42,040 nucleotides of DNA from Eubacteriales bacterium (GTDB taxonomy: Bacteria; Bacillota; Clostridia; Christensenellales; MB2-83): assembly GCA_018385275.1 (NCBI GenBank), contig JAHAZM010000059.1, positions 1 through 42,040 on the forward strand. Reading direction: 5' to 3'. The position numbers and the translations under genes were made by a program. Below the pieces are notes generated by a model that had not been told where the DNA came from, ran no database searches, and saw only the letters and a program-made list of their open reading frames with translations. Shown in pieces: positions 1 to 42,040 of the stretch. Every line of letters begins with the position of its first letter. Position 1 is the stretch's first letter.

Positions 1-363
1 GACCGACCAGGTCTCGTCCTCCATCGCCCGGCAGCGCTCGTAGGCCCCGTGATGTGCCGCCGGGCCGATGATGATCTCCGCGTCGGTCTCGGCGTTGACT
101 TCCGTAACGAGGCGGAACCCGTCCCCCGACATCGCCGTCAGCGCGTCGGCCAGATCCCGGATCGCGGTGAGCGTTTCACCGCCGGAAGAAAACGCCCGCA
201 CCACCGTATAGGAGTCTGGAATCGTCACCGTCGGCGCGTCGGACGGCCCCGGCGCGGGCGTTTCCGTACCGGTCGGCGTCGGCGCGACCGTACAGCCGGC
301 CAACAGAACGACCGTCAGCGCGGCGCAGGCAAGGAACCGGATCAGCGTCATCGCTTTTTTCAT
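1..363 (-). CDS. Secreted lipoprotein, C-terminus beyond the left edge
   Basis: Only the first 121 codons are present; the gene continues past position 1. The start at 363 follows an AAGGAG ribosome site. The N-terminus has basic residues, a hydrophobic stretch and a lipobox (LLAGC, Cys near residue 24), then a Pro/Thr-rich spacer, so it is probably exported and lipid-anchored. After the spacer a segment of about 70 residues (TAIRDLADAL... TDAEIIIGPAAH) resembles the small N-terminal alpha/beta domain found ahead of catalytic domains in some secreted glycoside hydrolases and esterases, where an EI-(I/L)-(I/V)-G strand recurs. That match is from memory of the family pattern. The catalytic part, if any, is outside the window, so no substrate can be given. 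Confidence 0.75.
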   Translation of the reverse strand, partial: MKKAMTLIRFLACAALTVVLLAGCTVAPTPTGTETPAPGPSDAPTVTIPDSYTVVRAFSSGGETLTAIRDLADALTAMSGDGFRLVTEVNAETDAEIIIGPAAHHGAYERCRAMEDETWSV

Positions 364-393
364 TTCTTTTTCTCCTTTTGCAAATATGTTATA

Positions 394-422
394 ATTATAT
401 CATATGCGCGGCAAAAAAACAA
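394..422 (-). promoter_or_regulatory. Promoter for the lipoprotein gene
   Basis: On the minus strand a TATAAT -10 (394-399) lies 17 bp downstream of a weak TTGTTT -35 (417-422), about 30 bases ahead of the start at 363. The -10 is perfect; the -35 matches poorly. Confidence 0.5.
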
Positions 423-491
423 GACGACATATGGCCATACCGACGACAAAAAACAAGACGGCGAGCGGGTTTTCCTCTCCGCGGCGGTCGG

Positions 492-520
492 TTGACAAAA
501 AAAGTCCTCCGCAGTACAAT
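492..520 (+). promoter_or_regulatory. Sigma-A promoter of the symporter gene
   Basis: TTGACA (492-497), a 17-bp spacer, and TACAAT (515-520). It lies about 55 bases ahead of the ATG at 575, leaving a short leader with no obvious structure. Confidence 0.85.
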
Positions 521-574
521 GAGGGGCGTAGCACGGTATTTAAAATCGTAGTACGGAAGGATGGTTGATCGACT

Positions 575-2038
575 ATGAAAGTAACGGTTGTACAAATTCT
601 CATTTTTCTGGCCTTTTTCGCCTCGATGCTCGTCATCGGACTGATCAGCCGGAAAAGGATCCGCAATTCCTCGGAATTCATGTCCGGGGCCAAACATGTC
701 GGCGGCTGGATGGCGGCGTTCGCTTACGGAACGACGTATTTTTCGGCCGTTGTTTTTATCGGTTACGGCGGCTCGGTTTCATGGAAATACGGTATCGCCA
801 GCATCTGGATCGGCATTGCCAACGCTTTGATCGGCACGCTGCTGGCCTGGCTGCTGCTGGGCAAGCGCAGTTATACCGCCATGCACGCGCTCAACGTCGA
901 TACGATGAGCCAGTATTTTGAGAAGAAATTCGGCTCGCGCGCGCTGCGCATCGTTTCCGCGATCGTGACGTTCCTGTTCCTGATCCCCTATTCCTGCGGC
1001 GTTTACACGGGTCTGGGGATCCTGTTCCGCAGCGTGTTCGGCATTCCGGAGTGGGCGCTGATCCTCGTCATGGGTCTGCTCACGGCGCTGTATCTGGTGC
1101 TGGGCGGTTATCTCGCCGCCGCGGTCAACGACCTGATCCAGGGCATCGTCATGCTGGTGGGCATCACGGCCGTGGTGCTGATGGTGGTGACCAACGGCTC
1201 CATCGGCGGGTTTTCCGGCGGCATGTCCTCGCTGGCGGCGCAGAACGCGGCGCTGGCCGATCCGTTCGCGATCAATTTCGACCTGATCTGTCTGATCGTC
1301 ATGACCTCTTTCGGGACCTGGGGCCTGCCGCAGATGGCGCATAAATTCCACGCCGTCAAGGACGCGGGCCAGATCCGGAAAGCGACGGTCGTTTCCACGA
1401 TCTTCGCGCTCATCATCGGCGGCGGCTGCTACCTGATGGGCTCGTTCGGGCGCGTTTACATGAACGGCGTGATGCCTGAAGGCGGCGGCGACTACGTCGT
1501 GCCGGCCATGCTCGACATCGTTCTCGGCGGAGAAAGCGTGGCTTCGCAGGCGCTCTACGCCGTCATCGCCATCGCCGTGCTGTCGGCTTCCATGTCGACG
1601 CTGTCGTCTCTGGTGCTGACCTCGTCGGGCGCCGTGGCGCTGGACCTGACCAAAGGCGTACTCAAGCCGGATATTTCGCCCAAAAAACTCATGACGCTGC
1701 TGCGCGGGCTGTGCGTGGTCTTCATCGCCGTCAGCATCGCCCTCACGCTCAAGCGCATCGACGCCATCGTCAACCTCATGAGCTACTCCTGGGGCGCGCT
1801 GGCCGGCGCTTTCGGCGGACCGTACGTGCTGAGCCTGTTCAGCAAGCATATCAATAAATACGGCGCGTGGGCCTCGCTGGTGCTGGCCGTGGGTCTGACC
1901 GTCGCCGGACTGTTCGGGCTGTTCGGACCCGTGTCCGCGGTCAATATCGGCGCGTTCGCCATCGCCGGCAGCTTCGTCATCACCCCGATCGCCTCGCTGA
2001 TCGGAGAAAAACTTGACAAAAGTCTGGTCGTAGATTAA
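575..2038 (+). CDS. Sodium:solute symporter (SSS family)
   Basis: This 487-residue membrane protein has about 13 hydrophobic segments and the layout of the sodium/solute symporter family: an early G-x2-S-(R/K) region followed by the FM-x-GAK-type first loop (EFMSGAKHVGGWMAAFAYG), and an internal YLVLGGYLAAAVNDLIQG segment typical of SSS transporters near helix 5. The family couples inward sodium flow to uptake of proline, sugars, pantothenate or organic acids; the sequence does not show which. The start at 575 has a GGAAGG ribosome site. Its own strong promoter lies upstream. No intrinsic terminator is visible between its stop and the T-box leader of proS, so some read-through into the leader is possible. 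proS next door hints weakly at proline as substrate, but this is inference from position only. Confidence 0.9.
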   Translation: MKVTVVQILIFLAFFASMLVIGLISRKRIRNSSEFMSGAKHVGGWMAAFAYGTTYFSAVVFIGYGGSVSWKYGIASIWIGIANALIGTLLAWLLLGKRSYTAMHALNVDTMSQYFEKKFGSRALRIVSAIVTFLFLIPYSCGVYTGLGILFRSVFGIPEWALILVMGLLTALYLVLGGYLAAAVNDLIQGIVMLVGITAVVLMVVTNGSIGGFSGGMSSLAAQNAALADPFAINFDLICLIVMTSFGTWGLPQMAHKFHAVKDAGQIRKATVVSTIFALIIGGGCYLMGSFGRVYMNGVMPEGGGDYVVPAMLDIVLGGESVASQALYAVIAIAVLSASMSTLSSLVLTSSGAVALDLTKGVLKPDISPKKLMTLLRGLCVVFIAVSIALTLKRIDAIVNLMSYSWGALAGAFGGPYVLSLFSKHINKYGAWASLVLAVGLTVAGLFGLFGPVSAVNIGAFAIAGSFVITPIASLIGEKLDKSLVVD

Positions 2039-2045
2039 ACTGATT

Positions 2046-2287
2046 TTAACAAGCGCGTCCCAGACACGGAGAAAGCGGCGTCCCCGTCCCCCGGCACAGA
2101 GAGCGGAACAGAGCTGAGAGTTCCGCGCCCCGCGGTCGTCCTCCCGCTCCGCCAGACGCGCCGGGCCCGGCCGCGGAGGTCCGTTATCCTGTCCGCGCCG
2201 AAAGAGGGAGCGCCTCGCCGCTCCAATCAAGGTGGTACCGCGCAAGAATTTTGCGTCCTTTGAGTTTTTCAAGGGACGCTTTTTTTC
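2046..2287 (+). promoter_or_regulatory. T-box riboswitch leader of proS
   Basis: The T-box signature AAGGTGGTACCGCG is at 2229-2242, preceded by the usual AGAGAG-type motif (about 2098-2103) and a GTTATC element (about 2181). It is followed by a terminator hairpin pairing 2253-2263 with 2269-2279 and a T run at 2280-2286, just before the proS ribosome site. T-box leaders sense uncharged tRNA by pairing its CCA end with the T-box bulge, which prevents the terminator from forming. With proS downstream the cognate tRNA should be tRNA-Pro. I could not place the specifier codon with confidence; the stem I region is very GC-rich. Confidence 0.92.
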
Positions 2288-2300
2288 GGAGGAAAAACGT

Positions 2301-3740
2301 ATGGCAAAAGACAAAAATGAATTCGTCAATCAGATCGCGGATATCGACACGGATTTCCCGCAATGGTATACCGACGTGGTGCTCAAGACCGAGCTGGTCG
2401 ATTACGGTCCGGTCAAGGGCACGATGGTCATCCGGCCCTACGGCTACGCCATCTGGGAGCTGATCCAGCAGCAGATGGACGCGCGTTTCAAGGCGACGGG
2501 ACACGTCAACGGCTACTTCCCGATGCTGATCCCGCAGTCTTTCCTGATGAAGGAAGCCGAGCACGTGGAAGGTTTCGCGCCCGAGGTGGCGTGGGTGACC
2601 AAGGGCGGCACGGAAGAACTGGCCGAGCCGCTGGTCATCCGGCCGACCAGCGAGACCATCATCTGCGATATGTACGCCAAATGGACGCAGAGCTGGCGCG
2701 ATCTGCCGCTCAAGATCAACCAGTGGTGCAACGTCGTCCGCTGGGAAAAGACGACCCGTCCGTTCCTGCGCACGAGCGAATTCCTCTGGCAGGAGGGACA
2801 CACGATCCACGCCACCGAGGAAGAAGCGACCGCCGAGGTCATGCAGATGCTCGACGTATACAGGGATTTTGCCGAAAACGTGCTGGCGATGCCGGTTTTC
2901 GTCGGACAAAAGAGCGAAAAAGAGAAATTCGCCGGCGCCGTGGCGACCTATTCCATGGAAGCCATGATGAAGGACGGCAAAGCGCTGCAGGCCGGCACCT
3001 CGCATAACCTGGGCCAGCATTTCAGTCAGGCCTTCAATATCAAGTTCCTCGACAAGGACGGCTCGCTCAAATACGTCTGGCAGACCTCCTGGGGCACGAG
3101 CACGCGCCTCATCGGCGGTCTGATTATGACGCACGGCGACAAGCGCGGTCTGGCGCTGCCGCCGAAGGTCGCTCCCATCCAGGTCGTCATCCTGCCCATC
3201 GCGGCTTTCAAGCCCGGCGTGACGGAAAAGGCCCGCGAAGTAGCCGAAACGCTGAAAGCGGCGGGCGTGCGCGTCTATCTCGACGACAGCGACAACAGCG
3301 CCGGCTGGAAATTCAACCAGTGGGAGATGAAGGGCGTGCCGATCCGTCTCGAGATCGGGCCGCGGGACATCGAAAACGGCTGCTGCGTCATCGCGCGGCG
3401 GGATAATTTTGAAAAGAAGACGCTGCCGTTGGCCGGACTGGCCGAGACTATCCCGGCCGAACTGGACAGCGTGCAGAAAGGCATGTACGAGCGCGCGCTG
3501 GCGTTCCGCGAGGCGCATACCGTCGAGGCGCACGACCGCGCAAGCCTGATCGCGGCCGTCAACGAGGGCAAATTCGTCCGCGCCATGTGGTGCGGAGAGC
3601 GCGAATGCGAAGAACAGCTCAAGCGAGAAACCGGCATTTCGACGCGCAACATGCCCTTCGGCGCCGAACCCATCGACGAGGTCTGCGCCTGCTGCGGCAA
3701 GAAAGCCAAGCACGTCATGTATTTCGCCAAAGCGTATTGA
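2301..3740 (+). CDS. proS: Prolyl-tRNA synthetase (short, archaeal/eukaryotic-like type)
   Basis: Charges tRNA-Pro with proline in the cytosol. The 479-residue product has class II motif 1 and 2 features (GYAIWELIQQQMD; RWEKTTRPFLRTSEFLWQEGHT around residues 145-165), a motif 3 region (TSWGTSTRLIGGLIMTHGD), an anticodon-binding domain (about 290-390) and the C-terminal zinc-type segment with CACCGKK and a terminal Tyr. It lacks the insertion domain of the longer bacterial ProRS. This is the ProS type 3 form, known from many Clostridia. The start at 2301 is chosen because GGAGG sits at 2288-2293, directly after the T-box terminator; an in-frame extension back to 2232 would lie inside the riboswitch. 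The PHP and AEC genes follow at short spacing and may be co-transcribed. Confidence 0.96.
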   Translation: MAKDKNEFVNQIADIDTDFPQWYTDVVLKTELVDYGPVKGTMVIRPYGYAIWELIQQQMDARFKATGHVNGYFPMLIPQSFLMKEAEHVEGFAPEVAWVTKGGTEELAEPLVIRPTSETIICDMYAKWTQSWRDLPLKINQWCNVVRWEKTTRPFLRTSEFLWQEGHTIHATEEEATAEVMQMLDVYRDFAENVLAMPVFVGQKSEKEKFAGAVATYSMEAMMKDGKALQAGTSHNLGQHFSQAFNIKFLDKDGSLKYVWQTSWGTSTRLIGGLIMTHGDKRGLALPPKVAPIQVVILPIAAFKPGVTEKAREVAETLKAAGVRVYLDDSDNSAGWKFNQWEMKGVPIRLEIGPRDIENGCCVIARRDNFEKKTLPLAGLAETIPAELDSVQKGMYERALAFREAHTVEAHDRASLIAAVNEGKFVRAMWCGERECEEQLKRETGISTRNMPFGAEPIDEVCACCGKKAKHVMYFAKAY

Positions 3741-3767
3741 CCTTTCCCGAGGGCAAGGAAGAATCCC

Positions 3768-4565
3768 ATGCGTTATCTGATCGACCACGACGTCCATATC
3801 CACTCGGGGTTTTCCCCGTGCTCGTCCGACCCCCGGCAAACGCCGGAGGCGATCCTGGCCTACGGTCTGACCAACGGCTTCCGTCTGCTGTGCCTGGCCG
3901 ACCATGCCTGGGACGATTCCGTGCCGACGGCGCATCCGATCTGGGGCACGCTGAAGGCGCTGCGCGACCGCTATCCGTCGCTCCCGCAGGGCAAAACCTG
4001 TCGCTTCGCTTTCGGGCTCGAGGTCGACATGGATTATGACGACGTGATCGGCCTGAGCCGGGCCGAAGCGGAAAAACTCGATTTTTTCGTCTGCGCCGCC
4101 GGGCATATGCACATCGACGGCTTTACCGCCCTGCCGGCCGACGACGCGGAAACGCGGGTGCGCCGCTATCTGGAGCGCACACACGCCCTCCTCGACTCGG
4201 ACCTCCCGCTCTATAAAGCCACGCTGGCGCATTTCACCTTCGACGGCGTGGCCATGGGCCGGCCGCTGCGGTGGCTCGCGCTCCTCACCGACCGTCAGCT
4301 CCGCGATATTTTTACCAAGGTGAAAAAACGCGGGATGGGCGTGGAGCTCAATTTCCACCCCGGACAAACGCCCGCGGAGCGGGACGTACAGCTGCGGCCT
4401 TTCCGTATCGCCAAAGAGGTCGGCTGTACTTTCACGCTCGGCGGCGACGCGCATCATCCGGAATCCTTCGCCGCCGCGCGGGCGCGCTTCGAGCGGCTCG
4501 TCGATCTGCTGGCGCTGGAGGAAAAAGACAAGCATCCCTATCTGTTGGAACTAATGAAGGGCTGA
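3768..4565 (+). CDS. PHP-domain phosphoesterase, histidinol-phosphatase-like
   Basis: A 265-residue PHP protein. Metal ligands are visible as the HxH pair at residues 10 and 12 (DVHIHS), LADHAW near residue 45, the acidic GLEVD strand near residue 87, the AGHMH segment near 112, and the C-terminal GGDAHHPE around 225-230. PHP domains hydrolyse phosphoesters with two or three metals; relatives include HisK-type histidinol phosphatases and small nucleotide phosphatases. No histidine genes are nearby, so the substrate is unknown. It lies 27 bases after proS with an AAGGAAG ribosome site and 19 bases before the AEC transporter gene, so the three may be one transcript. Confidence 0.88.
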   Translation: MRYLIDHDVHIHSGFSPCSSDPRQTPEAILAYGLTNGFRLLCLADHAWDDSVPTAHPIWGTLKALRDRYPSLPQGKTCRFAFGLEVDMDYDDVIGLSRAEAEKLDFFVCAAGHMHIDGFTALPADDAETRVRRYLERTHALLDSDLPLYKATLAHFTFDGVAMGRPLRWLALLTDRQLRDIFTKVKKRGMGVELNFHPGQTPAERDVQLRPFRIAKEVGCTFTLGGDAHHPESFAAARARFERLVDLLALEEKDKHPYLLELMKG

Positions 4566-4584
4566 GCCCTCGGAAGGAACCTCT

Positions 4585-5511
4585 ATGAACGTCGGGATCG
4601 TTTTTACCAGCGTGCTGGTCATGCTGCTATACATGCTCTGCGGCTTCGTGCTGGTCAAAGCCGGCAAAGCCGAGACTTCGCACGCGCGCTCGCTTTCGGG
4701 CCTGCTCATCTACGTCTGCGGGCCGTGTCTGCTGATCTCGTCTTTTCAGTCCATCGCCTATTCGACCGAAAATATCATCCGCTCGGTGACGTTTTTCGGC
4801 GTCAGTCTGGCCGTACAACTGCTGTTTTTCGCGCTGATGTGGCTGATTTTGCGCAAAAAATACGCCGACGCGCGCTGGCGCATGCTGACGGCCTGCTCTT
4901 TTCTGGGCAACGTGGGCTTCTTCGGCGTGCCGCTGGTGACGGCGCTGTTTCCGAGCGAACCGCTGGTGGCCTGCTACAGCACGCTGTATATCACGAGCAT
5001 GAATTTTCTGCTCTTCACCGTCGGCGTCTATCTCATCACCCGGGAGAAGAAGTATATTTCCGTCAAAAACGCCCTGCTCAATCCGACGACGCTGGCCGCC
5101 GCCGTGGCCATCCCGCTCTATCTGCTGCAGATCCGTTTCCCCGAATGGCTGGCCGCGCCGGTTTCCCTGCTGGGGAAAATGACGACCCCGCTGTGCATGG
5201 TCGTGCTGGGCTTCCGGCTCGCCTCGATGGACCTGCGGGCGCTGTTTTCTCAGCCGTTTGCCTATCTGGCCAGCGCGCTCAAGCTCATCGCTTTTCCGCT
5301 GCTGGCTTACGCGGTCGTGGTTTTCCTGCCGTGGTTCGACACGACGTTCAAGCTCTGTCTGCTGGTGCTGAGCGCCACGCCGTCGGCCTCCATCGTGCTG
5401 GCGCTGTCCGAACAGCACCGCTGCGAGCAGAAGCTCGCGGCCAACACCCTGCTGCTGACGACGCTTTTCAGTCTGCTGACGCTGCCGCTGCTGATCCTGA
5501 TCCTGACCTGA
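4585..5511 (+). CDS. AEC-family (auxin efflux carrier-like) transporter
   Basis: 308 residues with about ten hydrophobic helices in two halves separated by a polar loop, as in AEC permeases. Supporting segments are the N-terminal LLYMLCGFVLVKAGK, the CGPCLLISSF helix, and the C-terminal LVLSATPSASIVLALSEQ with the conserved P-(S/T)-A near helix 9. Bacterial members export or exchange small carboxylates such as malate and malonate; the substrate here is not visible. The start has a GGAAGGAAC ribosome site. It is the last gene of the rightward proS group and is followed by a hairpin near 5521-5540 and a stronger terminator at 5597-5628. Confidence 0.88.
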   Translation: MNVGIVFTSVLVMLLYMLCGFVLVKAGKAETSHARSLSGLLIYVCGPCLLISSFQSIAYSTENIIRSVTFFGVSLAVQLLFFALMWLILRKKYADARWRMLTACSFLGNVGFFGVPLVTALFPSEPLVACYSTLYITSMNFLLFTVGVYLITREKKYISVKNALLNPTTLAAAVAIPLYLLQIRFPEWLAAPVSLLGKMTTPLCMVVLGFRLASMDLRALFSQPFAYLASALKLIAFPLLAYAVVVFLPWFDTTFKLCLLVLSATPSASIVLALSEQHRCEQKLAANTLLLTTLFSLLTLPLLILILT

Positions 5512-5596
5512 GCGGCAAAAGCCGCCGCTTTTTTCGGCGGGCCGAAAAGGATTATTCAAATCCCGCGATAACGCAGGCGGGAATCTCCCCCGAAGC

Positions 5597-5628
5597 AAAA
5601 AGCCGGGACGGTTTCGTCTCGGCTTTTA
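5597..5628. terminator. Bidirectional terminator between AEC and GNAT genes
   Basis: The stem pairs 5601-5610 with 5615-5624 around a GTTT loop, with A-rich sequence on the left and TTTTATT on the right, so it can end both the rightward AEC transcript and the leftward GNAT transcript. A weaker GC hairpin (5522-5527 with 5535-5540) lies closer to the AEC stop. Confidence 0.8.
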
Positions 5629-5655
5629 TTATTCGGAACACAACCGTCCGGTTGT

Positions 5656-6144
5656 TTACTCCAGTACGATCTTGAACAGCTCTTCGTCATCAAGCATTTT
5701 GTTTTCCGACCTGAATCCTACTTTTTCATATACGTGCTTTCCGATCGTGTTTTCGGGGTCTGTGGACAGATAGACCTCTCTGCATCCGAAACGGGATTTC
5801 ATCTCATCCAGGATCATTCTGATTGCCTGCGTTCCGTAACCCCTGTTTTGATAATGAAAGTCGATCATGATTCTGCACAGCTCATAGAATCCTTCCTCTT
5901 CGTTCCATCCGAACATGGTAAATCCGATCAGTTTCCCTTCCTGTTCGATTGCCTTGATGACCCAGCCGTCCTCATATACGGACTGGACGATGGATAAGGC
6001 GTTTGAAGCCACGAAATCCTCACACAGCGACGGCATCCCTTTCGCCTCATAAGGCTCTCTGCTGCCCTTGACCGTTATGGTTTCGTTTGTTGTCAGAAAA
6101 ATGACGTCTTCCCAATTCTCGTTTGTAATATCAACCAGTTTCAT
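5656..6144 (-). CDS. GNAT-family N-acetyltransferase
   Basis: 162 residues. The GNAT acetyl-CoA core is clear: a beta-4 strand (YELCRIMIDFHYQNRGYGTQAIR, with the Q/R-x2-G-x-G/A loop as QNRGYG), then EVYLSTDPENTIGKHVYEKVGF, the usual beta-5 and C-terminal strand. Such proteins acetylate amines on small molecules or proteins; the closest remembered pattern is the spermidine/antibiotic-acetylating group, but the substrate is unknown. The start at 6144 has an AAGGAG site; an upstream in-frame ATG at 6210 has none. It is a single gene read against its left-hand neighbours, and its A+T content is clearly higher than the surrounding genes, which suggests later acquisition. Confidence 0.88.
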   Translation of the reverse strand: MKLVDITNENWEDVIFLTTNETITVKGSREPYEAKGMPSLCEDFVASNALSIVQSVYEDGWVIKAIEQEGKLIGFTMFGWNEEEGFYELCRIMIDFHYQNRGYGTQAIRMILDEMKSRFGCREVYLSTDPENTIGKHVYEKVGFRSENKMLDDEELFKIVLE

Positions 6145-6234
6145 TGCGTCTTTCTCCTTGTTTGTTTTTTCAATTTGTATGATTGTCACACGGAGCCATG
6201 AAAAAACCATAGTCGGTTTAACGGAAAAATACTG

Positions 6235-6273
6235 AAAAGCCCCTTGGCAGATTTTCTCTGGCAGGGGCTTTTT
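6235..6273. terminator. Terminator of the pgcA operon
   Basis: A long imperfect hairpin with AGCCCCT (6238-6244) pairing AGGGGCT (6263-6269), with A and T runs on the two sides. It sits just after the leftward pgcA stop and can work on either strand. Confidence 0.8.
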
Positions 6274-6283
6274 GTTGGGATTT

Positions 6284-7987
6284 TTACAGGAAACGGAGGA
6301 GTTCGGCCTTCAGCTCGTCGGCCCCGAAACGGGCCTTTTCGGCGGATACGGCGCGCACGCCGCCGTAGATCTTGAGCTTGGGCTCCGTGCCGCTGGGCCG
6401 CATGGCCGCCCAGGCGTCGCCCTCCAGCTCATAGCGCAGGACGTTGCTCGACGCGTAACGGAGTTTTTCCGTACGGCCGTCGGCATAAGTGCGCGTCCCG
6501 GTCAGAATATCGTCGGTATAGAGCACCTTGCGGTCGGCCAGTTTTTTCGGCGCGCGGGCGCGCAGGCTCGTCATCCGTTCGTTCATGCGCTCCATGCCGG
6601 TCTCGCCCTCGAAAAACTTCGAGTAAGAGAAGTCCGCGAACCAGCCGTAGCGATCATAGAGCGCGAGCAGCAGATCGTAGAGCGTTTTCCCTTGCGAAAG
6701 CGCGTAGCAGGCCATTTCCGAAATCATCATCGTCGCGGACACGCCGTCCTTGTCGCGGGCGTGCGGGCCGCAGAGGAAGCCGAAGCTTTCCTCATAGGCG
6801 AACATAAAGCTCTTGTTGCCGGCGTCGACGCATTTCTGCATCTGCTCGCCGACGAATTTGAACCCCGTCAGCACGGAATAGACCCGGCAGGCGTAATCGG
6901 CCGCGATCGCATCGAGGAATTTGCTCGAAACGATGGAGCGGATGACGTAGGCGTCCGACGGCAGTTTGCCGACGGCGGCCCGCTGGGACAGGATATACCA
7001 GCCCAACAGCGCGCCGATCTCGTTGCCGGTCAGCGCCGTGTAAACGTCGTCGCCGGTACGCACGGCCACGCCCATCCGGTCCGCGTCGGGATCGGTGCCG
7101 ACCACGATGTCGGCGTCTACGGCTTTGGCCAGCTCGATGCCCATGGCCAGCGTCTCGACGAACTCGGGATTGGGGACTTTGACCGTGGGGAAATCCCCGT
7201 CCGGCATTTCCTGCTCGGGTACGACGGACGCGTGCGTCACGCCGATGGCGTTGAGCGCGCGCAGGACGGGCAGCCGGCCCGTGCCGTGCAGGGGCGTGTA
7301 AACGATCCGCAGCTGCGGCGCGTACCGCTCCAGCAGATCATGCCGCACGCACAGCGAGGTGATCGCGGCGTTGAAGGCTTCGTCGTCCTCGCGTCCGACA
7401 AGCTCGATCATCGGGCTGTCCGGCTCGGATTTGATCCCGAAATACGGCGTTTCTCCGATCACGGCGGCCACGCTTTCGGCCCGTTCGGGCGAGATCTGCG
7501 CGCCGTCGGCCCAGTAGACCTTATAGCCGTTATAAGCGGGCGGATTATGGCTCGCCGTAATCATGACGCCGGAAACGGCGCCGCGGCGACGAATGGCGTT
7601 GGAAAGCACGGGAACGGGACGGGGCGCGTCGAACAGTTTGACCGGGATGCCGTGAGCGGCGAGCACGCCGGCAGCCAGTCGGGCAAACTCCGCGCTGAAA
7701 TGGCGCGTGTCGTAGCTCACGACCACGCCGCGGCGCTTTTCCTCCTCCGGCAGCGCGTCGATCACGCGGGCCAGTCCTTCGGTAGCGCGCGCCACGGAAT
7801 ACTCATTGAGGCGGTTGGTGCCCATGCCGAGTTTGCCGCGCATGCCCGCCGTGCCGAACGACAGTTCGGTATAAAAGCGATCGTTCCGTTCTTCGGGGTT
7901 GTCGGCCAGCGCGGTCAGCTCCGCTCGCTGCGCTTCGGTGAGCGACGGCTCAGCCAGCCAGCGGCGGTATGTCTCTTCCGCCGTCAT
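6284..7987 (-). CDS. pgcA: Alpha-phosphoglucomutase / phosphohexomutase
   Basis: Interconverts glucose 1-phosphate and glucose 6-phosphate (possibly mannose phosphates), feeding UDP-glucose and cell-envelope glycans. The 567-residue product has all four signature sites of alpha-D-phosphohexomutases: the phosphoserine loop TASHNP with Ser146, the magnesium loop DPDADR at 299-304, the sugar-specificity loop with YEESFGF, and the C-terminal phosphate-binding MRPSGTEPK. The length fits the PgcA/PGM2-like subfamily. The ATG at 7987 overlaps the stop of the DUF1858 gene (ATGA), implying translational coupling; a longer reading to 8101 would lie inside that gene. Promoter for the operon is at 8909-8937. 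Confidence 0.95.
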   Translation of the reverse strand: MTAEETYRRWLAEPSLTEAQRAELTALADNPEERNDRFYTELSFGTAGMRGKLGMGTNRLNEYSVARATEGLARVIDALPEEEKRRGVVVSYDTRHFSAEFARLAAGVLAAHGIPVKLFDAPRPVPVLSNAIRRRGAVSGVMITASHNPPAYNGYKVYWADGAQISPERAESVAAVIGETPYFGIKSEPDSPMIELVGREDDEAFNAAITSLCVRHDLLERYAPQLRIVYTPLHGTGRLPVLRALNAIGVTHASVVPEQEMPDGDFPTVKVPNPEFVETLAMGIELAKAVDADIVVGTDPDADRMGVAVRTGDDVYTALTGNEIGALLGWYILSQRAAVGKLPSDAYVIRSIVSSKFLDAIAADYACRVYSVLTGFKFVGEQMQKCVDAGNKSFMFAYEESFGFLCGPHARDKDGVSATMMISEMACYALSQGKTLYDLLLALYDRYGWFADFSYSKFFEGETGMERMNERMTSLRARAPKKLADRKVLYTDDILTGTRTYADGRTEKLRYASSNVLRYELEGDAWAAMRPSGTEPKLKIYGGVRAVSAEKARFGADELKAELLRFL

Positions 7988-8184
7988 GATTTCTTTTCTA
8001 CGCACTCGTTGAGCGCTTTGACGAGAGCATCGGGATCCACGCCGTGAACGGCCGCGGCCTGCTCGACCGTTTCGCCGCGCGCGCAGGCGCAGCCCACGCA
8101 ATGCATGCCGATGGAAGCAAAGACTTCGCCTGTGCGGCGATCGGTATTGATGACCTCGAGGATCGTCATGTCCTTGGTAATCAT
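7984..8184 (-). CDS. DUF1858 domain protein, small cysteine protein
   Basis: 66 residues matching the DUF1858 pattern: an N-terminal MTILEVI segment, then GMHCVGCACARGETVEQAA with a C-x2-C-x-C cluster and a C-terminal helix. DUF1858 proteins are common in anaerobes and are often annotated as possible disulfide or redox proteins related to hydrid-cluster or NrfA-like partners; a biochemical role is not established. The start at 8184 follows AAGGAG. It sits between the membrane protein (16-base gap) and pgcA (4-base overlap) in one operon; the reason for this pairing is not evident. Confidence 0.88.
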   Translation of the reverse strand: MITKDMTILEVINTDRRTGEVFASIGMHCVGCACARGETVEQAAAVHGVDPDALVKALNECVEKKS

Positions 8185-8200
8185 AGTGAAATCTCCTTTC

Positions 8201-8854
8201 TCAATTCCAGACCATATTTTTTCTATCAAAATACTTGCGTATTTCCCTGTTGTCGCGCCGGGCGCTGATCGCGTCGTAAAGAATGAAACCCGCGGCCAGC
8301 AGGAGCGCGGCGTTGAGCACGCCGGGAATGCACCAATGCTCCTCGCAGCTCCACGACGGGATCAGATAATTGACGTAAACGCGCACGGTGTCGCCTTCTT
8401 TGGGCACGTACTCGGCCAGTTTCGTGCCGAAACGGTACGAGCCTGTGTAGCGGGTTTCTCCGATCAGATATTCGTAGACGGCACGCCCCGCCCAGCCGCC
8501 GTCGCGCTGCTGAGACAGCCCCTCGACGCGGGCGACGCGAGCGGTCCCGGCTTTGCCGAGCAGCATGAACAGCGGTCCGGCCGCCGCCAGCACCAGCAGG
8601 ATCACGGCGACGACGGTCTTGATCCGGGCGCGCAGCAGGTTTTTCTTATGCAAAGCGGCGAGCTTTTCGAAGACGCGCAGATCGTCCTGCGTGACCTCGT
8701 CGCTCTCGGCGCGCAGTTTTTCCTCATCGTCGCGCGTCAGCACGTACGCTTCCTTTTCGGCGTCGTAGACCACCCGGTCGGCGTAGGCCTCGTTGTTGAT
8801 GAGGCGTTTTTCTTCGCTGTTGAGGGGTTTGACCTGTTCTCTGTCCAAATCCAT
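8201..8854 (-). CDS. Two-helix membrane protein, DUF3592-like
   Basis: 217 residues. A charged cytoplasmic N-terminus (about 1-75) precedes a transmembrane segment (about 78-100), an extracytoplasmic beta-rich domain (about 105-170) containing YEYLIGETRYTGSYRFG and GDTVRVYVNY, and a second membrane helix (about 178-197). The middle domain resembles DUF3592-type extracellular domains in order and spacing (GxxYxG... VxVYYxPxxP), a loose match. I choose the ATG at 8854 because GAAGGAGAG lies correctly before it; the in-frame ATG at 8869 has no ribosome site. Function unknown. First gene of the operon leading to pgcA. Confidence 0.75.
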   Translation of the reverse strand: MDLDREQVKPLNSEEKRLINNEAYADRVVYDAEKEAYVLTRDDEEKLRAESDEVTQDDLRVFEKLAALHKKNLLRARIKTVVAVILLVLAAAGPLFMLLGKAGTARVARVEGLSQQRDGGWAGRAVYEYLIGETRYTGSYRFGTKLAEYVPKEGDTVRVYVNYLIPSWSCEEHWCIPGVLNAALLLAAGFILYDAISARRDNREIRKYFDRKNMVWN

Positions 8855-8908
8855 GCGGCTCTCCTTCATAAAAACAAGCCTGTATTTCAGTTTATCCGCT
8901 TCGCCGTT

Positions 8909-8937
8909 ATTTTACCACGGTTTGATGAAACTTGCAA
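8909..8937 (-). promoter_or_regulatory. Promoter of the DUF3592-DUF1858-pgcA operon
   Basis: On the minus strand TTGCAA (8932-8937), a 17-bp spacer and TAAAAT (8909-8914), about 50 bases ahead of the first start codon. It is divergent from the promoter at 8961-8989. Confidence 0.7.
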
Positions 8938-8960
8938 CGGATTCTCAACGGGCGCGGGAT

Positions 8961-8989
8961 TTGACAAGAGGCGGATTGTATTGTATATT
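8961..8989 (+). promoter_or_regulatory. Promoter of the peptidase-like / TIM-ligase pair
   Basis: TTGACA (8961-8966), 17-bp spacer, TATATT (8984-8989), about 30 bases ahead of the GTG at 9020. Confidence 0.8.
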
Positions 8990-9019
8990 TATTTTACGCA
9001 AAAAAGGAAGGGACCCGCT

Positions 9020-9523
9020 GTGAGAGAACGCGAGATCATTATCAAAAAGCAACGCCGTCGGCCGTTTCCGTTTATCGCTCTGATCGCCGCGGTCGCGCTG
9101 GCCGCGCTGGCGGTTTTCAACGTCGTGCTGCTGACGCGGCAGCCGCCCCGTATCGGCCGGACGATCTATCTGACGGTCCGGGGAACGGCCCTGGCGCCGG
9201 ATTTCGCCGACGGAGACGTCGCCGTCGTGGATACGAGCGTGACGCCGGCCGTCGGAGACACGGCGCTGCTGAAGCTCGACGGCGCCTACGTGCTGGCGCG
9301 CATCGCGCGGATGGAAGCGGACGGACCCGTCGTCCGGCTGGAGGGCGCGGAACAAAGCGTTCCGGCTTCGGCCCTGGCCGGTACCGTCACGGGCCGCAAC
9401 GGTCCGGTCGCGTTTCTCACCTCGCCCGTCGTGTGCGTACTCGGCGCGATCGCGGCGGCGGCGCTCCTGTTTTACCTGTTCATCAGCGTGTTCGTCAAAT
9501 TGCGGCACGAACGGACGAGGTAA
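9020..9523 (+). CDS. Signal-peptidase-I-like membrane protein without catalytic serine
   Basis: 167 residues from a GTG start that has AGGAAGGGA 7-8 bases upstream. The layout is a basic N-terminus, a transmembrane helix (about 17-38), an extracytoplasmic domain (about 45-130) and a C-terminal helix (about 135-158) with a basic tail. The outer domain follows the SipW/archaeal-type signal peptidase order: GTALAP where family members have G-x-SM-x-P, then FADGDVAVVD, VGDTALLKL, ARIARM in place of HRI, and an AGTVTGR strand. Both the nucleophile Ser and the usual His/Lys partner appear replaced (Ala in both aligned positions), so proteolysis is unlikely. It is followed 27 bases later by the fusion gene. 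A non-enzymatic or regulatory role is inference. Confidence 0.6.
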   Translation: MREREIIIKKQRRRPFPFIALIAAVALAALAVFNVVLLTRQPPRIGRTIYLTVRGTALAPDFADGDVAVVDTSVTPAVGDTALLKLDGAYVLARIARMEADGPVVRLEGAEQSVPASALAGTVTGRNGPVAFLTSPVVCVLGAIAAAALLFYLFISVFVKLRHERTR

Positions 9524-9550
9524 GTCTTTTCCCGGGAAGGACGGTAGGTT

Positions 9551-12064
9551 ATGAAGATCAGTTTTTCGACTTTGGCGTGTCCGGCGTTCAGCTGGAGCGA
9601 CATTTATTCCATGGCCAAGGACCTGGGCTTCGACGGGATCGAAGTCCGGGGTCTGGGCGACGATATTTTCGCCGTCAACGCCGGGCCTTTTACCCCCGGC
9701 AAGATCGACGGCACGATCCGCAAGCTGCGCGAGCTGGGGCTCGAGATCCCGTGCCTGTCCAGCGGCGCCTGCGTCGGCGACCCGCGCGAACGCGAGCGCG
9801 TGCTGTATGAGACCGAGCAGTACATCCTGCTGGCGGAGAAGCTTTCCACGCCCTACATCCGCATCCTGGGCGACCGCGACCCCGCGCCGGAAGGGGAGAT
9901 CGACGACGATTACGTCGCCGGGATCCTGCGGCAGCTCGCGCCCCTGGCCGAGGCGCATCACGTGACGCTGCTCGTCGAAACAAACGGCGTTTACTGCGAC
10001 ACGGCGCGCTTGGCGCGCCTGCTCGACGCGATCGGCAGCCCGGCCGTGGCGGCGCTGTGGGACCTGCATCATCCGTACCGTTTCGGCGGAGAAAGCCCGG
10101 CCGACACGATCGCGCACCTCGGGGGACGGATCCGGTTCGTCCATATCAAGGACAGCGTGCTCGTCGACGGAAAGATCTCCTACCGGCTCATGGGCGAAGG
10201 CGATCTGCCGGCCGACGAGATGCTCTGCGCGCTGAGGGACAGCGGTTACGACGGCTACGTTTCGCTCGAATGGGTCAAGCGTTGGGCGCACGAGCTGTCC
10301 GACGCGGGCATCGTGTTTCCGCACTTTGCCCATTATATGGAGAAATACCGCTTCCGTCCGACCGGAGAGACGCCCTCCAACGAACGGGGCGAATATCTCT
10401 GGCCGAAAAACACGCTCGTCGACGCGACGTTCCCGTCGCTGCTCGACACGGTCTGCGCGCGCTTCGGAGACCGGTACGCGTTCCGCTACACGGAGCTCGA
10501 TTATACGCGGACGTACGCGCAATTCCGCGCCGACGTCGACCGTTTCGCGCGCGCGCTGATGGCTTTGGGCGTACGACGCGGCGACCACGTCGCGATCTGG
10601 GCGACCAACGTCCCGGCCTGGTATATCACGTTCTGGGCGACGACGAAAATCGGGGCCGTGCTCGTCACGGTCAATACCGCTTACAAGATCCACGAGGCGG
10701 AGTATCTGCTCCGGCAGTCGGACACGCACACGCTGGTCATGATCGACGGCTACAAGGACTGCGATTACGCCGACATCATCACGCGCCTCTGCCCCGAACT
10801 GGCCGACGGGCACACGCCTCTGCACAGCAAACGTCTGCCCGCCCTGCGCAACGTCGTCACGGTCGGGTTTTCCCTGCCCGGGTGCCTCACCTGGGAGGAG
10901 GCCAACGAACTGGCCGAAGAAACCGACGAGGCGGAGCTGGCGCGCGCCGCGCGCCGGATCGACAAAAACGACGTGTGCAATATGCAGTACACCTCCGGGA
11001 CGACGGGTTTTCCCAAAGGCGTAATGCTGACGCACTATAACGTGATCAACAACGGCAAAGCCATCGGCGACTGTATGGACCTGACCAACGGCGACCGCAT
11101 GATGATCCAGGTGCCGATGTTCCATTGCTTCGGCATGGTGCTGGCCATGACGGCCAGCGTCACGCACGGCGCGACGATGTGTCCCATCACGGCGTTTTCG
11201 CCGCGCAAAGGTCTGGCCTGCATCAACCGTGAAAAGATCACGGCGTTCCACGGCGTGCCGACGATGTTTATCGCCATGCTGGAGCACCCGGATTTCGCGA
11301 AAACGGATTTTTCGCATATGCGGACCGGCATCATGGCCGGCAGTCCCTGTCCGGTCAAGGTCATGCAGGAGGTCGTGGAAAAAATGCACATGACCGACAT
11401 TTGCATCACCTACGGGCAGACCGAGGCCTCGCCGGCCTGCACGATGAGCAAGACCGACGACAGCCTCGAAGTCCGCGTCAACACCGTCGGCGGACCGATT
11501 TTCGGCGTGGAGTGCCGCATCGGCGACCCGGAAACCGGCGCAACGCTGCCGGACAACGTGGACGGGGAGTTCCTCGCCCGGGGCTACAACATCATGAAGG
11601 GCTACTATAAAATGCCCGAGGCGACGGCCGCGGCCATCGACGAACAGGGCTGGCTCCATACCGGCGATCTGGCGCGGCGGCTGCCGGACGGGAATTTCAA
11701 GATCACGGGCCGCATCAAGGATATGATCATCCGCGGTGGAGAAAATATCTATCCCAAGGAGATCGAGGATTTTCTCTATACGCACCCGAAAATCAAGGAC
11801 GTGCAGGTCATCGGCGTGCCGGACAGTCAGTACGGCGAGGAAATCATGGCCTGCGTCATCCTGCGCGAGGGCGAAAGCGCGACCGAGGACGAGATCCGCG
11901 ACTACGTGCGCGCCTCCATGGCCAAGCACAAGGTGCCGCGCTACGTCGACTTCGTAACGGAGTTTCCCATGAACGCCGCGGGCAAGATCCTCAAGTATAA
12001 AATGCGCGAAGCCGCCGTCGAAAAACTGGGATTACACAACGCCGCCAACACCCCGACGGCCTGA
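9551..12064 (+). CDS. TIM-barrel (sugar isomerase/epimerase-like) - acyl-CoA synthetase fusion
   Basis: One uninterrupted 837-residue frame with two enzymes. Residues 1-275 form an AP-endonuclease-2-type TIM barrel as in sugar phosphate isomerases/epimerases: FDGIEVRG, LLVETNGVYCDTARL, ALWDLHHPYR, RFVHIKDS, and DGYVSLEW carry the expected metal-binding Glu/Asp/His/Glu residues. Residues about 285-837 form an adenylate-forming ligase: P-loop YTSGTTGFPKG near 480, YGQTEASP near 620, GDLARR, the hinge RIKDMIIRGGENIYPKEIE near 725, and the C-terminal catalytic lysine in GKILKYK near 810. The ligase half most resembles medium/long-chain fatty acyl-CoA synthetases and could charge CoA or ACP. Ribosome site GGAAGGACGG. 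A strong terminator follows. Pairing of the two activities is unusual; substrates are unknown. Confidence 0.9.
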   Translation: MKISFSTLACPAFSWSDIYSMAKDLGFDGIEVRGLGDDIFAVNAGPFTPGKIDGTIRKLRELGLEIPCLSSGACVGDPRERERVLYETEQYILLAEKLSTPYIRILGDRDPAPEGEIDDDYVAGILRQLAPLAEAHHVTLLVETNGVYCDTARLARLLDAIGSPAVAALWDLHHPYRFGGESPADTIAHLGGRIRFVHIKDSVLVDGKISYRLMGEGDLPADEMLCALRDSGYDGYVSLEWVKRWAHELSDAGIVFPHFAHYMEKYRFRPTGETPSNERGEYLWPKNTLVDATFPSLLDTVCARFGDRYAFRYTELDYTRTYAQFRADVDRFARALMALGVRRGDHVAIWATNVPAWYITFWATTKIGAVLVTVNTAYKIHEAEYLLRQSDTHTLVMIDGYKDCDYADIITRLCPELADGHTPLHSKRLPALRNVVTVGFSLPGCLTWEEANELAEETDEAELARAARRIDKNDVCNMQYTSGTTGFPKGVMLTHYNVINNGKAIGDCMDLTNGDRMMIQVPMFHCFGMVLAMTASVTHGATMCPITAFSPRKGLACINREKITAFHGVPTMFIAMLEHPDFAKTDFSHMRTGIMAGSPCPVKVMQEVVEKMHMTDICITYGQTEASPACTMSKTDDSLEVRVNTVGGPIFGVECRIGDPETGATLPDNVDGEFLARGYNIMKGYYKMPEATAAAIDEQGWLHTGDLARRLPDGNFKITGRIKDMIIRGGENIYPKEIEDFLYTHPKIKDVQVIGVPDSQYGEEIMACVILREGESATEDEIRDYVRASMAKHKVPRYVDFVTEFPMNAAGKILKYKMREAAVEKLGLHNAANTPTA

Positions 12065-12082
12065 CGGCGAAAAAACGAAACA

Positions 12083-12111
12083 AAAAAAGACTCCGGCGGA
12101 GTCTTTTTTTT
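12083..12111 (+). terminator. Terminator after the TIM-ligase fusion
   Basis: GACTCC (12089-12094) pairs GGAGTC (12098-12103) over a 3-base loop, followed by eight T. The A run before the stem would also let it act leftward. Confidence 0.9.
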
Positions 12112-12137
12112 GACGTCGGACGAAAGAGGATCACAAG

Positions 12138-12162
12138 AAAAAGCCGTCCGAAGACGGCTTTT
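12138..12162 (-). terminator. Terminator of surface protein gene A
   Basis: GCCGTC/GACGGC (12143-12148 with 12153-12158) over a CGAA tetraloop, flanked by A and T runs. It lies past the leftward stop at 12235, and the same hairpin is repeated after the second paralogue at 13831-13854. Confidence 0.8.
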
Positions 12163-12260
12163 CCCAAAGAAAAGAAAGGATTTTTCCTCAATCCGGCCGG
12201 TCAGGGACGGAACGAAGTGAAAAGAAATTGTCGATTATTTCTTCTTTTTGCCGAGAACGA
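12139..12260. repeat. Duplicated 3' untranslated region plus anchor codons, copy 1
   Basis: About 120 bases from the terminator hairpin to the first anchor codons are nearly the same here and at 13831-13952, with only scattered substitutions. This non-coding identity shows that genes A and B arose by duplication that included the terminator, or are kept alike by gene conversion. Confidence 0.85.
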
Positions 12261-13677
12261 CTATGACGACAACAGCGACGACCACCACAGCGGCCGCGAT
12301 CACGATCCACAGCCAGGGGAAGCTGCCGTTCTGCGCGGGCGCGTCGGTCGGGGCGTTCGTGGGAGCGTTCGTCGGGGCCTGCGTGGCCGGGGCCGGAGTC
12401 GGCGTGGGCGTGGGCACCGGAGTCGGCGTCGGCGTGGGGACCGGGGTCGGCGCGACCGCCGCGTCGGCGCTCATCAGGAACTCGCGGTTGAAGGTCTGTA
12501 CGCCGTGAGCGACGAGCTTGTCGCCGTCATCGAGACGGTCGTTGATCTGCAGACCGTACTCGATCAGTTTGTCGTAAACCGCCGCTACCGGCAGCGCGAT
12601 CTCGATGACCCATCCGTCGTCGGTTTTCGTCGTCGCGACGGTCGCCTCCGCGCCGGCGATATTGACGAAAACCGTGCCGTCGGCGTCGACGGAGATACGG
12701 TAACTCTTCTTGGCAACCGCCAGATAATGCTCGACCGCGTCGTTGGCCCAGCCGGCGCCTTCCACGACTTTGACGTAGCTGTCGCCGGTCACGACCGTGC
12801 AGAGATACAGATGATCGTCGTCATGGAGCATATACGTCGCCGCGTTGATCCGACTGTCGGTTTCCTTGTCCGCGCCGCCCTGAGCGTAGAACGCGGACCC
12901 CAGTCCGACGCGGGCGCTGCCGAGGTAAATATCGTCCAGGACGCCGTCGACGGTCGGGGTGCCGGCGTAAATCTTGGGAGTGTTGGGATCCGGCGGAGTG
13001 GCGTCGTTGGCCAGCACGATATCGCCGATCCAGAAATTCACGTCGTCACCCTGCGGATACAGAGAAATACCGGCCCATGGCATGTTCGCAAAATCGGCCG
13101 CAAATCCCTCGAAAACGCCGCCGACGGGATTCTCCATATTGACCGGGTCGCCGGGGCCGCGCTCAAAGACCGCGCCGCCCTCCCAGACGGCGGTCAGCGT
13201 CGAAGCGTAGATCCAGCCGTCAAAATCGTAGATCATGGGCTCATAGCTGCCGCTTAACTCTTCCTCGACGCTGCCGTCGAGATTGACCAGAATGAATTCC
13301 CTGGACAGAAGACCGGCCAGGCCTTTTTCGATATTCGTGTTGCCGAGCGAAACGAGCACCTTGGCTTCGCCCTCGAACTTGAGACGGAAGCCGATATAGT
13401 CGTAGTTCGTTATATCCTGAGCGCCCCAGTTATAGCGCAGGATATTGTTTTTGTTGCCGGAGTACGCAATGGCCTTTTTCCCGTCGAGCTCACCCTCGCT
13501 CACGTTATCGCTGCCGTACTCGCCGGTGTCGTACAGGACGTCCTGAATATCCGATACCGAGGACATGTCCAGTGCCGTGACCGTATCGAATTCGAGCTCA
13601 TCGGCCTGCGCGGTAACCATACACGCCAGCGCGGACACGAGCAGAATCAGAACGGTCAACCAAGATATTCTCTTCAT
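12235..13677 (-). CDS. Membrane-anchored surface protein with CBM9-like domain (paralogue A)
   Basis: 480 residues. A signal peptide (about 1-25) leads to an N-terminal beta-rich domain (about 26-230), then a carbohydrate-binding-module-9-like domain (about 235-405) recognised by TPTVDGVLDDIYLGSA, TYMLHDDDHLYLCTVV, DAVEHYLAV, YRISVDADG and GWVIEIALPV. A Pro/Thr/Ala repeat linker (about 408-448) and a C-terminal membrane helix ending in LGKKKK follow. It should sit outside the cell, held in the membrane, and bind glycan; the ligand is not shown. Ribosome site AGGAGGAGG before the ATG at 13677. It has its own promoter and terminator. Paralogues are at 13927-15363 and 18108-19562, sharing strongly the CBM9-like and anchor parts and diverging in the N-terminal domain. 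Confidence 0.88.
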   Translation of the reverse strand: MKRISWLTVLILLVSALACMVTAQADELEFDTVTALDMSSVSDIQDVLYDTGEYGSDNVSEGELDGKKAIAYSGNKNNILRYNWGAQDITNYDYIGFRLKFEGEAKVLVSLGNTNIEKGLAGLLSREFILVNLDGSVEEELSGSYEPMIYDFDGWIYASTLTAVWEGGAVFERGPGDPVNMENPVGGVFEGFAADFANMPWAGISLYPQGDDVNFWIGDIVLANDATPPDPNTPKIYAGTPTVDGVLDDIYLGSARVGLGSAFYAQGGADKETDSRINAATYMLHDDDHLYLCTVVTGDSYVKVVEGAGWANDAVEHYLAVAKKSYRISVDADGTVFVNIAGAEATVATTKTDDGWVIEIALPVAAVYDKLIEYGLQINDRLDDGDKLVAHGVQTFNREFLMSADAAVAPTPVPTPTPTPVPTPTPTPAPATQAPTNAPTNAPTDAPAQNGSFPWLWIVIAAAVVVVAVVVIVVLGKKKK

Positions 13678-13709
13678 GATTGATTCCTCCTCCTATGCTT
13701 TCTATTTTT

Positions 13710-13738
13710 ATGTTATCAAACCCGGGAACGGTTTTCAA
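13710..13738 (-). promoter_or_regulatory. Promoter of surface protein gene A
   Basis: Minus strand TTGAAA (13733-13738), 17-bp spacer, TAACAT (13710-13715), about 33 bases ahead of the start. The same layout precedes the other two CBM9-like paralogues. Confidence 0.65.
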
Positions 13739-13830
13739 GAAGAAATTTGTCTTGAAAATAGTAATTTTGTTCTGTTTGTTATACTTTTCCGGCACGCCAG
13801 CAAAAAGCCGGAAGCCTTTTATCACAGAGA

Positions 13831-13854
13831 AAAAGCCGTCCGAAGACGGCTTTT
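13831..13854 (-). terminator. Terminator of surface protein gene B
   Basis: GCCGTC/GACGGC (13835-13840 with 13845-13850) with a CGAA loop and A/T flanks; identical in stem and loop to the one at 12138-12162. Confidence 0.8.
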
Positions 13855-13952
13855 CCCAAAGAAAAGAAAGGAGTTTTCTTCAATCCGGCCGGTCAGGGAC
13901 GGATCGAAATGAAAAGGAATTGTCAATTACTTCTTCTTTTTGCCGAGAACCA
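13831..13952. repeat. Duplicated 3' untranslated region plus anchor codons, copy 2
   Basis: Second copy of the block at 12139-12260, covering the terminator, the spacer and the codons of the basic C-terminal tail of the neighbouring paralogue. Confidence 0.85.
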
Positions 13953-15363
13953 CTATGACAACGATAACGGCGACGACGACCACGGCCGCGATCACGATCC
14001 ACAGCCAGGTGAGGTTTCCGTCATTCGCAGCCGGAGCGGGCGTAGCCGTCGCGGGCGCGTCGGTCGGAGCGGTCGTCGGCGCGTCGGTCGGAGCCTGCGT
14101 GGCCGGGACCGGAGTCGCCGTGGGTTCCGGGGTCGCCGTCGGCGCGACAGCCGCATCGGCGCTCATCAGAAACTCGCGGTTGAACTCCTGTACGCCGTGG
14201 GCAACGAGCTTGTCGCCGTCATCAAGACGGTCGTTGACCTGCAGACCGTACTCAACCAGTTTGTCGTAAACCACCTCTACCGGCAGCGCGATTTCGATGA
14301 CCCAGCCGTTGTCCGACTTGGTCGTGGCGACCTGCGCTTCTATGCCGGAAGCGTTGGTGAATACCGTGCCGTCGGCGTCGACGGAGATGCGGTAATTCTT
14401 CTTGTTCACGGCCAGATAATGCTCGACCGCGTCGTTGACCCAGCTCGCGCCTTCGACGACTTTGACGTAGCTGTCGCCGGTGACGACCGTGCAGAGATAC
14501 AGATGATCGGCGTCATGGAGCATGTACGTCGCCGCGTCGATCTGGCTCTCGGTTTCTTTGTCCGCGCCGCCCTGGGCGTAGAACGCGCCGCCGACGCCGA
14601 TCCGGGCGCTGCCCAGATAAATGTCGTCAAGCACGCCGTCGACGGTGGGGGTGCCGGCGTAGATCTTGGGGGTGTTGGGATCCGGCGGAGTCGCGTCGTT
14701 GGCCAGCGCTACGTCGCCGAAATCGACCGTGCTGCTGCCGCCGGGCGTGACGAAGTGGATCGCGATCCAGCCGACGTGATCGCTGTCAAAATGCTGAGAC
14801 CAAGCGGGATCGATCTCCGTCATCGGAGATTCCATGTCCATACGTTCGCCGATGGCGCGCTCGGAAGAAGCGCCGCCCTGCCAGGTCAGGACAGTGGTGT
14901 TGATATAGATCCAGCCGTCGAAATCGAAAACGGTGGGAGAAATCGTGCCCATCAGTTCGTCTTCGATGCTGCCGTCGAGATTGACCAGCAGGAAGCTCGT
15001 GCTGAACAGACCGAGCATGTTCTGCTCATACAGGTTGCCGAACATCCCGAAGATCTGGGCCTCGCCCTCGAATTTGACGCGGATCGCCAGAAACTCGTAG
15101 TCCGTGATGTTGAGTCCTTCCGGATACCGGATCGTGTACGTGCAGCGTTCGCCCGTCTGATGCATGGCGCGCTCGCCGTCAAGCGTGCTCTCCGTCGCGC
15201 CGATCGCTTCGCCGTTGGCGAACGCGGTCGCGAAATCCGCCTCGGACATATCGAGAATGACGGTCCGGTCAAAAACGACTTCCGGATCGGCCTGAACCGT
15301 CAGCGGCAGAGCCAGCAGGGACAGAACCAACGCCAGCGCCATGATAAAGGAAATTTTCTTCAT
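13927..15363 (-). CDS. Membrane-anchored surface protein with CBM9-like domain (paralogue B)
   Basis: 478 residues with the same plan as paralogue A: signal peptide (about 1-25), variable N-terminal beta domain (about 26-235), CBM9-like domain (TPTVDGVLDDIYLG to the GLQVNDRLDDG region), a Pro/Thr/Ala linker of 4-residue APTD-type repeats, a Trp-Leu-Trp-led hydrophobic helix and a KKKK tail. The CBM9-like domain differs from paralogue A by only a few residues per line, whereas the N-terminal domain shares mainly the pattern INxxxYxFL(A/G)xRxKFEGEA and LVNLDGSxExEL. So the outer domain has diversified while the binding and anchor part is kept. Ribosome site AAGGAGGG before the ATG at 15363; promoter at 15392-15420. 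Confidence 0.88.
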   Translation of the reverse strand: MKKISFIMALALVLSLLALPLTVQADPEVVFDRTVILDMSEADFATAFANGEAIGATESTLDGERAMHQTGERCTYTIRYPEGLNITDYEFLAIRVKFEGEAQIFGMFGNLYEQNMLGLFSTSFLLVNLDGSIEDELMGTISPTVFDFDGWIYINTTVLTWQGGASSERAIGERMDMESPMTEIDPAWSQHFDSDHVGWIAIHFVTPGGSSTVDFGDVALANDATPPDPNTPKIYAGTPTVDGVLDDIYLGSARIGVGGAFYAQGGADKETESQIDAATYMLHDADHLYLCTVVTGDSYVKVVEGASWVNDAVEHYLAVNKKNYRISVDADGTVFTNASGIEAQVATTKSDNGWVIEIALPVEVVYDKLVEYGLQVNDRLDDGDKLVAHGVQEFNREFLMSADAAVAPTATPEPTATPVPATQAPTDAPTTAPTDAPATATPAPAANDGNLTWLWIVIAAVVVVAVIVVIVVLGKKKK

Positions 15364-15391
15364 AATAACCCTCCTTCAACTTACTAAATTT

Positions 15392-15420
15392 ATTTTAACA
15401 CAATACTTTTGTTAAATCAA
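15392..15420 (-). promoter_or_regulatory. Promoter of surface protein gene B
   Basis: Minus strand TTGATT (15415-15420), 17-bp spacer, TAAAAT (15392-15397), roughly 30 bases ahead of the start at 15363. Confidence 0.7.
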
Positions 15421-15471
15421 TAGAAAATCCTTCTTTAAAATAGCGTTTTTGTCCCGCTTGTCGCGATTTTT

Positions 15472-15485
15472 ACGGGAATTCCCGT
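15472..15485. promoter_or_regulatory. 14-bp palindrome in the divergent intergenic region
   Basis: ACGGGAATTCCCGT is a perfect inverted repeat between the leftward gene B promoter and the rightward MarR promoter. It lies about 38 bases ahead of the MarR -35. It could be a protein-binding site or chance; there is no U run on either side, so it is not a terminator. Confidence 0.35.
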
Positions 15486-15522
15486 CAGGATCCCGAAAAG
15501 GTCGAAAAAAAGCATAAAAATA

Positions 15523-15577
15523 TTGACAAAGAACGCAGAATGGGTCTATACTGAAATTACTTAAAATATTTTAAGTA
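15523..15577 (+). promoter_or_regulatory. Promoter and MarR-type operator of the SPT-like operon
   Basis: TTGACA (15523-15528), an 18-bp spacer and TATACT (15547-15552) form the promoter. Immediately after the -10 is the perfect 20-bp palindrome TACTTAAAATATTTTAAGTA (15558-15577), covering the expected transcription start. MarR proteins bind palindromes of this size at such positions, and the first gene encodes a MarR protein, so autorepression of the operon is the natural reading (inference). Confidence 0.82.
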
Positions 15578-15585
15578 TCGGGGGG

Positions 15586-16017
15586 ATGCCTTTGTTGACC
15601 GAAACCATTCAGAGTTTATATCAAAAGCTTCGTTTGCTCGGTTACCGTCGGCTGTTCGCCTCGGTGAGGGAGAAATCCGGCAGTCTGAGCGCGACGGAGG
15701 CGTTTTCCGCCGACGTGATCCATCTGATGGGACGGCCGACGATCTCGCAGTTCGCCGCTTTGCTCGGGATCTCCCAACCCAACGCCACCTACAAGGTCCA
15801 TCAACTGACCAAAAAGGGTTATTTACGGCGCGAGCGGCCCGCGGACCGGGACGGACGGGAGGTCGTACTCGTCACCTCGGAGAAATTCAGCCGCTATTTT
15901 GACGAAAAAACAGAGACCCTGGAACGGTACGTCGGAGAGCTAAAGGCGCGTTTTTCGGACGAAGAGCTCGCCGTCGCCGCCCGGGTGCTTCATACGCTCG
16001 ACGAGATCATACGATAA
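15586..16017 (+). CDS. MarR-family transcriptional regulator
   Basis: About 143 residues with the MarR winged-helix order: a dimerisation helix, the recognition region MGRPTISQFAALLGISQPNATYKVHQLTKKGYL (helix-turn-helix about residues 50-80), the wing RERPADRDGREVVLVTSE, and C-terminal dimer helices. It probably represses its own operon through the palindrome at 15558-15577. The exact start is uncertain: the ATG at 15586 has a G run directly against it, whereas TTG codons at 15592 or 15595 would be better spaced from that G run; the difference is two or three residues. It is followed 11 bases later by the alpha-oxoamine synthase. MarR relatives that sense acyl groups control fatty acid genes in other Firmicutes, which would fit the neighbours. 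Confidence 0.92.
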   Translation: MPLLTETIQSLYQKLRLLGYRRLFASVREKSGSLSATEAFSADVIHLMGRPTISQFAALLGISQPNATYKVHQLTKKGYLRRERPADRDGREVVLVTSEKFSRYFDEKTETLERYVGELKARFSDEELAVAARVLHTLDEIIR

Positions 16018-16028
16018 GGAGAAAAACT

Positions 16029-17216
16029 ATGGATCTGTTTGAAAAATGCTATCAGCCCTCTATGCAGGACGAGGCAAGAGCTCTCAACATCTATCCGTAT
16101 TTCCACGCGCTGGAGTCCAAGCAGGACACCGAGGTCATCATGGAAGGCAAACGCCGCATCATGCTCGGCTCGAACAACTATCTGGGTCTGACGACCGATC
16201 CGGAGGTCATCGCGGCCGGGATCGAGGCGTTCCGTACGCTCGGCTCGGGCTGCTCGGGCTCGCGCTTTCTCAACGGCACGCTGAAGCTGCACCTCGAGCT
16301 GGAGGCCGAGCTGGCGAAATTCCTGCGCAAGGAAGCCGTCATGACCTTCTCGACGGGTTTCCAGTCCAATCTCGGCATCATCAGCGCCGTGGTCGGCAAA
16401 AACGACTACGTCATCATGGACCGCGAGAATCATGCCAGCCTGTACGACGGCTGCCGTCTCAGCTACGGCACGATGCTGCGTTTCCGTCACAACGACATGG
16501 CCGATCTGGAGGAAAAGCTCAAGCACGTGCCGGAAACGGCGGGCTGTCTGATCGTCACCGACGGCGTGTTTTCCATGGGCGGCGACATCGCCAACCTGCC
16601 CGAGATCTGTTCACTGGCGCGCCGTTACGGCGCACGCGTCATGGTCGACGACGCGCACGGGCTGGGCGTGCTCGGCGAGGGCGGCCGCGGAACGGCCAGT
16701 TATTACGGACTGGAGAACGAGGTCGACATCTACATGGGCACCTTCTCCAAGTCGCTGGCTTCTCTGGGCGGCTACATGGCCGCCGAAGCCAAGGTCGTCG
16801 ATTACGTCAAGCACTGCTCGCGGCCGTTCATTTTCTCCGCCTCGATCACGCCGGCGTCCTGCGCGTCGGCTCTGGCGGCTCTGCATATCCTTGAAACGCG
16901 CCCCGAGCTGGTGACCAAACTGCAGGACAACGCTTTGTACATGCGGGGGCTGCTCCGCGAAAAGAATATCAAGATGCGCCCGTCCAACGGCGAGCGCGTG
17001 CCGATCATCCCGATCTATACCTATGAGCCGATCGAAACGCTGACGATCGCCAAAGAGCTCTACGACGCGGGCGTGTACGTCAATTCTTCCCTGCCGCCGG
17101 CGGCCGCGCCGCACGAATGCCTGCTGCGCACCAGCCTGATGGCCAGCCATACCCGCGCGCTCATCGAGGAAGCCGTCGGCATTATCGCCGACGTCCTGCG
17201 GAGACACGAGCTGTGA
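16029..17216 (+). CDS. Alpha-oxoamine synthase, serine palmitoyltransferase-like
   Basis: 395 residues, PLP fold type I. The family condenses an amino acid with an acyl thioester, losing CO2. Visible sites: GSNNYLGL near 47-54, GCSGSRFLNGT (74-84), His135 in DRENHASL stacking on PLP, Asp207/His210 in VDDAHGLGVLG, and the PLP lysine K241 in GTFSKSLAS. The RFLNGTLKLHLELE and FSTGFQSNLG stretches, and the leading YPYFHALESKQDTEV, recall Bacteroidetes serine palmitoyltransferases. KBL-type 2-amino-3-ketobutyrate ligases have RFICGTQ at that site and BioF has a different region there. So I favour formation of a 3-keto sphingoid base from serine and an acyl-CoA or acyl-ACP. Ribosome site AAGGAG; the SDR start overlaps its stop. 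No biotin genes are nearby. Confidence 0.88.
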   Translation: MDLFEKCYQPSMQDEARALNIYPYFHALESKQDTEVIMEGKRRIMLGSNNYLGLTTDPEVIAAGIEAFRTLGSGCSGSRFLNGTLKLHLELEAELAKFLRKEAVMTFSTGFQSNLGIISAVVGKNDYVIMDRENHASLYDGCRLSYGTMLRFRHNDMADLEEKLKHVPETAGCLIVTDGVFSMGGDIANLPEICSLARRYGARVMVDDAHGLGVLGEGGRGTASYYGLENEVDIYMGTFSKSLASLGGYMAAEAKVVDYVKHCSRPFIFSASITPASCASALAALHILETRPELVTKLQDNALYMRGLLREKNIKMRPSNGERVPIIPIYTYEPIETLTIAKELYDAGVYVNSSLPPAAAPHECLLRTSLMASHTRALIEEAVGIIADVLRRHEL

Positions 17217-18001
17217 GCGTCTGCCTTATCACGGGCGGCAGCTCAGGTATCGGCCGTGAGACCGCGCTTTGTCTGGTAAAGCGCGGCTGGACGGTCTATG
17301 AGCTTTCGCGGCGCGACGCGACTCTGCCGGGGACGAAGCATCTCCGCGCCGACGTGACCGACGAAGAGGCTCTACGCGCCGCCGTGGAAAGCGTCGTTGC
17401 CGCGGAGGAGCGTCTCGATCTCGTGATCCACTGCGCGGGTTTCGGCATCTCCGGCGCCGTCGAGTTCACCGACACGGCCGAGGCGCAGAAGCAGTTCGAC
17501 GTGAACTTTTTCGGCATGGTACGGCTCAACCGCCTGGTCCTTCCGATCCTGCGCCGGCAGGGGCGGGGCCGCATCGTGGCGCTCAGCTCCGTCGCCGCGC
17601 CCGTACCGATCCCGTTCCAGACCTATTATTCCGCCTCGAAAGCGGCGATCAACGCCTACACGCTGGCGCTGGCCAACGAGGTGAGGCCCTACGGCGTGGA
17701 GGTCTGCGCCGTTCAGCCCGGCGACATCCGTACCGGGTTCACCGCCGCGCGGCGAAAACTGCACGACGGCGACGAGGCTTACGGCGGGCGGATCTCGCGT
17801 TCCGTCGCCAGGATGGAGCACGACGAGCAGAACGGCATGGCGCCCGAGCGCGCCGGCGCCTTTATCGCCCGCGTCGCCACGCGCAGGCGTGTGAGCCCGA
17901 TCGTGACCATCGGCGGATCGTACAAGCTCGTCTGCCTGTTGATCCGGCTCCTGCCGACGGGGTTGGCCAATCGCATCATCGGCCTGCTTTACGCGAAATA
18001 A
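17213..18001 (+). CDS. Short-chain dehydrogenase/reductase, candidate 3-ketosphinganine reductase
   Basis: 262 residues from a GTG that overlaps the synthase stop (GTGA), so translation is coupled. The classical SDR features are present: TGGSSGIG for NAD(P) near residue 6-13, a CAG in place of NAG near 83, and the catalytic Ser with YxxxK (SSVAAP... YYSASK around 130-147), followed by VQPGDIRTGF. The C-terminus (KLVCLLIRLLPTGLANRIIGLLYAK) is hydrophobic and could hold the enzyme on the membrane, as in eukaryotic ketosphinganine reductases. Coupling to an SPT-like enzyme suggests it reduces the 3-keto product. A different beta-keto substrate is possible. A terminator follows directly. Confidence 0.88.
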   Translation: MSVCLITGGSSGIGRETALCLVKRGWTVYELSRRDATLPGTKHLRADVTDEEALRAAVESVVAAEERLDLVIHCAGFGISGAVEFTDTAEAQKQFDVNFFGMVRLNRLVLPILRRQGRGRIVALSSVAAPVPIPFQTYYSASKAAINAYTLALANEVRPYGVEVCAVQPGDIRTGFTAARRKLHDGDEAYGGRISRSVARMEHDEQNGMAPERAGAFIARVATRRRVSPIVTIGGSYKLVCLLIRLLPTGLANRIIGLLYAK

Positions 18002-18009
18002 TTTTTCTT

Positions 18010-18038
18010 CTCCCGCCTGAACCGGCGGGAGTTTTTTT
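18010..18038 (+). terminator. Terminator of the MarR-SPT-SDR operon
   Basis: CTCCCGCC (18010-18017) pairs GGCGGGAG (18024-18031), followed by seven T. Confidence 0.92.
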
Positions 18039-18043
18039 CGGTC

Positions 18044-18076
18044 AAAAAAAGGCCCGGACTGAAAAGTCCGGGCCTT
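18044..18076 (-). terminator. Terminator of surface protein gene C
   Basis: A perfect 10-bp stem (18051-18060 with 18065-18074) over GAAA; the A run at 18044-18050 becomes the T run on the minus strand. Confidence 0.92.
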
Positions 18077-18107
18077 GCCTGCGGTTTGGGAGTCTCAGAA
18101 AAGAAGA

Positions 18108-19562
18108 TTATTTCTTCTTTTTGCCGAGAACGACTACGACTACGATAACAGCGACGACCACCACGGCCGCGATCACGATCCACAGCCAGGTGAGGTTTCC
18201 GTCATTCGCAGCCGGAGCGGGCGTAGCCGTCGCGGGCGCGTCGGTCGGAGCGTTCGTCGGCGCGTCGGTCGGGGCTTCGGTCGGGGCCTGCGTGGCCGGG
18301 ACCGGTGTGGGCGTGGGCGCCGGGGTCGGCGCGACCGCCGCGTCGGCGCTCATCAGGAAGTCGCGGTTGTACTGCTGTACACCGTGAGCGACGAGCTTGT
18401 CGCCGTCGTCGAGACGGTCGTTGATCTGCAGACCGTACTCAACGAGCTTGTCGTAAACCGCCTCTACCGGCAGCGCGATCTCGATGACCCAGCCGTTGTC
18501 CGACTTGGTCGTGGCGATCTGCGCTTCTGCGCCGGAGGCGTTCTTGAAAGCGGTGCCGTCCGCGTCGACGGAGATGGCGTAGTTCTTCTTGTTCACGGCC
18601 AGATAATGCTCGACCGCGTCGTTGGCCCAGCCTGCGCCTTCCAGAACTTTGACGTAGCTGTCGCCGGTGACGACCGTGCAGAGATACAGGTGAGCGTCGT
18701 CATGGAGCATATACGTCGCCGCGTCGATCTGGCTCTCGGTTTCCTTGTCCGCGCCGCCCTGGGCGTAGAACGCGCCGCCGACGCCGATCCGGGCGCTGCC
18801 CAGATAAATGTCGTCAAGCACGCCGTCGATGGTGGGGGTGCCGGCGTAGATCTTGGGGGTGTTGGGATCCGGAGGAGTCACGTCGTTGGCCAGGACCACG
18901 TCGCCGAGCGCGTAGACCACGTCGCCGTCCTGCGGCGTAAGCGCAACACCGACCCATTTCATCGCCGTGAAATCCATCTCCAGCTCGCCCCAGTTTCCTT
19001 CGCTGGGGTTAGCCATTTGAATAACGTCGCCGAGCGCGCGCTCAAAGGGGGCTCCGCCCTGCCAGGTGGCGACCAGAGTCGAAACGTACAGCCAGCCGTC
19101 GAAATCATAAAGGGTGGGCTGATAGCTGCCGATCAGCTCTTCCTCAACGCTGCCGTCGAGATTGACCAGCAGCATTTCCGTGCAAAGCATGCCGCCCCAG
19201 TTTTTTTCGATGTTCTTGTTGCCCAGCTCAACGATCAGCTTGGCCTCACCCTCGAATTTCACGCGGAAGCCGATATAGGCGTAGTCCGTCAGGTTCACAC
19301 CGAGACGCTCAAAATTGTAGCGCAGGATATTCTGCTGGCCGCCGGTATAGGTCAGCGCCTTTTTGCCGTCGAGCTCGCCTTCGCTCATCCTTTCGGAGCC
19401 GTCCGCGCCGGTGTCGAACAGGACGCCGAGAGCAGTCTCTTCCGCCGCCATGTCGATGACGGGGGACGTCTCGAACGTGATCTCATCCGCCTGCGCGGTA
19501 AACATGCACGCCAGCGCGGACACGATCATGACGAGAATCGTTACAAAAGCAATTCTTTTCAT
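18108..19562 (-). CDS. Membrane-anchored surface protein with CBM9-like domain (paralogue C)
   Basis: 484 residues, third member of the family. Signal peptide (about 1-25), N-terminal beta domain (about 26-235, sharing NILRYNFE, YAYIGFRVKFEGEAK, NKNIEK and LVNLDGSVEEEL with paralogue A), CBM9-like domain (about 240-410), a longer Pro/Thr/Ala linker, a hydrophobic helix beginning LTWLWIVIAA and a KKKK tail. In the N-terminal domain it is closer to A than to B, while in the CBM9-like domain and linker it is closer to B, which hints at recombination between paralogues. Ribosome site AGGAGG before 19562. It stands between the SPT operon and the GH127 operon, with its own promoter and terminator. 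Confidence 0.88.
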   Translation of the reverse strand: MKRIAFVTILVMIVSALACMFTAQADEITFETSPVIDMAAEETALGVLFDTGADGSERMSEGELDGKKALTYTGGQQNILRYNFERLGVNLTDYAYIGFRVKFEGEAKLIVELGNKNIEKNWGGMLCTEMLLVNLDGSVEEELIGSYQPTLYDFDGWLYVSTLVATWQGGAPFERALGDVIQMANPSEGNWGELEMDFTAMKWVGVALTPQDGDVVYALGDVVLANDVTPPDPNTPKIYAGTPTIDGVLDDIYLGSARIGVGGAFYAQGGADKETESQIDAATYMLHDDAHLYLCTVVTGDSYVKVLEGAGWANDAVEHYLAVNKKNYAISVDADGTAFKNASGAEAQIATTKSDNGWVIEIALPVEAVYDKLVEYGLQINDRLDDGDKLVAHGVQQYNRDFLMSADAAVAPTPAPTPTPVPATQAPTEAPTDAPTNAPTDAPATATPAPAANDGNLTWLWIVIAAVVVVAVIVVVVVLGKKKK

Positions 19563-19591
19563 TTTCTTTCCTCCTTTTTACTTGTAACAAC

Positions 19592-19620
19592 AGTATACAA
19601 CAAATGAAAAAACTTTTCAA
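19592..19620 (-). promoter_or_regulatory. Promoter of surface protein gene C
   Basis: Minus strand TTGAAA (19615-19620), 17-bp spacer, TATACT (19592-19597), 30 bases ahead of the start. Confidence 0.78.
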
Positions 19621-19716
19621 GAGGTATTTTTTTGTTTGGGCCGCATTCGCGGGATTTGTCCTGTTTTTCCATGAAAGGCCCGGTTTTCCGGCGGGGAAAC
19701 GAACCGGAGGCTAAAG

Positions 19717-19743
19717 ATAAAAGCCGCCCGAAGGCGGCTTTTA
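19717..19743 (-). terminator. Terminator of the GH127 operon
   Basis: AAGCCGCC (19721-19728) pairs GGCGGCTT (19733-19740) over CGAA, with T-rich sequence on the minus-strand 3' side. Confidence 0.85.
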
Positions 19744-19789
19744 TCCGAAAGAAAGGAGTGGTGCGAAAAATGCTGTAAGGAGAAGAAAA

Positions 19790-21934
19790 TTACTTTTTCT
19801 TTTTGCCGAGAACGACTACGACGACAACCACGGCAACGACGACCACGGCCGCGATCACGATCCACAGCCAGGGGAAGCCGCCGTTCTGCGCGGGCGCGTC
19901 GGTCGGAGCGTTCGTCGGCGCGTCGGTCGGGGCGTCGGTCGGGGCCTGCGTGGCCGGGGCCGGAGTCGGCGTCGGCGTGGGCACCGGAGTCGGCGTCGGC
20001 GTGGGCCGGTCGACGGTCTCTTTCACTTCGATATTGAACGAAGCGGAGACCTCGCCGGCAAACGGATCGACGTACTTGACCGTGACGGGATAGACGCCCA
20101 GATCGCTCTGGGGCGTATAATCGGTCGAAATCGTGAAATTCTCCACGATACGGCCGTCCGGCGCGGACAGCGAGTAGATCGCGTAGACGATCAGGTCGCC
20201 CAGATCCAGCGTTTCGCCCTTGGCGATTTCGGTATAGACCTTGCTCGTATCGAGTTTCAGACCCGTGCAGGTGTCGACGACCTCGATATTGTAATAGGTC
20301 GTGGCCGTTCTTTCACCGGCGGTGATTTTGTAAACCATGCGATAGAAGCCGTGCTCGTCGGGCGTGAAGGTACGCGCCGCCTCGGTGTTGTCGGTTTCCT
20401 CCAGAATGGTGCCGTAGCCGAAAGCGCCGTCGTTGCGCTCGATGGCGACGCGAACGGTCGCGTCGACCGGCTTGAGCGCGCCGTCCTCACCCTCGACTTT
20501 GAAGACCACGTCCGGGAAGGTGAACGCCGAACCGAAGGGGATCTGTGTCCTGTCGTCGGTGCCGTTGAACTCGATCTCGTAATCGGTGGAGAAATCGGGC
20601 TCGGGCGTGCCGCTGCGCCACATCTTGATATCGTCGAGCCAGAACTCGCCGTGCATATAGTTCAGCAGCAGACGAAGGACGGCGAAGCCGTCGGTGTCGA
20701 ACTCATACTCGACGCCGGAGTGATAATCCTCGACCAGCGAGGGCATGGCCCAGGGGTTGAAGCAGATCGTGATCGTCGTCCACTCGACATCTGTCGGCTC
20801 GGCGGTATGACCGATCGTGCCGTTGGGATAATAACCGCCGGGGATCAGATAGCCGTTATAGAGGTAACCGCCGTTGGAGGCGTAGGAGGCGTTGACGAAG
20901 GCGCGGTAGTAGCCGTACTCGCCGCCGTAGCGCTCCCAGTCAAGATAATTGATGACCTCGGGATAGAGATTGCCGTCGCTCATCAGATAGCCGCAGCGCG
21001 GGAAGAAGCCCAGCAGGCCGCCTTCCATATCGGCGTGGATACCTTTGCCGCGGACTTTCATCGAGACGTAATAAATATCGTTGGCCAGATCCTCCAGCGG
21101 GATGCGCAGATAGATGTCGTTGATGACGCCGGGCTCGTCGTTGGTGTACTTGATGGAGGCGCCGCCGCTGAAGGATACCGAGGTATCCAGGCTGTAGCAG
21201 CCCTGCGGGGATTCGACGATCAGCGGATAATCCGAGCCCCCGAAGCCCTCCTCGCCGTCCATATCCGTGTTGCCGGTAACGCTTTCGGTGAAAATGCAGT
21301 CCTTGCTCGGATCGGACTCGACGTCGCAGTAGTTGACCGCGGCGCTGTCGAGGATCGCGCAGCCGGAGATCTCGAGGATGAGCAGGTACCACTTCTCGTC
21401 GTCATAGGTCTCGCGGGAGGTGAATTTGACCGAAACGCTCTGCCACTCGTCGCGCGCCGGATCGAAGCCGTCGATTTCGGTAACCTCGATATCGACCTCT
21501 CTGTTGATCTCCAGGAAGGCTTTGACCGCGAGGCTTACAGACGAGGACGAGCCGTTGGGACGGGCCATCACGCTGAAGGAGTAGGTCGTGTCTTTCTGGT
21601 TGAAGGTGTTGATGTCGAAAACCGGGAACAAGTCGACGGTGTAGCGGAGCGTGCCGCTGTCGAGCCGGTAGCCGTAGTCGTTGTAGCCATCGGCCGTCAG
21701 TCCGCCGGACGCGTTGGTCGCGTCCCAGCCGGCCAGCCGGTCGAGCGGAGCGACCTCCTCGCCCGAAATATAGCCGGGATTAGGCAGTCGCAGAGCGTCA
21801 AAGCCGCCGTTGACGATAAAATTGAAAACGCCCAGATTCAGATCTCCGTTGATGGACGTTTTGGCCCACACGCCGGGAACGGCCAGCGCCGCCAGCAAGA
21901 TGAAGGCCGCAAGCAAAGCGATCGTCTTTTTCAT
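19790..21934 (-). CDS. Large surface protein with carbohydrate-binding-like and Ig-like domains
   Basis: 714 residues. A signal peptide (cleavage near WAK, about 25) is followed by two beta-sandwich regions: one from about 30-215 (FIVNGGFDALRLPNPGY, LAGWDATNASGG, typical of CBM4/9/22-type starts with an N-G-G-F/D motif) and one from about 220-455 ending in a DDIKMWRSG strand. Then come two Ig-like segments (about 460-555 and 560-640; the latter has SDLGVYPVTVKYVDPFAG). Residues 643-684 are a Pro/Thr/Ala linker and the C-terminus is the same hydrophobic helix and KKKK tail as the three CBM9-like paralogues. It likely binds polysaccharide at the cell surface. Ribosome site AGGAGG. It is 39 bases after the second GH127 gene and is the last gene of that operon. 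Confidence 0.82.
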   Translation of the reverse strand: MKKTIALLAAFILLAALAVPGVWAKTSINGDLNLGVFNFIVNGGFDALRLPNPGYISGEEVAPLDRLAGWDATNASGGLTADGYNDYGYRLDSGTLRYTVDLFPVFDINTFNQKDTTYSFSVMARPNGSSSSVSLAVKAFLEINREVDIEVTEIDGFDPARDEWQSVSVKFTSRETYDDEKWYLLILEISGCAILDSAAVNYCDVESDPSKDCIFTESVTGNTDMDGEEGFGGSDYPLIVESPQGCYSLDTSVSFSGGASIKYTNDEPGVINDIYLRIPLEDLANDIYYVSMKVRGKGIHADMEGGLLGFFPRCGYLMSDGNLYPEVINYLDWERYGGEYGYYRAFVNASYASNGGYLYNGYLIPGGYYPNGTIGHTAEPTDVEWTTITICFNPWAMPSLVEDYHSGVEYEFDTDGFAVLRLLLNYMHGEFWLDDIKMWRSGTPEPDFSTDYEIEFNGTDDRTQIPFGSAFTFPDVVFKVEGEDGALKPVDATVRVAIERNDGAFGYGTILEETDNTEAARTFTPDEHGFYRMVYKITAGERTATTYYNIEVVDTCTGLKLDTSKVYTEIAKGETLDLGDLIVYAIYSLSAPDGRIVENFTISTDYTPQSDLGVYPVTVKYVDPFAGEVSASFNIEVKETVDRPTPTPTPVPTPTPTPAPATQAPTDAPTDAPTNAPTDAPAQNGGFPWLWIVIAAVVVVAVVVVVVVLGKKKK

Positions 21935-21973
21935 ATTCTCTTTCCTCCTATTATAATGCCGGAACGATTCCGG

Positions 21974-23872
21974 TCATTTTCTCGTGAAATAGACCGTATA
22001 GGGCCGGCTGATGATGTCGCCGTAGCGCATCATCGAGAGCTTGTGTCCGTCGACGGTCAGCTCGTAGCCGCCGCCTTCCTTCGGTGTGATCAGACCGTCC
22101 GGATCGGACAGCCAGCCGCTCTCCCAGTCGCCGGAGAGCACGTTGGAGCTCAGCTTGTGATCGGCCGCCATGAGGTAGGGGCCGTAGAAGAGCGAGAACG
22201 CGTCGGGATTGTCGTTGGTCACCCGCGTATAAGTACGGTAGGGGATGGACAGCTCGAGTTTGTCTCCGACTGCCCAGTCGCGCGTGACGGTCACGTAGCC
22301 GTCGACGGTTTCGCCGGCGGGCTGTCCGTTGACCGTCAGGACCGCTTCGCGGGCCCAGTACGGCGCGCGCAGGCGAATCGTTTTCGTCCCGGCGGCGGTG
22401 ACGGTGATCTCCGAAAGCCCGTCAGAGCAGGTCATGTCGAAAGCGAGCGTTCCGTCGGTGTAGTCGCTGCTGATGTAAAGATTGACGAACAGTTCGCTTT
22501 CGCGCTCGTGGTAGATCGCCTCGGTCACCTTGGCGAAGTTTTCAAATCCCGTGCCCGTGCAGCACCAGAAGCCCTGATTTTTTCCGTTGAAAACCTTTTT
22601 GGCGTTGGGATAAAGCCATTGATAATACGTCTTGCCGCCGTTCTTGTTTTCGCTGCCGAGGATGGCGTTCATCATCCCACGCTCGATATAGTCGACGTAT
22701 TTCATCTCGCCCGTGTACTCGTAGAGATACTGGGCCAACTTGATCATGTTGTAGACGTTGCAGGTCTCGCACATCGGATCCGTGCTGGTCGAAACGGTCT
22801 CATACTCGCGCTTGGGATACCAAAAAGCTTCGCCGTGATTGCTGTTGCTGCCGGTGGCAAAGGTCTGATCCTCGAGCACGATGTCGAAGAAATTTTTCGC
22901 CGCGCGGGCGTATTTCTCGTCGCCGCTGACGAGGTATTCGCGCCACATGGCCGTGGCCTTGGGGATATGGGAGTTGGCGTGCAGACCCGTGAGCGCGCGG
23001 CTGCCGGCGGCCCATGCGGACACAAGCTTCGGCTCGTTGAAGAAGCGCGCTGCGGCCAGATCGGTCTCGCGCCCGGTCAGCTCGTACAGGTCGTAGAGCG
23101 ACTCCGCGATGCCGCCGTACTCGATGGCGTAGACGTGGGTGATCTGCAGAGCCGTCAGGTCTTTGTTGCGGTTGTAGACCCAGTCGGCCAGGCGTTTGGC
23201 CGTTTCAAAAGCCTGCTCGTTGCCGCAGTAATGGTACGCGTCGAGGAACGCGGCCAGCAGTTTATGCGTGAAATAGTACGGCACGCCCGCCAGCTCAATC
23301 CCGTCGCCGGCTTCGAGGTGGTCGAAACGGCTCTCCGGCTGCGCCAGCAGATAACCGTTGGGCTGCTGACAGAGGGTCAGCTGCGCCACGCAGTAGTCGA
23401 CTTTTTCGCGGTACCACTCGTCGCCCGTGGCGGCGTAGTACATGGCGCAGGCGGTGATATAGTGGCCCATCGTGATGCCGAGATGGGGATAGTTGCTTTC
23501 CCAATCGGCGTAGGGTCGGTTGCCCTCGTTAAGCTCGGTGAGGCCGGCCGTGTCGTAGAACCAGTAGAGCAGGCGTTCCGTGTCCAGTCTGCGCAGGGCC
23601 GCGTCGTTATAGCCGGACTTGGTGGCCCAGTCGCCCTCGAGTAAATGCGCGCGCGACAGGGCCACCCGTTTGATTCCGGCGGCAGACGGCTCCGCGGCGG
23701 TCGGCGTCGGCTCCGGGGTCGACGGCAGGGTCGCCGTCGGCGAAAAGAAAGGAGTCGCCGAGAGAGTCGGCAAAGGTGAAGGAGTCGGAGTCGGATCCAC
23801 CAGGCCGCAGGAGCACAGAGAAAGGAGCAAAAGGATCAACCCGCCGCAAACGGCGAGAAACTTCTTATTCAT
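21974..23872 (-). CDS. GH127-type lipoprotein, candidate beta-L-arabinofuranosidase
   Basis: 632 residues. An N-terminal hydrophobic segment with Cys pairs (SLCSCG) and a Pro/Thr/Ser-rich spacer (to about 65) suggest a lipoprotein. The rest is the alpha/alpha-barrel of glycoside hydrolase family 127 and relatives (formerly DUF1680): GHYITACAMYYAATGDEWY, YEYTGEMKYVDYIERGMMNAIL, and a C-terminal beta domain with RLRAPYWAREAVLTVNGQ. The zinc-thiol catalytic site of GH127/GH146 is visible as CETC (about 366-371) and WCCTG (about 437). Known members remove beta-L-arabinofuranose from plant glycoproteins or arabinan. Its ATG at 23872 overlaps the stop of the upstream GH127 gene by 8 bases, and a GGGAGG site precedes it. 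Confidence 0.9.
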   Translation of the reverse strand: MNKKFLAVCGGLILLLLSLCSCGLVDPTPTPSPLPTLSATPFFSPTATLPSTPEPTPTAAEPSAAGIKRVALSRAHLLEGDWATKSGYNDAALRRLDTERLLYWFYDTAGLTELNEGNRPYADWESNYPHLGITMGHYITACAMYYAATGDEWYREKVDYCVAQLTLCQQPNGYLLAQPESRFDHLEAGDGIELAGVPYYFTHKLLAAFLDAYHYCGNEQAFETAKRLADWVYNRNKDLTALQITHVYAIEYGGIAESLYDLYELTGRETDLAAARFFNEPKLVSAWAAGSRALTGLHANSHIPKATAMWREYLVSGDEKYARAAKNFFDIVLEDQTFATGSNSNHGEAFWYPKREYETVSTSTDPMCETCNVYNMIKLAQYLYEYTGEMKYVDYIERGMMNAILGSENKNGGKTYYQWLYPNAKKVFNGKNQGFWCCTGTGFENFAKVTEAIYHERESELFVNLYISSDYTDGTLAFDMTCSDGLSEITVTAAGTKTIRLRAPYWAREAVLTVNGQPAGETVDGYVTVTRDWAVGDKLELSIPYRTYTRVTNDNPDAFSLFYGPYLMAADHKLSSNVLSGDWESGWLSDPDGLITPKEGGGYELTVDGHKLSMMRYGDIISRPYTVYFTRK

Positions 23873-26240
23873 AGACGACCTCCCACTCGTAGATGCCGCA
23901 GGGCGTCTTCGAGTCGATGACGAGGCGCAGCTTGCGCGTGTTGACGGGGTCGAAGGTCACTTCGTTCCAGCCGTCGGCGGTCGAGTACCGGGAAGCGTTG
24001 GACACCGGCGCCCAGTTCATCCCGTCGAAATACTCGATATGCCAGGACGTCGGCATTTCCACGTGGATCGACGTCTTGAGCGCCCAGAAAAGGCGGACGC
24101 CGGTGATCGTGTATTTCTGATCGAAGGTGTAGCCGAACCAGCTGTTGCCGGCGGCGACGTAGGTGAACGGCTCGTAGGTGTACGTGCCGCGGAACATCGT
24201 TTTATCCATCGACATGATGCCGGCCGAGCTCATCGGCACCACGCCGTCGTGTATCGGGAAGAGATACTCGGCTTTGCCCGTGCTCCTCTGGTCGTAATAC
24301 ATGCCCTCGAAGCGCTCCAGGCTTTCGATCAGGTAGGGCAGACGCGTCGAAGTCGTGATCTCGGCGCGCATGGCGATGCTCTTTTTGATGCTCGCGACGT
24401 CCGGATCGCGGCGGAAATAGACGGTATAGAGTTCGCCGACGACGGCGCCGTAACGCCGCATGGGGATGTCAAACTCGGGCGTGGCGACGATATAGTCGAC
24501 GTCACTCTCCCCGGGACGGATGCCTGTGACGGCGCTGACGTGATTGGTGACCTCGTAGCGTTCGCCGACGGCGGCCAGCACGTAGGGCCCGTAGCGCAGA
24601 GCGAAGAGCGTTTCGTCGTCGGGCGTCGGTTCCTCGACGAGCTTATAGGTCGTGGTATAGACGATCGTGTCGCCGACGGCCCAGTTTTTATACAGGGAAA
24701 CGATCCCGCCCTCGGCGCGCACGTCGGAGACCGGCTCGCCGTTGACGGTGAGGCTCACGCCGTCGGCCCACTGCGGCACGCGCAGCTCAAGATAGCCGTC
24801 GAAAGCGCGCGTGACGGTCAGGGTATTGCGCTCGCCCTCGTTGACGAGACGCACGCCCATCTTCCCGTCGTCGTACGACGAGGTAATGAAGAACAGCGTA
24901 CGCAGTCCGTTGTCGCCGTGGCGCATCCAGGCCGCCTCGCCGAGCTTGGAAAAGCTCTCCATGCCCGTGCCCGTGCAGCACCAGAAGGAGGTCAGAGGCG
25001 TATGGAAGACCTTTCTCTGGTCGGTGCCGAGCCACTGATAATACGTTTTGCAGCCGTCGTCGTCGATGCTGCCCATGATACTGTTGAACAGCACGCGTTC
25101 GGCGTACTCGGCGTACTCGCCTTCGCCCGTGATCTCATAGAGGTACATCGCCAGCTTGAGCATGTTGTAGCTCTTGCAGGTCTCGCTGGGGCAGTCGTGG
25201 ATCATCATGCTGGTCTTGCCGCGTTCTCCGATCATTTCCCGCTCGGAGAATCCGCCGGTCGCGAAGATGCGCTTGCCCTCCGTCACCATCATGGCGAAGA
25301 AGTTTTTCGCCGCGGTCAGCAGTTTTTCGTCGCCGGTCAGCATATAGCCGCGGGCCATGCCCACCGCTTTGGGCACGGTCGTATTGCCGTGCTTCATCGT
25401 CAGATTGTCGACGTTATTCGCCCAGCTGTTGAGATACTGCGCCTCGTTGAACGCCTCGGCGTTCTCGCGGTCGCGGTCTTTGCCCGTGATGGCGTACAGG
25501 TTATAGAGCGCCTCGTTCATGCCGCCGTATTCGGTGATGAGCACCGTGGCGCGCTGCGCCTCCGTCAGCGGCGACATATAGGCGTGGATCCAGTCGGAAA
25601 GCTTCTCGGCCACGGCCAGCGCTTTTTCGTTGCCGCACAGGTTGTACGCGTCGATAAGACCGGCCAGCGTTTTGTGCATGAAATAGAAGTACACGCCGCC
25701 GCCCGGGCCGGTTTTCAACTGCTCAAAGACGCTCTCGTCCTTGGCGAAAACGAAGCCGTTGTCCTTCTGGCACTTCTCCAGTCCGTTGACGACTTTCGAC
25801 ACGTGGATCAGCCATTTTTCCTCCCCGGTCGCGGCGAAACGCATGCTGCAGGCGCTCAGATAATGCCCCAGCGTCATGCCGCCGAGATCGGGGTCGCCGT
25901 CGCTCCCTTCGCAGCCCATATAGGGGCGCAGCCTGGCCGGCGTTTCCACGCCGGCGTGACGGTAATAATAATACAGGAGCTTATCCTCGTCCAGCTGTTC
26001 GAGATAGTCTTCGTTGGCTTCGATCTTGGGCAGCCAGTCCCCGCCGTCGACGAACGACGCGTTCAGCGCCGCGCGCGCCAGCGTTCCGTCCGTAAAAAGC
26101 CCCACCGTTGCGCCGCCGACCGGCTCCGGCGCGGGAGTCGGGGTCGGCGTCGGCGCCGGCGGCGTGCAGGCGGTCGCCGTACCGAGCAAAAGCACGAGCG
26201 CCGCGGTTATGATCTTTTTCCCGATATTCCGTTTCATCAT
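23865..26240 (-). CDS. GH127-type hydrolase with C-terminal F5/8 type C-like domain
   Basis: 791 residues; first gene of the glycan operon. The N-terminus has basic residues, a hydrophobic stretch and a Cys followed by a Pro/Thr-rich spacer; the lipobox (TATAC) is weak, so lipidation is probable rather than certain. Residues about 45-620 are a GH127-like catalytic region with SETCKSYNM near 353 and WCCTGTGMESF near 421, matching the zinc-thiol site. Residues about 640-791 resemble a galactose-binding F5/8 type C domain (GNSWFGYTF, WHIEYFDGMNWAPVS, GWNEVTFDPVNTRKLRLVI). It is only moderately like the 632-residue neighbour, so the two probably cleave different linkages or aglycones. Start at 26240 with GGGAG upstream; the second ATG three bases later is equally possible. 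Confidence 0.9.
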   Translation of the reverse strand: MMKRNIGKKIITAALVLLLGTATACTPPAPTPTPTPAPEPVGGATVGLFTDGTLARAALNASFVDGGDWLPKIEANEDYLEQLDEDKLLYYYYRHAGVETPARLRPYMGCEGSDGDPDLGGMTLGHYLSACSMRFAATGEEKWLIHVSKVVNGLEKCQKDNGFVFAKDESVFEQLKTGPGGGVYFYFMHKTLAGLIDAYNLCGNEKALAVAEKLSDWIHAYMSPLTEAQRATVLITEYGGMNEALYNLYAITGKDRDRENAEAFNEAQYLNSWANNVDNLTMKHGNTTVPKAVGMARGYMLTGDEKLLTAAKNFFAMMVTEGKRIFATGGFSEREMIGERGKTSMMIHDCPSETCKSYNMLKLAMYLYEITGEGEYAEYAERVLFNSIMGSIDDDGCKTYYQWLGTDQRKVFHTPLTSFWCCTGTGMESFSKLGEAAWMRHGDNGLRTLFFITSSYDDGKMGVRLVNEGERNTLTVTRAFDGYLELRVPQWADGVSLTVNGEPVSDVRAEGGIVSLYKNWAVGDTIVYTTTYKLVEEPTPDDETLFALRYGPYVLAAVGERYEVTNHVSAVTGIRPGESDVDYIVATPEFDIPMRRYGAVVGELYTVYFRRDPDVASIKKSIAMRAEITTSTRLPYLIESLERFEGMYYDQRSTGKAEYLFPIHDGVVPMSSAGIMSMDKTMFRGTYTYEPFTYVAAGNSWFGYTFDQKYTITGVRLFWALKTSIHVEMPTSWHIEYFDGMNWAPVSNASRYSTADGWNEVTFDPVNTRKLRLVIDSKTPCGIYEWEVVYE

Positions 26241-26300
26241 ACCGATCTCCCGTTAAAAAGCTGAGATATTTTATATTTATAACGATATTCTACATTTGTG

Positions 26301-26329
26301 ATTATATCACATCGCCGCTCAATTTGCAA
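26301..26329 (-). promoter_or_regulatory. Promoter of the GH127 operon
   Basis: Minus strand TTGCAA (26324-26329), 17-bp spacer, TATAAT (26301-26306). The leader of about 55 bases to the start at 26240 is very A+T-rich with no clear structure. Confidence 0.8.
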
Positions 26330-26393
26330 TAGGTAATTTTATAAAAACAGCGATTTTCTGCGCCGCGGAAAAGCCGACGGCCGCACCGAACGC

Positions 26394-26423
26394 AAAAAGG
26401 ACCCGATGAAGCATCGGATCCTT
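26394..26423 (-). terminator. Terminator of the DUF1540 pair
   Basis: A stem from 26397-26408 with 26412-26423 (one bulged mismatch) around a short loop, and an A run at 26394-26398 that is the T run on the minus strand. Confidence 0.75.
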
Positions 26424-26459
26424 GAGGGGGCCGGGGAAAACTCTTTGGAAATAAAAACC

Positions 26460-26762
26460 TCAGCGCGGGACAAAGGACGCGCAGGGCGGCAGATCGCCCG
26501 TCCCGGCGGCGAGGCGAGCCCCCACGTTCAGCTCTTCGCAGCGCGTGCAGGCGCCGCCGGCGCAGAACGCGCAGTCCCCGATCGGACAAGCCACCTCGAC
26601 GTCGAGGCCCGTGCCCGCGCCGGGCGGAACGAGCCGGTCGCGCGTCACGGACAGACAGCCGCCGCCCGTTTCTTCCACGCCGGGCGACATGGTGACCTTT
26701 CCGGCCCGGCAATACCCGCCCGCGTTATGCGCGCAGGCGATTTCTCCGCAGCGGACGTTCAC
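26460..26762 (-). CDS. Cysteine-rich protein with two DUF1540-like repeats
   Basis: 100 residues from a GTG at 26762 that overlaps the stop of the gene before it (GTGA). It contains two cysteine modules: VRCGEIACAHNAGGYCRAGKV ending GGGC, and VACPIGDCAFCAGGACTRC ending PPCASF. Each follows the DUF1540 order C-x4-C-x(n)-G-x-C ... C-(A/x)-SF, known from small proteins of spore-formers and other Clostridia and thought to bind metal. An upstream in-frame ATG at 26834 would overlap most of the first gene and has no ribosome site. Function unknown; the pair may be metal-binding or structural. Confidence 0.75.
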   Translation of the reverse strand: MNVRCGEIACAHNAGGYCRAGKVTMSPGVEETGGGCLSVTRDRLVPPGAGTGLDVEVACPIGDCAFCAGGACTRCEELNVGARLAAGTGDLPPCASFVPR

Positions 26763-26923
26763 TCGTCGCCGCGCGGCTCGAAGCTGTCGCACATGGAAGC
26801 GTCCTCCCGCTCGCCGCTCTGGCAGTGACGGCACGGCCGTACGTCGATATGAGAAAGCTCGCAGGCGGTCCGGTCGTTATGCCGGCAGGCGTGCACCTGA
26901 CAGCCGATGGATTGTTTTTTCAT
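26759..26923 (-). CDS. Small DUF1540-like cysteine protein (54 residues)
   Basis: A 54-residue frame from the ATG at 26923, preceded by AAGGAAGGTG. The protein reads MKKQSIGCQVHACRHND at the start, with CxxC-type pair CRHC in the middle and a final MCDSFEPRGDE. Six cysteines are arranged in the DUF1540 manner (C-x4-C, C, C-x2-C, C-x-SF). The stop overlaps the start of the next cysteine-rich gene by four bases, so the two are surely translated together. It is divergent from the MFS gene to the right. Confidence 0.72.
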   Translation of the reverse strand: MKKQSIGCQVHACRHNDRTACELSHIDVRPCRHCQSGEREDASMCDSFEPRGDE

Positions 26924-26975
26924 GCTTTCACCTTCCTTCGGCTTTATTCTGCGCGAAAACAGACGGGCTTATACA

Positions 26976-27004
26976 TTGACAAATCTTCCGTTCTGGTGCA
27001 GAAT
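26976..27004 (+). promoter_or_regulatory. Promoter of the MFS transporter gene
   Basis: TTGACA (26976-26981), 17-bp spacer, CAGAAT (26999-27004), about 28 bases ahead of the start at 27033. Confidence 0.72.
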
Positions 27005-27032
27005 AAGAATATTAACGAAAGGCCTCTATTTA

Positions 27033-28307
27033 ATGAAGAGATTTTTTAATTCTTATAAAGGCGTACTGACGCTGTGTTTCGTCGCTTACTGCGCGGCTTA
27101 CCTGTGCCGGCTCAACATCAACCCCGCTTTGCCGAGCATCCAGCGCGATCTGGGGTTGACCGACTCCCAGCTCGGCGCGATCACCAGCGCGTTTTTCTGG
27201 CTCTACGCGGGCGGACAGCTTTTCAACGGCTGGCTGGGATGCCGCATCCCCGCGCGCTTCATGGTCGGGACCGGGCTGCTCGGCTCGGCCGCGTGCAACG
27301 TGGTTTTCCAGCTCGTCGGCGACCCCGTCGCGATGATGGCCGTCTGGGGCGTCAACGGCCTGTTCCAGTCCATGCTCTGGGGTCCGCTGATGAAATCCAT
27401 CGCCAACTGGTGCGAGCCGCGGAACCTGCCGAGCGCCTCGTTCGCCATGTCGATCAGCTGTATCGTCGGCAACGCGCTGGCCAACGGATTTTCGGGCTTC
27501 ATGGCCGTGCGGGTCAGCTGGCAGGTCTGTTTCCTGATCCCGGCCGTTTTCGCCGCGCTGATCGGACTGCTGGCGCTTCTGGCGCTCAACGGAGAGCCGC
27601 ACGGCGCGCTGCTGGGCCACGACGAGCTTGCCGGACATCCTGCGCCGTCGGCCAAGATCGAAATGCCGCTTTTCCGCTTCATCCTGATGTCCTGTCTGCC
27701 GCTCATGCTGATCGTGGCGATCAGCAACGGCTGTATCAAGGACGGCTTCAGCGTGTGGTTCCCCAAGATCCTGCAGGATTCGGGCCTGATCGTACCGGAG
27801 AACAGTTGGCTGCTGCTGCTGGCGCTGCCCGTCATGAATTTCATGGCCGTCTGTGTGATGAATTTCGTGCGGCGGAAATTCTCGATCCCCTGCGAACGTC
27901 TGCTGACAGGACTGCTGCTGCTGACGGCCGCGACGGCGCTGACGCTGTATCTGCTGCCGCTGAACGCGACCGGCGGCTTCCTGGCTTTGATGATCCTGGC
28001 CAGCGTGCTGATGGCGGCGGCCAATCCCGTGCTGACGTCGTTCATCCCCTTCCTCTACGCGCGCTATCGCTACGTCAGCGTCGTGGCCGGCTCGATCGAC
28101 TTTTCGATCTATCTGGGCAGCGCGATCTCCGGCTATATCATCGGCGGGATCGGCGACAGGGCCGCCACGATCGAGCACGCCGTACACGGCATCTCGGTAT
28201 TCTGGCTCATCGCGGCGCTGATTTCGAGCGCGACGGGCATCGCGCTGTCGATCCTGCTCGAGCGCCGCAAAAAGAACCATATCGACGACGGACGCGCGTT
28301 CGAATAA
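27033..28307 (+). CDS. MFS transporter, organophosphate:phosphate antiporter-like
   Basis: 424 residues with about 12 membrane helices. The first helices (FVAYCAAYLCRLNINPALPSIQRDLGLTDSQLGAITSAFFWLYAGGQLFNG) follow the pattern of GlpT/UhpT-type organophosphate antiporters: a Tyr-rich helix 1 with an Arg-x-Asn, then a short loop ahead of helix 2 with Y-A/S-x-G. The MFS motif A region between helices 2 and 3 is only loosely kept (GWLGCRIPARFMVG). Substrates in that family are glycerol 3-phosphate or sugar phosphates; a sugar-phosphate or glycerophosphodiester role would suit the lipid and glycan surroundings but is not shown. The ATG at 27033 has a weak GAAAGG site; frames extending upstream to 26907 lie across the promoter and are rejected. 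Confidence 0.88.
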   Translation: MKRFFNSYKGVLTLCFVAYCAAYLCRLNINPALPSIQRDLGLTDSQLGAITSAFFWLYAGGQLFNGWLGCRIPARFMVGTGLLGSAACNVVFQLVGDPVAMMAVWGVNGLFQSMLWGPLMKSIANWCEPRNLPSASFAMSISCIVGNALANGFSGFMAVRVSWQVCFLIPAVFAALIGLLALLALNGEPHGALLGHDELAGHPAPSAKIEMPLFRFILMSCLPLMLIVAISNGCIKDGFSVWFPKILQDSGLIVPENSWLLLLALPVMNFMAVCVMNFVRRKFSIPCERLLTGLLLLTAATALTLYLLPLNATGGFLALMILASVLMAAANPVLTSFIPFLYARYRYVSVVAGSIDFSIYLGSAISGYIIGGIGDRAATIEHAVHGISVFWLIAALISSATGIALSILLERRKKNHIDDGRAFE

Positions 28308-28381
28308 AGAGCAAACAAATAGACCCGCGGGAGGCGGCGGGCATCGGATTTTTCCCCCGCAAAAAACCGTTCGGAAAGACG

Positions 28382-28418
28382 AAACCGGCGTGACCATCGC
28401 GGTCACGCCGGTTTGATT
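28382..28418. terminator. Terminator between convergent MFS and lipid operons
   Basis: A perfect 14-bp stem (28382-28395 with 28401-28414) over a 5-base loop, followed by GATTTT. It suits the rightward MFS transcript and may also stop leftward transcription from the acp end. Confidence 0.85.
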
Positions 28419-28492
28419 TTACCGTTGAGCCGGCGATCGCCTCCTCAAAGCGGCTTCCTCCCGGGCGGGTCTTTTTTTCGGAAAACAGGGCT

Positions 28493-28714
28493 TCAGATGC
28501 GGCTCTCGAGATAGCCGACGACGTCGCCGACGGTCTCGAAGCGCACGAAATCCGCGAATTTGAAATGGAAGGCGTCCTCGATCTCCATGGCCAGCATGAT
28601 GAGCGCCAGCGAATCGAAACCCAGGTCTTCGACCAGGCGCGTCTGCTCCGTGACCGCCGACGTGTCTATCGCCGGCAGGACTCTGGCGAGGATCTCCTTT
28701 AATTTGTCCAACAT
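28493..28714 (-). CDS. Acyl carrier protein
   Basis: 73 residues, acidic, four-helix ACP. The phosphopantetheine site is Ser35 in LGFDSLALIMLAMEIEDAF. Charges acyl groups as thioesters for transfer. The start at 28714 follows AGGAG and lies two bases after the stop of the GNAT gene, so it is the last gene of the operon fakA-plsX-degV-GNAT-acp. This is not located with the fatty-acid-elongation genes, so it may be a dedicated carrier for the acyltransferase next to it rather than the housekeeping AcpP (inference). A longer frame starting at 29179 lies on top of the GNAT gene and is a shadow. Confidence 0.93.
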   Translation of the reverse strand: MLDKLKEILARVLPAIDTSAVTEQTRLVEDLGFDSLALIMLAMEIEDAFHFKFADFVRFETVGDVVGYLESRI

Positions 28715-28716
28715 GG

Positions 28717-29844
28717 TCAAACTCCTATCTTTTTGACGTAAGCGCGTCTTCTCTTGTGCTGACGCGCGGAAAAATGCTTCCACTGGCTCTGCACGGCGGT
28801 ATTGGTCTCGAGGTTGAGGTTGGTCTCGCATTTTTCGACGCCCCCGGTCTCCAGCATCTGCGCCAGACCGTTGAGGATGACGGCGTTGACGCCGGTTTTC
28901 TGGTACTCGGGGCGAACGGCGACGAGCCCCAGGTCGATGACGCGCGGCTTGCGGACCGCCGCGAGCAGGCGAATCAGCGCCGCCGGAGTCAGGCGGCCGC
29001 CGCTTTTCCGGACGGCCTCTCCGATGCCGGGGAAGCAAAGCCCGAAAGCCACGACGCGCTCGTCCTCGTCGCAGATCAGAACGAGGAATTTCTTGTTGAC
29101 CACCATCATGAACTGCGCGATGATCTCGTCCTGCTCGGCGTGCGTAAGCGGCACCGTGCCGTACAGCTCGCGATAGCATTCGTCGAGGCAGTCGAAAAAG
29201 CCGTCCCGGTATTTGTCGATATAAGCGCGCTTGGAGAACGCTCCGGAATCGACGACGTGCAGACGATTGATCTCGAGCGTACGGCGCGCGACGCGCTCGA
29301 GCATTCCATTCCGCGTCCCGGGCTTGCGCAGCTCGTACTCGACCCAGTCGGCGTCCTTGACGAAGCCGAGCCCCTCGAGCAGCTTTCCGTAATAGGCGTA
29401 ATTGTACTGCTCCTCAAAGGTAGACGGCTCGTCAAAGCCTTCGATCAGCAGTCCCTCGCGGTCCATGTCGGAAAAGCCCAGCGGGCCGCAGATCTCCGTC
29501 ATGCCGCGCTCCGCGCCCCAGCGCTCGGCCGCGGCAAACAGCGCACCGGCCGTTTCGGGGTCGTCGAGACAGTCGAAGCGCGTGAAGCGCATCTGGGCGA
29601 CGCCGTGCTTGACGTTGTGCTGTTTCTGGATCAGGGCGTGGATACGGCCGACGGTACGCCCGTCCCGCTCGGCCAGAAAAAACGCCGACTCGGCGTTCTC
29701 CGTTTTGCCGCCGGAGAGGAGGAGTTTCTTCTCGTCGCCGTACAGCGGAGGGACGAAATACGGGCAGTCCCGATAAAGCCGCAGCGGGAAACGGAGGAAT
29801 TCTCTCCTGTCCCGCGCGGTTTTCACTTCTCTGACCGAGAGCAT
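28717..29844 (-). CDS. Large GNAT-fold acyltransferase, candidate N-acyltransferase for lipid
   Basis: 375 residues, much longer than ordinary GNATs. The N-terminal half follows a recognisable family pattern (REFLRFPLRLYRDCPYFVPPLYGDEKKLL; FFLAERDGRTVGRIHALIQKQHN; CGPLGFSDMDREGLLIEGFDEPS; YYGKLLEGLGFVK), and the C-terminal half holds a second GNAT-like core (VVAFGLCFPG; VIDLGLVAVRPEYQKTGVNAVILNGLAQML). Homologues with this architecture are widespread but mostly unstudied; the bacterial ceramide synthase of Caulobacter is reported to be a GNAT-fold protein. Because it sits directly between DegV and an ACP gene, transfer of an acyl-ACP group to an amine of a lipid is plausible. I cannot test identity with ceramide synthase from sequence alone. 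Ribosome site GGAGGAATGAT, one base after the DegV stop. Confidence 0.82.
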   Translation of the reverse strand: MLSVREVKTARDRREFLRFPLRLYRDCPYFVPPLYGDEKKLLLSGGKTENAESAFFLAERDGRTVGRIHALIQKQHNVKHGVAQMRFTRFDCLDDPETAGALFAAAERWGAERGMTEICGPLGFSDMDREGLLIEGFDEPSTFEEQYNYAYYGKLLEGLGFVKDADWVEYELRKPGTRNGMLERVARRTLEINRLHVVDSGAFSKRAYIDKYRDGFFDCLDECYRELYGTVPLTHAEQDEIIAQFMMVVNKKFLVLICDEDERVVAFGLCFPGIGEAVRKSGGRLTPAALIRLLAAVRKPRVIDLGLVAVRPEYQKTGVNAVILNGLAQMLETGGVEKCETNLNLETNTAVQSQWKHFSARQHKRRRAYVKKIGV

Positions 29845-29845
29845 A

Positions 29846-30748
29846 TCATTCCTCCAGCGGTTCGTCGTCGCGGCGCAGGAAGGCCAGACCGTAGCCGGCC
29901 AGCCACGGGCCGTTGTGGCAGCCGCTCACCGGCGACATGATGACCGGCTCGTGATTGGTCTGAATGCCGTAATGGCCCTCGATGGTGCGCAGAGTTTCGA
30001 TCAGCGACGGGCCGGTGTAGACGTGCCAGAGCAGATAATCCTCGGGTTTGCGGTCGCCGATCTTCTCCTTGAGCAGCTCGCAGGTGCGCATCAGGGCTTT
30101 TTTCGGCGTGCGGACGCTCTCGAGCGCGACGATCTCGCCGGCGGGCGAAAAGTGCACGACCGGGCAGATATTGAGCATCTGACCCATGAAGGCTTTGCCG
30201 CCCTTGAGCCGGCCGTTGTAAATCAGATAATCAAGCTTGCCGTCGACGCCCATGAAGACCTGACGCCGCATCATCCAGGCGGTCTCCTGCAGGATACGCT
30301 CGCTGCTCATGCCCTGCGCGGCGAACCCGGCGGCCTTGATGGCCAGCAGACCCTCGCCGAAGCAGGTGATCTTGGTGTCGACGACGTGGATGGTCAGCCT
30401 GCCCTCGTACTCGCGCGCGATCAGGCAGATTTTGTTGTAGGTGCCGCCCAGCGCCGAGGACAGGACGTATACGATGGCTTCGTCGTAACCGTCGCGGATG
30501 GCGTTGTCGAACGCGGCGCGGATATCCTCCGTGTCCGGCAGGGCCGTGGACGGCAGGTGGTTTTTCGGGTCCGGAATGGTCTCGAGCTGATGATAGAATT
30601 CCACCGGATCGAGATCGAGACCCTCTTTGTACTCTTTTCCGTTGAAAAGAACGTGGATGCGGATGATGTCGATCCCCAGATTGTGATAGCGCTCCGGCGC
30701 GTACTCGATACAGCCCGTCGAGGTGCACATGATCTTGATTTTAGACAT
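29846..30748 (-). CDS. DegV-family fatty-acid-binding protein (FakB-like), divergent site
   Basis: 300 residues. DegV/FakB proteins hold a fatty acid that FakA phosphorylates, giving acyl-phosphate for PlsX or the acyltransferases. The two-domain plan is present: MCTSTGCIEYAPE opening in place of DSTADLP-type starts, LDPVEFYHQL, SSALGGTY at residue about 95-102, a VVDTKITCFGEG segment, and a C-terminal CHNGPWLAGYGLAFL. In FakB proteins the binding loop usually reads SSxLSGTY; here the Ser before GT is Gly, and the first-domain Ser/Thr motif is unusual. The ligand may therefore differ. It is the middle gene of the lipid operon, between plsX and the GNAT gene. Ribosome site AGGAGG. Confidence 0.9.
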   Translation of the reverse strand: MSKIKIMCTSTGCIEYAPERYHNLGIDIIRIHVLFNGKEYKEGLDLDPVEFYHQLETIPDPKNHLPSTALPDTEDIRAAFDNAIRDGYDEAIVYVLSSALGGTYNKICLIAREYEGRLTIHVVDTKITCFGEGLLAIKAAGFAAQGMSSERILQETAWMMRRQVFMGVDGKLDYLIYNGRLKGGKAFMGQMLNICPVVHFSPAGEIVALESVRTPKKALMRTCELLKEKIGDRKPEDYLLWHVYTGPSLIETLRTIEGHYGIQTNHEPVIMSPVSGCHNGPWLAGYGLAFLRRDDEPLEE

Positions 30749-30761
30749 GATTCTTTCCTCC

Positions 30762-31760
30762 TCAGATCTTGATTCTTCTTTGGTCGAACGCGGCCCGGTT
30801 GGCCGCCATGTTAATCAGCATTTCCGAAATATTGACGAAGGCCTGCTCGTCCGCGCTGCCGCGGGCTTTGACGACGGGCTTGCTCACGCCGAGCACGAGG
30901 CCGCCGCCGAGCGAGCCGATGTCGTACACGCTCATCAGGTGGGCCGCCAGCGCCGCGATCTCCTCGCTGTGACGACTGCGCGCGTAACGAACGATATCCG
31001 TCATCAGGCGTTTGGCCGTGCCCTCCGTGACCTTGAGCACCAGATTGCCGGCAAACCCGTCGCACACCAGCACGTCGCACTCGCCTGAAAGCGCGTTGCT
31101 CCCCTCGATATTGCCGACGAAATCGAGTTTGCCGTCCGCCGCCTCCGCCGCCAGCAGGGCGTGAGTTTCCCGGACGAGCTTATTGCCCTTCGTCGGTTCG
31201 GCGCCGTTGGAGAGAAGCCCGACGCGGGGGTTCCCGACGCCGTACATGCGTTTCATCAGCGCGCTGCCGAGGTGAGCGAAATGCACCAGCATGGCCGGCG
31301 AACAGTCGACGGTCGCGCCGGCGTCGACGACGCAGGTGAAGATCCCGGTCTGCGCCGGCAGCAGCGCCGCCAGAGCCGGACGGACCCGCTCCGGACCGGA
31401 AAGATACCGCATGGCCGCGGGAAGCAGCACGCGCGTACAGCCGCAGGTGACCATACCGAAGATCTCGCCGCGCGCGGCGGTCTCGGCCAGTCCGCCGAGC
31501 ATCGAGGAATCGGTTTTGTGAAACAGCGCGGCGGCCGGATCGTCCGCGGCGGTGATGCAGTCGGGCGCGTCGAAGATACGGACGCGCGCTTCGTCCATGC
31601 CGGCGGCGGCGCATTCGCGCTCAAGTCCGGCGCGCTCGCCGGCCAGCACAACGCGCAGAAGCGGGAATTTTTCCAGCGCGAGCGCCGCGCCGCGTACGGC
31701 CGCGCCCGGGCCGCGGTCACCGCCCTGCGTGTCGATCAGGATCGTGACGGGATTTTCCAT
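30762..31760 (-). CDS. plsX: Phosphate acyltransferase PlsX
   Basis: Converts acyl-ACP to acyl-phosphate (and back), feeding PlsY for glycerol phosphate acylation. The 332-residue length and motifs fit: DTQGGDRGPGAAVRGA at the N-terminus (usual DxMGGDxxP), TCGCTRVLLPAAM, CVVDAGATVDCSP, VGLLSNGAEPTKGN, and FVGNIEGSNAL followed by CDVLVCDGFAGNLVLK. It lies nine bases after the fakA stop and 13 before degV. The start at 31760 has a GGAG site. Confidence 0.95.
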   Translation of the reverse strand: MENPVTILIDTQGGDRGPGAAVRGAALALEKFPLLRVVLAGERAGLERECAAAGMDEARVRIFDAPDCITAADDPAAALFHKTDSSMLGGLAETAARGEIFGMVTCGCTRVLLPAAMRYLSGPERVRPALAALLPAQTGIFTCVVDAGATVDCSPAMLVHFAHLGSALMKRMYGVGNPRVGLLSNGAEPTKGNKLVRETHALLAAEAADGKLDFVGNIEGSNALSGECDVLVCDGFAGNLVLKVTEGTAKRLMTDIVRYARSRHSEEIAALAAHLMSVYDIGSLGGGLVLGVSKPVVKARGSADEQAFVNISEMLINMAANRAAFDQRRIKI

Positions 31761-31769
31761 AAGGGTCTC

Positions 31770-33407
31770 CTACTCCAAAGCCAAATAATAATCGTAAACG
31801 TCTTGTCCGCCCTCATAGACCTCGACCGAGCAGTCGGGATAGGCCGTTTCGATGCGGTCCGTCAGGCGCGCGCGTTCCTCGAGGGACACGGCTTTGCCGA
31901 CGAACAGCGTGATGATTTCAACAAAATCCATCTCCGCCTGAGCGAGGAACGCCATGACCGCGTCGGAAGCGCTGCCGGCCGCGGCGCGGATGCCGCCGGC
32001 GGACAGCGCGATATAATCGCCCTTTTTCACCTCGACCCCGCCTACGGCCGCGTCGCGCACCGCGCGCGTGATCTCGGCGTCCGTCACGTCACCGGCGGCA
32101 CGCCCGGCGCTTTCCGCGATCGCGTCGACGTCCTGCAGGCCCGGCGTGATGACCGACAGGGCCGCATAGCCCTGCATGAAACTCTTGGCCGGGATGACGC
32201 GCACGTCGGCTGCCTCATACAATTCCGCGGCCTGCTGAGCCGCCATCATGATGTTTTTGTGATCCGGGAGCACGAGGATATGCTCCGCGCCGCAGCGGCG
32301 GAACGCCTCGAGAAAGTCCTCGGCCGACGGATTCGACGTCGTGCCGCCGGAAACGATCTCGTCCGCGCCCAGATGTCTGAACAGCGCGGCCATGCCATCG
32401 CCGGCGGCGACGGCTACCACGGCGTAGGGTTTCCGGATCTTGGGCGCGGGACGCGCGGTCTCCGTGTGCCCGAGAGACATGTTTTCGATCTTGACGGTAA
32501 GAAACTCCCCGAACGCCTGCGCCCGCTCCAGGACGCGGCCGGGGGTGAAGGTATGAACGTGAACCTTGACGACGTCGTCCTGTTTGTACGCCACGACGCT
32601 TTCGCCGCCCAGCTCGTCGAGCACGGAAAGCATGGTTTGGATGTCGAACGCGTCGGGGTCGACCTTGGCCGTCGTGAGGCGCAGAAGGAATTCCGTGCAG
32701 TAGCCGAACTCGAGCTTGCTGTCGCGCGTGAAACGGTCGACGTCAACGACCGGGGCCGACTCGCGGCGCACCGCGGAAGCCTCGACGGGACGGCCGTTGA
32801 GCGCCTCGTTCATGCCCTCGGCGATATACAGGTAGCCCGCCGCGCCGGAGTCGACGACGTCCGCCTCGGCCAGCACGGCCAACCGTTCTTTGGTCGAAGC
32901 CAGCGAACGCTGGGCTTCCTCCACGTGCAGGCGGAAAAAGTCCTCGATGGTCGCGCCGTCGCTCAGGGCCGCCGCCGCGTACTCGGTGCTTTCGCGGAAA
33001 ACCGTCAGGATCGTGCCCTCGGTCGGGTTCTGCACCGCCGCGTACGAGCGGGCCACGCCTTTGCGGTAGGCGCGGACCAGATCCGCGGCCGTCACGCTCT
33101 GACAGGAAGCCAGCTCCTCGCTGACGCCGGCGAAGATCTGAGACAGGATCACGCCCGAGTTGCCGCGCGCCGAAAGCAGCGCGCCGCGGGCAAAGCCCTC
33201 CAGCACCGTGCCAACGCCCGCTTCCGCGTCCGCGCCGATCCGGTCGAGGCCGCCCTCCATGGTTCTGGTCATATTGGTGCCGGTATCCCCGTCGGAAACG
33301 GGGAATACGTTCATGGCGTTGAGTTCTTCGGCGTGCGCCGCCAGCAGGGCCGCGCCGCTGAGAAGCATCGTCAGCCAGGTTTTTCCGTCAATGGCCGGGG
33401 TGCTCAT
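31770..33407 (-). CDS. fakA: Fatty acid kinase FakA-like (DAK/DegV kinase)
   Basis: 545 residues. FakA phosphorylates fatty acids bound to FakB, letting the cell use exogenous or recycled fatty acids. The N-terminal DhaL-like ATP-binding domain is evident from NAMNVFPVSDGDTGTNMTRTM near 30-50 and SARGNSGVILSQIFAG, where Asp residues bind Mg-ATP. A middle domain and C-terminal DegV-kinase region (EFGYCTEFLLRLT, VKVHVHTFTPGRVLERA) follow. The ATG at 33407 has no good ribosome site of its own, but it overlaps the stop of a possible 17-codon frame (33404-33457) that does have an AAGGAGG site. Likely first major gene of the operon; a TACAAT box lies at 33523-33528. Confidence 0.94.
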   Translation of the reverse strand: MSTPAIDGKTWLTMLLSGAALLAAHAEELNAMNVFPVSDGDTGTNMTRTMEGGLDRIGADAEAGVGTVLEGFARGALLSARGNSGVILSQIFAGVSEELASCQSVTAADLVRAYRKGVARSYAAVQNPTEGTILTVFRESTEYAAAALSDGATIEDFFRLHVEEAQRSLASTKERLAVLAEADVVDSGAAGYLYIAEGMNEALNGRPVEASAVRRESAPVVDVDRFTRDSKLEFGYCTEFLLRLTTAKVDPDAFDIQTMLSVLDELGGESVVAYKQDDVVKVHVHTFTPGRVLERAQAFGEFLTVKIENMSLGHTETARPAPKIRKPYAVVAVAAGDGMAALFRHLGADEIVSGGTTSNPSAEDFLEAFRRCGAEHILVLPDHKNIMMAAQQAAELYEAADVRVIPAKSFMQGYAALSVITPGLQDVDAIAESAGRAAGDVTDAEITRAVRDAAVGGVEVKKGDYIALSAGGIRAAAGSASDAVMAFLAQAEMDFVEIITLFVGKAVSLEERARLTDRIETAYPDCSVEVYEGGQDVYDYYLALE

Positions 33408-33457
33408 GCCGCACCGCCGATCCGGCGGGAGAGTTCCGAACAGAATGCTTTATTCAA
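33404..33457 (-). CDS. Candidate 17-residue leader peptide ahead of fakA
   Basis: A TTG codon at 33457 lies seven bases after a strong GGAGG (33465-33469) and opens a 17-codon frame reading about LNKAFCSELSRRIGGAA. Its stop overlaps the fakA start as ATGA. fakA itself lacks a good ribosome site, so coupling through this short frame would explain how it is translated. In many Firmicutes fakA follows an asp23/gls24-type gene; none is present here, so the peptide could be a relic or a true leader. It could also be chance. Confidence 0.4.
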   Translation of the reverse strand: MNKAFCSELSRRIGGAA

Positions 33458-33554
33458 AGTCCTTCCTCCTTCGTGCCGTCGCGTCCTGTCGGGAGCCGAC
33501 ATTCTTCGCGATTCTTCCGTTTATTGTAACAAAGTTTTCTAAACTGAAACGAAA

Positions 33555-33580
33555 CAAAAAGGCCGCCCTTCGGCGGCCGG
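33555..33580 (-). terminator. Terminator after the sensor kinase gene
   Basis: GGCCGCC (33561-33567) pairs GGCGGCC (33572-33578) over CTTC, and the A run at 33556-33560 becomes the T run for leftward transcripts from the two-component genes. Confidence 0.85.
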
Positions 33581-33594
33581 GACGACGCGTCAAA

Positions 33595-34659
33595 TCACAG
33601 ATCGAGCGGAAGCTCGACGCAGAAAACGGTGCGCCCGTCTTCTTCGGAAACGCGCACCTCTCCTCTGTGGAGTTTGACGATCCTGTCCACGACGGCGAGG
33701 CCCACGCCTGTGCCGTGCGCCGAATGCGAACGGTCGGTCTGATAGAATTTATGAAAAACGCGCTCGCGGTCCTCGGGCGGGATCGGGATGCCGACGTCGG
33801 AAACGGAGACGCGGATGCGATCGCCGTCCTTTTCGATGCCGACGCGCACCTCCGCGCCCTCATAAGCGAATTTCACGGCGTTGTCGAGCAGGTTGATCCA
33901 TACCTGCTTGAGCATTTCCTCGTTGGCGCGGATCGACACCTCGTCGAAATCCAGTTCCGGCAGAATGCGCTTGCGCGTCCATTTTTCCTCGAGAAGCAGG
34001 ACGCAGCCGCGGATCTGCTCGGAGAGGTTGAAACTCGTCACGTCGGTCAGGATCGACTGGTTTTCGATCTTGGTCAGGTTCAGGATCCCCGTCGCCATAT
34101 CGGAAAGACGGCGCGATTCTTCTTCGATGATGTCCGTGTACTCCGCGCGCTGCGCCTCGGTCAGGTTCCCGCGCTTGAGCAGGCGGGCAAAACCCGCGAT
34201 CGAGACGATGGGCGTTTTGAACTCATGCGAAAAATTGTTGACGAAATCCGCGCGCAGGATCTCCGTGTGATCGAGCTCGGCCGCCATGGCGTTGATGCTG
34301 TCCTGAAACTCCTTAACGGCCGTATAGCGGCAGAGGTTTTTGCCCAGATCCAGCCGGGCCTTGAAATTCCCTCCCGCCAGCTCCTGCAGCGTACCGGTGA
34401 TACGGTCGAACGGTTTGGCCATGATCCGGCTGAACAGCCACGAGATGCCCGCGCCGATGATGAGGCTGACCAGCACCGGCAGCAGAACGGCCAGCACGCG
34501 CGTCGATTCGTTGAGCGACAGATCCGTCAGCACGCCCGTTTGTATCAGCACGAAAACCGCGGCCGCGATCAGCAGGAGCGCCGCCAGCAGGCAGGCGAAC
34601 ACGATCAGGCTGAACATCAGCGTCAGCACGATGCCGGATTTTGTTTCTTCCTTCTTCAT
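33595..34659 (-). CDS. Sensor histidine kinase with altered G1 box
   Basis: 354 residues. Two membrane helices (about 9-38 and 54-75) flank a very short outer loop, so it likely senses within or near the membrane. A HAMP segment (about 76-130) leads to the DHp helix with the phosphorylated His145 in NFSHEFKTP. The ATPase domain has the N box (NLLDNAVKF, 256-264), the F box (FHKFYQT) and G2 (GTGVGL, 316-321). The G1 box, normally D-x-G-x-G, reads DVGIPI at 288-293, with Pro where the second glycine is expected. It partners the regulator at 34656-35330, with start and stop overlapping as ATGA. The signal is unknown. Confidence 0.94.
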   Translation of the reverse strand: MKKEETKSGIVLTLMFSLIVFACLLAALLLIAAAVFVLIQTGVLTDLSLNESTRVLAVLLPVLVSLIIGAGISWLFSRIMAKPFDRITGTLQELAGGNFKARLDLGKNLCRYTAVKEFQDSINAMAAELDHTEILRADFVNNFSHEFKTPIVSIAGFARLLKRGNLTEAQRAEYTDIIEEESRRLSDMATGILNLTKIENQSILTDVTSFNLSEQIRGCVLLLEEKWTRKRILPELDFDEVSIRANEEMLKQVWINLLDNAVKFAYEGAEVRVGIEKDGDRIRVSVSDVGIPIPPEDRERVFHKFYQTDRSHSAHGTGVGLAVVDRIVKLHRGEVRVSEEDGRTVFCVELPLDL

Positions 34660-35330
34660 ATCTTTTTCTCCGCTTTGTACCCCAGTCCGCGCACGGAAAC
34701 GATCTCAAACTCGTCCCAGCCCTCGAAGCGTTTCCGCAGGCGGCCGATATGCACGGTGACGGTTTCCCATCCGGTGCTGCTGTCCGCGCCCCAGATCTCG
34801 TCCATGAGCTGAATGCGGGTGAAGATCTTGCCCGGGCTGGACAGGAGCTTGTACAGGAGCAAAAATTCTTTCTGCGGCAGCTCCTGCGTCTCTTCTCCGC
34901 GCGTGACGGTCAGCCGGTCGTAATCCAGCGTCACGCCGCCGATCTCAATACGGCGCTCGCTGGCGATACGGGCGCGGCGCAGGAGCGCTTTGACGCGCAG
35001 CAGCATTTCCTGCTCGTCGATGGGTTTGGCGATATAGTCGTCCGTGCCGGCGAGAAATCCCTCGTGCCGGTCGGCGGGGAGCTGCTTGGCCGACACCATC
35101 AGGATCGGGATCTCGTTATCGGTTTCCCGCAGCAGGCGCGTGAATTCATAGCCGTCCATATTCGGCATCATGACGTCGAGAATGACAAGATCGACGAACT
35201 CCCTGTCCAGCACCGCCAGCGCCTCGAGGCCGTCGGACGCCGTCGAGACGGTATAGCGCGCCTCCTCCAGAACCGCGCGGATCAGCCGCCGCGTGTTTTT
35301 GTCGTCGTCGACGACCAGAATATGAAACAT
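34656..35330 (-). CDS. OmpR/PhoB-family response regulator
   Basis: 224 residues. Receiver domain 1-120 with acidic pair DDD at 8-10, phosphorylated Asp52 in VILDVMMPNMDG, the Ser of VSAK and the conserved Lys in YIAKPI. The C-terminal winged helix (about 128-224) has ELPQKEFLLLYKLL and the TVTVHIGRLRKR recognition helix with VRGLGY. It overlaps the kinase start by four bases. Ribosome site GGAGGGAG; promoter at 35363-35391. No obvious target site was found upstream of its own gene. Confidence 0.95.
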   Translation of the reverse strand: MFHILVVDDDKNTRRLIRAVLEEARYTVSTASDGLEALAVLDREFVDLVILDVMMPNMDGYEFTRLLRETDNEIPILMVSAKQLPADRHEGFLAGTDDYIAKPIDEQEMLLRVKALLRRARIASERRIEIGGVTLDYDRLTVTRGEETQELPQKEFLLLYKLLSSPGKIFTRIQLMDEIWGADSSTGWETVTVHIGRLRKRFEGWDEFEIVSVRGLGYKAEKKI

Positions 35331-35362
35331 AGGCTCCCTCCTCTCCCCGTGACGCCGCCTTT

Positions 35363-35391
35363 ATTGTATCAATTTTTCCGCCGCCGCACAA
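35363..35391 (-). promoter_or_regulatory. Promoter of the two-component operon
   Basis: Minus strand TTGTGC (35386-35391), 17-bp spacer, TACAAT (35363-35368), about 30 bases ahead of the regulator start. Confidence 0.65.
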
Positions 35392-35421
35392 GCGAATTTC
35401 ACGCCCGGATCAGCCGGCAAA

Positions 35422-35452
35422 CAAAAACCCTTTCCCGTTCCGGGGAAAGGGT
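35422..35452 (-). terminator. Terminator after the transglutaminase-like gene
   Basis: CCCTTTCCC (35428-35436) pairs GGGAAAGGG (35443-35451), and the A run at 35423-35427 gives the T run on the minus strand. Confidence 0.88.
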
Positions 35453-35466
35453 CGGGATCGGGCCGG

Positions 35467-36327
35467 TCATTCTTTGAAATAAGCGCGGAGGAACGGGATG
35501 AACGTGACCGCGACGGAAAGACCGAAAAGGATCAGGCAAACGGTCAGCAGCGTGGTTCTGGCGCCCGCGTACGTCGAAAGCGACACCTCGGTATCCACCC
35601 AGTCGTGATGACGCAGCGAGAGGAACTCCTCGGAGGTTTTCAGATAATACTCGTACCCCGGTTCCGCGCCGAGATCGTCCCAGGTCACGTCGAGGTGGTA
35701 CCAGTTGCCGTCGAGCCTGACCATGTTCCAGGTATGGTCCATTTTGTCGCTGCGGGCCACGCTGTGCTCAAGCCCGAAACGGTCGGCCAGCGCCGTAAAC
35801 AACGCCGTATACGCCGAACAGACGCCCCGGCCGGTCCGCAGCATCGAAAAAACGGAGTGCTCCCCGCCGTATTCATAATGGCGGATGATATAGTCGTGGA
35901 TCCACCTGACCGCCTCTCCGTCGTCGGCAAAAGCCGGCGCCCCGGCGGCGATGGCGTCGATATAGCCGTTGTATTCCTTCAGATTTTCTTCATAACGATC
36001 CGTATAGGCGTTGTAGATGAATACGTACTGAACGCCGTCGGCTGTGACGCGATAGCTCATCCGGTCGACGGTAAAAAGCTCGGGCGTGGAAAACGCGCAG
36101 CGGATGACCGCGTTCCGATCGATCGAGCGGTCCGGCACCGTGATGGAGGCGCGTCTCTCCGTGATGGCGGCGTAGGTGCGGTCAAAAGCGCTCTGATACT
36201 GTCCTTGCAGGACGGAGGCCCAGACGATCACGATCGCTCCGACGAGCAGCGCGATCACGGGCACGATAAAAATCGTGAGGCTGATCGTATAATAATTTCC
36301 ATTCCGCGTTCTGAAAGTAAAGCGCAT
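35467..36327 (-). CDS. Membrane protein with transglutaminase-like domain
   Basis: 286 residues: a transmembrane helix (about 13-38), an extracytoplasmic part (about 40-250) and a second helix (about 257-280) with a short basic tail. The transglutaminase-like cysteine-protease fold is shown by Cys170 in RGVCSAYTAL, His198 in DHTWNMVRL and Asp213 in YHLDVTWDD, which form the usual catalytic triad. Such domains cross-link or cleave peptides at the envelope; here the catalytic part would face outward. I choose the ATG at 36327, which has a GGAGAAAG site, over one at 36435 that overlaps a terminator. No partner genes are evident. Confidence 0.87.
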   Translation of the reverse strand: MRFTFRTRNGNYYTISLTIFIVPVIALLVGAIVIVWASVLQGQYQSAFDRTYAAITERRASITVPDRSIDRNAVIRCAFSTPELFTVDRMSYRVTADGVQYVFIYNAYTDRYEENLKEYNGYIDAIAAGAPAFADDGEAVRWIHDYIIRHYEYGGEHSVFSMLRTGRGVCSAYTALFTALADRFGLEHSVARSDKMDHTWNMVRLDGNWYHLDVTWDDLGAEPGYEYYLKTSEEFLSLRHHDWVDTEVSLSTYAGARTTLLTVCLILFGLSVAVTFIPFLRAYFKE

Positions 36328-36393
36328 ATCTTTCTCCGATCTCTTTATTTGGCGGCGCGAAAGAAGCCGAACGATAAACGTACGGAATAAAAA

Positions 36394-36426
36394 GAAAAGG
36401 CCATATCGATACGTATGGCCTTTTTT
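36394..36426. terminator. Terminator after the phosphoribosyltransferase gene
   Basis: GGCCATA (36399-36405) pairs TATGGCC (36414-36420), with A-rich sequence before and six T after; it can act in both directions but is placed for the leftward gene at 36491-37048. Confidence 0.8.
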
Positions 36427-36490
36427 ACAAAGCACGGGTAGAAAAGGCCTCGACCCATCCCTTGTCCGCGACTCCGAGAGCGCGCTTTTC

Positions 36491-37048
36491 TTATTCCTTA
36501 ATCGTGCCGTCGGCGTTGAAGACGGGCAGTTTTTCCAGATAAACGAGGTCGGGGCGGTTCTGCGCGTCGCCCTCGGCCAGTACCGTCATCCTGCCGCAGA
36601 CGATACCGCCCGCGCAGGCGACGAGCTTCTCGAGGCCGCTCAGGGATTGGCCGGTCGAGATCACGTCGTCGACGAGCAGGATGCGCTTGCCCTTCATCAG
36701 CCTGGCGTCTTTTTTGTCGAGATAGAGCTTCTGCTCGGCGGCGGTGCTGATGGAGCGCACGTCCGCTTCGAAAACGCCCGTCATGTACAGCTTGGGCTGT
36801 TTACGGGCGACAAAGTAATACCCGTCGCCGTGCTGGCGGGCCATTTCGTGGATCAGCGGGATGCCCTTGGCCTCCGCCGTCATCATATAATCGTACTCGG
36901 GGATCCGCTTGAGCAGTTCGCGCGCGCAGGCGACGGTCAGTTCCGCGTCGCCGAACATGACGAACGCGGCGATATACAGGTCGTCGGTGACTTTACAGAG
37001 CGGGAGTTTGCGGTCGAGTCCGGCCACGCGCATTTTGTAATACTTCAT
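36491..37048 (-). CDS. Type I phosphoribosyltransferase (adenine PRTase-like)
   Basis: 185 residues. The PRPP-binding signature is ILLVDDVISTGQSL (about 123-136), with a leading TAEAKGIPL loop (about 57-65) at the pyrophosphate site and KLYL/SISTAAEQ flexible-loop region. Type I PRTases transfer ribose-phosphate from PRPP to a purine or pyrimidine; the arrangement is closest to adenine phosphoribosyltransferase-like proteins of Firmicutes, some of which act on xanthine or serve as regulators. The substrate is not settled by these motifs. Ribosome site AGGAGG before the ATG; strong promoter at 37087-37115. Confidence 0.88.
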   Translation of the reverse strand: MKYYKMRVAGLDRKLPLCKVTDDLYIAAFVMFGDAELTVACARELLKRIPEYDYMMTAEAKGIPLIHEMARQHGDGYYFVARKQPKLYMTGVFEADVRSISTAAEQKLYLDKKDARLMKGKRILLVDDVISTGQSLSGLEKLVACAGGIVCGRMTVLAEGDAQNRPDLVYLEKLPVFNADGTIKE

Positions 37049-37086
37049 CGTTCATTCCTCCTGAAAAGGCTCCATCAACAAGCATG

Positions 37087-37115
37087 ATTATACGCGCTCG
37101 CCCTGAGAAAGTCAA
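37087..37115 (-). promoter_or_regulatory. Promoter of the phosphoribosyltransferase gene
   Basis: Minus strand TTGACT (37110-37115), 17-bp spacer, TATAAT (37087-37092), about 38 bases ahead of the start. Confidence 0.85.
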
Positions 37116-37121
37116 ACGATA

Positions 37122-37151
37122 TCGAAAAAAAACGCGCGCTGCGCGCGCGTC
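37122..37151 (-). terminator. Terminator of the USP-like operon
   Basis: ACGCGCGC (37132-37139) pairs GCGCGCGT (37143-37150) over a 3-base loop; the preceding A run is the T run for leftward transcripts. Confidence 0.85.
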
Positions 37152-37164
37152 CGGGCGGGTGATT

Positions 37165-37539
37165 TCAGGCGGGGGGATCGAAGGGGATAATCTCGGCGGC
37201 GGGAAGCCGGCGACGCAGTTTTTCGACGATGCGGCTCTCCTCTCCCGAGCCGTGAAGGCGGCCCAGCACGACGGCCGTCGCGCCGTTTTCCCCCGCGTAA
37301 GCCGCGATGCTGCGGGTGATCTTTTCGGAGCGGATGAAATGCATCTCCGCGCCGGCGGCTTTGGAGCATTCAAACAGATACTGGAGGGCCGCTCCCGTGT
37401 CGCCCGTGCCGAGGATATCCTCGCCGGGCCGGCAGACGTGCACGACCGTCAGCGCTTCGCCGCGTTCTTTGGCCAGTTCCGCCGCGTAGGCGATCATGGC
37501 GCTGCAGGTAGTCCGGGCCGTCACGCAAACGACGATCAT
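37165..37539 (-). CDS. Universal-stress-protein-like (KdpD-USP type) protein
   Basis: 124 residues with a Rossmann-like USP fold: MIVVCVTARTTCSAMIAYAAELAKERGEALTVVHV at the start, which resembles the USP subdomain of KdpD (CVTxxxxS-x-x-LIR), a middle helix pair, and ATAVVLGRLHGSG near 90-102 as the phosphate-binding end of the fold. The second half of the nucleotide loop (G-x2-G-x9-G-S) is shorter than in classic ATP-binding USPs, so ligand binding is uncertain. The ATG at 37539 overlaps the stop of the upstream membrane protein gene (ATGA), suggesting the two work together. GGAGGG ribosome site. Confidence 0.78.
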   Translation of the reverse strand: MIVVCVTARTTCSAMIAYAAELAKERGEALTVVHVCRPGEDILGTGDTGAALQYLFECSKAAGAEMHFIRSEKITRSIAAYAGENGATAVVLGRLHGSGEESRIVEKLRRRLPAAEIIPFDPPA

Positions 37540-38012
37540 GACGCTCCCTCCTCCGCTTTGACGACGATGCTGCCGACGGTGAAAACGCGCAGCGGCGCGC
37601 CCTGCGCGGGCGTGGGGACGCCGGCGCGCCAATGGACTTTGCGCGGACTGGTCATGCGGCCGTATTTATCGGCGGTCAGCAGAACGACGTCGTCGAAATA
37701 CGCGCCCTCGACCTCCGCGTCGCGCGTCTCGACGCCGTCGAAAAGACCGGTCTCTTCCGTCGCCTCGCGCCCGAGCACGCGCTCGATCATCGCCAGGCGC
37801 CGGCGCGCCGGAAGCAGGTTGACGCAAAGATGGAAAAACAGCGCCGATCCGCCGACAAAAGCCGTCAGCGCGATCAGCACGCCGATATTGAGGATCGTCC
37901 AGACGACAAAAAGGCCGACCGTCAGCACGGCGATGAGCCAAGCCAGGACGGTCCAGCGGTTTTTTTCTGCGCGGGTCAGAGTCCGGTCTTCTTCGGTAAA
38001 CAGATTTGTCAC
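37536..38012 (-). CDS. Small membrane protein of unknown function
   Basis: 158 residues from a GTG start with a GGAGGG site. Charged N-terminus (VTNLFTEEDRTLTRAEKNRW), two close hydrophobic helices (about 22-67) and a polar C-terminal domain (about 75-158) with ATEETGLFDGVETRDAEVEGAYFDDVVLLTADKYGRMTSPRKVHW. No family recognised. The C-terminal part is probably cytoplasmic, next to the USP-like product of the coupled downstream gene. Strong promoter at 38032-38060. Confidence 0.7.
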   Translation of the reverse strand: MTNLFTEEDRTLTRAEKNRWTVLAWLIAVLTVGLFVVWTILNIGVLIALTAFVGGSALFFHLCVNLLPARRRLAMIERVLGREATEETGLFDGVETRDAEVEGAYFDDVVLLTADKYGRMTSPRKVHWRAGVPTPAQGAPLRVFTVGSIVVKAEEGAS

Positions 38013-38031
38013 GGCATTCCCTCCGCTTTTT

Positions 38032-38060
38032 ATTGTAGCACAGCCCCTCCGGTGTTTCAA
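38032..38060 (-). promoter_or_regulatory. Promoter of the membrane protein / USP operon
   Basis: Minus strand TTGAAA (38055-38060), 17-bp spacer, TACAAT (38032-38037). It diverges from the tRNA promoter. Confidence 0.8.
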
Positions 38061-38082
38061 GATAATTTTTTGTAAATAAGGC

Positions 38083-38114
38083 TTGCCAATTTCAACTCGC
38101 TGTGCTATTATAAT
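38083..38114 (+). promoter_or_regulatory. Promoter of tRNA-Ala
   Basis: TTGCCA (38083-38088) with either TATTAT (38106-38111, 17-bp spacer) or the perfect TATAAT (38109-38114, 20-bp spacer). The tRNA begins at 38122, eight to eleven bases later. Confidence 0.7.
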
Positions 38115-38121
38115 GCGGTAC

Positions 38122-38197
38122 GGGGGTGTGGCTCAGTTGGTAGAGCGCTACGTTCGCATCGTAGAGGCCAGGGGTTCGAATCCCCTCATCTCCACCA
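38122..38197 (+). tRNA. tRNA-Ala, anticodon CGC
   Basis: A 76-base cloverleaf with encoded CCA. Acceptor 38122-38128 pairs 38187-38193; D stem GCTC/GAGC; anticodon stem CTACG/CGTAG with loop TTCGCAT, anticodon CGC reading codon GCG; 5-base variable loop; T stem AGGGG/CCCCT with TTCGAAT. The third acceptor pair is G-U, the main alanine identity element, which confirms the assignment. Its last 23 bases and two following A residues are duplicated at 38348-38372. Confidence 0.97.
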
Positions 38198-38199
38198 AA
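38175..38199 (+). repeat. Direct repeat, tRNA-Ala 3' end (att-like copy 1)
   Basis: 25 bases running from the T loop TTCGAAT through CCA and AA are repeated exactly at 38348-38372. Duplicated tRNA 3' ends mark integration sites of mobile elements. Confidence 0.9.
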
Positions 38200-38200
38200 G

Positions 38201-38358
38201 CGGCAAGAAAGCGGGCAACAGCCCCCTTTTTTGCTGCTCTCATGCTGTCGGAGGATTCGGACAGCGGCGGACCGGACCGCGGACTTTCGGAGGATCTCTG
38301 ATCCGGAGAATGTCTGCGACCAAGCGACGGTCACGCCGTCGCGCGAATTCGAATCCCC
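38201..38358 (+). repeat. Structured repeat, copy 1 (158 bp)
   Basis: It shares a 77-base identical core (38253-38329) with copy 2 (39332-39408) and a diverged but pairing 5' part. Predicted stems: 38203-38216 with 38221-38234; GCTGTC with GACAGC (38244-38249/38260-38265); CGCGGAC with GTCTGCG (38278-38284/38312-38318) enclosing GGATC/GATCC; and GCGACGG with CCGTCGC (38324-38330/38336-38342). It ends in GAATTCGAATCCCC, which merges into the duplicated T arm. No credible protein frame was found in it. Confidence 0.85.
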
Positions 38359-38372
38359 TCATCTCCACCAAA
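38348..38372 (+). repeat. Direct repeat, tRNA-Ala 3' end (att-like copy 2)
   Basis: Exact second copy of 38175-38199, lying 173 bases downstream. The hairpin terminator at 38370-38421 starts right after it, as expected if this was once the end of the tRNA gene before the insertion. Confidence 0.9.
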
Positions 38373-38421
38373 ACCGTTGCGGTATTTGATACAATGATCG
38401 AGTGCGCAACGGTTTTTATTT
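38370..38421 (+). terminator. Hairpin terminator after the duplicated tRNA end
   Basis: AAAACCGTTGC (38370-38380) pairs perfectly with GCAACGGTTTT (38406-38416) over a 25-base loop, followed by TATTTT. It probably ended the original tRNA-Ala transcript. Confidence 0.75.
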
Positions 38422-38456
38422 TACGGAATAATTGAAATATCTTAGGAGGGGTAATA

Positions 38457-38987
38457 ATGAACAACCCACAACTGATAGAAATATTACGGGAAAGATTTAT
38501 CAAAAATGCAGCGTTACATTCGGGCATAGATTTTGAAACGATTATCGGCAGACTTACGCCCAAAGTTCTTGAATCTTTAAAATATATGGAAGAATCGGGC
38601 GGAGAACCGGATATTATTGCCTACGATAAATCAGAAGACAAATATATTTTCTTCGACACTTCAAAAGAATCGCCGATCGGCAGACGTAGTTATTGTTACG
38701 ACGATGAAGCGCTGAATTCAAGAAAAGCAAACAAGTCTTTTTCTTCGGCAATGAAAGAAGCTGTCGATCATTGCGTTGAAATATTAAGTGAAGAGGACTA
38801 TTTCTTTCTGCAGTCGCTCGGCGATTTCGACTTAAAATCGTCCAGTTGGCTTTATACACCCGCTGAAATAAGAAACAGGGGCGGCGCCATTTTCGGCGAC
38901 AAACACTTCGGAAGAACCTTTATTTATCATAACGGCGCCGAATCTTATTATTCAAACAGAGGCTTTCGAGTAAAACTGAGGGTTTGA
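38457..38987 (+). CDS. DUF4256 family protein
   Basis: 176 residues matching DUF4256 along its length: LIEILRERFIKNAALHSGIDF, MEESGGEPDIIAYDKSEDKYIFFDTSKESPIGRRSYCYD, ALNSRKANKSFSSA, and the C-terminal SSWLYTPAEIRNRGGAIFGDKHFG with YHNGAESYYSNRGFR. The function of this family is unknown; members are cytosolic and scattered among Firmicutes and other bacteria. A strong TTAGGAGGGG site precedes the ATG. The gene is markedly richer in A+T than its neighbours and lies between the two copies of the structured repeat, so it looks like later-acquired cargo. A terminator follows at 39052-39091. Confidence 0.92.
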   Translation: MNNPQLIEILRERFIKNAALHSGIDFETIIGRLTPKVLESLKYMEESGGEPDIIAYDKSEDKYIFFDTSKESPIGRRSYCYDDEALNSRKANKSFSSAMKEAVDHCVEILSEEDYFFLQSLGDFDLKSSSWLYTPAEIRNRGGAIFGDKHFGRTFIYHNGAESYYSNRGFRVKLRV

Positions 38988-39051
38988 TTCAATTATTTGC
39001 ACCCGTTGCACCCGAAAGGCGCATTGTATCAATCATCAGGTGCAGATACAC

Positions 39052-39091
39052 GTCGTCGCGGACTATGTATTGTTCGCGACGACTTTTCTTT
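39052..39091 (+). terminator. Terminator of the DUF4256 gene
   Basis: GTCGTCGCG (39052-39060) pairs CGCGACGAC (39075-39083) and is followed by TTTTCTTTTT. Confidence 0.85.
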
Positions 39092-39280
39092 TTGAAAAGT
39101 CATCTCTCACTCACGCCGTCGCTCCTCCTTTCCGCAAAAAGTCACGCTCGGCTCGCCTGCTCGGTTGTAAACGCCCTCGCGCCGGCTTACTGTCGCTACC
39201 AACTTTTTGCGGTTTTCCGAGGGTTCGAAACCCTCCGTCTAAAACGCCAATCCATCTTTTTCGTACCCAATAGACATAGC
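39092..39280. other. Non-coding stretch with inverted repeat and T-arm-like relic
   Basis: No credible gene. It holds an 11-bp inverted repeat, CCGCAAAAAGT (39132-39142) and ACTTTTTGCGG (39202-39212), about 60 bases apart, and just beyond it GAGGG-TTCGAAA-CCCTC (39219-39235), which has the exact form of a tRNA T arm with no other tRNA parts nearby. It leads directly into copy 2 of the structured repeat. Confidence 0.6.
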
Positions 39281-39437
39281 GACAAGAAAGAGGGCAGCGG
39301 CCCGCTTTCTTGTTGCTCTCAAGCTATCGTGGGATTCGGACAGCGGCGGACCGGACCGCGGACTTTCGGAGGATCTCTGATCCGGAGAATGTCTGCGACC
39401 AAGCGACGAGCCCGCCGTCGCGAGAATTCGAATCCCC
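39281..39437 (+). repeat. Structured repeat, copy 2 (157 bp)
   Basis: Same orientation and hairpin order as copy 1. The first stem pairs 39282-39295 with 39300-39313; relative to copy 1 the closing pair G-C has become A-T and a G-U has become G-C, while an internal mismatch is kept. The last stem GCGACG/CGTCGC (39403-39408/39416-39421) keeps its arms with a different loop. It also ends in GAATTCGAATCCCC. Confidence 0.85.
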
Positions 39438-39452
39438 CGCGTTTTTTGCGGC

Positions 39453-39483
39453 AAAAAAGGATGGATCGCTCCATCCTTTTTTA
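39453..39483. terminator. Terminator of the 470-residue surface protein gene
   Basis: GGATGGA (39459-39465) pairs TCCATCC (39470-39476) over TCGC with A and T runs on both sides; it serves the leftward gene at 39516 and could also stop rightward transcription. Confidence 0.88.
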
Positions 39484-39515
39484 CTATTCCTTATGTGACA
39501 ATCTCAGATCAAAGA

Positions 39516-40928
39516 TCAGTTGTGCTTTTTGCGGACGATGACCGCGCCGGCCACAACGGCCGCGACGGCAAAGCCGATCAGCGAGATCGCACCGGACGGC
39601 GGGTTGTCATTGCCGCCCTGCTGGGGTTCGGGCGTCGGGGTCGGCGCGGCGGCCGGCTCGCCGGGTTCGGCGGCCAGGATGCCCACGTCGTCGATCACGA
39701 GCTCGGCATCCGCGACGGTTTCAGCCGCGGCCGGGGAGACCCAGACTAGAAGTTGCGAGACGGCGAAATCATAGTTGCCGTCGGTGCGCGCGATGGCGTA
39801 GTAGCCTTCGAAGCCGGCCGGGATCACCATGCCGGGGCTGTTTTCGTTCTCACCGACGAGTTCGCCATCCATATTATACAGATAGCTGTGGCCCTGCGCA
39901 TACAGCGAGTGATCGACCGCTTCGGGCGCGATCACATGGTTGATCTGCGCGGGGGCGTTGTTGGTGCGGACATAGAACGCCAGCGCAAACGGCTGCTCGC
40001 CGCCGTTGAGCTCTTTGCCGTTAAAGCCGTTGGTCGCGATCTTGATGATGGAGTTCGAGTGCGAGGTGTAAAGAACGGCTCTGTCGGTATCTTTGACCAG
40101 GACCTCACCGTTGCCCTCGCCGGCGTTGGTGTAATTGGACGTGAGGGAGGCGTCCGTCACGGTGTCAAAGGAGTCGCCGAGGATGAAGTTGAGGTTGGCC
40201 GGAGCGGTATGGACGGACAGCTCCGCGACCGAGCCTTCCACGAGGGCGATTTCACCGAAATAGACCTTGCCGGAGCCGGTCCAGACGCTGCTGCCGCGGT
40301 CAACGTCGCTCAGATCGATGGAGTCGGCGCTGTTGTTCGGGTTGACAAGCGGAGCGGCGTCGTTCTTGTCACGACTGGCCTGCGCGCCGCCCTGGAACGT
40401 GAAGTGGGTCAGAGAAGCATACACATAGCCGTCGAAGTTGGCCGGGAGCTTCACGCCCGCGTAAGTCATGCCGGTGGCGACGATGGCGCCTTCCTTGTCA
40501 ACGGCCCAGTAACGGTCGATCATCTGCAGACCGCCGGTTTCGTTGATCGTCAGCGCGGCATCGATCGCCTGCTCGGTCTTCGTGCGGATGCGGAGCATGT
40601 CGTAACCGACGACGTTGCCCTTGGCCGTGGGATCCTCCGAGTAGGAGTGACGGAAGTTGAAGTTCTGGTTGTCCAGCTCGACCACGAAGAAACGTTCGCC
40701 GTCGACCTCAACGTTGCTCAAATCAGCCGCGACGTTGTCCGTCCATGCCTGAGAGACGCCCTTCACGATGGGCGTCATGCAGAAGTAGTCTCCGATTTCG
40801 CTATCGGGCTGGATGGCCTTGAGGACCTTGACGTCGTCCTCGACCACCGTCGTCAACGCACCGGCGACGGCCGCAAAACCAATGCACAAACTCAGTAAAG
40901 CGGCAACCAATGCCAATACCTTTTTCAT
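39516..40928 (-). CDS. Cell-surface protein D with signal peptide and C-terminal anchor
   Basis: 470 residues. Signal peptide (about 1-24, cleavage near VAGA-L), then a long beta-rich region (about 30-420) with two similar halves, each opening with a strand run and containing FDGYVYASL / FEGYYAIAR-type motifs, so it may be two related carbohydrate-binding-like domains. A short Pro/Thr/Glu/Gln linker (PTPTPEPQQGG) precedes NPPSGAISLIGFAVAAVVAGAVIVRKKHN-type C-terminus: a hydrophobic helix with a basic tail. NPPSG is only loosely like a sortase motif. Family not recognised. Its last 20-25 codons are almost identical to those of the next gene. Ribosome site AAAGGAG; promoter at 40959-40988. Confidence 0.82.
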   Translation of the reverse strand: MKKVLALVAALLSLCIGFAAVAGALTTVVEDDVKVLKAIQPDSEIGDYFCMTPIVKGVSQAWTDNVAADLSNVEVDGERFFVVELDNQNFNFRHSYSEDPTAKGNVVGYDMLRIRTKTEQAIDAALTINETGGLQMIDRYWAVDKEGAIVATGMTYAGVKLPANFDGYVYASLTHFTFQGGAQASRDKNDAAPLVNPNNSADSIDLSDVDRGSSVWTGSGKVYFGEIALVEGSVAELSVHTAPANLNFILGDSFDTVTDASLTSNYTNAGEGNGEVLVKDTDRAVLYTSHSNSIIKIATNGFNGKELNGGEQPFALAFYVRTNNAPAQINHVIAPEAVDHSLYAQGHSYLYNMDGELVGENENSPGMVIPAGFEGYYAIARTDGNYDFAVSQLLVWVSPAAAETVADAELVIDDVGILAAEPGEPAAAPTPTPEPQQGGNDNPPSGAISLIGFAVAAVVAGAVIVRKKHN

Positions 40929-40958
40929 TGAAAAGTCTCCTTTCAGTTTTGTACATTT

Positions 40959-40988
40959 ATTATATCAGCGTTCGTCACAGAGAATCAA
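40959..40988 (-). promoter_or_regulatory. Promoter of surface protein D
   Basis: Minus strand TTGATT (40983-40988), 18-bp spacer, TATAAT (40959-40964), about 30 bases ahead of the start. Confidence 0.75.
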
Positions 40989-41150
40989 GTGTTTTTATAG
41001 AAAATCAATAGTTTTCAAAAGCGTTTTTGCGTTCCGCGGCGGATCACGCCTCTTCTTTTTGCCGTGACGGCAGAAAAAGGTCCGCCCGGCACGCGGCGCT
41101 CTTACGAGTCGACGGTGAATTCTTCACCTTACGACCGTCGGACAACGACA

Positions 41151-41180
41151 AAAAAGGATGGAGCAAGTCCATCCTTTTTT
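41151..41180 (-). terminator. Terminator of surface protein E
   Basis: GGATGGA (41157-41163) pairs TCCATCC (41168-41174) with A and T runs; the arms are the same as in the terminator at 39453-39483. The 160 bases between here and the protein D promoter show nothing else I can name. Confidence 0.88.
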
Positions 41181-41207
41181 GGTTGGTTCAAACCATCAGA
41201 TCAAAGA

Positions 41208-42040
41208 TCAGTTGTGCTTTTTGCGGACGATGACCGCGCCGGCCACAACGGCCGCTACGGCAAAGCCGATCAGCGAGATCGCGCCGTTCGACGGGTTGTC
41301 GTTGCCGCCCTGATCGCCGCCCTGATCGCCGCCCTGATCGCCGCCCTGGTCGCCGCCCTGCTGGGGTTCGGGAGTCGGGGTGGGTTCAGGCTCGTTCTGC
41401 GCCACGGTGGGTTCAGCGGTGAAGTAACCGAAGTTGTCCATGTAGATCTCCGCGCCTTCTTCAGCGTTGAGCCAGCCGATCACGCTGCCGAGATCGAAGC
41501 CAAGACCAAGATCACCGTTGCCGGGGATATAGACGTAGCCTTCGAAGCCGGCCGGGATCAGGTTGTTCTCTCCGGCGAACTCAACTTCGTTGCCGTCCAG
41601 GTCGAACAGCTTCCAGCCGTCCTTCATCAGGTTCTGTCCTTCGGGAGCCATGATCTGCCAGATGGCGACGTCATAGTCATCGCCGAGACGGACGTAGAAG
41701 CCCCACGCAGGAGCGTTGGGATCCATCGCCGCCATCGTCTGAGGCTGACCCATGTTATCGAACTTGAAGATCGCGTAGTTGGTCTCGTTGAACTCGAAAT
41801 GATACTCTTTGTTGTTGGCGCCGTTCTCCTCAAGGGCCAGCGTGATGTCGGGCTCGCTCGTGTAGGGGAAGGTGACGTTGCTCAGATCGTTGAGGCTGTT
41901 CAGACCGCTGAGGACGACGAAGTTCATATGATCGCCGGGCTTGTTGGGGATCAGCTCCTGAACGCCGCCGTTGACCAGAGCCAGTTCGCCGAAGTAAACC
42001 GCGCCGGTGCCGCTCCAGACCTGGTTGCCGCGTCTGACAG
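41208..42040 (-). CDS. Cell-surface protein E, N-terminus beyond the right edge
   Basis: Only the C-terminal 276 codons or so are present. The frame stays open upstream of the Met at 41927 to the edge; those upstream codons read VWSGTGAVYFGELALVNGG, matching VWTGSGKVYFGEIALVEGS of protein D, so the two are paralogues and the Met is internal. The visible part has a beta-rich domain with FEGYVYIPG, then a linker with GGDQ units repeated four times, then NPSNGAISLIGF and the same hydrophobic helix and RKKHN tail as protein D. A surface-anchored, possibly glycan-binding protein. Confidence 0.82.
   Translation of the reverse strand, partial: VRRGNQVWSGTGAVYFGELALVNGGVQELIPNKPGDHMNFVVLSGLNSLNDLSNVTFPYTSEPDITLALEENGANNKEYHFEFNETNYAIFKFDNMGQPQTMAAMDPNAPAWGFYVRLGDDYDVAIWQIMAPEGQNLMKDGWKLFDLDGNEVEFAGENNLIPAGFEGYVYIPGNGDLGLGFDLGSVIGWLNAEEGAEIYMDNFGYFTAEPTVAQNEPEPTPTPEPQQGGDQGGDQGGDQGGDQGGNDNPSNGAISLIGFAVAAVVAGAVIVRKKHN
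41305..41352. repeat. 12-bp tandem repeat encoding GGDQ
   Basis: Four 12-base units (three identical CCGCCCTGATCG and one with a single change) inside the linker of surface protein E. Being in frame, copy-number changes would alter linker length by four residues without breaking the gene. Confidence 0.9.

Follow-up and report, generated by a model that had tools for sequence, protein, structure and literature searches.

We wanted to understand what two copies of a multi-hairpin repeat, lying close to each other behind a tRNA gene, represent in the genome of a bacterium of the Christensenellales, and whether their pairing is a matter of RNA or of DNA. The window, meaning the whole stretch of DNA analysed, is 42,040 nucleotides long.

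The repeat copies carry the tail of the adjoining tRNA gene

A sequence-only reading had singled out the two copies for a shared 77-base core, a common order of stems and paired base changes. When aligned, the copies (38196-38358 and 39275-39437) give 163 gap-free columns with 90% identity, including a stretch of 77 bases without any difference (columns 58-134), and a chance origin of the repeat is excluded (E ~2e-59). Each copy is predicted to fold at ~-79.5 kcal/mol (z ~-5). The base-level description was borne out: between the copies one G-C of the first stem (13+4 bp) is exchanged for A-T and one G-T for G-C, with an internal mismatch retained in both (C/C vs A/G), and in the last stem (38324-38342 and 39403-39421) the arms are constant and the loop is changed. 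Both copies end in AATTCGAATCCCC, which had been called T-loop-like; this terminus is present in both, and its actual origin is a copy of the 3' end of the adjoining tRNA. The tail of tRNA-Ala(CGC), TTCGAATCCCCTCATCTCCACCAAA, forms a direct repeat at 38175 and 38348, 173 bp apart, and in copy 2 only TTCGAATCCCC remains of it. The proposed relation to a tRNA holds.

What had been read as the first stem is an intrinsic terminator belonging to tRNA-Ala(CGC), an A-tract, hairpin and T-tract immediately after the gene, and the element proper is ~100 bp long. A unit has the order T (tRNA tail), h (terminator), T' (the tail in reverse complement), a structured core containing the hairpins P2 and P3, and T again. 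The parts found in the window are as follows.

38122-38197 (+): tRNA-Ala(CGC) (ARAGORN; Rfam RF00005, 70 bits)
38174-38197 (+): T, tail of tRNA-Ala(CGC), GTTCGAATCCCCTCATCTCCACCA, the sequence copied into the units
38199-38238 (+): h1, intrinsic terminator hairpin 3' of the tRNA and first stem of copy 1 (fold, sequence)
38250-38262 (+): T' of unit 1, GGAGGATTCGGAC, complementary in reverse to part of the tRNA tail (alignment and structure, covariance model match)
38278-38318 (+): P2 hairpin of unit 1, a local variant of the family hairpin GGTAGTGAATG..CAGAGCC (fold; R1 match 38250-38357, 88 bits)
38324-38342 (+): P3 hairpin of unit 1, GCGACGG-TCACG-CCGTCGC (fold, structure alignment)
38348-38370 (+): T copy of unit 1, the second tRNA-Ala tail, TTCGAATCCCCTCATCTCCACCA (direct repeat D8)
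38372-38419 (+): second terminator-like hairpin, after the copied tail, AACCGTTGCG..CGCAACGGTTTTTATTTT (sequence)
38457-38987 (+): 176-aa ORF between both units, DUF4256 (PF14066, E 9e-67)
39049-39235 (+): type B unit, a distinct tRNA-flanking repeat with terminus GAGGGTTCGAAACCC (blastn)
39278-39317 (+): h2, terminator hairpin of copy 2, with compensatory changes relative to h1
39332-39341 (+): T' of unit 2, GGATTCGGAC (alignment, covariance model match)
39357-39397 (+): P2 hairpin of unit 2, same sequence as in unit 1 (fold, alignment)
39403-39421 (+): P3 region of unit 2, arms as in unit 1, loop altered (fold, alignment)
39427-39437 (+): truncated T copy of unit 2, TTCGAATCCCC, the remaining tail being absent

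Other features of the window were noted beside the repeats. An 80-aa ORF (38092-38334, minus strand, ..GIRTPGLYDANVALYQLSHTP..) overlaps the tRNA and the repeat on the opposite strand, and may be of the spurious kind that is annotated as a hypothetical protein. Farther on, two paralogous predicted secreted proteins (39516-40928 and 41208-41927, minus strand) share C-terminal anchors that are nearly the same (GAISLIGFAVAAVVAGAVIVRKKHN), and their terminators are alike as well (95% identity over 117 bp).

Units recur at other tRNA genes of the source genome and in Clostridia

In the source assembly (1.64 Mb in 80 contigs, 87% complete), the 3' half of the window repeat was found again 3' of tRNA-Ala(GGC), as two 166-bp units, and 3' of tRNA-Leu(CAA). 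In every case a tail copy comes after it, taken from the tRNA at that locus. A degraded unit lies 3' of tRNA-Tyr, and the other source-genome tRNAs checked showed no tail repeat within 600 nt. Five elements of this genome align as three paired regions, P1, P2 and P3, with both sides changed in nine pairs. P1 is T', the tail reverse complement, paired with the tail copy T, and in the Leu unit the T' arm is altered together with the tail (GGGGGCGAA / TTCGACCCCC).

The type B repeat is also present in this genome 3' of tRNA-Ser(GCT) and tRNA-Arg(CCG) (L043 1707-1879; L050 1-135). It has its own terminator, is unrelated to the window units and showed no T'; it resembles a large unit found 3' of tRNA-Asn in genus g53. 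Separately, on source contig C19 (L005 1157-1290), the 5' half of the tRNA is partly duplicated 5' of tRNA-Leu(CAA), and a P2 hairpin in inverted orientation breaks up this duplicate; a similar case was seen in another genome (L186).

A DNA-level search of 60 relatives returned matches in the source genome only, so a covariance model was needed, the first of which was built from the five source-genome elements. Within the order it matched 9 of 396 genomes. The matches were mostly located 42-57 nt behind tRNAs, and nearly all new ones about 45-55 nt behind a tRNA or tmRNA gene, or one unit farther (hosts: tRNA-Val, Lys, Ala, Glu, Arg, Trp, Ser and Tyr, and tmRNA). The motif AGTGAATGNNNNNCCNGNGGNNNNNCAGAGCC was detected in at least 120 stretches of GTDB genomes, Clostridia MAGs or uncultured bacteria among the matches listed, and in 16 stretches of IMG/VR; exact patterns of the source-genome 3' half gave zero matches in IMG/VR and GTDB. 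All 12 genomes of genus g53 contain the family, with 6-21 matches each. In total, covariance models and motif scan yielded more than 200 relatives in Clostridia, at ~30 tRNA/tmRNA types as well as at other intergenic sites. The family was not found in 397 other genomes sampled from the phylum with stricter filters, blastn against phages and plasmids gave no match, and no Rfam family matched the repeats in the window or the clostridial loci tested. No description of the clostridial family was found in the literature searched, a search that covered sources other than subscription journals. Apparently, the repeats form a large, undescribed family of short foldable DNA elements of gut and rumen Clostridia, placed right after tRNA genes and bearing the end of the tRNA in forward and in reverse orientation.

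The arms of a unit match the tRNA that it follows

Of 205 distinct elements, 100 have a tRNA or tmRNA gene on the same strand no more than 350 nt upstream. The first units begin 42-57 nt past the CCA, which leaves space for a terminator only. T was best matched by its own tRNA in 88 of these 100 elements (mean score 17.6 vs 6.5 with other tails) and T' in 71 of them (12.2 vs 7.0). At L061, L081 and L227, T' spans almost the entire tail, so that T-h-T' and T'-core-T are each a long inverted repeat.

A tail copy spanning the T-loop to the CCA is like an att site, and the direct repeats might accordingly be read as attL and attR left behind after loss of a phage or an ICE; tRNA-bearing contigs do carry integrases, and one prophage is present in a tmRNA tail. 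However, neither T' nor a conserved structured core is expected from att decay, and the core is shared by ~30 tRNA/tmRNA types and by intergenic palindromes. Because this core also covaries, as described below, we give such remnants very little credence.

About 80 other elements have no tRNA nearby, despite flanking sequence being present. Many of them lie within intergenic palindromes, in the arrangement GGCTCCCCTTGAGG[GTAGCGAAGC..core..GCAGCGAGA]CAGCTGTC, and some, including one of the source genome, inside the 5' part of tRNA-Leu on the opposite strand. For empty class-2 palindromes, the regular expression was too strict and gave a single match, so the proposed insertion of the core into palindromes is read from rows L209, L188 and L152.

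Being short, palindromic, intergenic and present in many copies, the elements recall REP/BIME/REPIN sequences and could be REP/REPIN-like elements moved by a Y1 (RAYT/IS200) transposase. REPs are described as palindromes with a GT(A/G)G head (PMC2817692), and a GTAG-like tag stands 5' of the hairpin in many clostridial copies. This tag is not a fixed GTAG head but varies (GGAG, GAAG), the clostridial arms are tRNA-derived, unlike anything in REPs, and the Y1 transposase domain (PF01797) is absent from the carriers G000, G060, G213, G383 and G135, whose genomes are 87% (G000) and 90-97% (the others) complete. We find this origin very improbable.

The core covaries with hardly any G-U pairs

Both further copies and covariation, on which the sequence-only reading had made its proposal depend, were found in the wider set. 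In a set of 29 elements, 95.8% of the cells are paired and double changes occur in 19 of 30 pairs. As controls, 0 of 500 shuffles scored as high, and slid structures paired in 29-49%.

When an RNA fold is under selection, G-U pairs are expected in excess over A-C. In P2 of 181 distinct elements, with pairs one to six counted in the lower stem and all eight counted in the apical stem, there are 2328 Watson-Crick pairs, 20 G-U and 22 A-C, which puts G-U at 0.85%. At the same loci, tRNA stems have 263 G-U among 3303 pairs (8%), a comparison that applies to G-U and not to A-C, ARAGORN listing standard pairs only. The inner pairs of A4/A5 gave 13 G-U and 14 A-C, and those of a smaller set, A3, leaned the opposite way (16 G-U, 5 A-C). 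Equal and very low numbers of G-U and A-C agree with pairing in DNA hairpins or with copying of the arms through template switching, a process reported to create and maintain hairpins with compensatory changes (PMC8794818). For the core, the evidence argues strongly, if not finally, against selection on an RNA fold and in favour of DNA-level pairing or template-switch copying. The selection on structure that had been suggested for the window copies, on RNA or single-stranded DNA, was thus upheld in part. Covariation is strong, the changes in the first stem turned out to belong to a terminator, and of the two options single-stranded DNA, or else arm copying, is favoured over RNA since G-U is rare.

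The unpaired AGTGAA/GA, a motif partly fixed by the search pattern itself in the genome_contigs loci, and the linker GACC(A/G)AG are conserved although the arms vary. A purely mutational process is therefore insufficient, and something would have to recognise or spread the core. We dropped the idea that the internal loop is a kink-turn, as one extra A has no partner.

These motifs, together with strong covariation, could also point to a functional RNA. Terminator read-through would then yield a T'-core-T transcript that is stable and has a tRNA-like 3' end, comparable to the RtT RNA of E. coli and acting on tRNA processing or physiology, and selection on its fold would explain the covariation. 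Such an RNA would agree with the strand shared with the tRNA, with the fixed distance, with the excess of G-U over A-C in A3 and with the annotation of RtT itself as a small RNA. On the other hand, P2 has G-U pairs about as seldom as A-C and ~10x less often than the tRNA stems of the same loci, the elements sit 3' of an intrinsic terminator, and orthologous tRNAs freely exchange core families. We consider a functional RNA unlikely.

Units, terminators and cores are shuffled between sister species

Among the loci listed for four g53 genomes, h-T'-core-T follows most tRNAs that stand alone or close a cluster, and at least three core families are present. Behind tRNA-Pro(CGG), G080 has h2 with core C and G213 has h1 with core A; G060 has two units, one with h1 and one with h2, and a fused C-A core in both. 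Likewise, in the Ala(CGC) arrays of different species, the number of units, h and the core vary and T is constant. These differences indicate that the parts shuffle with T and T' as boundaries. No empty site was found in an otherwise identical close strain, and no insertion event was seen.

Core family C (GAAGCCGCGTTAAGAAAAAGCCGCAGTGCGGCTTTTTTAGCGGCAAGGGC) has the same T'/T frame as family A and lies outside the covariance models (L252, L253, L295-L298). At L250 (G383, 3' of tRNA-Pro CGG), a T' remnant is followed by unrelated sequence with no repeat unit, as if an integrated element had replaced the array. On a viral contig (L203 11840-12180), two complete units come after a copy of the tmRNA tail; this is apparently a prophage integrated between the tmRNA and its repeat array, which suggests that ordinary integration uses these tails too.

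Gain of units behind a fixed site could also reflect tRNA-anchored cassettes that are integron-like without being an integron. The tRNA/tmRNA tails would be fixed insertion sites comparable to attI, the folded single-stranded T'-core-T would be comparable to attC, and a tyrosine recombinase acting in trans would add units made of h and a site and rarely of a gene, such as the DUF4256 ORF of the window. The part order is indeed that of attI followed by cargo-attC units, with stem arms around a variable structured insert (a resemblance only). The paired arms free of G-U, the conserved asymmetric internal loop, the variable hairpins, the additional units of some species, the prophage in the tmRNA tail directly preceding two units and the phage-type integrases of the genome are consistent with this. 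Integron cassettes normally carry a gene, but here cargo is nearly nil: first-unit spacing fits a terminator, and the DUF4256 ORF between two units of the window is the only case seen. Moreover, no integron integrase or other recombinase is linked to the arrays, the four PF00589 occurrences of the source genome all lying off the window contig, and core family A also occurs in palindromes away from tRNAs. Finally, the clostridial arms match the adjoining tRNA rather than a fixed consensus, and since T must match the tRNA, transfer of units between different tRNAs would be impossible by this route. Insertion by a recombinase in trans is in our view quite improbable, and we rate cassettes of this kind just as low.

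An RtT-type array, proposed to be kept in register by DNA copying

To our knowledge, this tRNA-tail layout has so far been known from the RtT repeats of E. coli. An RtT RNA would be a small, stable RNA set free from the primary transcript of its tRNA. The E. coli tyrT/tyrV repeats consist of T, a spacer, GGGGAAGGAT (T'), a multi-hairpin core and ATCCTTCCCCCACCACCA (T), the RtT structure in Rfam closes on exactly the T'/T stem, and RtT is present in 4711 of 5426 E. coli genomes. RtT RNA (RF00391) corresponds to the 178-bp repeats behind tyrT/tyrV (Egan and Landy 1978; Bosl and Kersten 1991, both as cited in PMC8144298). The clostridial units resemble it in being tandem, tail-ending repeats 3' of a tRNA, with a tail reverse complement, a branched multi-hairpin core, a tail copy with CCA and an outer T'/T stem. 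They differ in using ~30 tRNA/tmRNA types, when the E. coli K-12 copies are seen at tyrT/tyrV, in having a strong terminator as spacer, and in containing several unrelated core families. The RF00391 covariance model, which gave 133-137 bits in E. coli as a positive control, had no match in the window at the gathering threshold and none at E up to 1 in L059, L066, L203 and L209. With the layout of RtT but no sequence homology detected, the clostridial units are filed outside RF00391, as an RtT-type variant.

Our preferred account, to which we give a probability of roughly 45%, is that the copies are units of a tRNA-anchored, modular, non-coding RtT-type array whose arms are kept matching the tRNA by DNA copying. 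Observed are the layout, the many tRNA/tmRNA hosts, the agreement of T' and T with the local tRNA, and the way in which units and cores turn over between sister species. What we infer is that pairing acts on DNA, and that arms are copied and cores spread in the following way. T, T' and T would be arms of neighbouring hairpins, and during replication, hairpin-mediated template switching or gene conversion would copy one arm onto another. With the tail fixed by selection within the tRNA, T' and T would track it, and the core hairpins would be kept perfect by such copying, with no G-U intermediates. Units may then be gained, lost and shuffled when tail copies recombine. The hairpin-core families (A, C, D and others) would spread as small non-autonomous sequences; family A is found inside intergenic palindromes as well, and no mobilising enzyme was identified for the units. 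Since a complete tail and terminator come back with each unit, the tRNA gene would stay functional and the array would be tolerated.

Until now, RtT has been regarded as a small RNA that belongs to a single tRNA locus in E. coli. An RtT-type layout at ~30 tRNA/tmRNA types, with unrelated cores and G-U-avoiding pairing, suggests that tRNA ends host a general, self-correcting type of repeat. It also suggests that strong covariation can arise at the DNA level, which calls for caution when structured RNAs are called from covariation alone. Finally, the old puzzle of RtT, a repeat described in 1978, becomes testable through comparative genomics.
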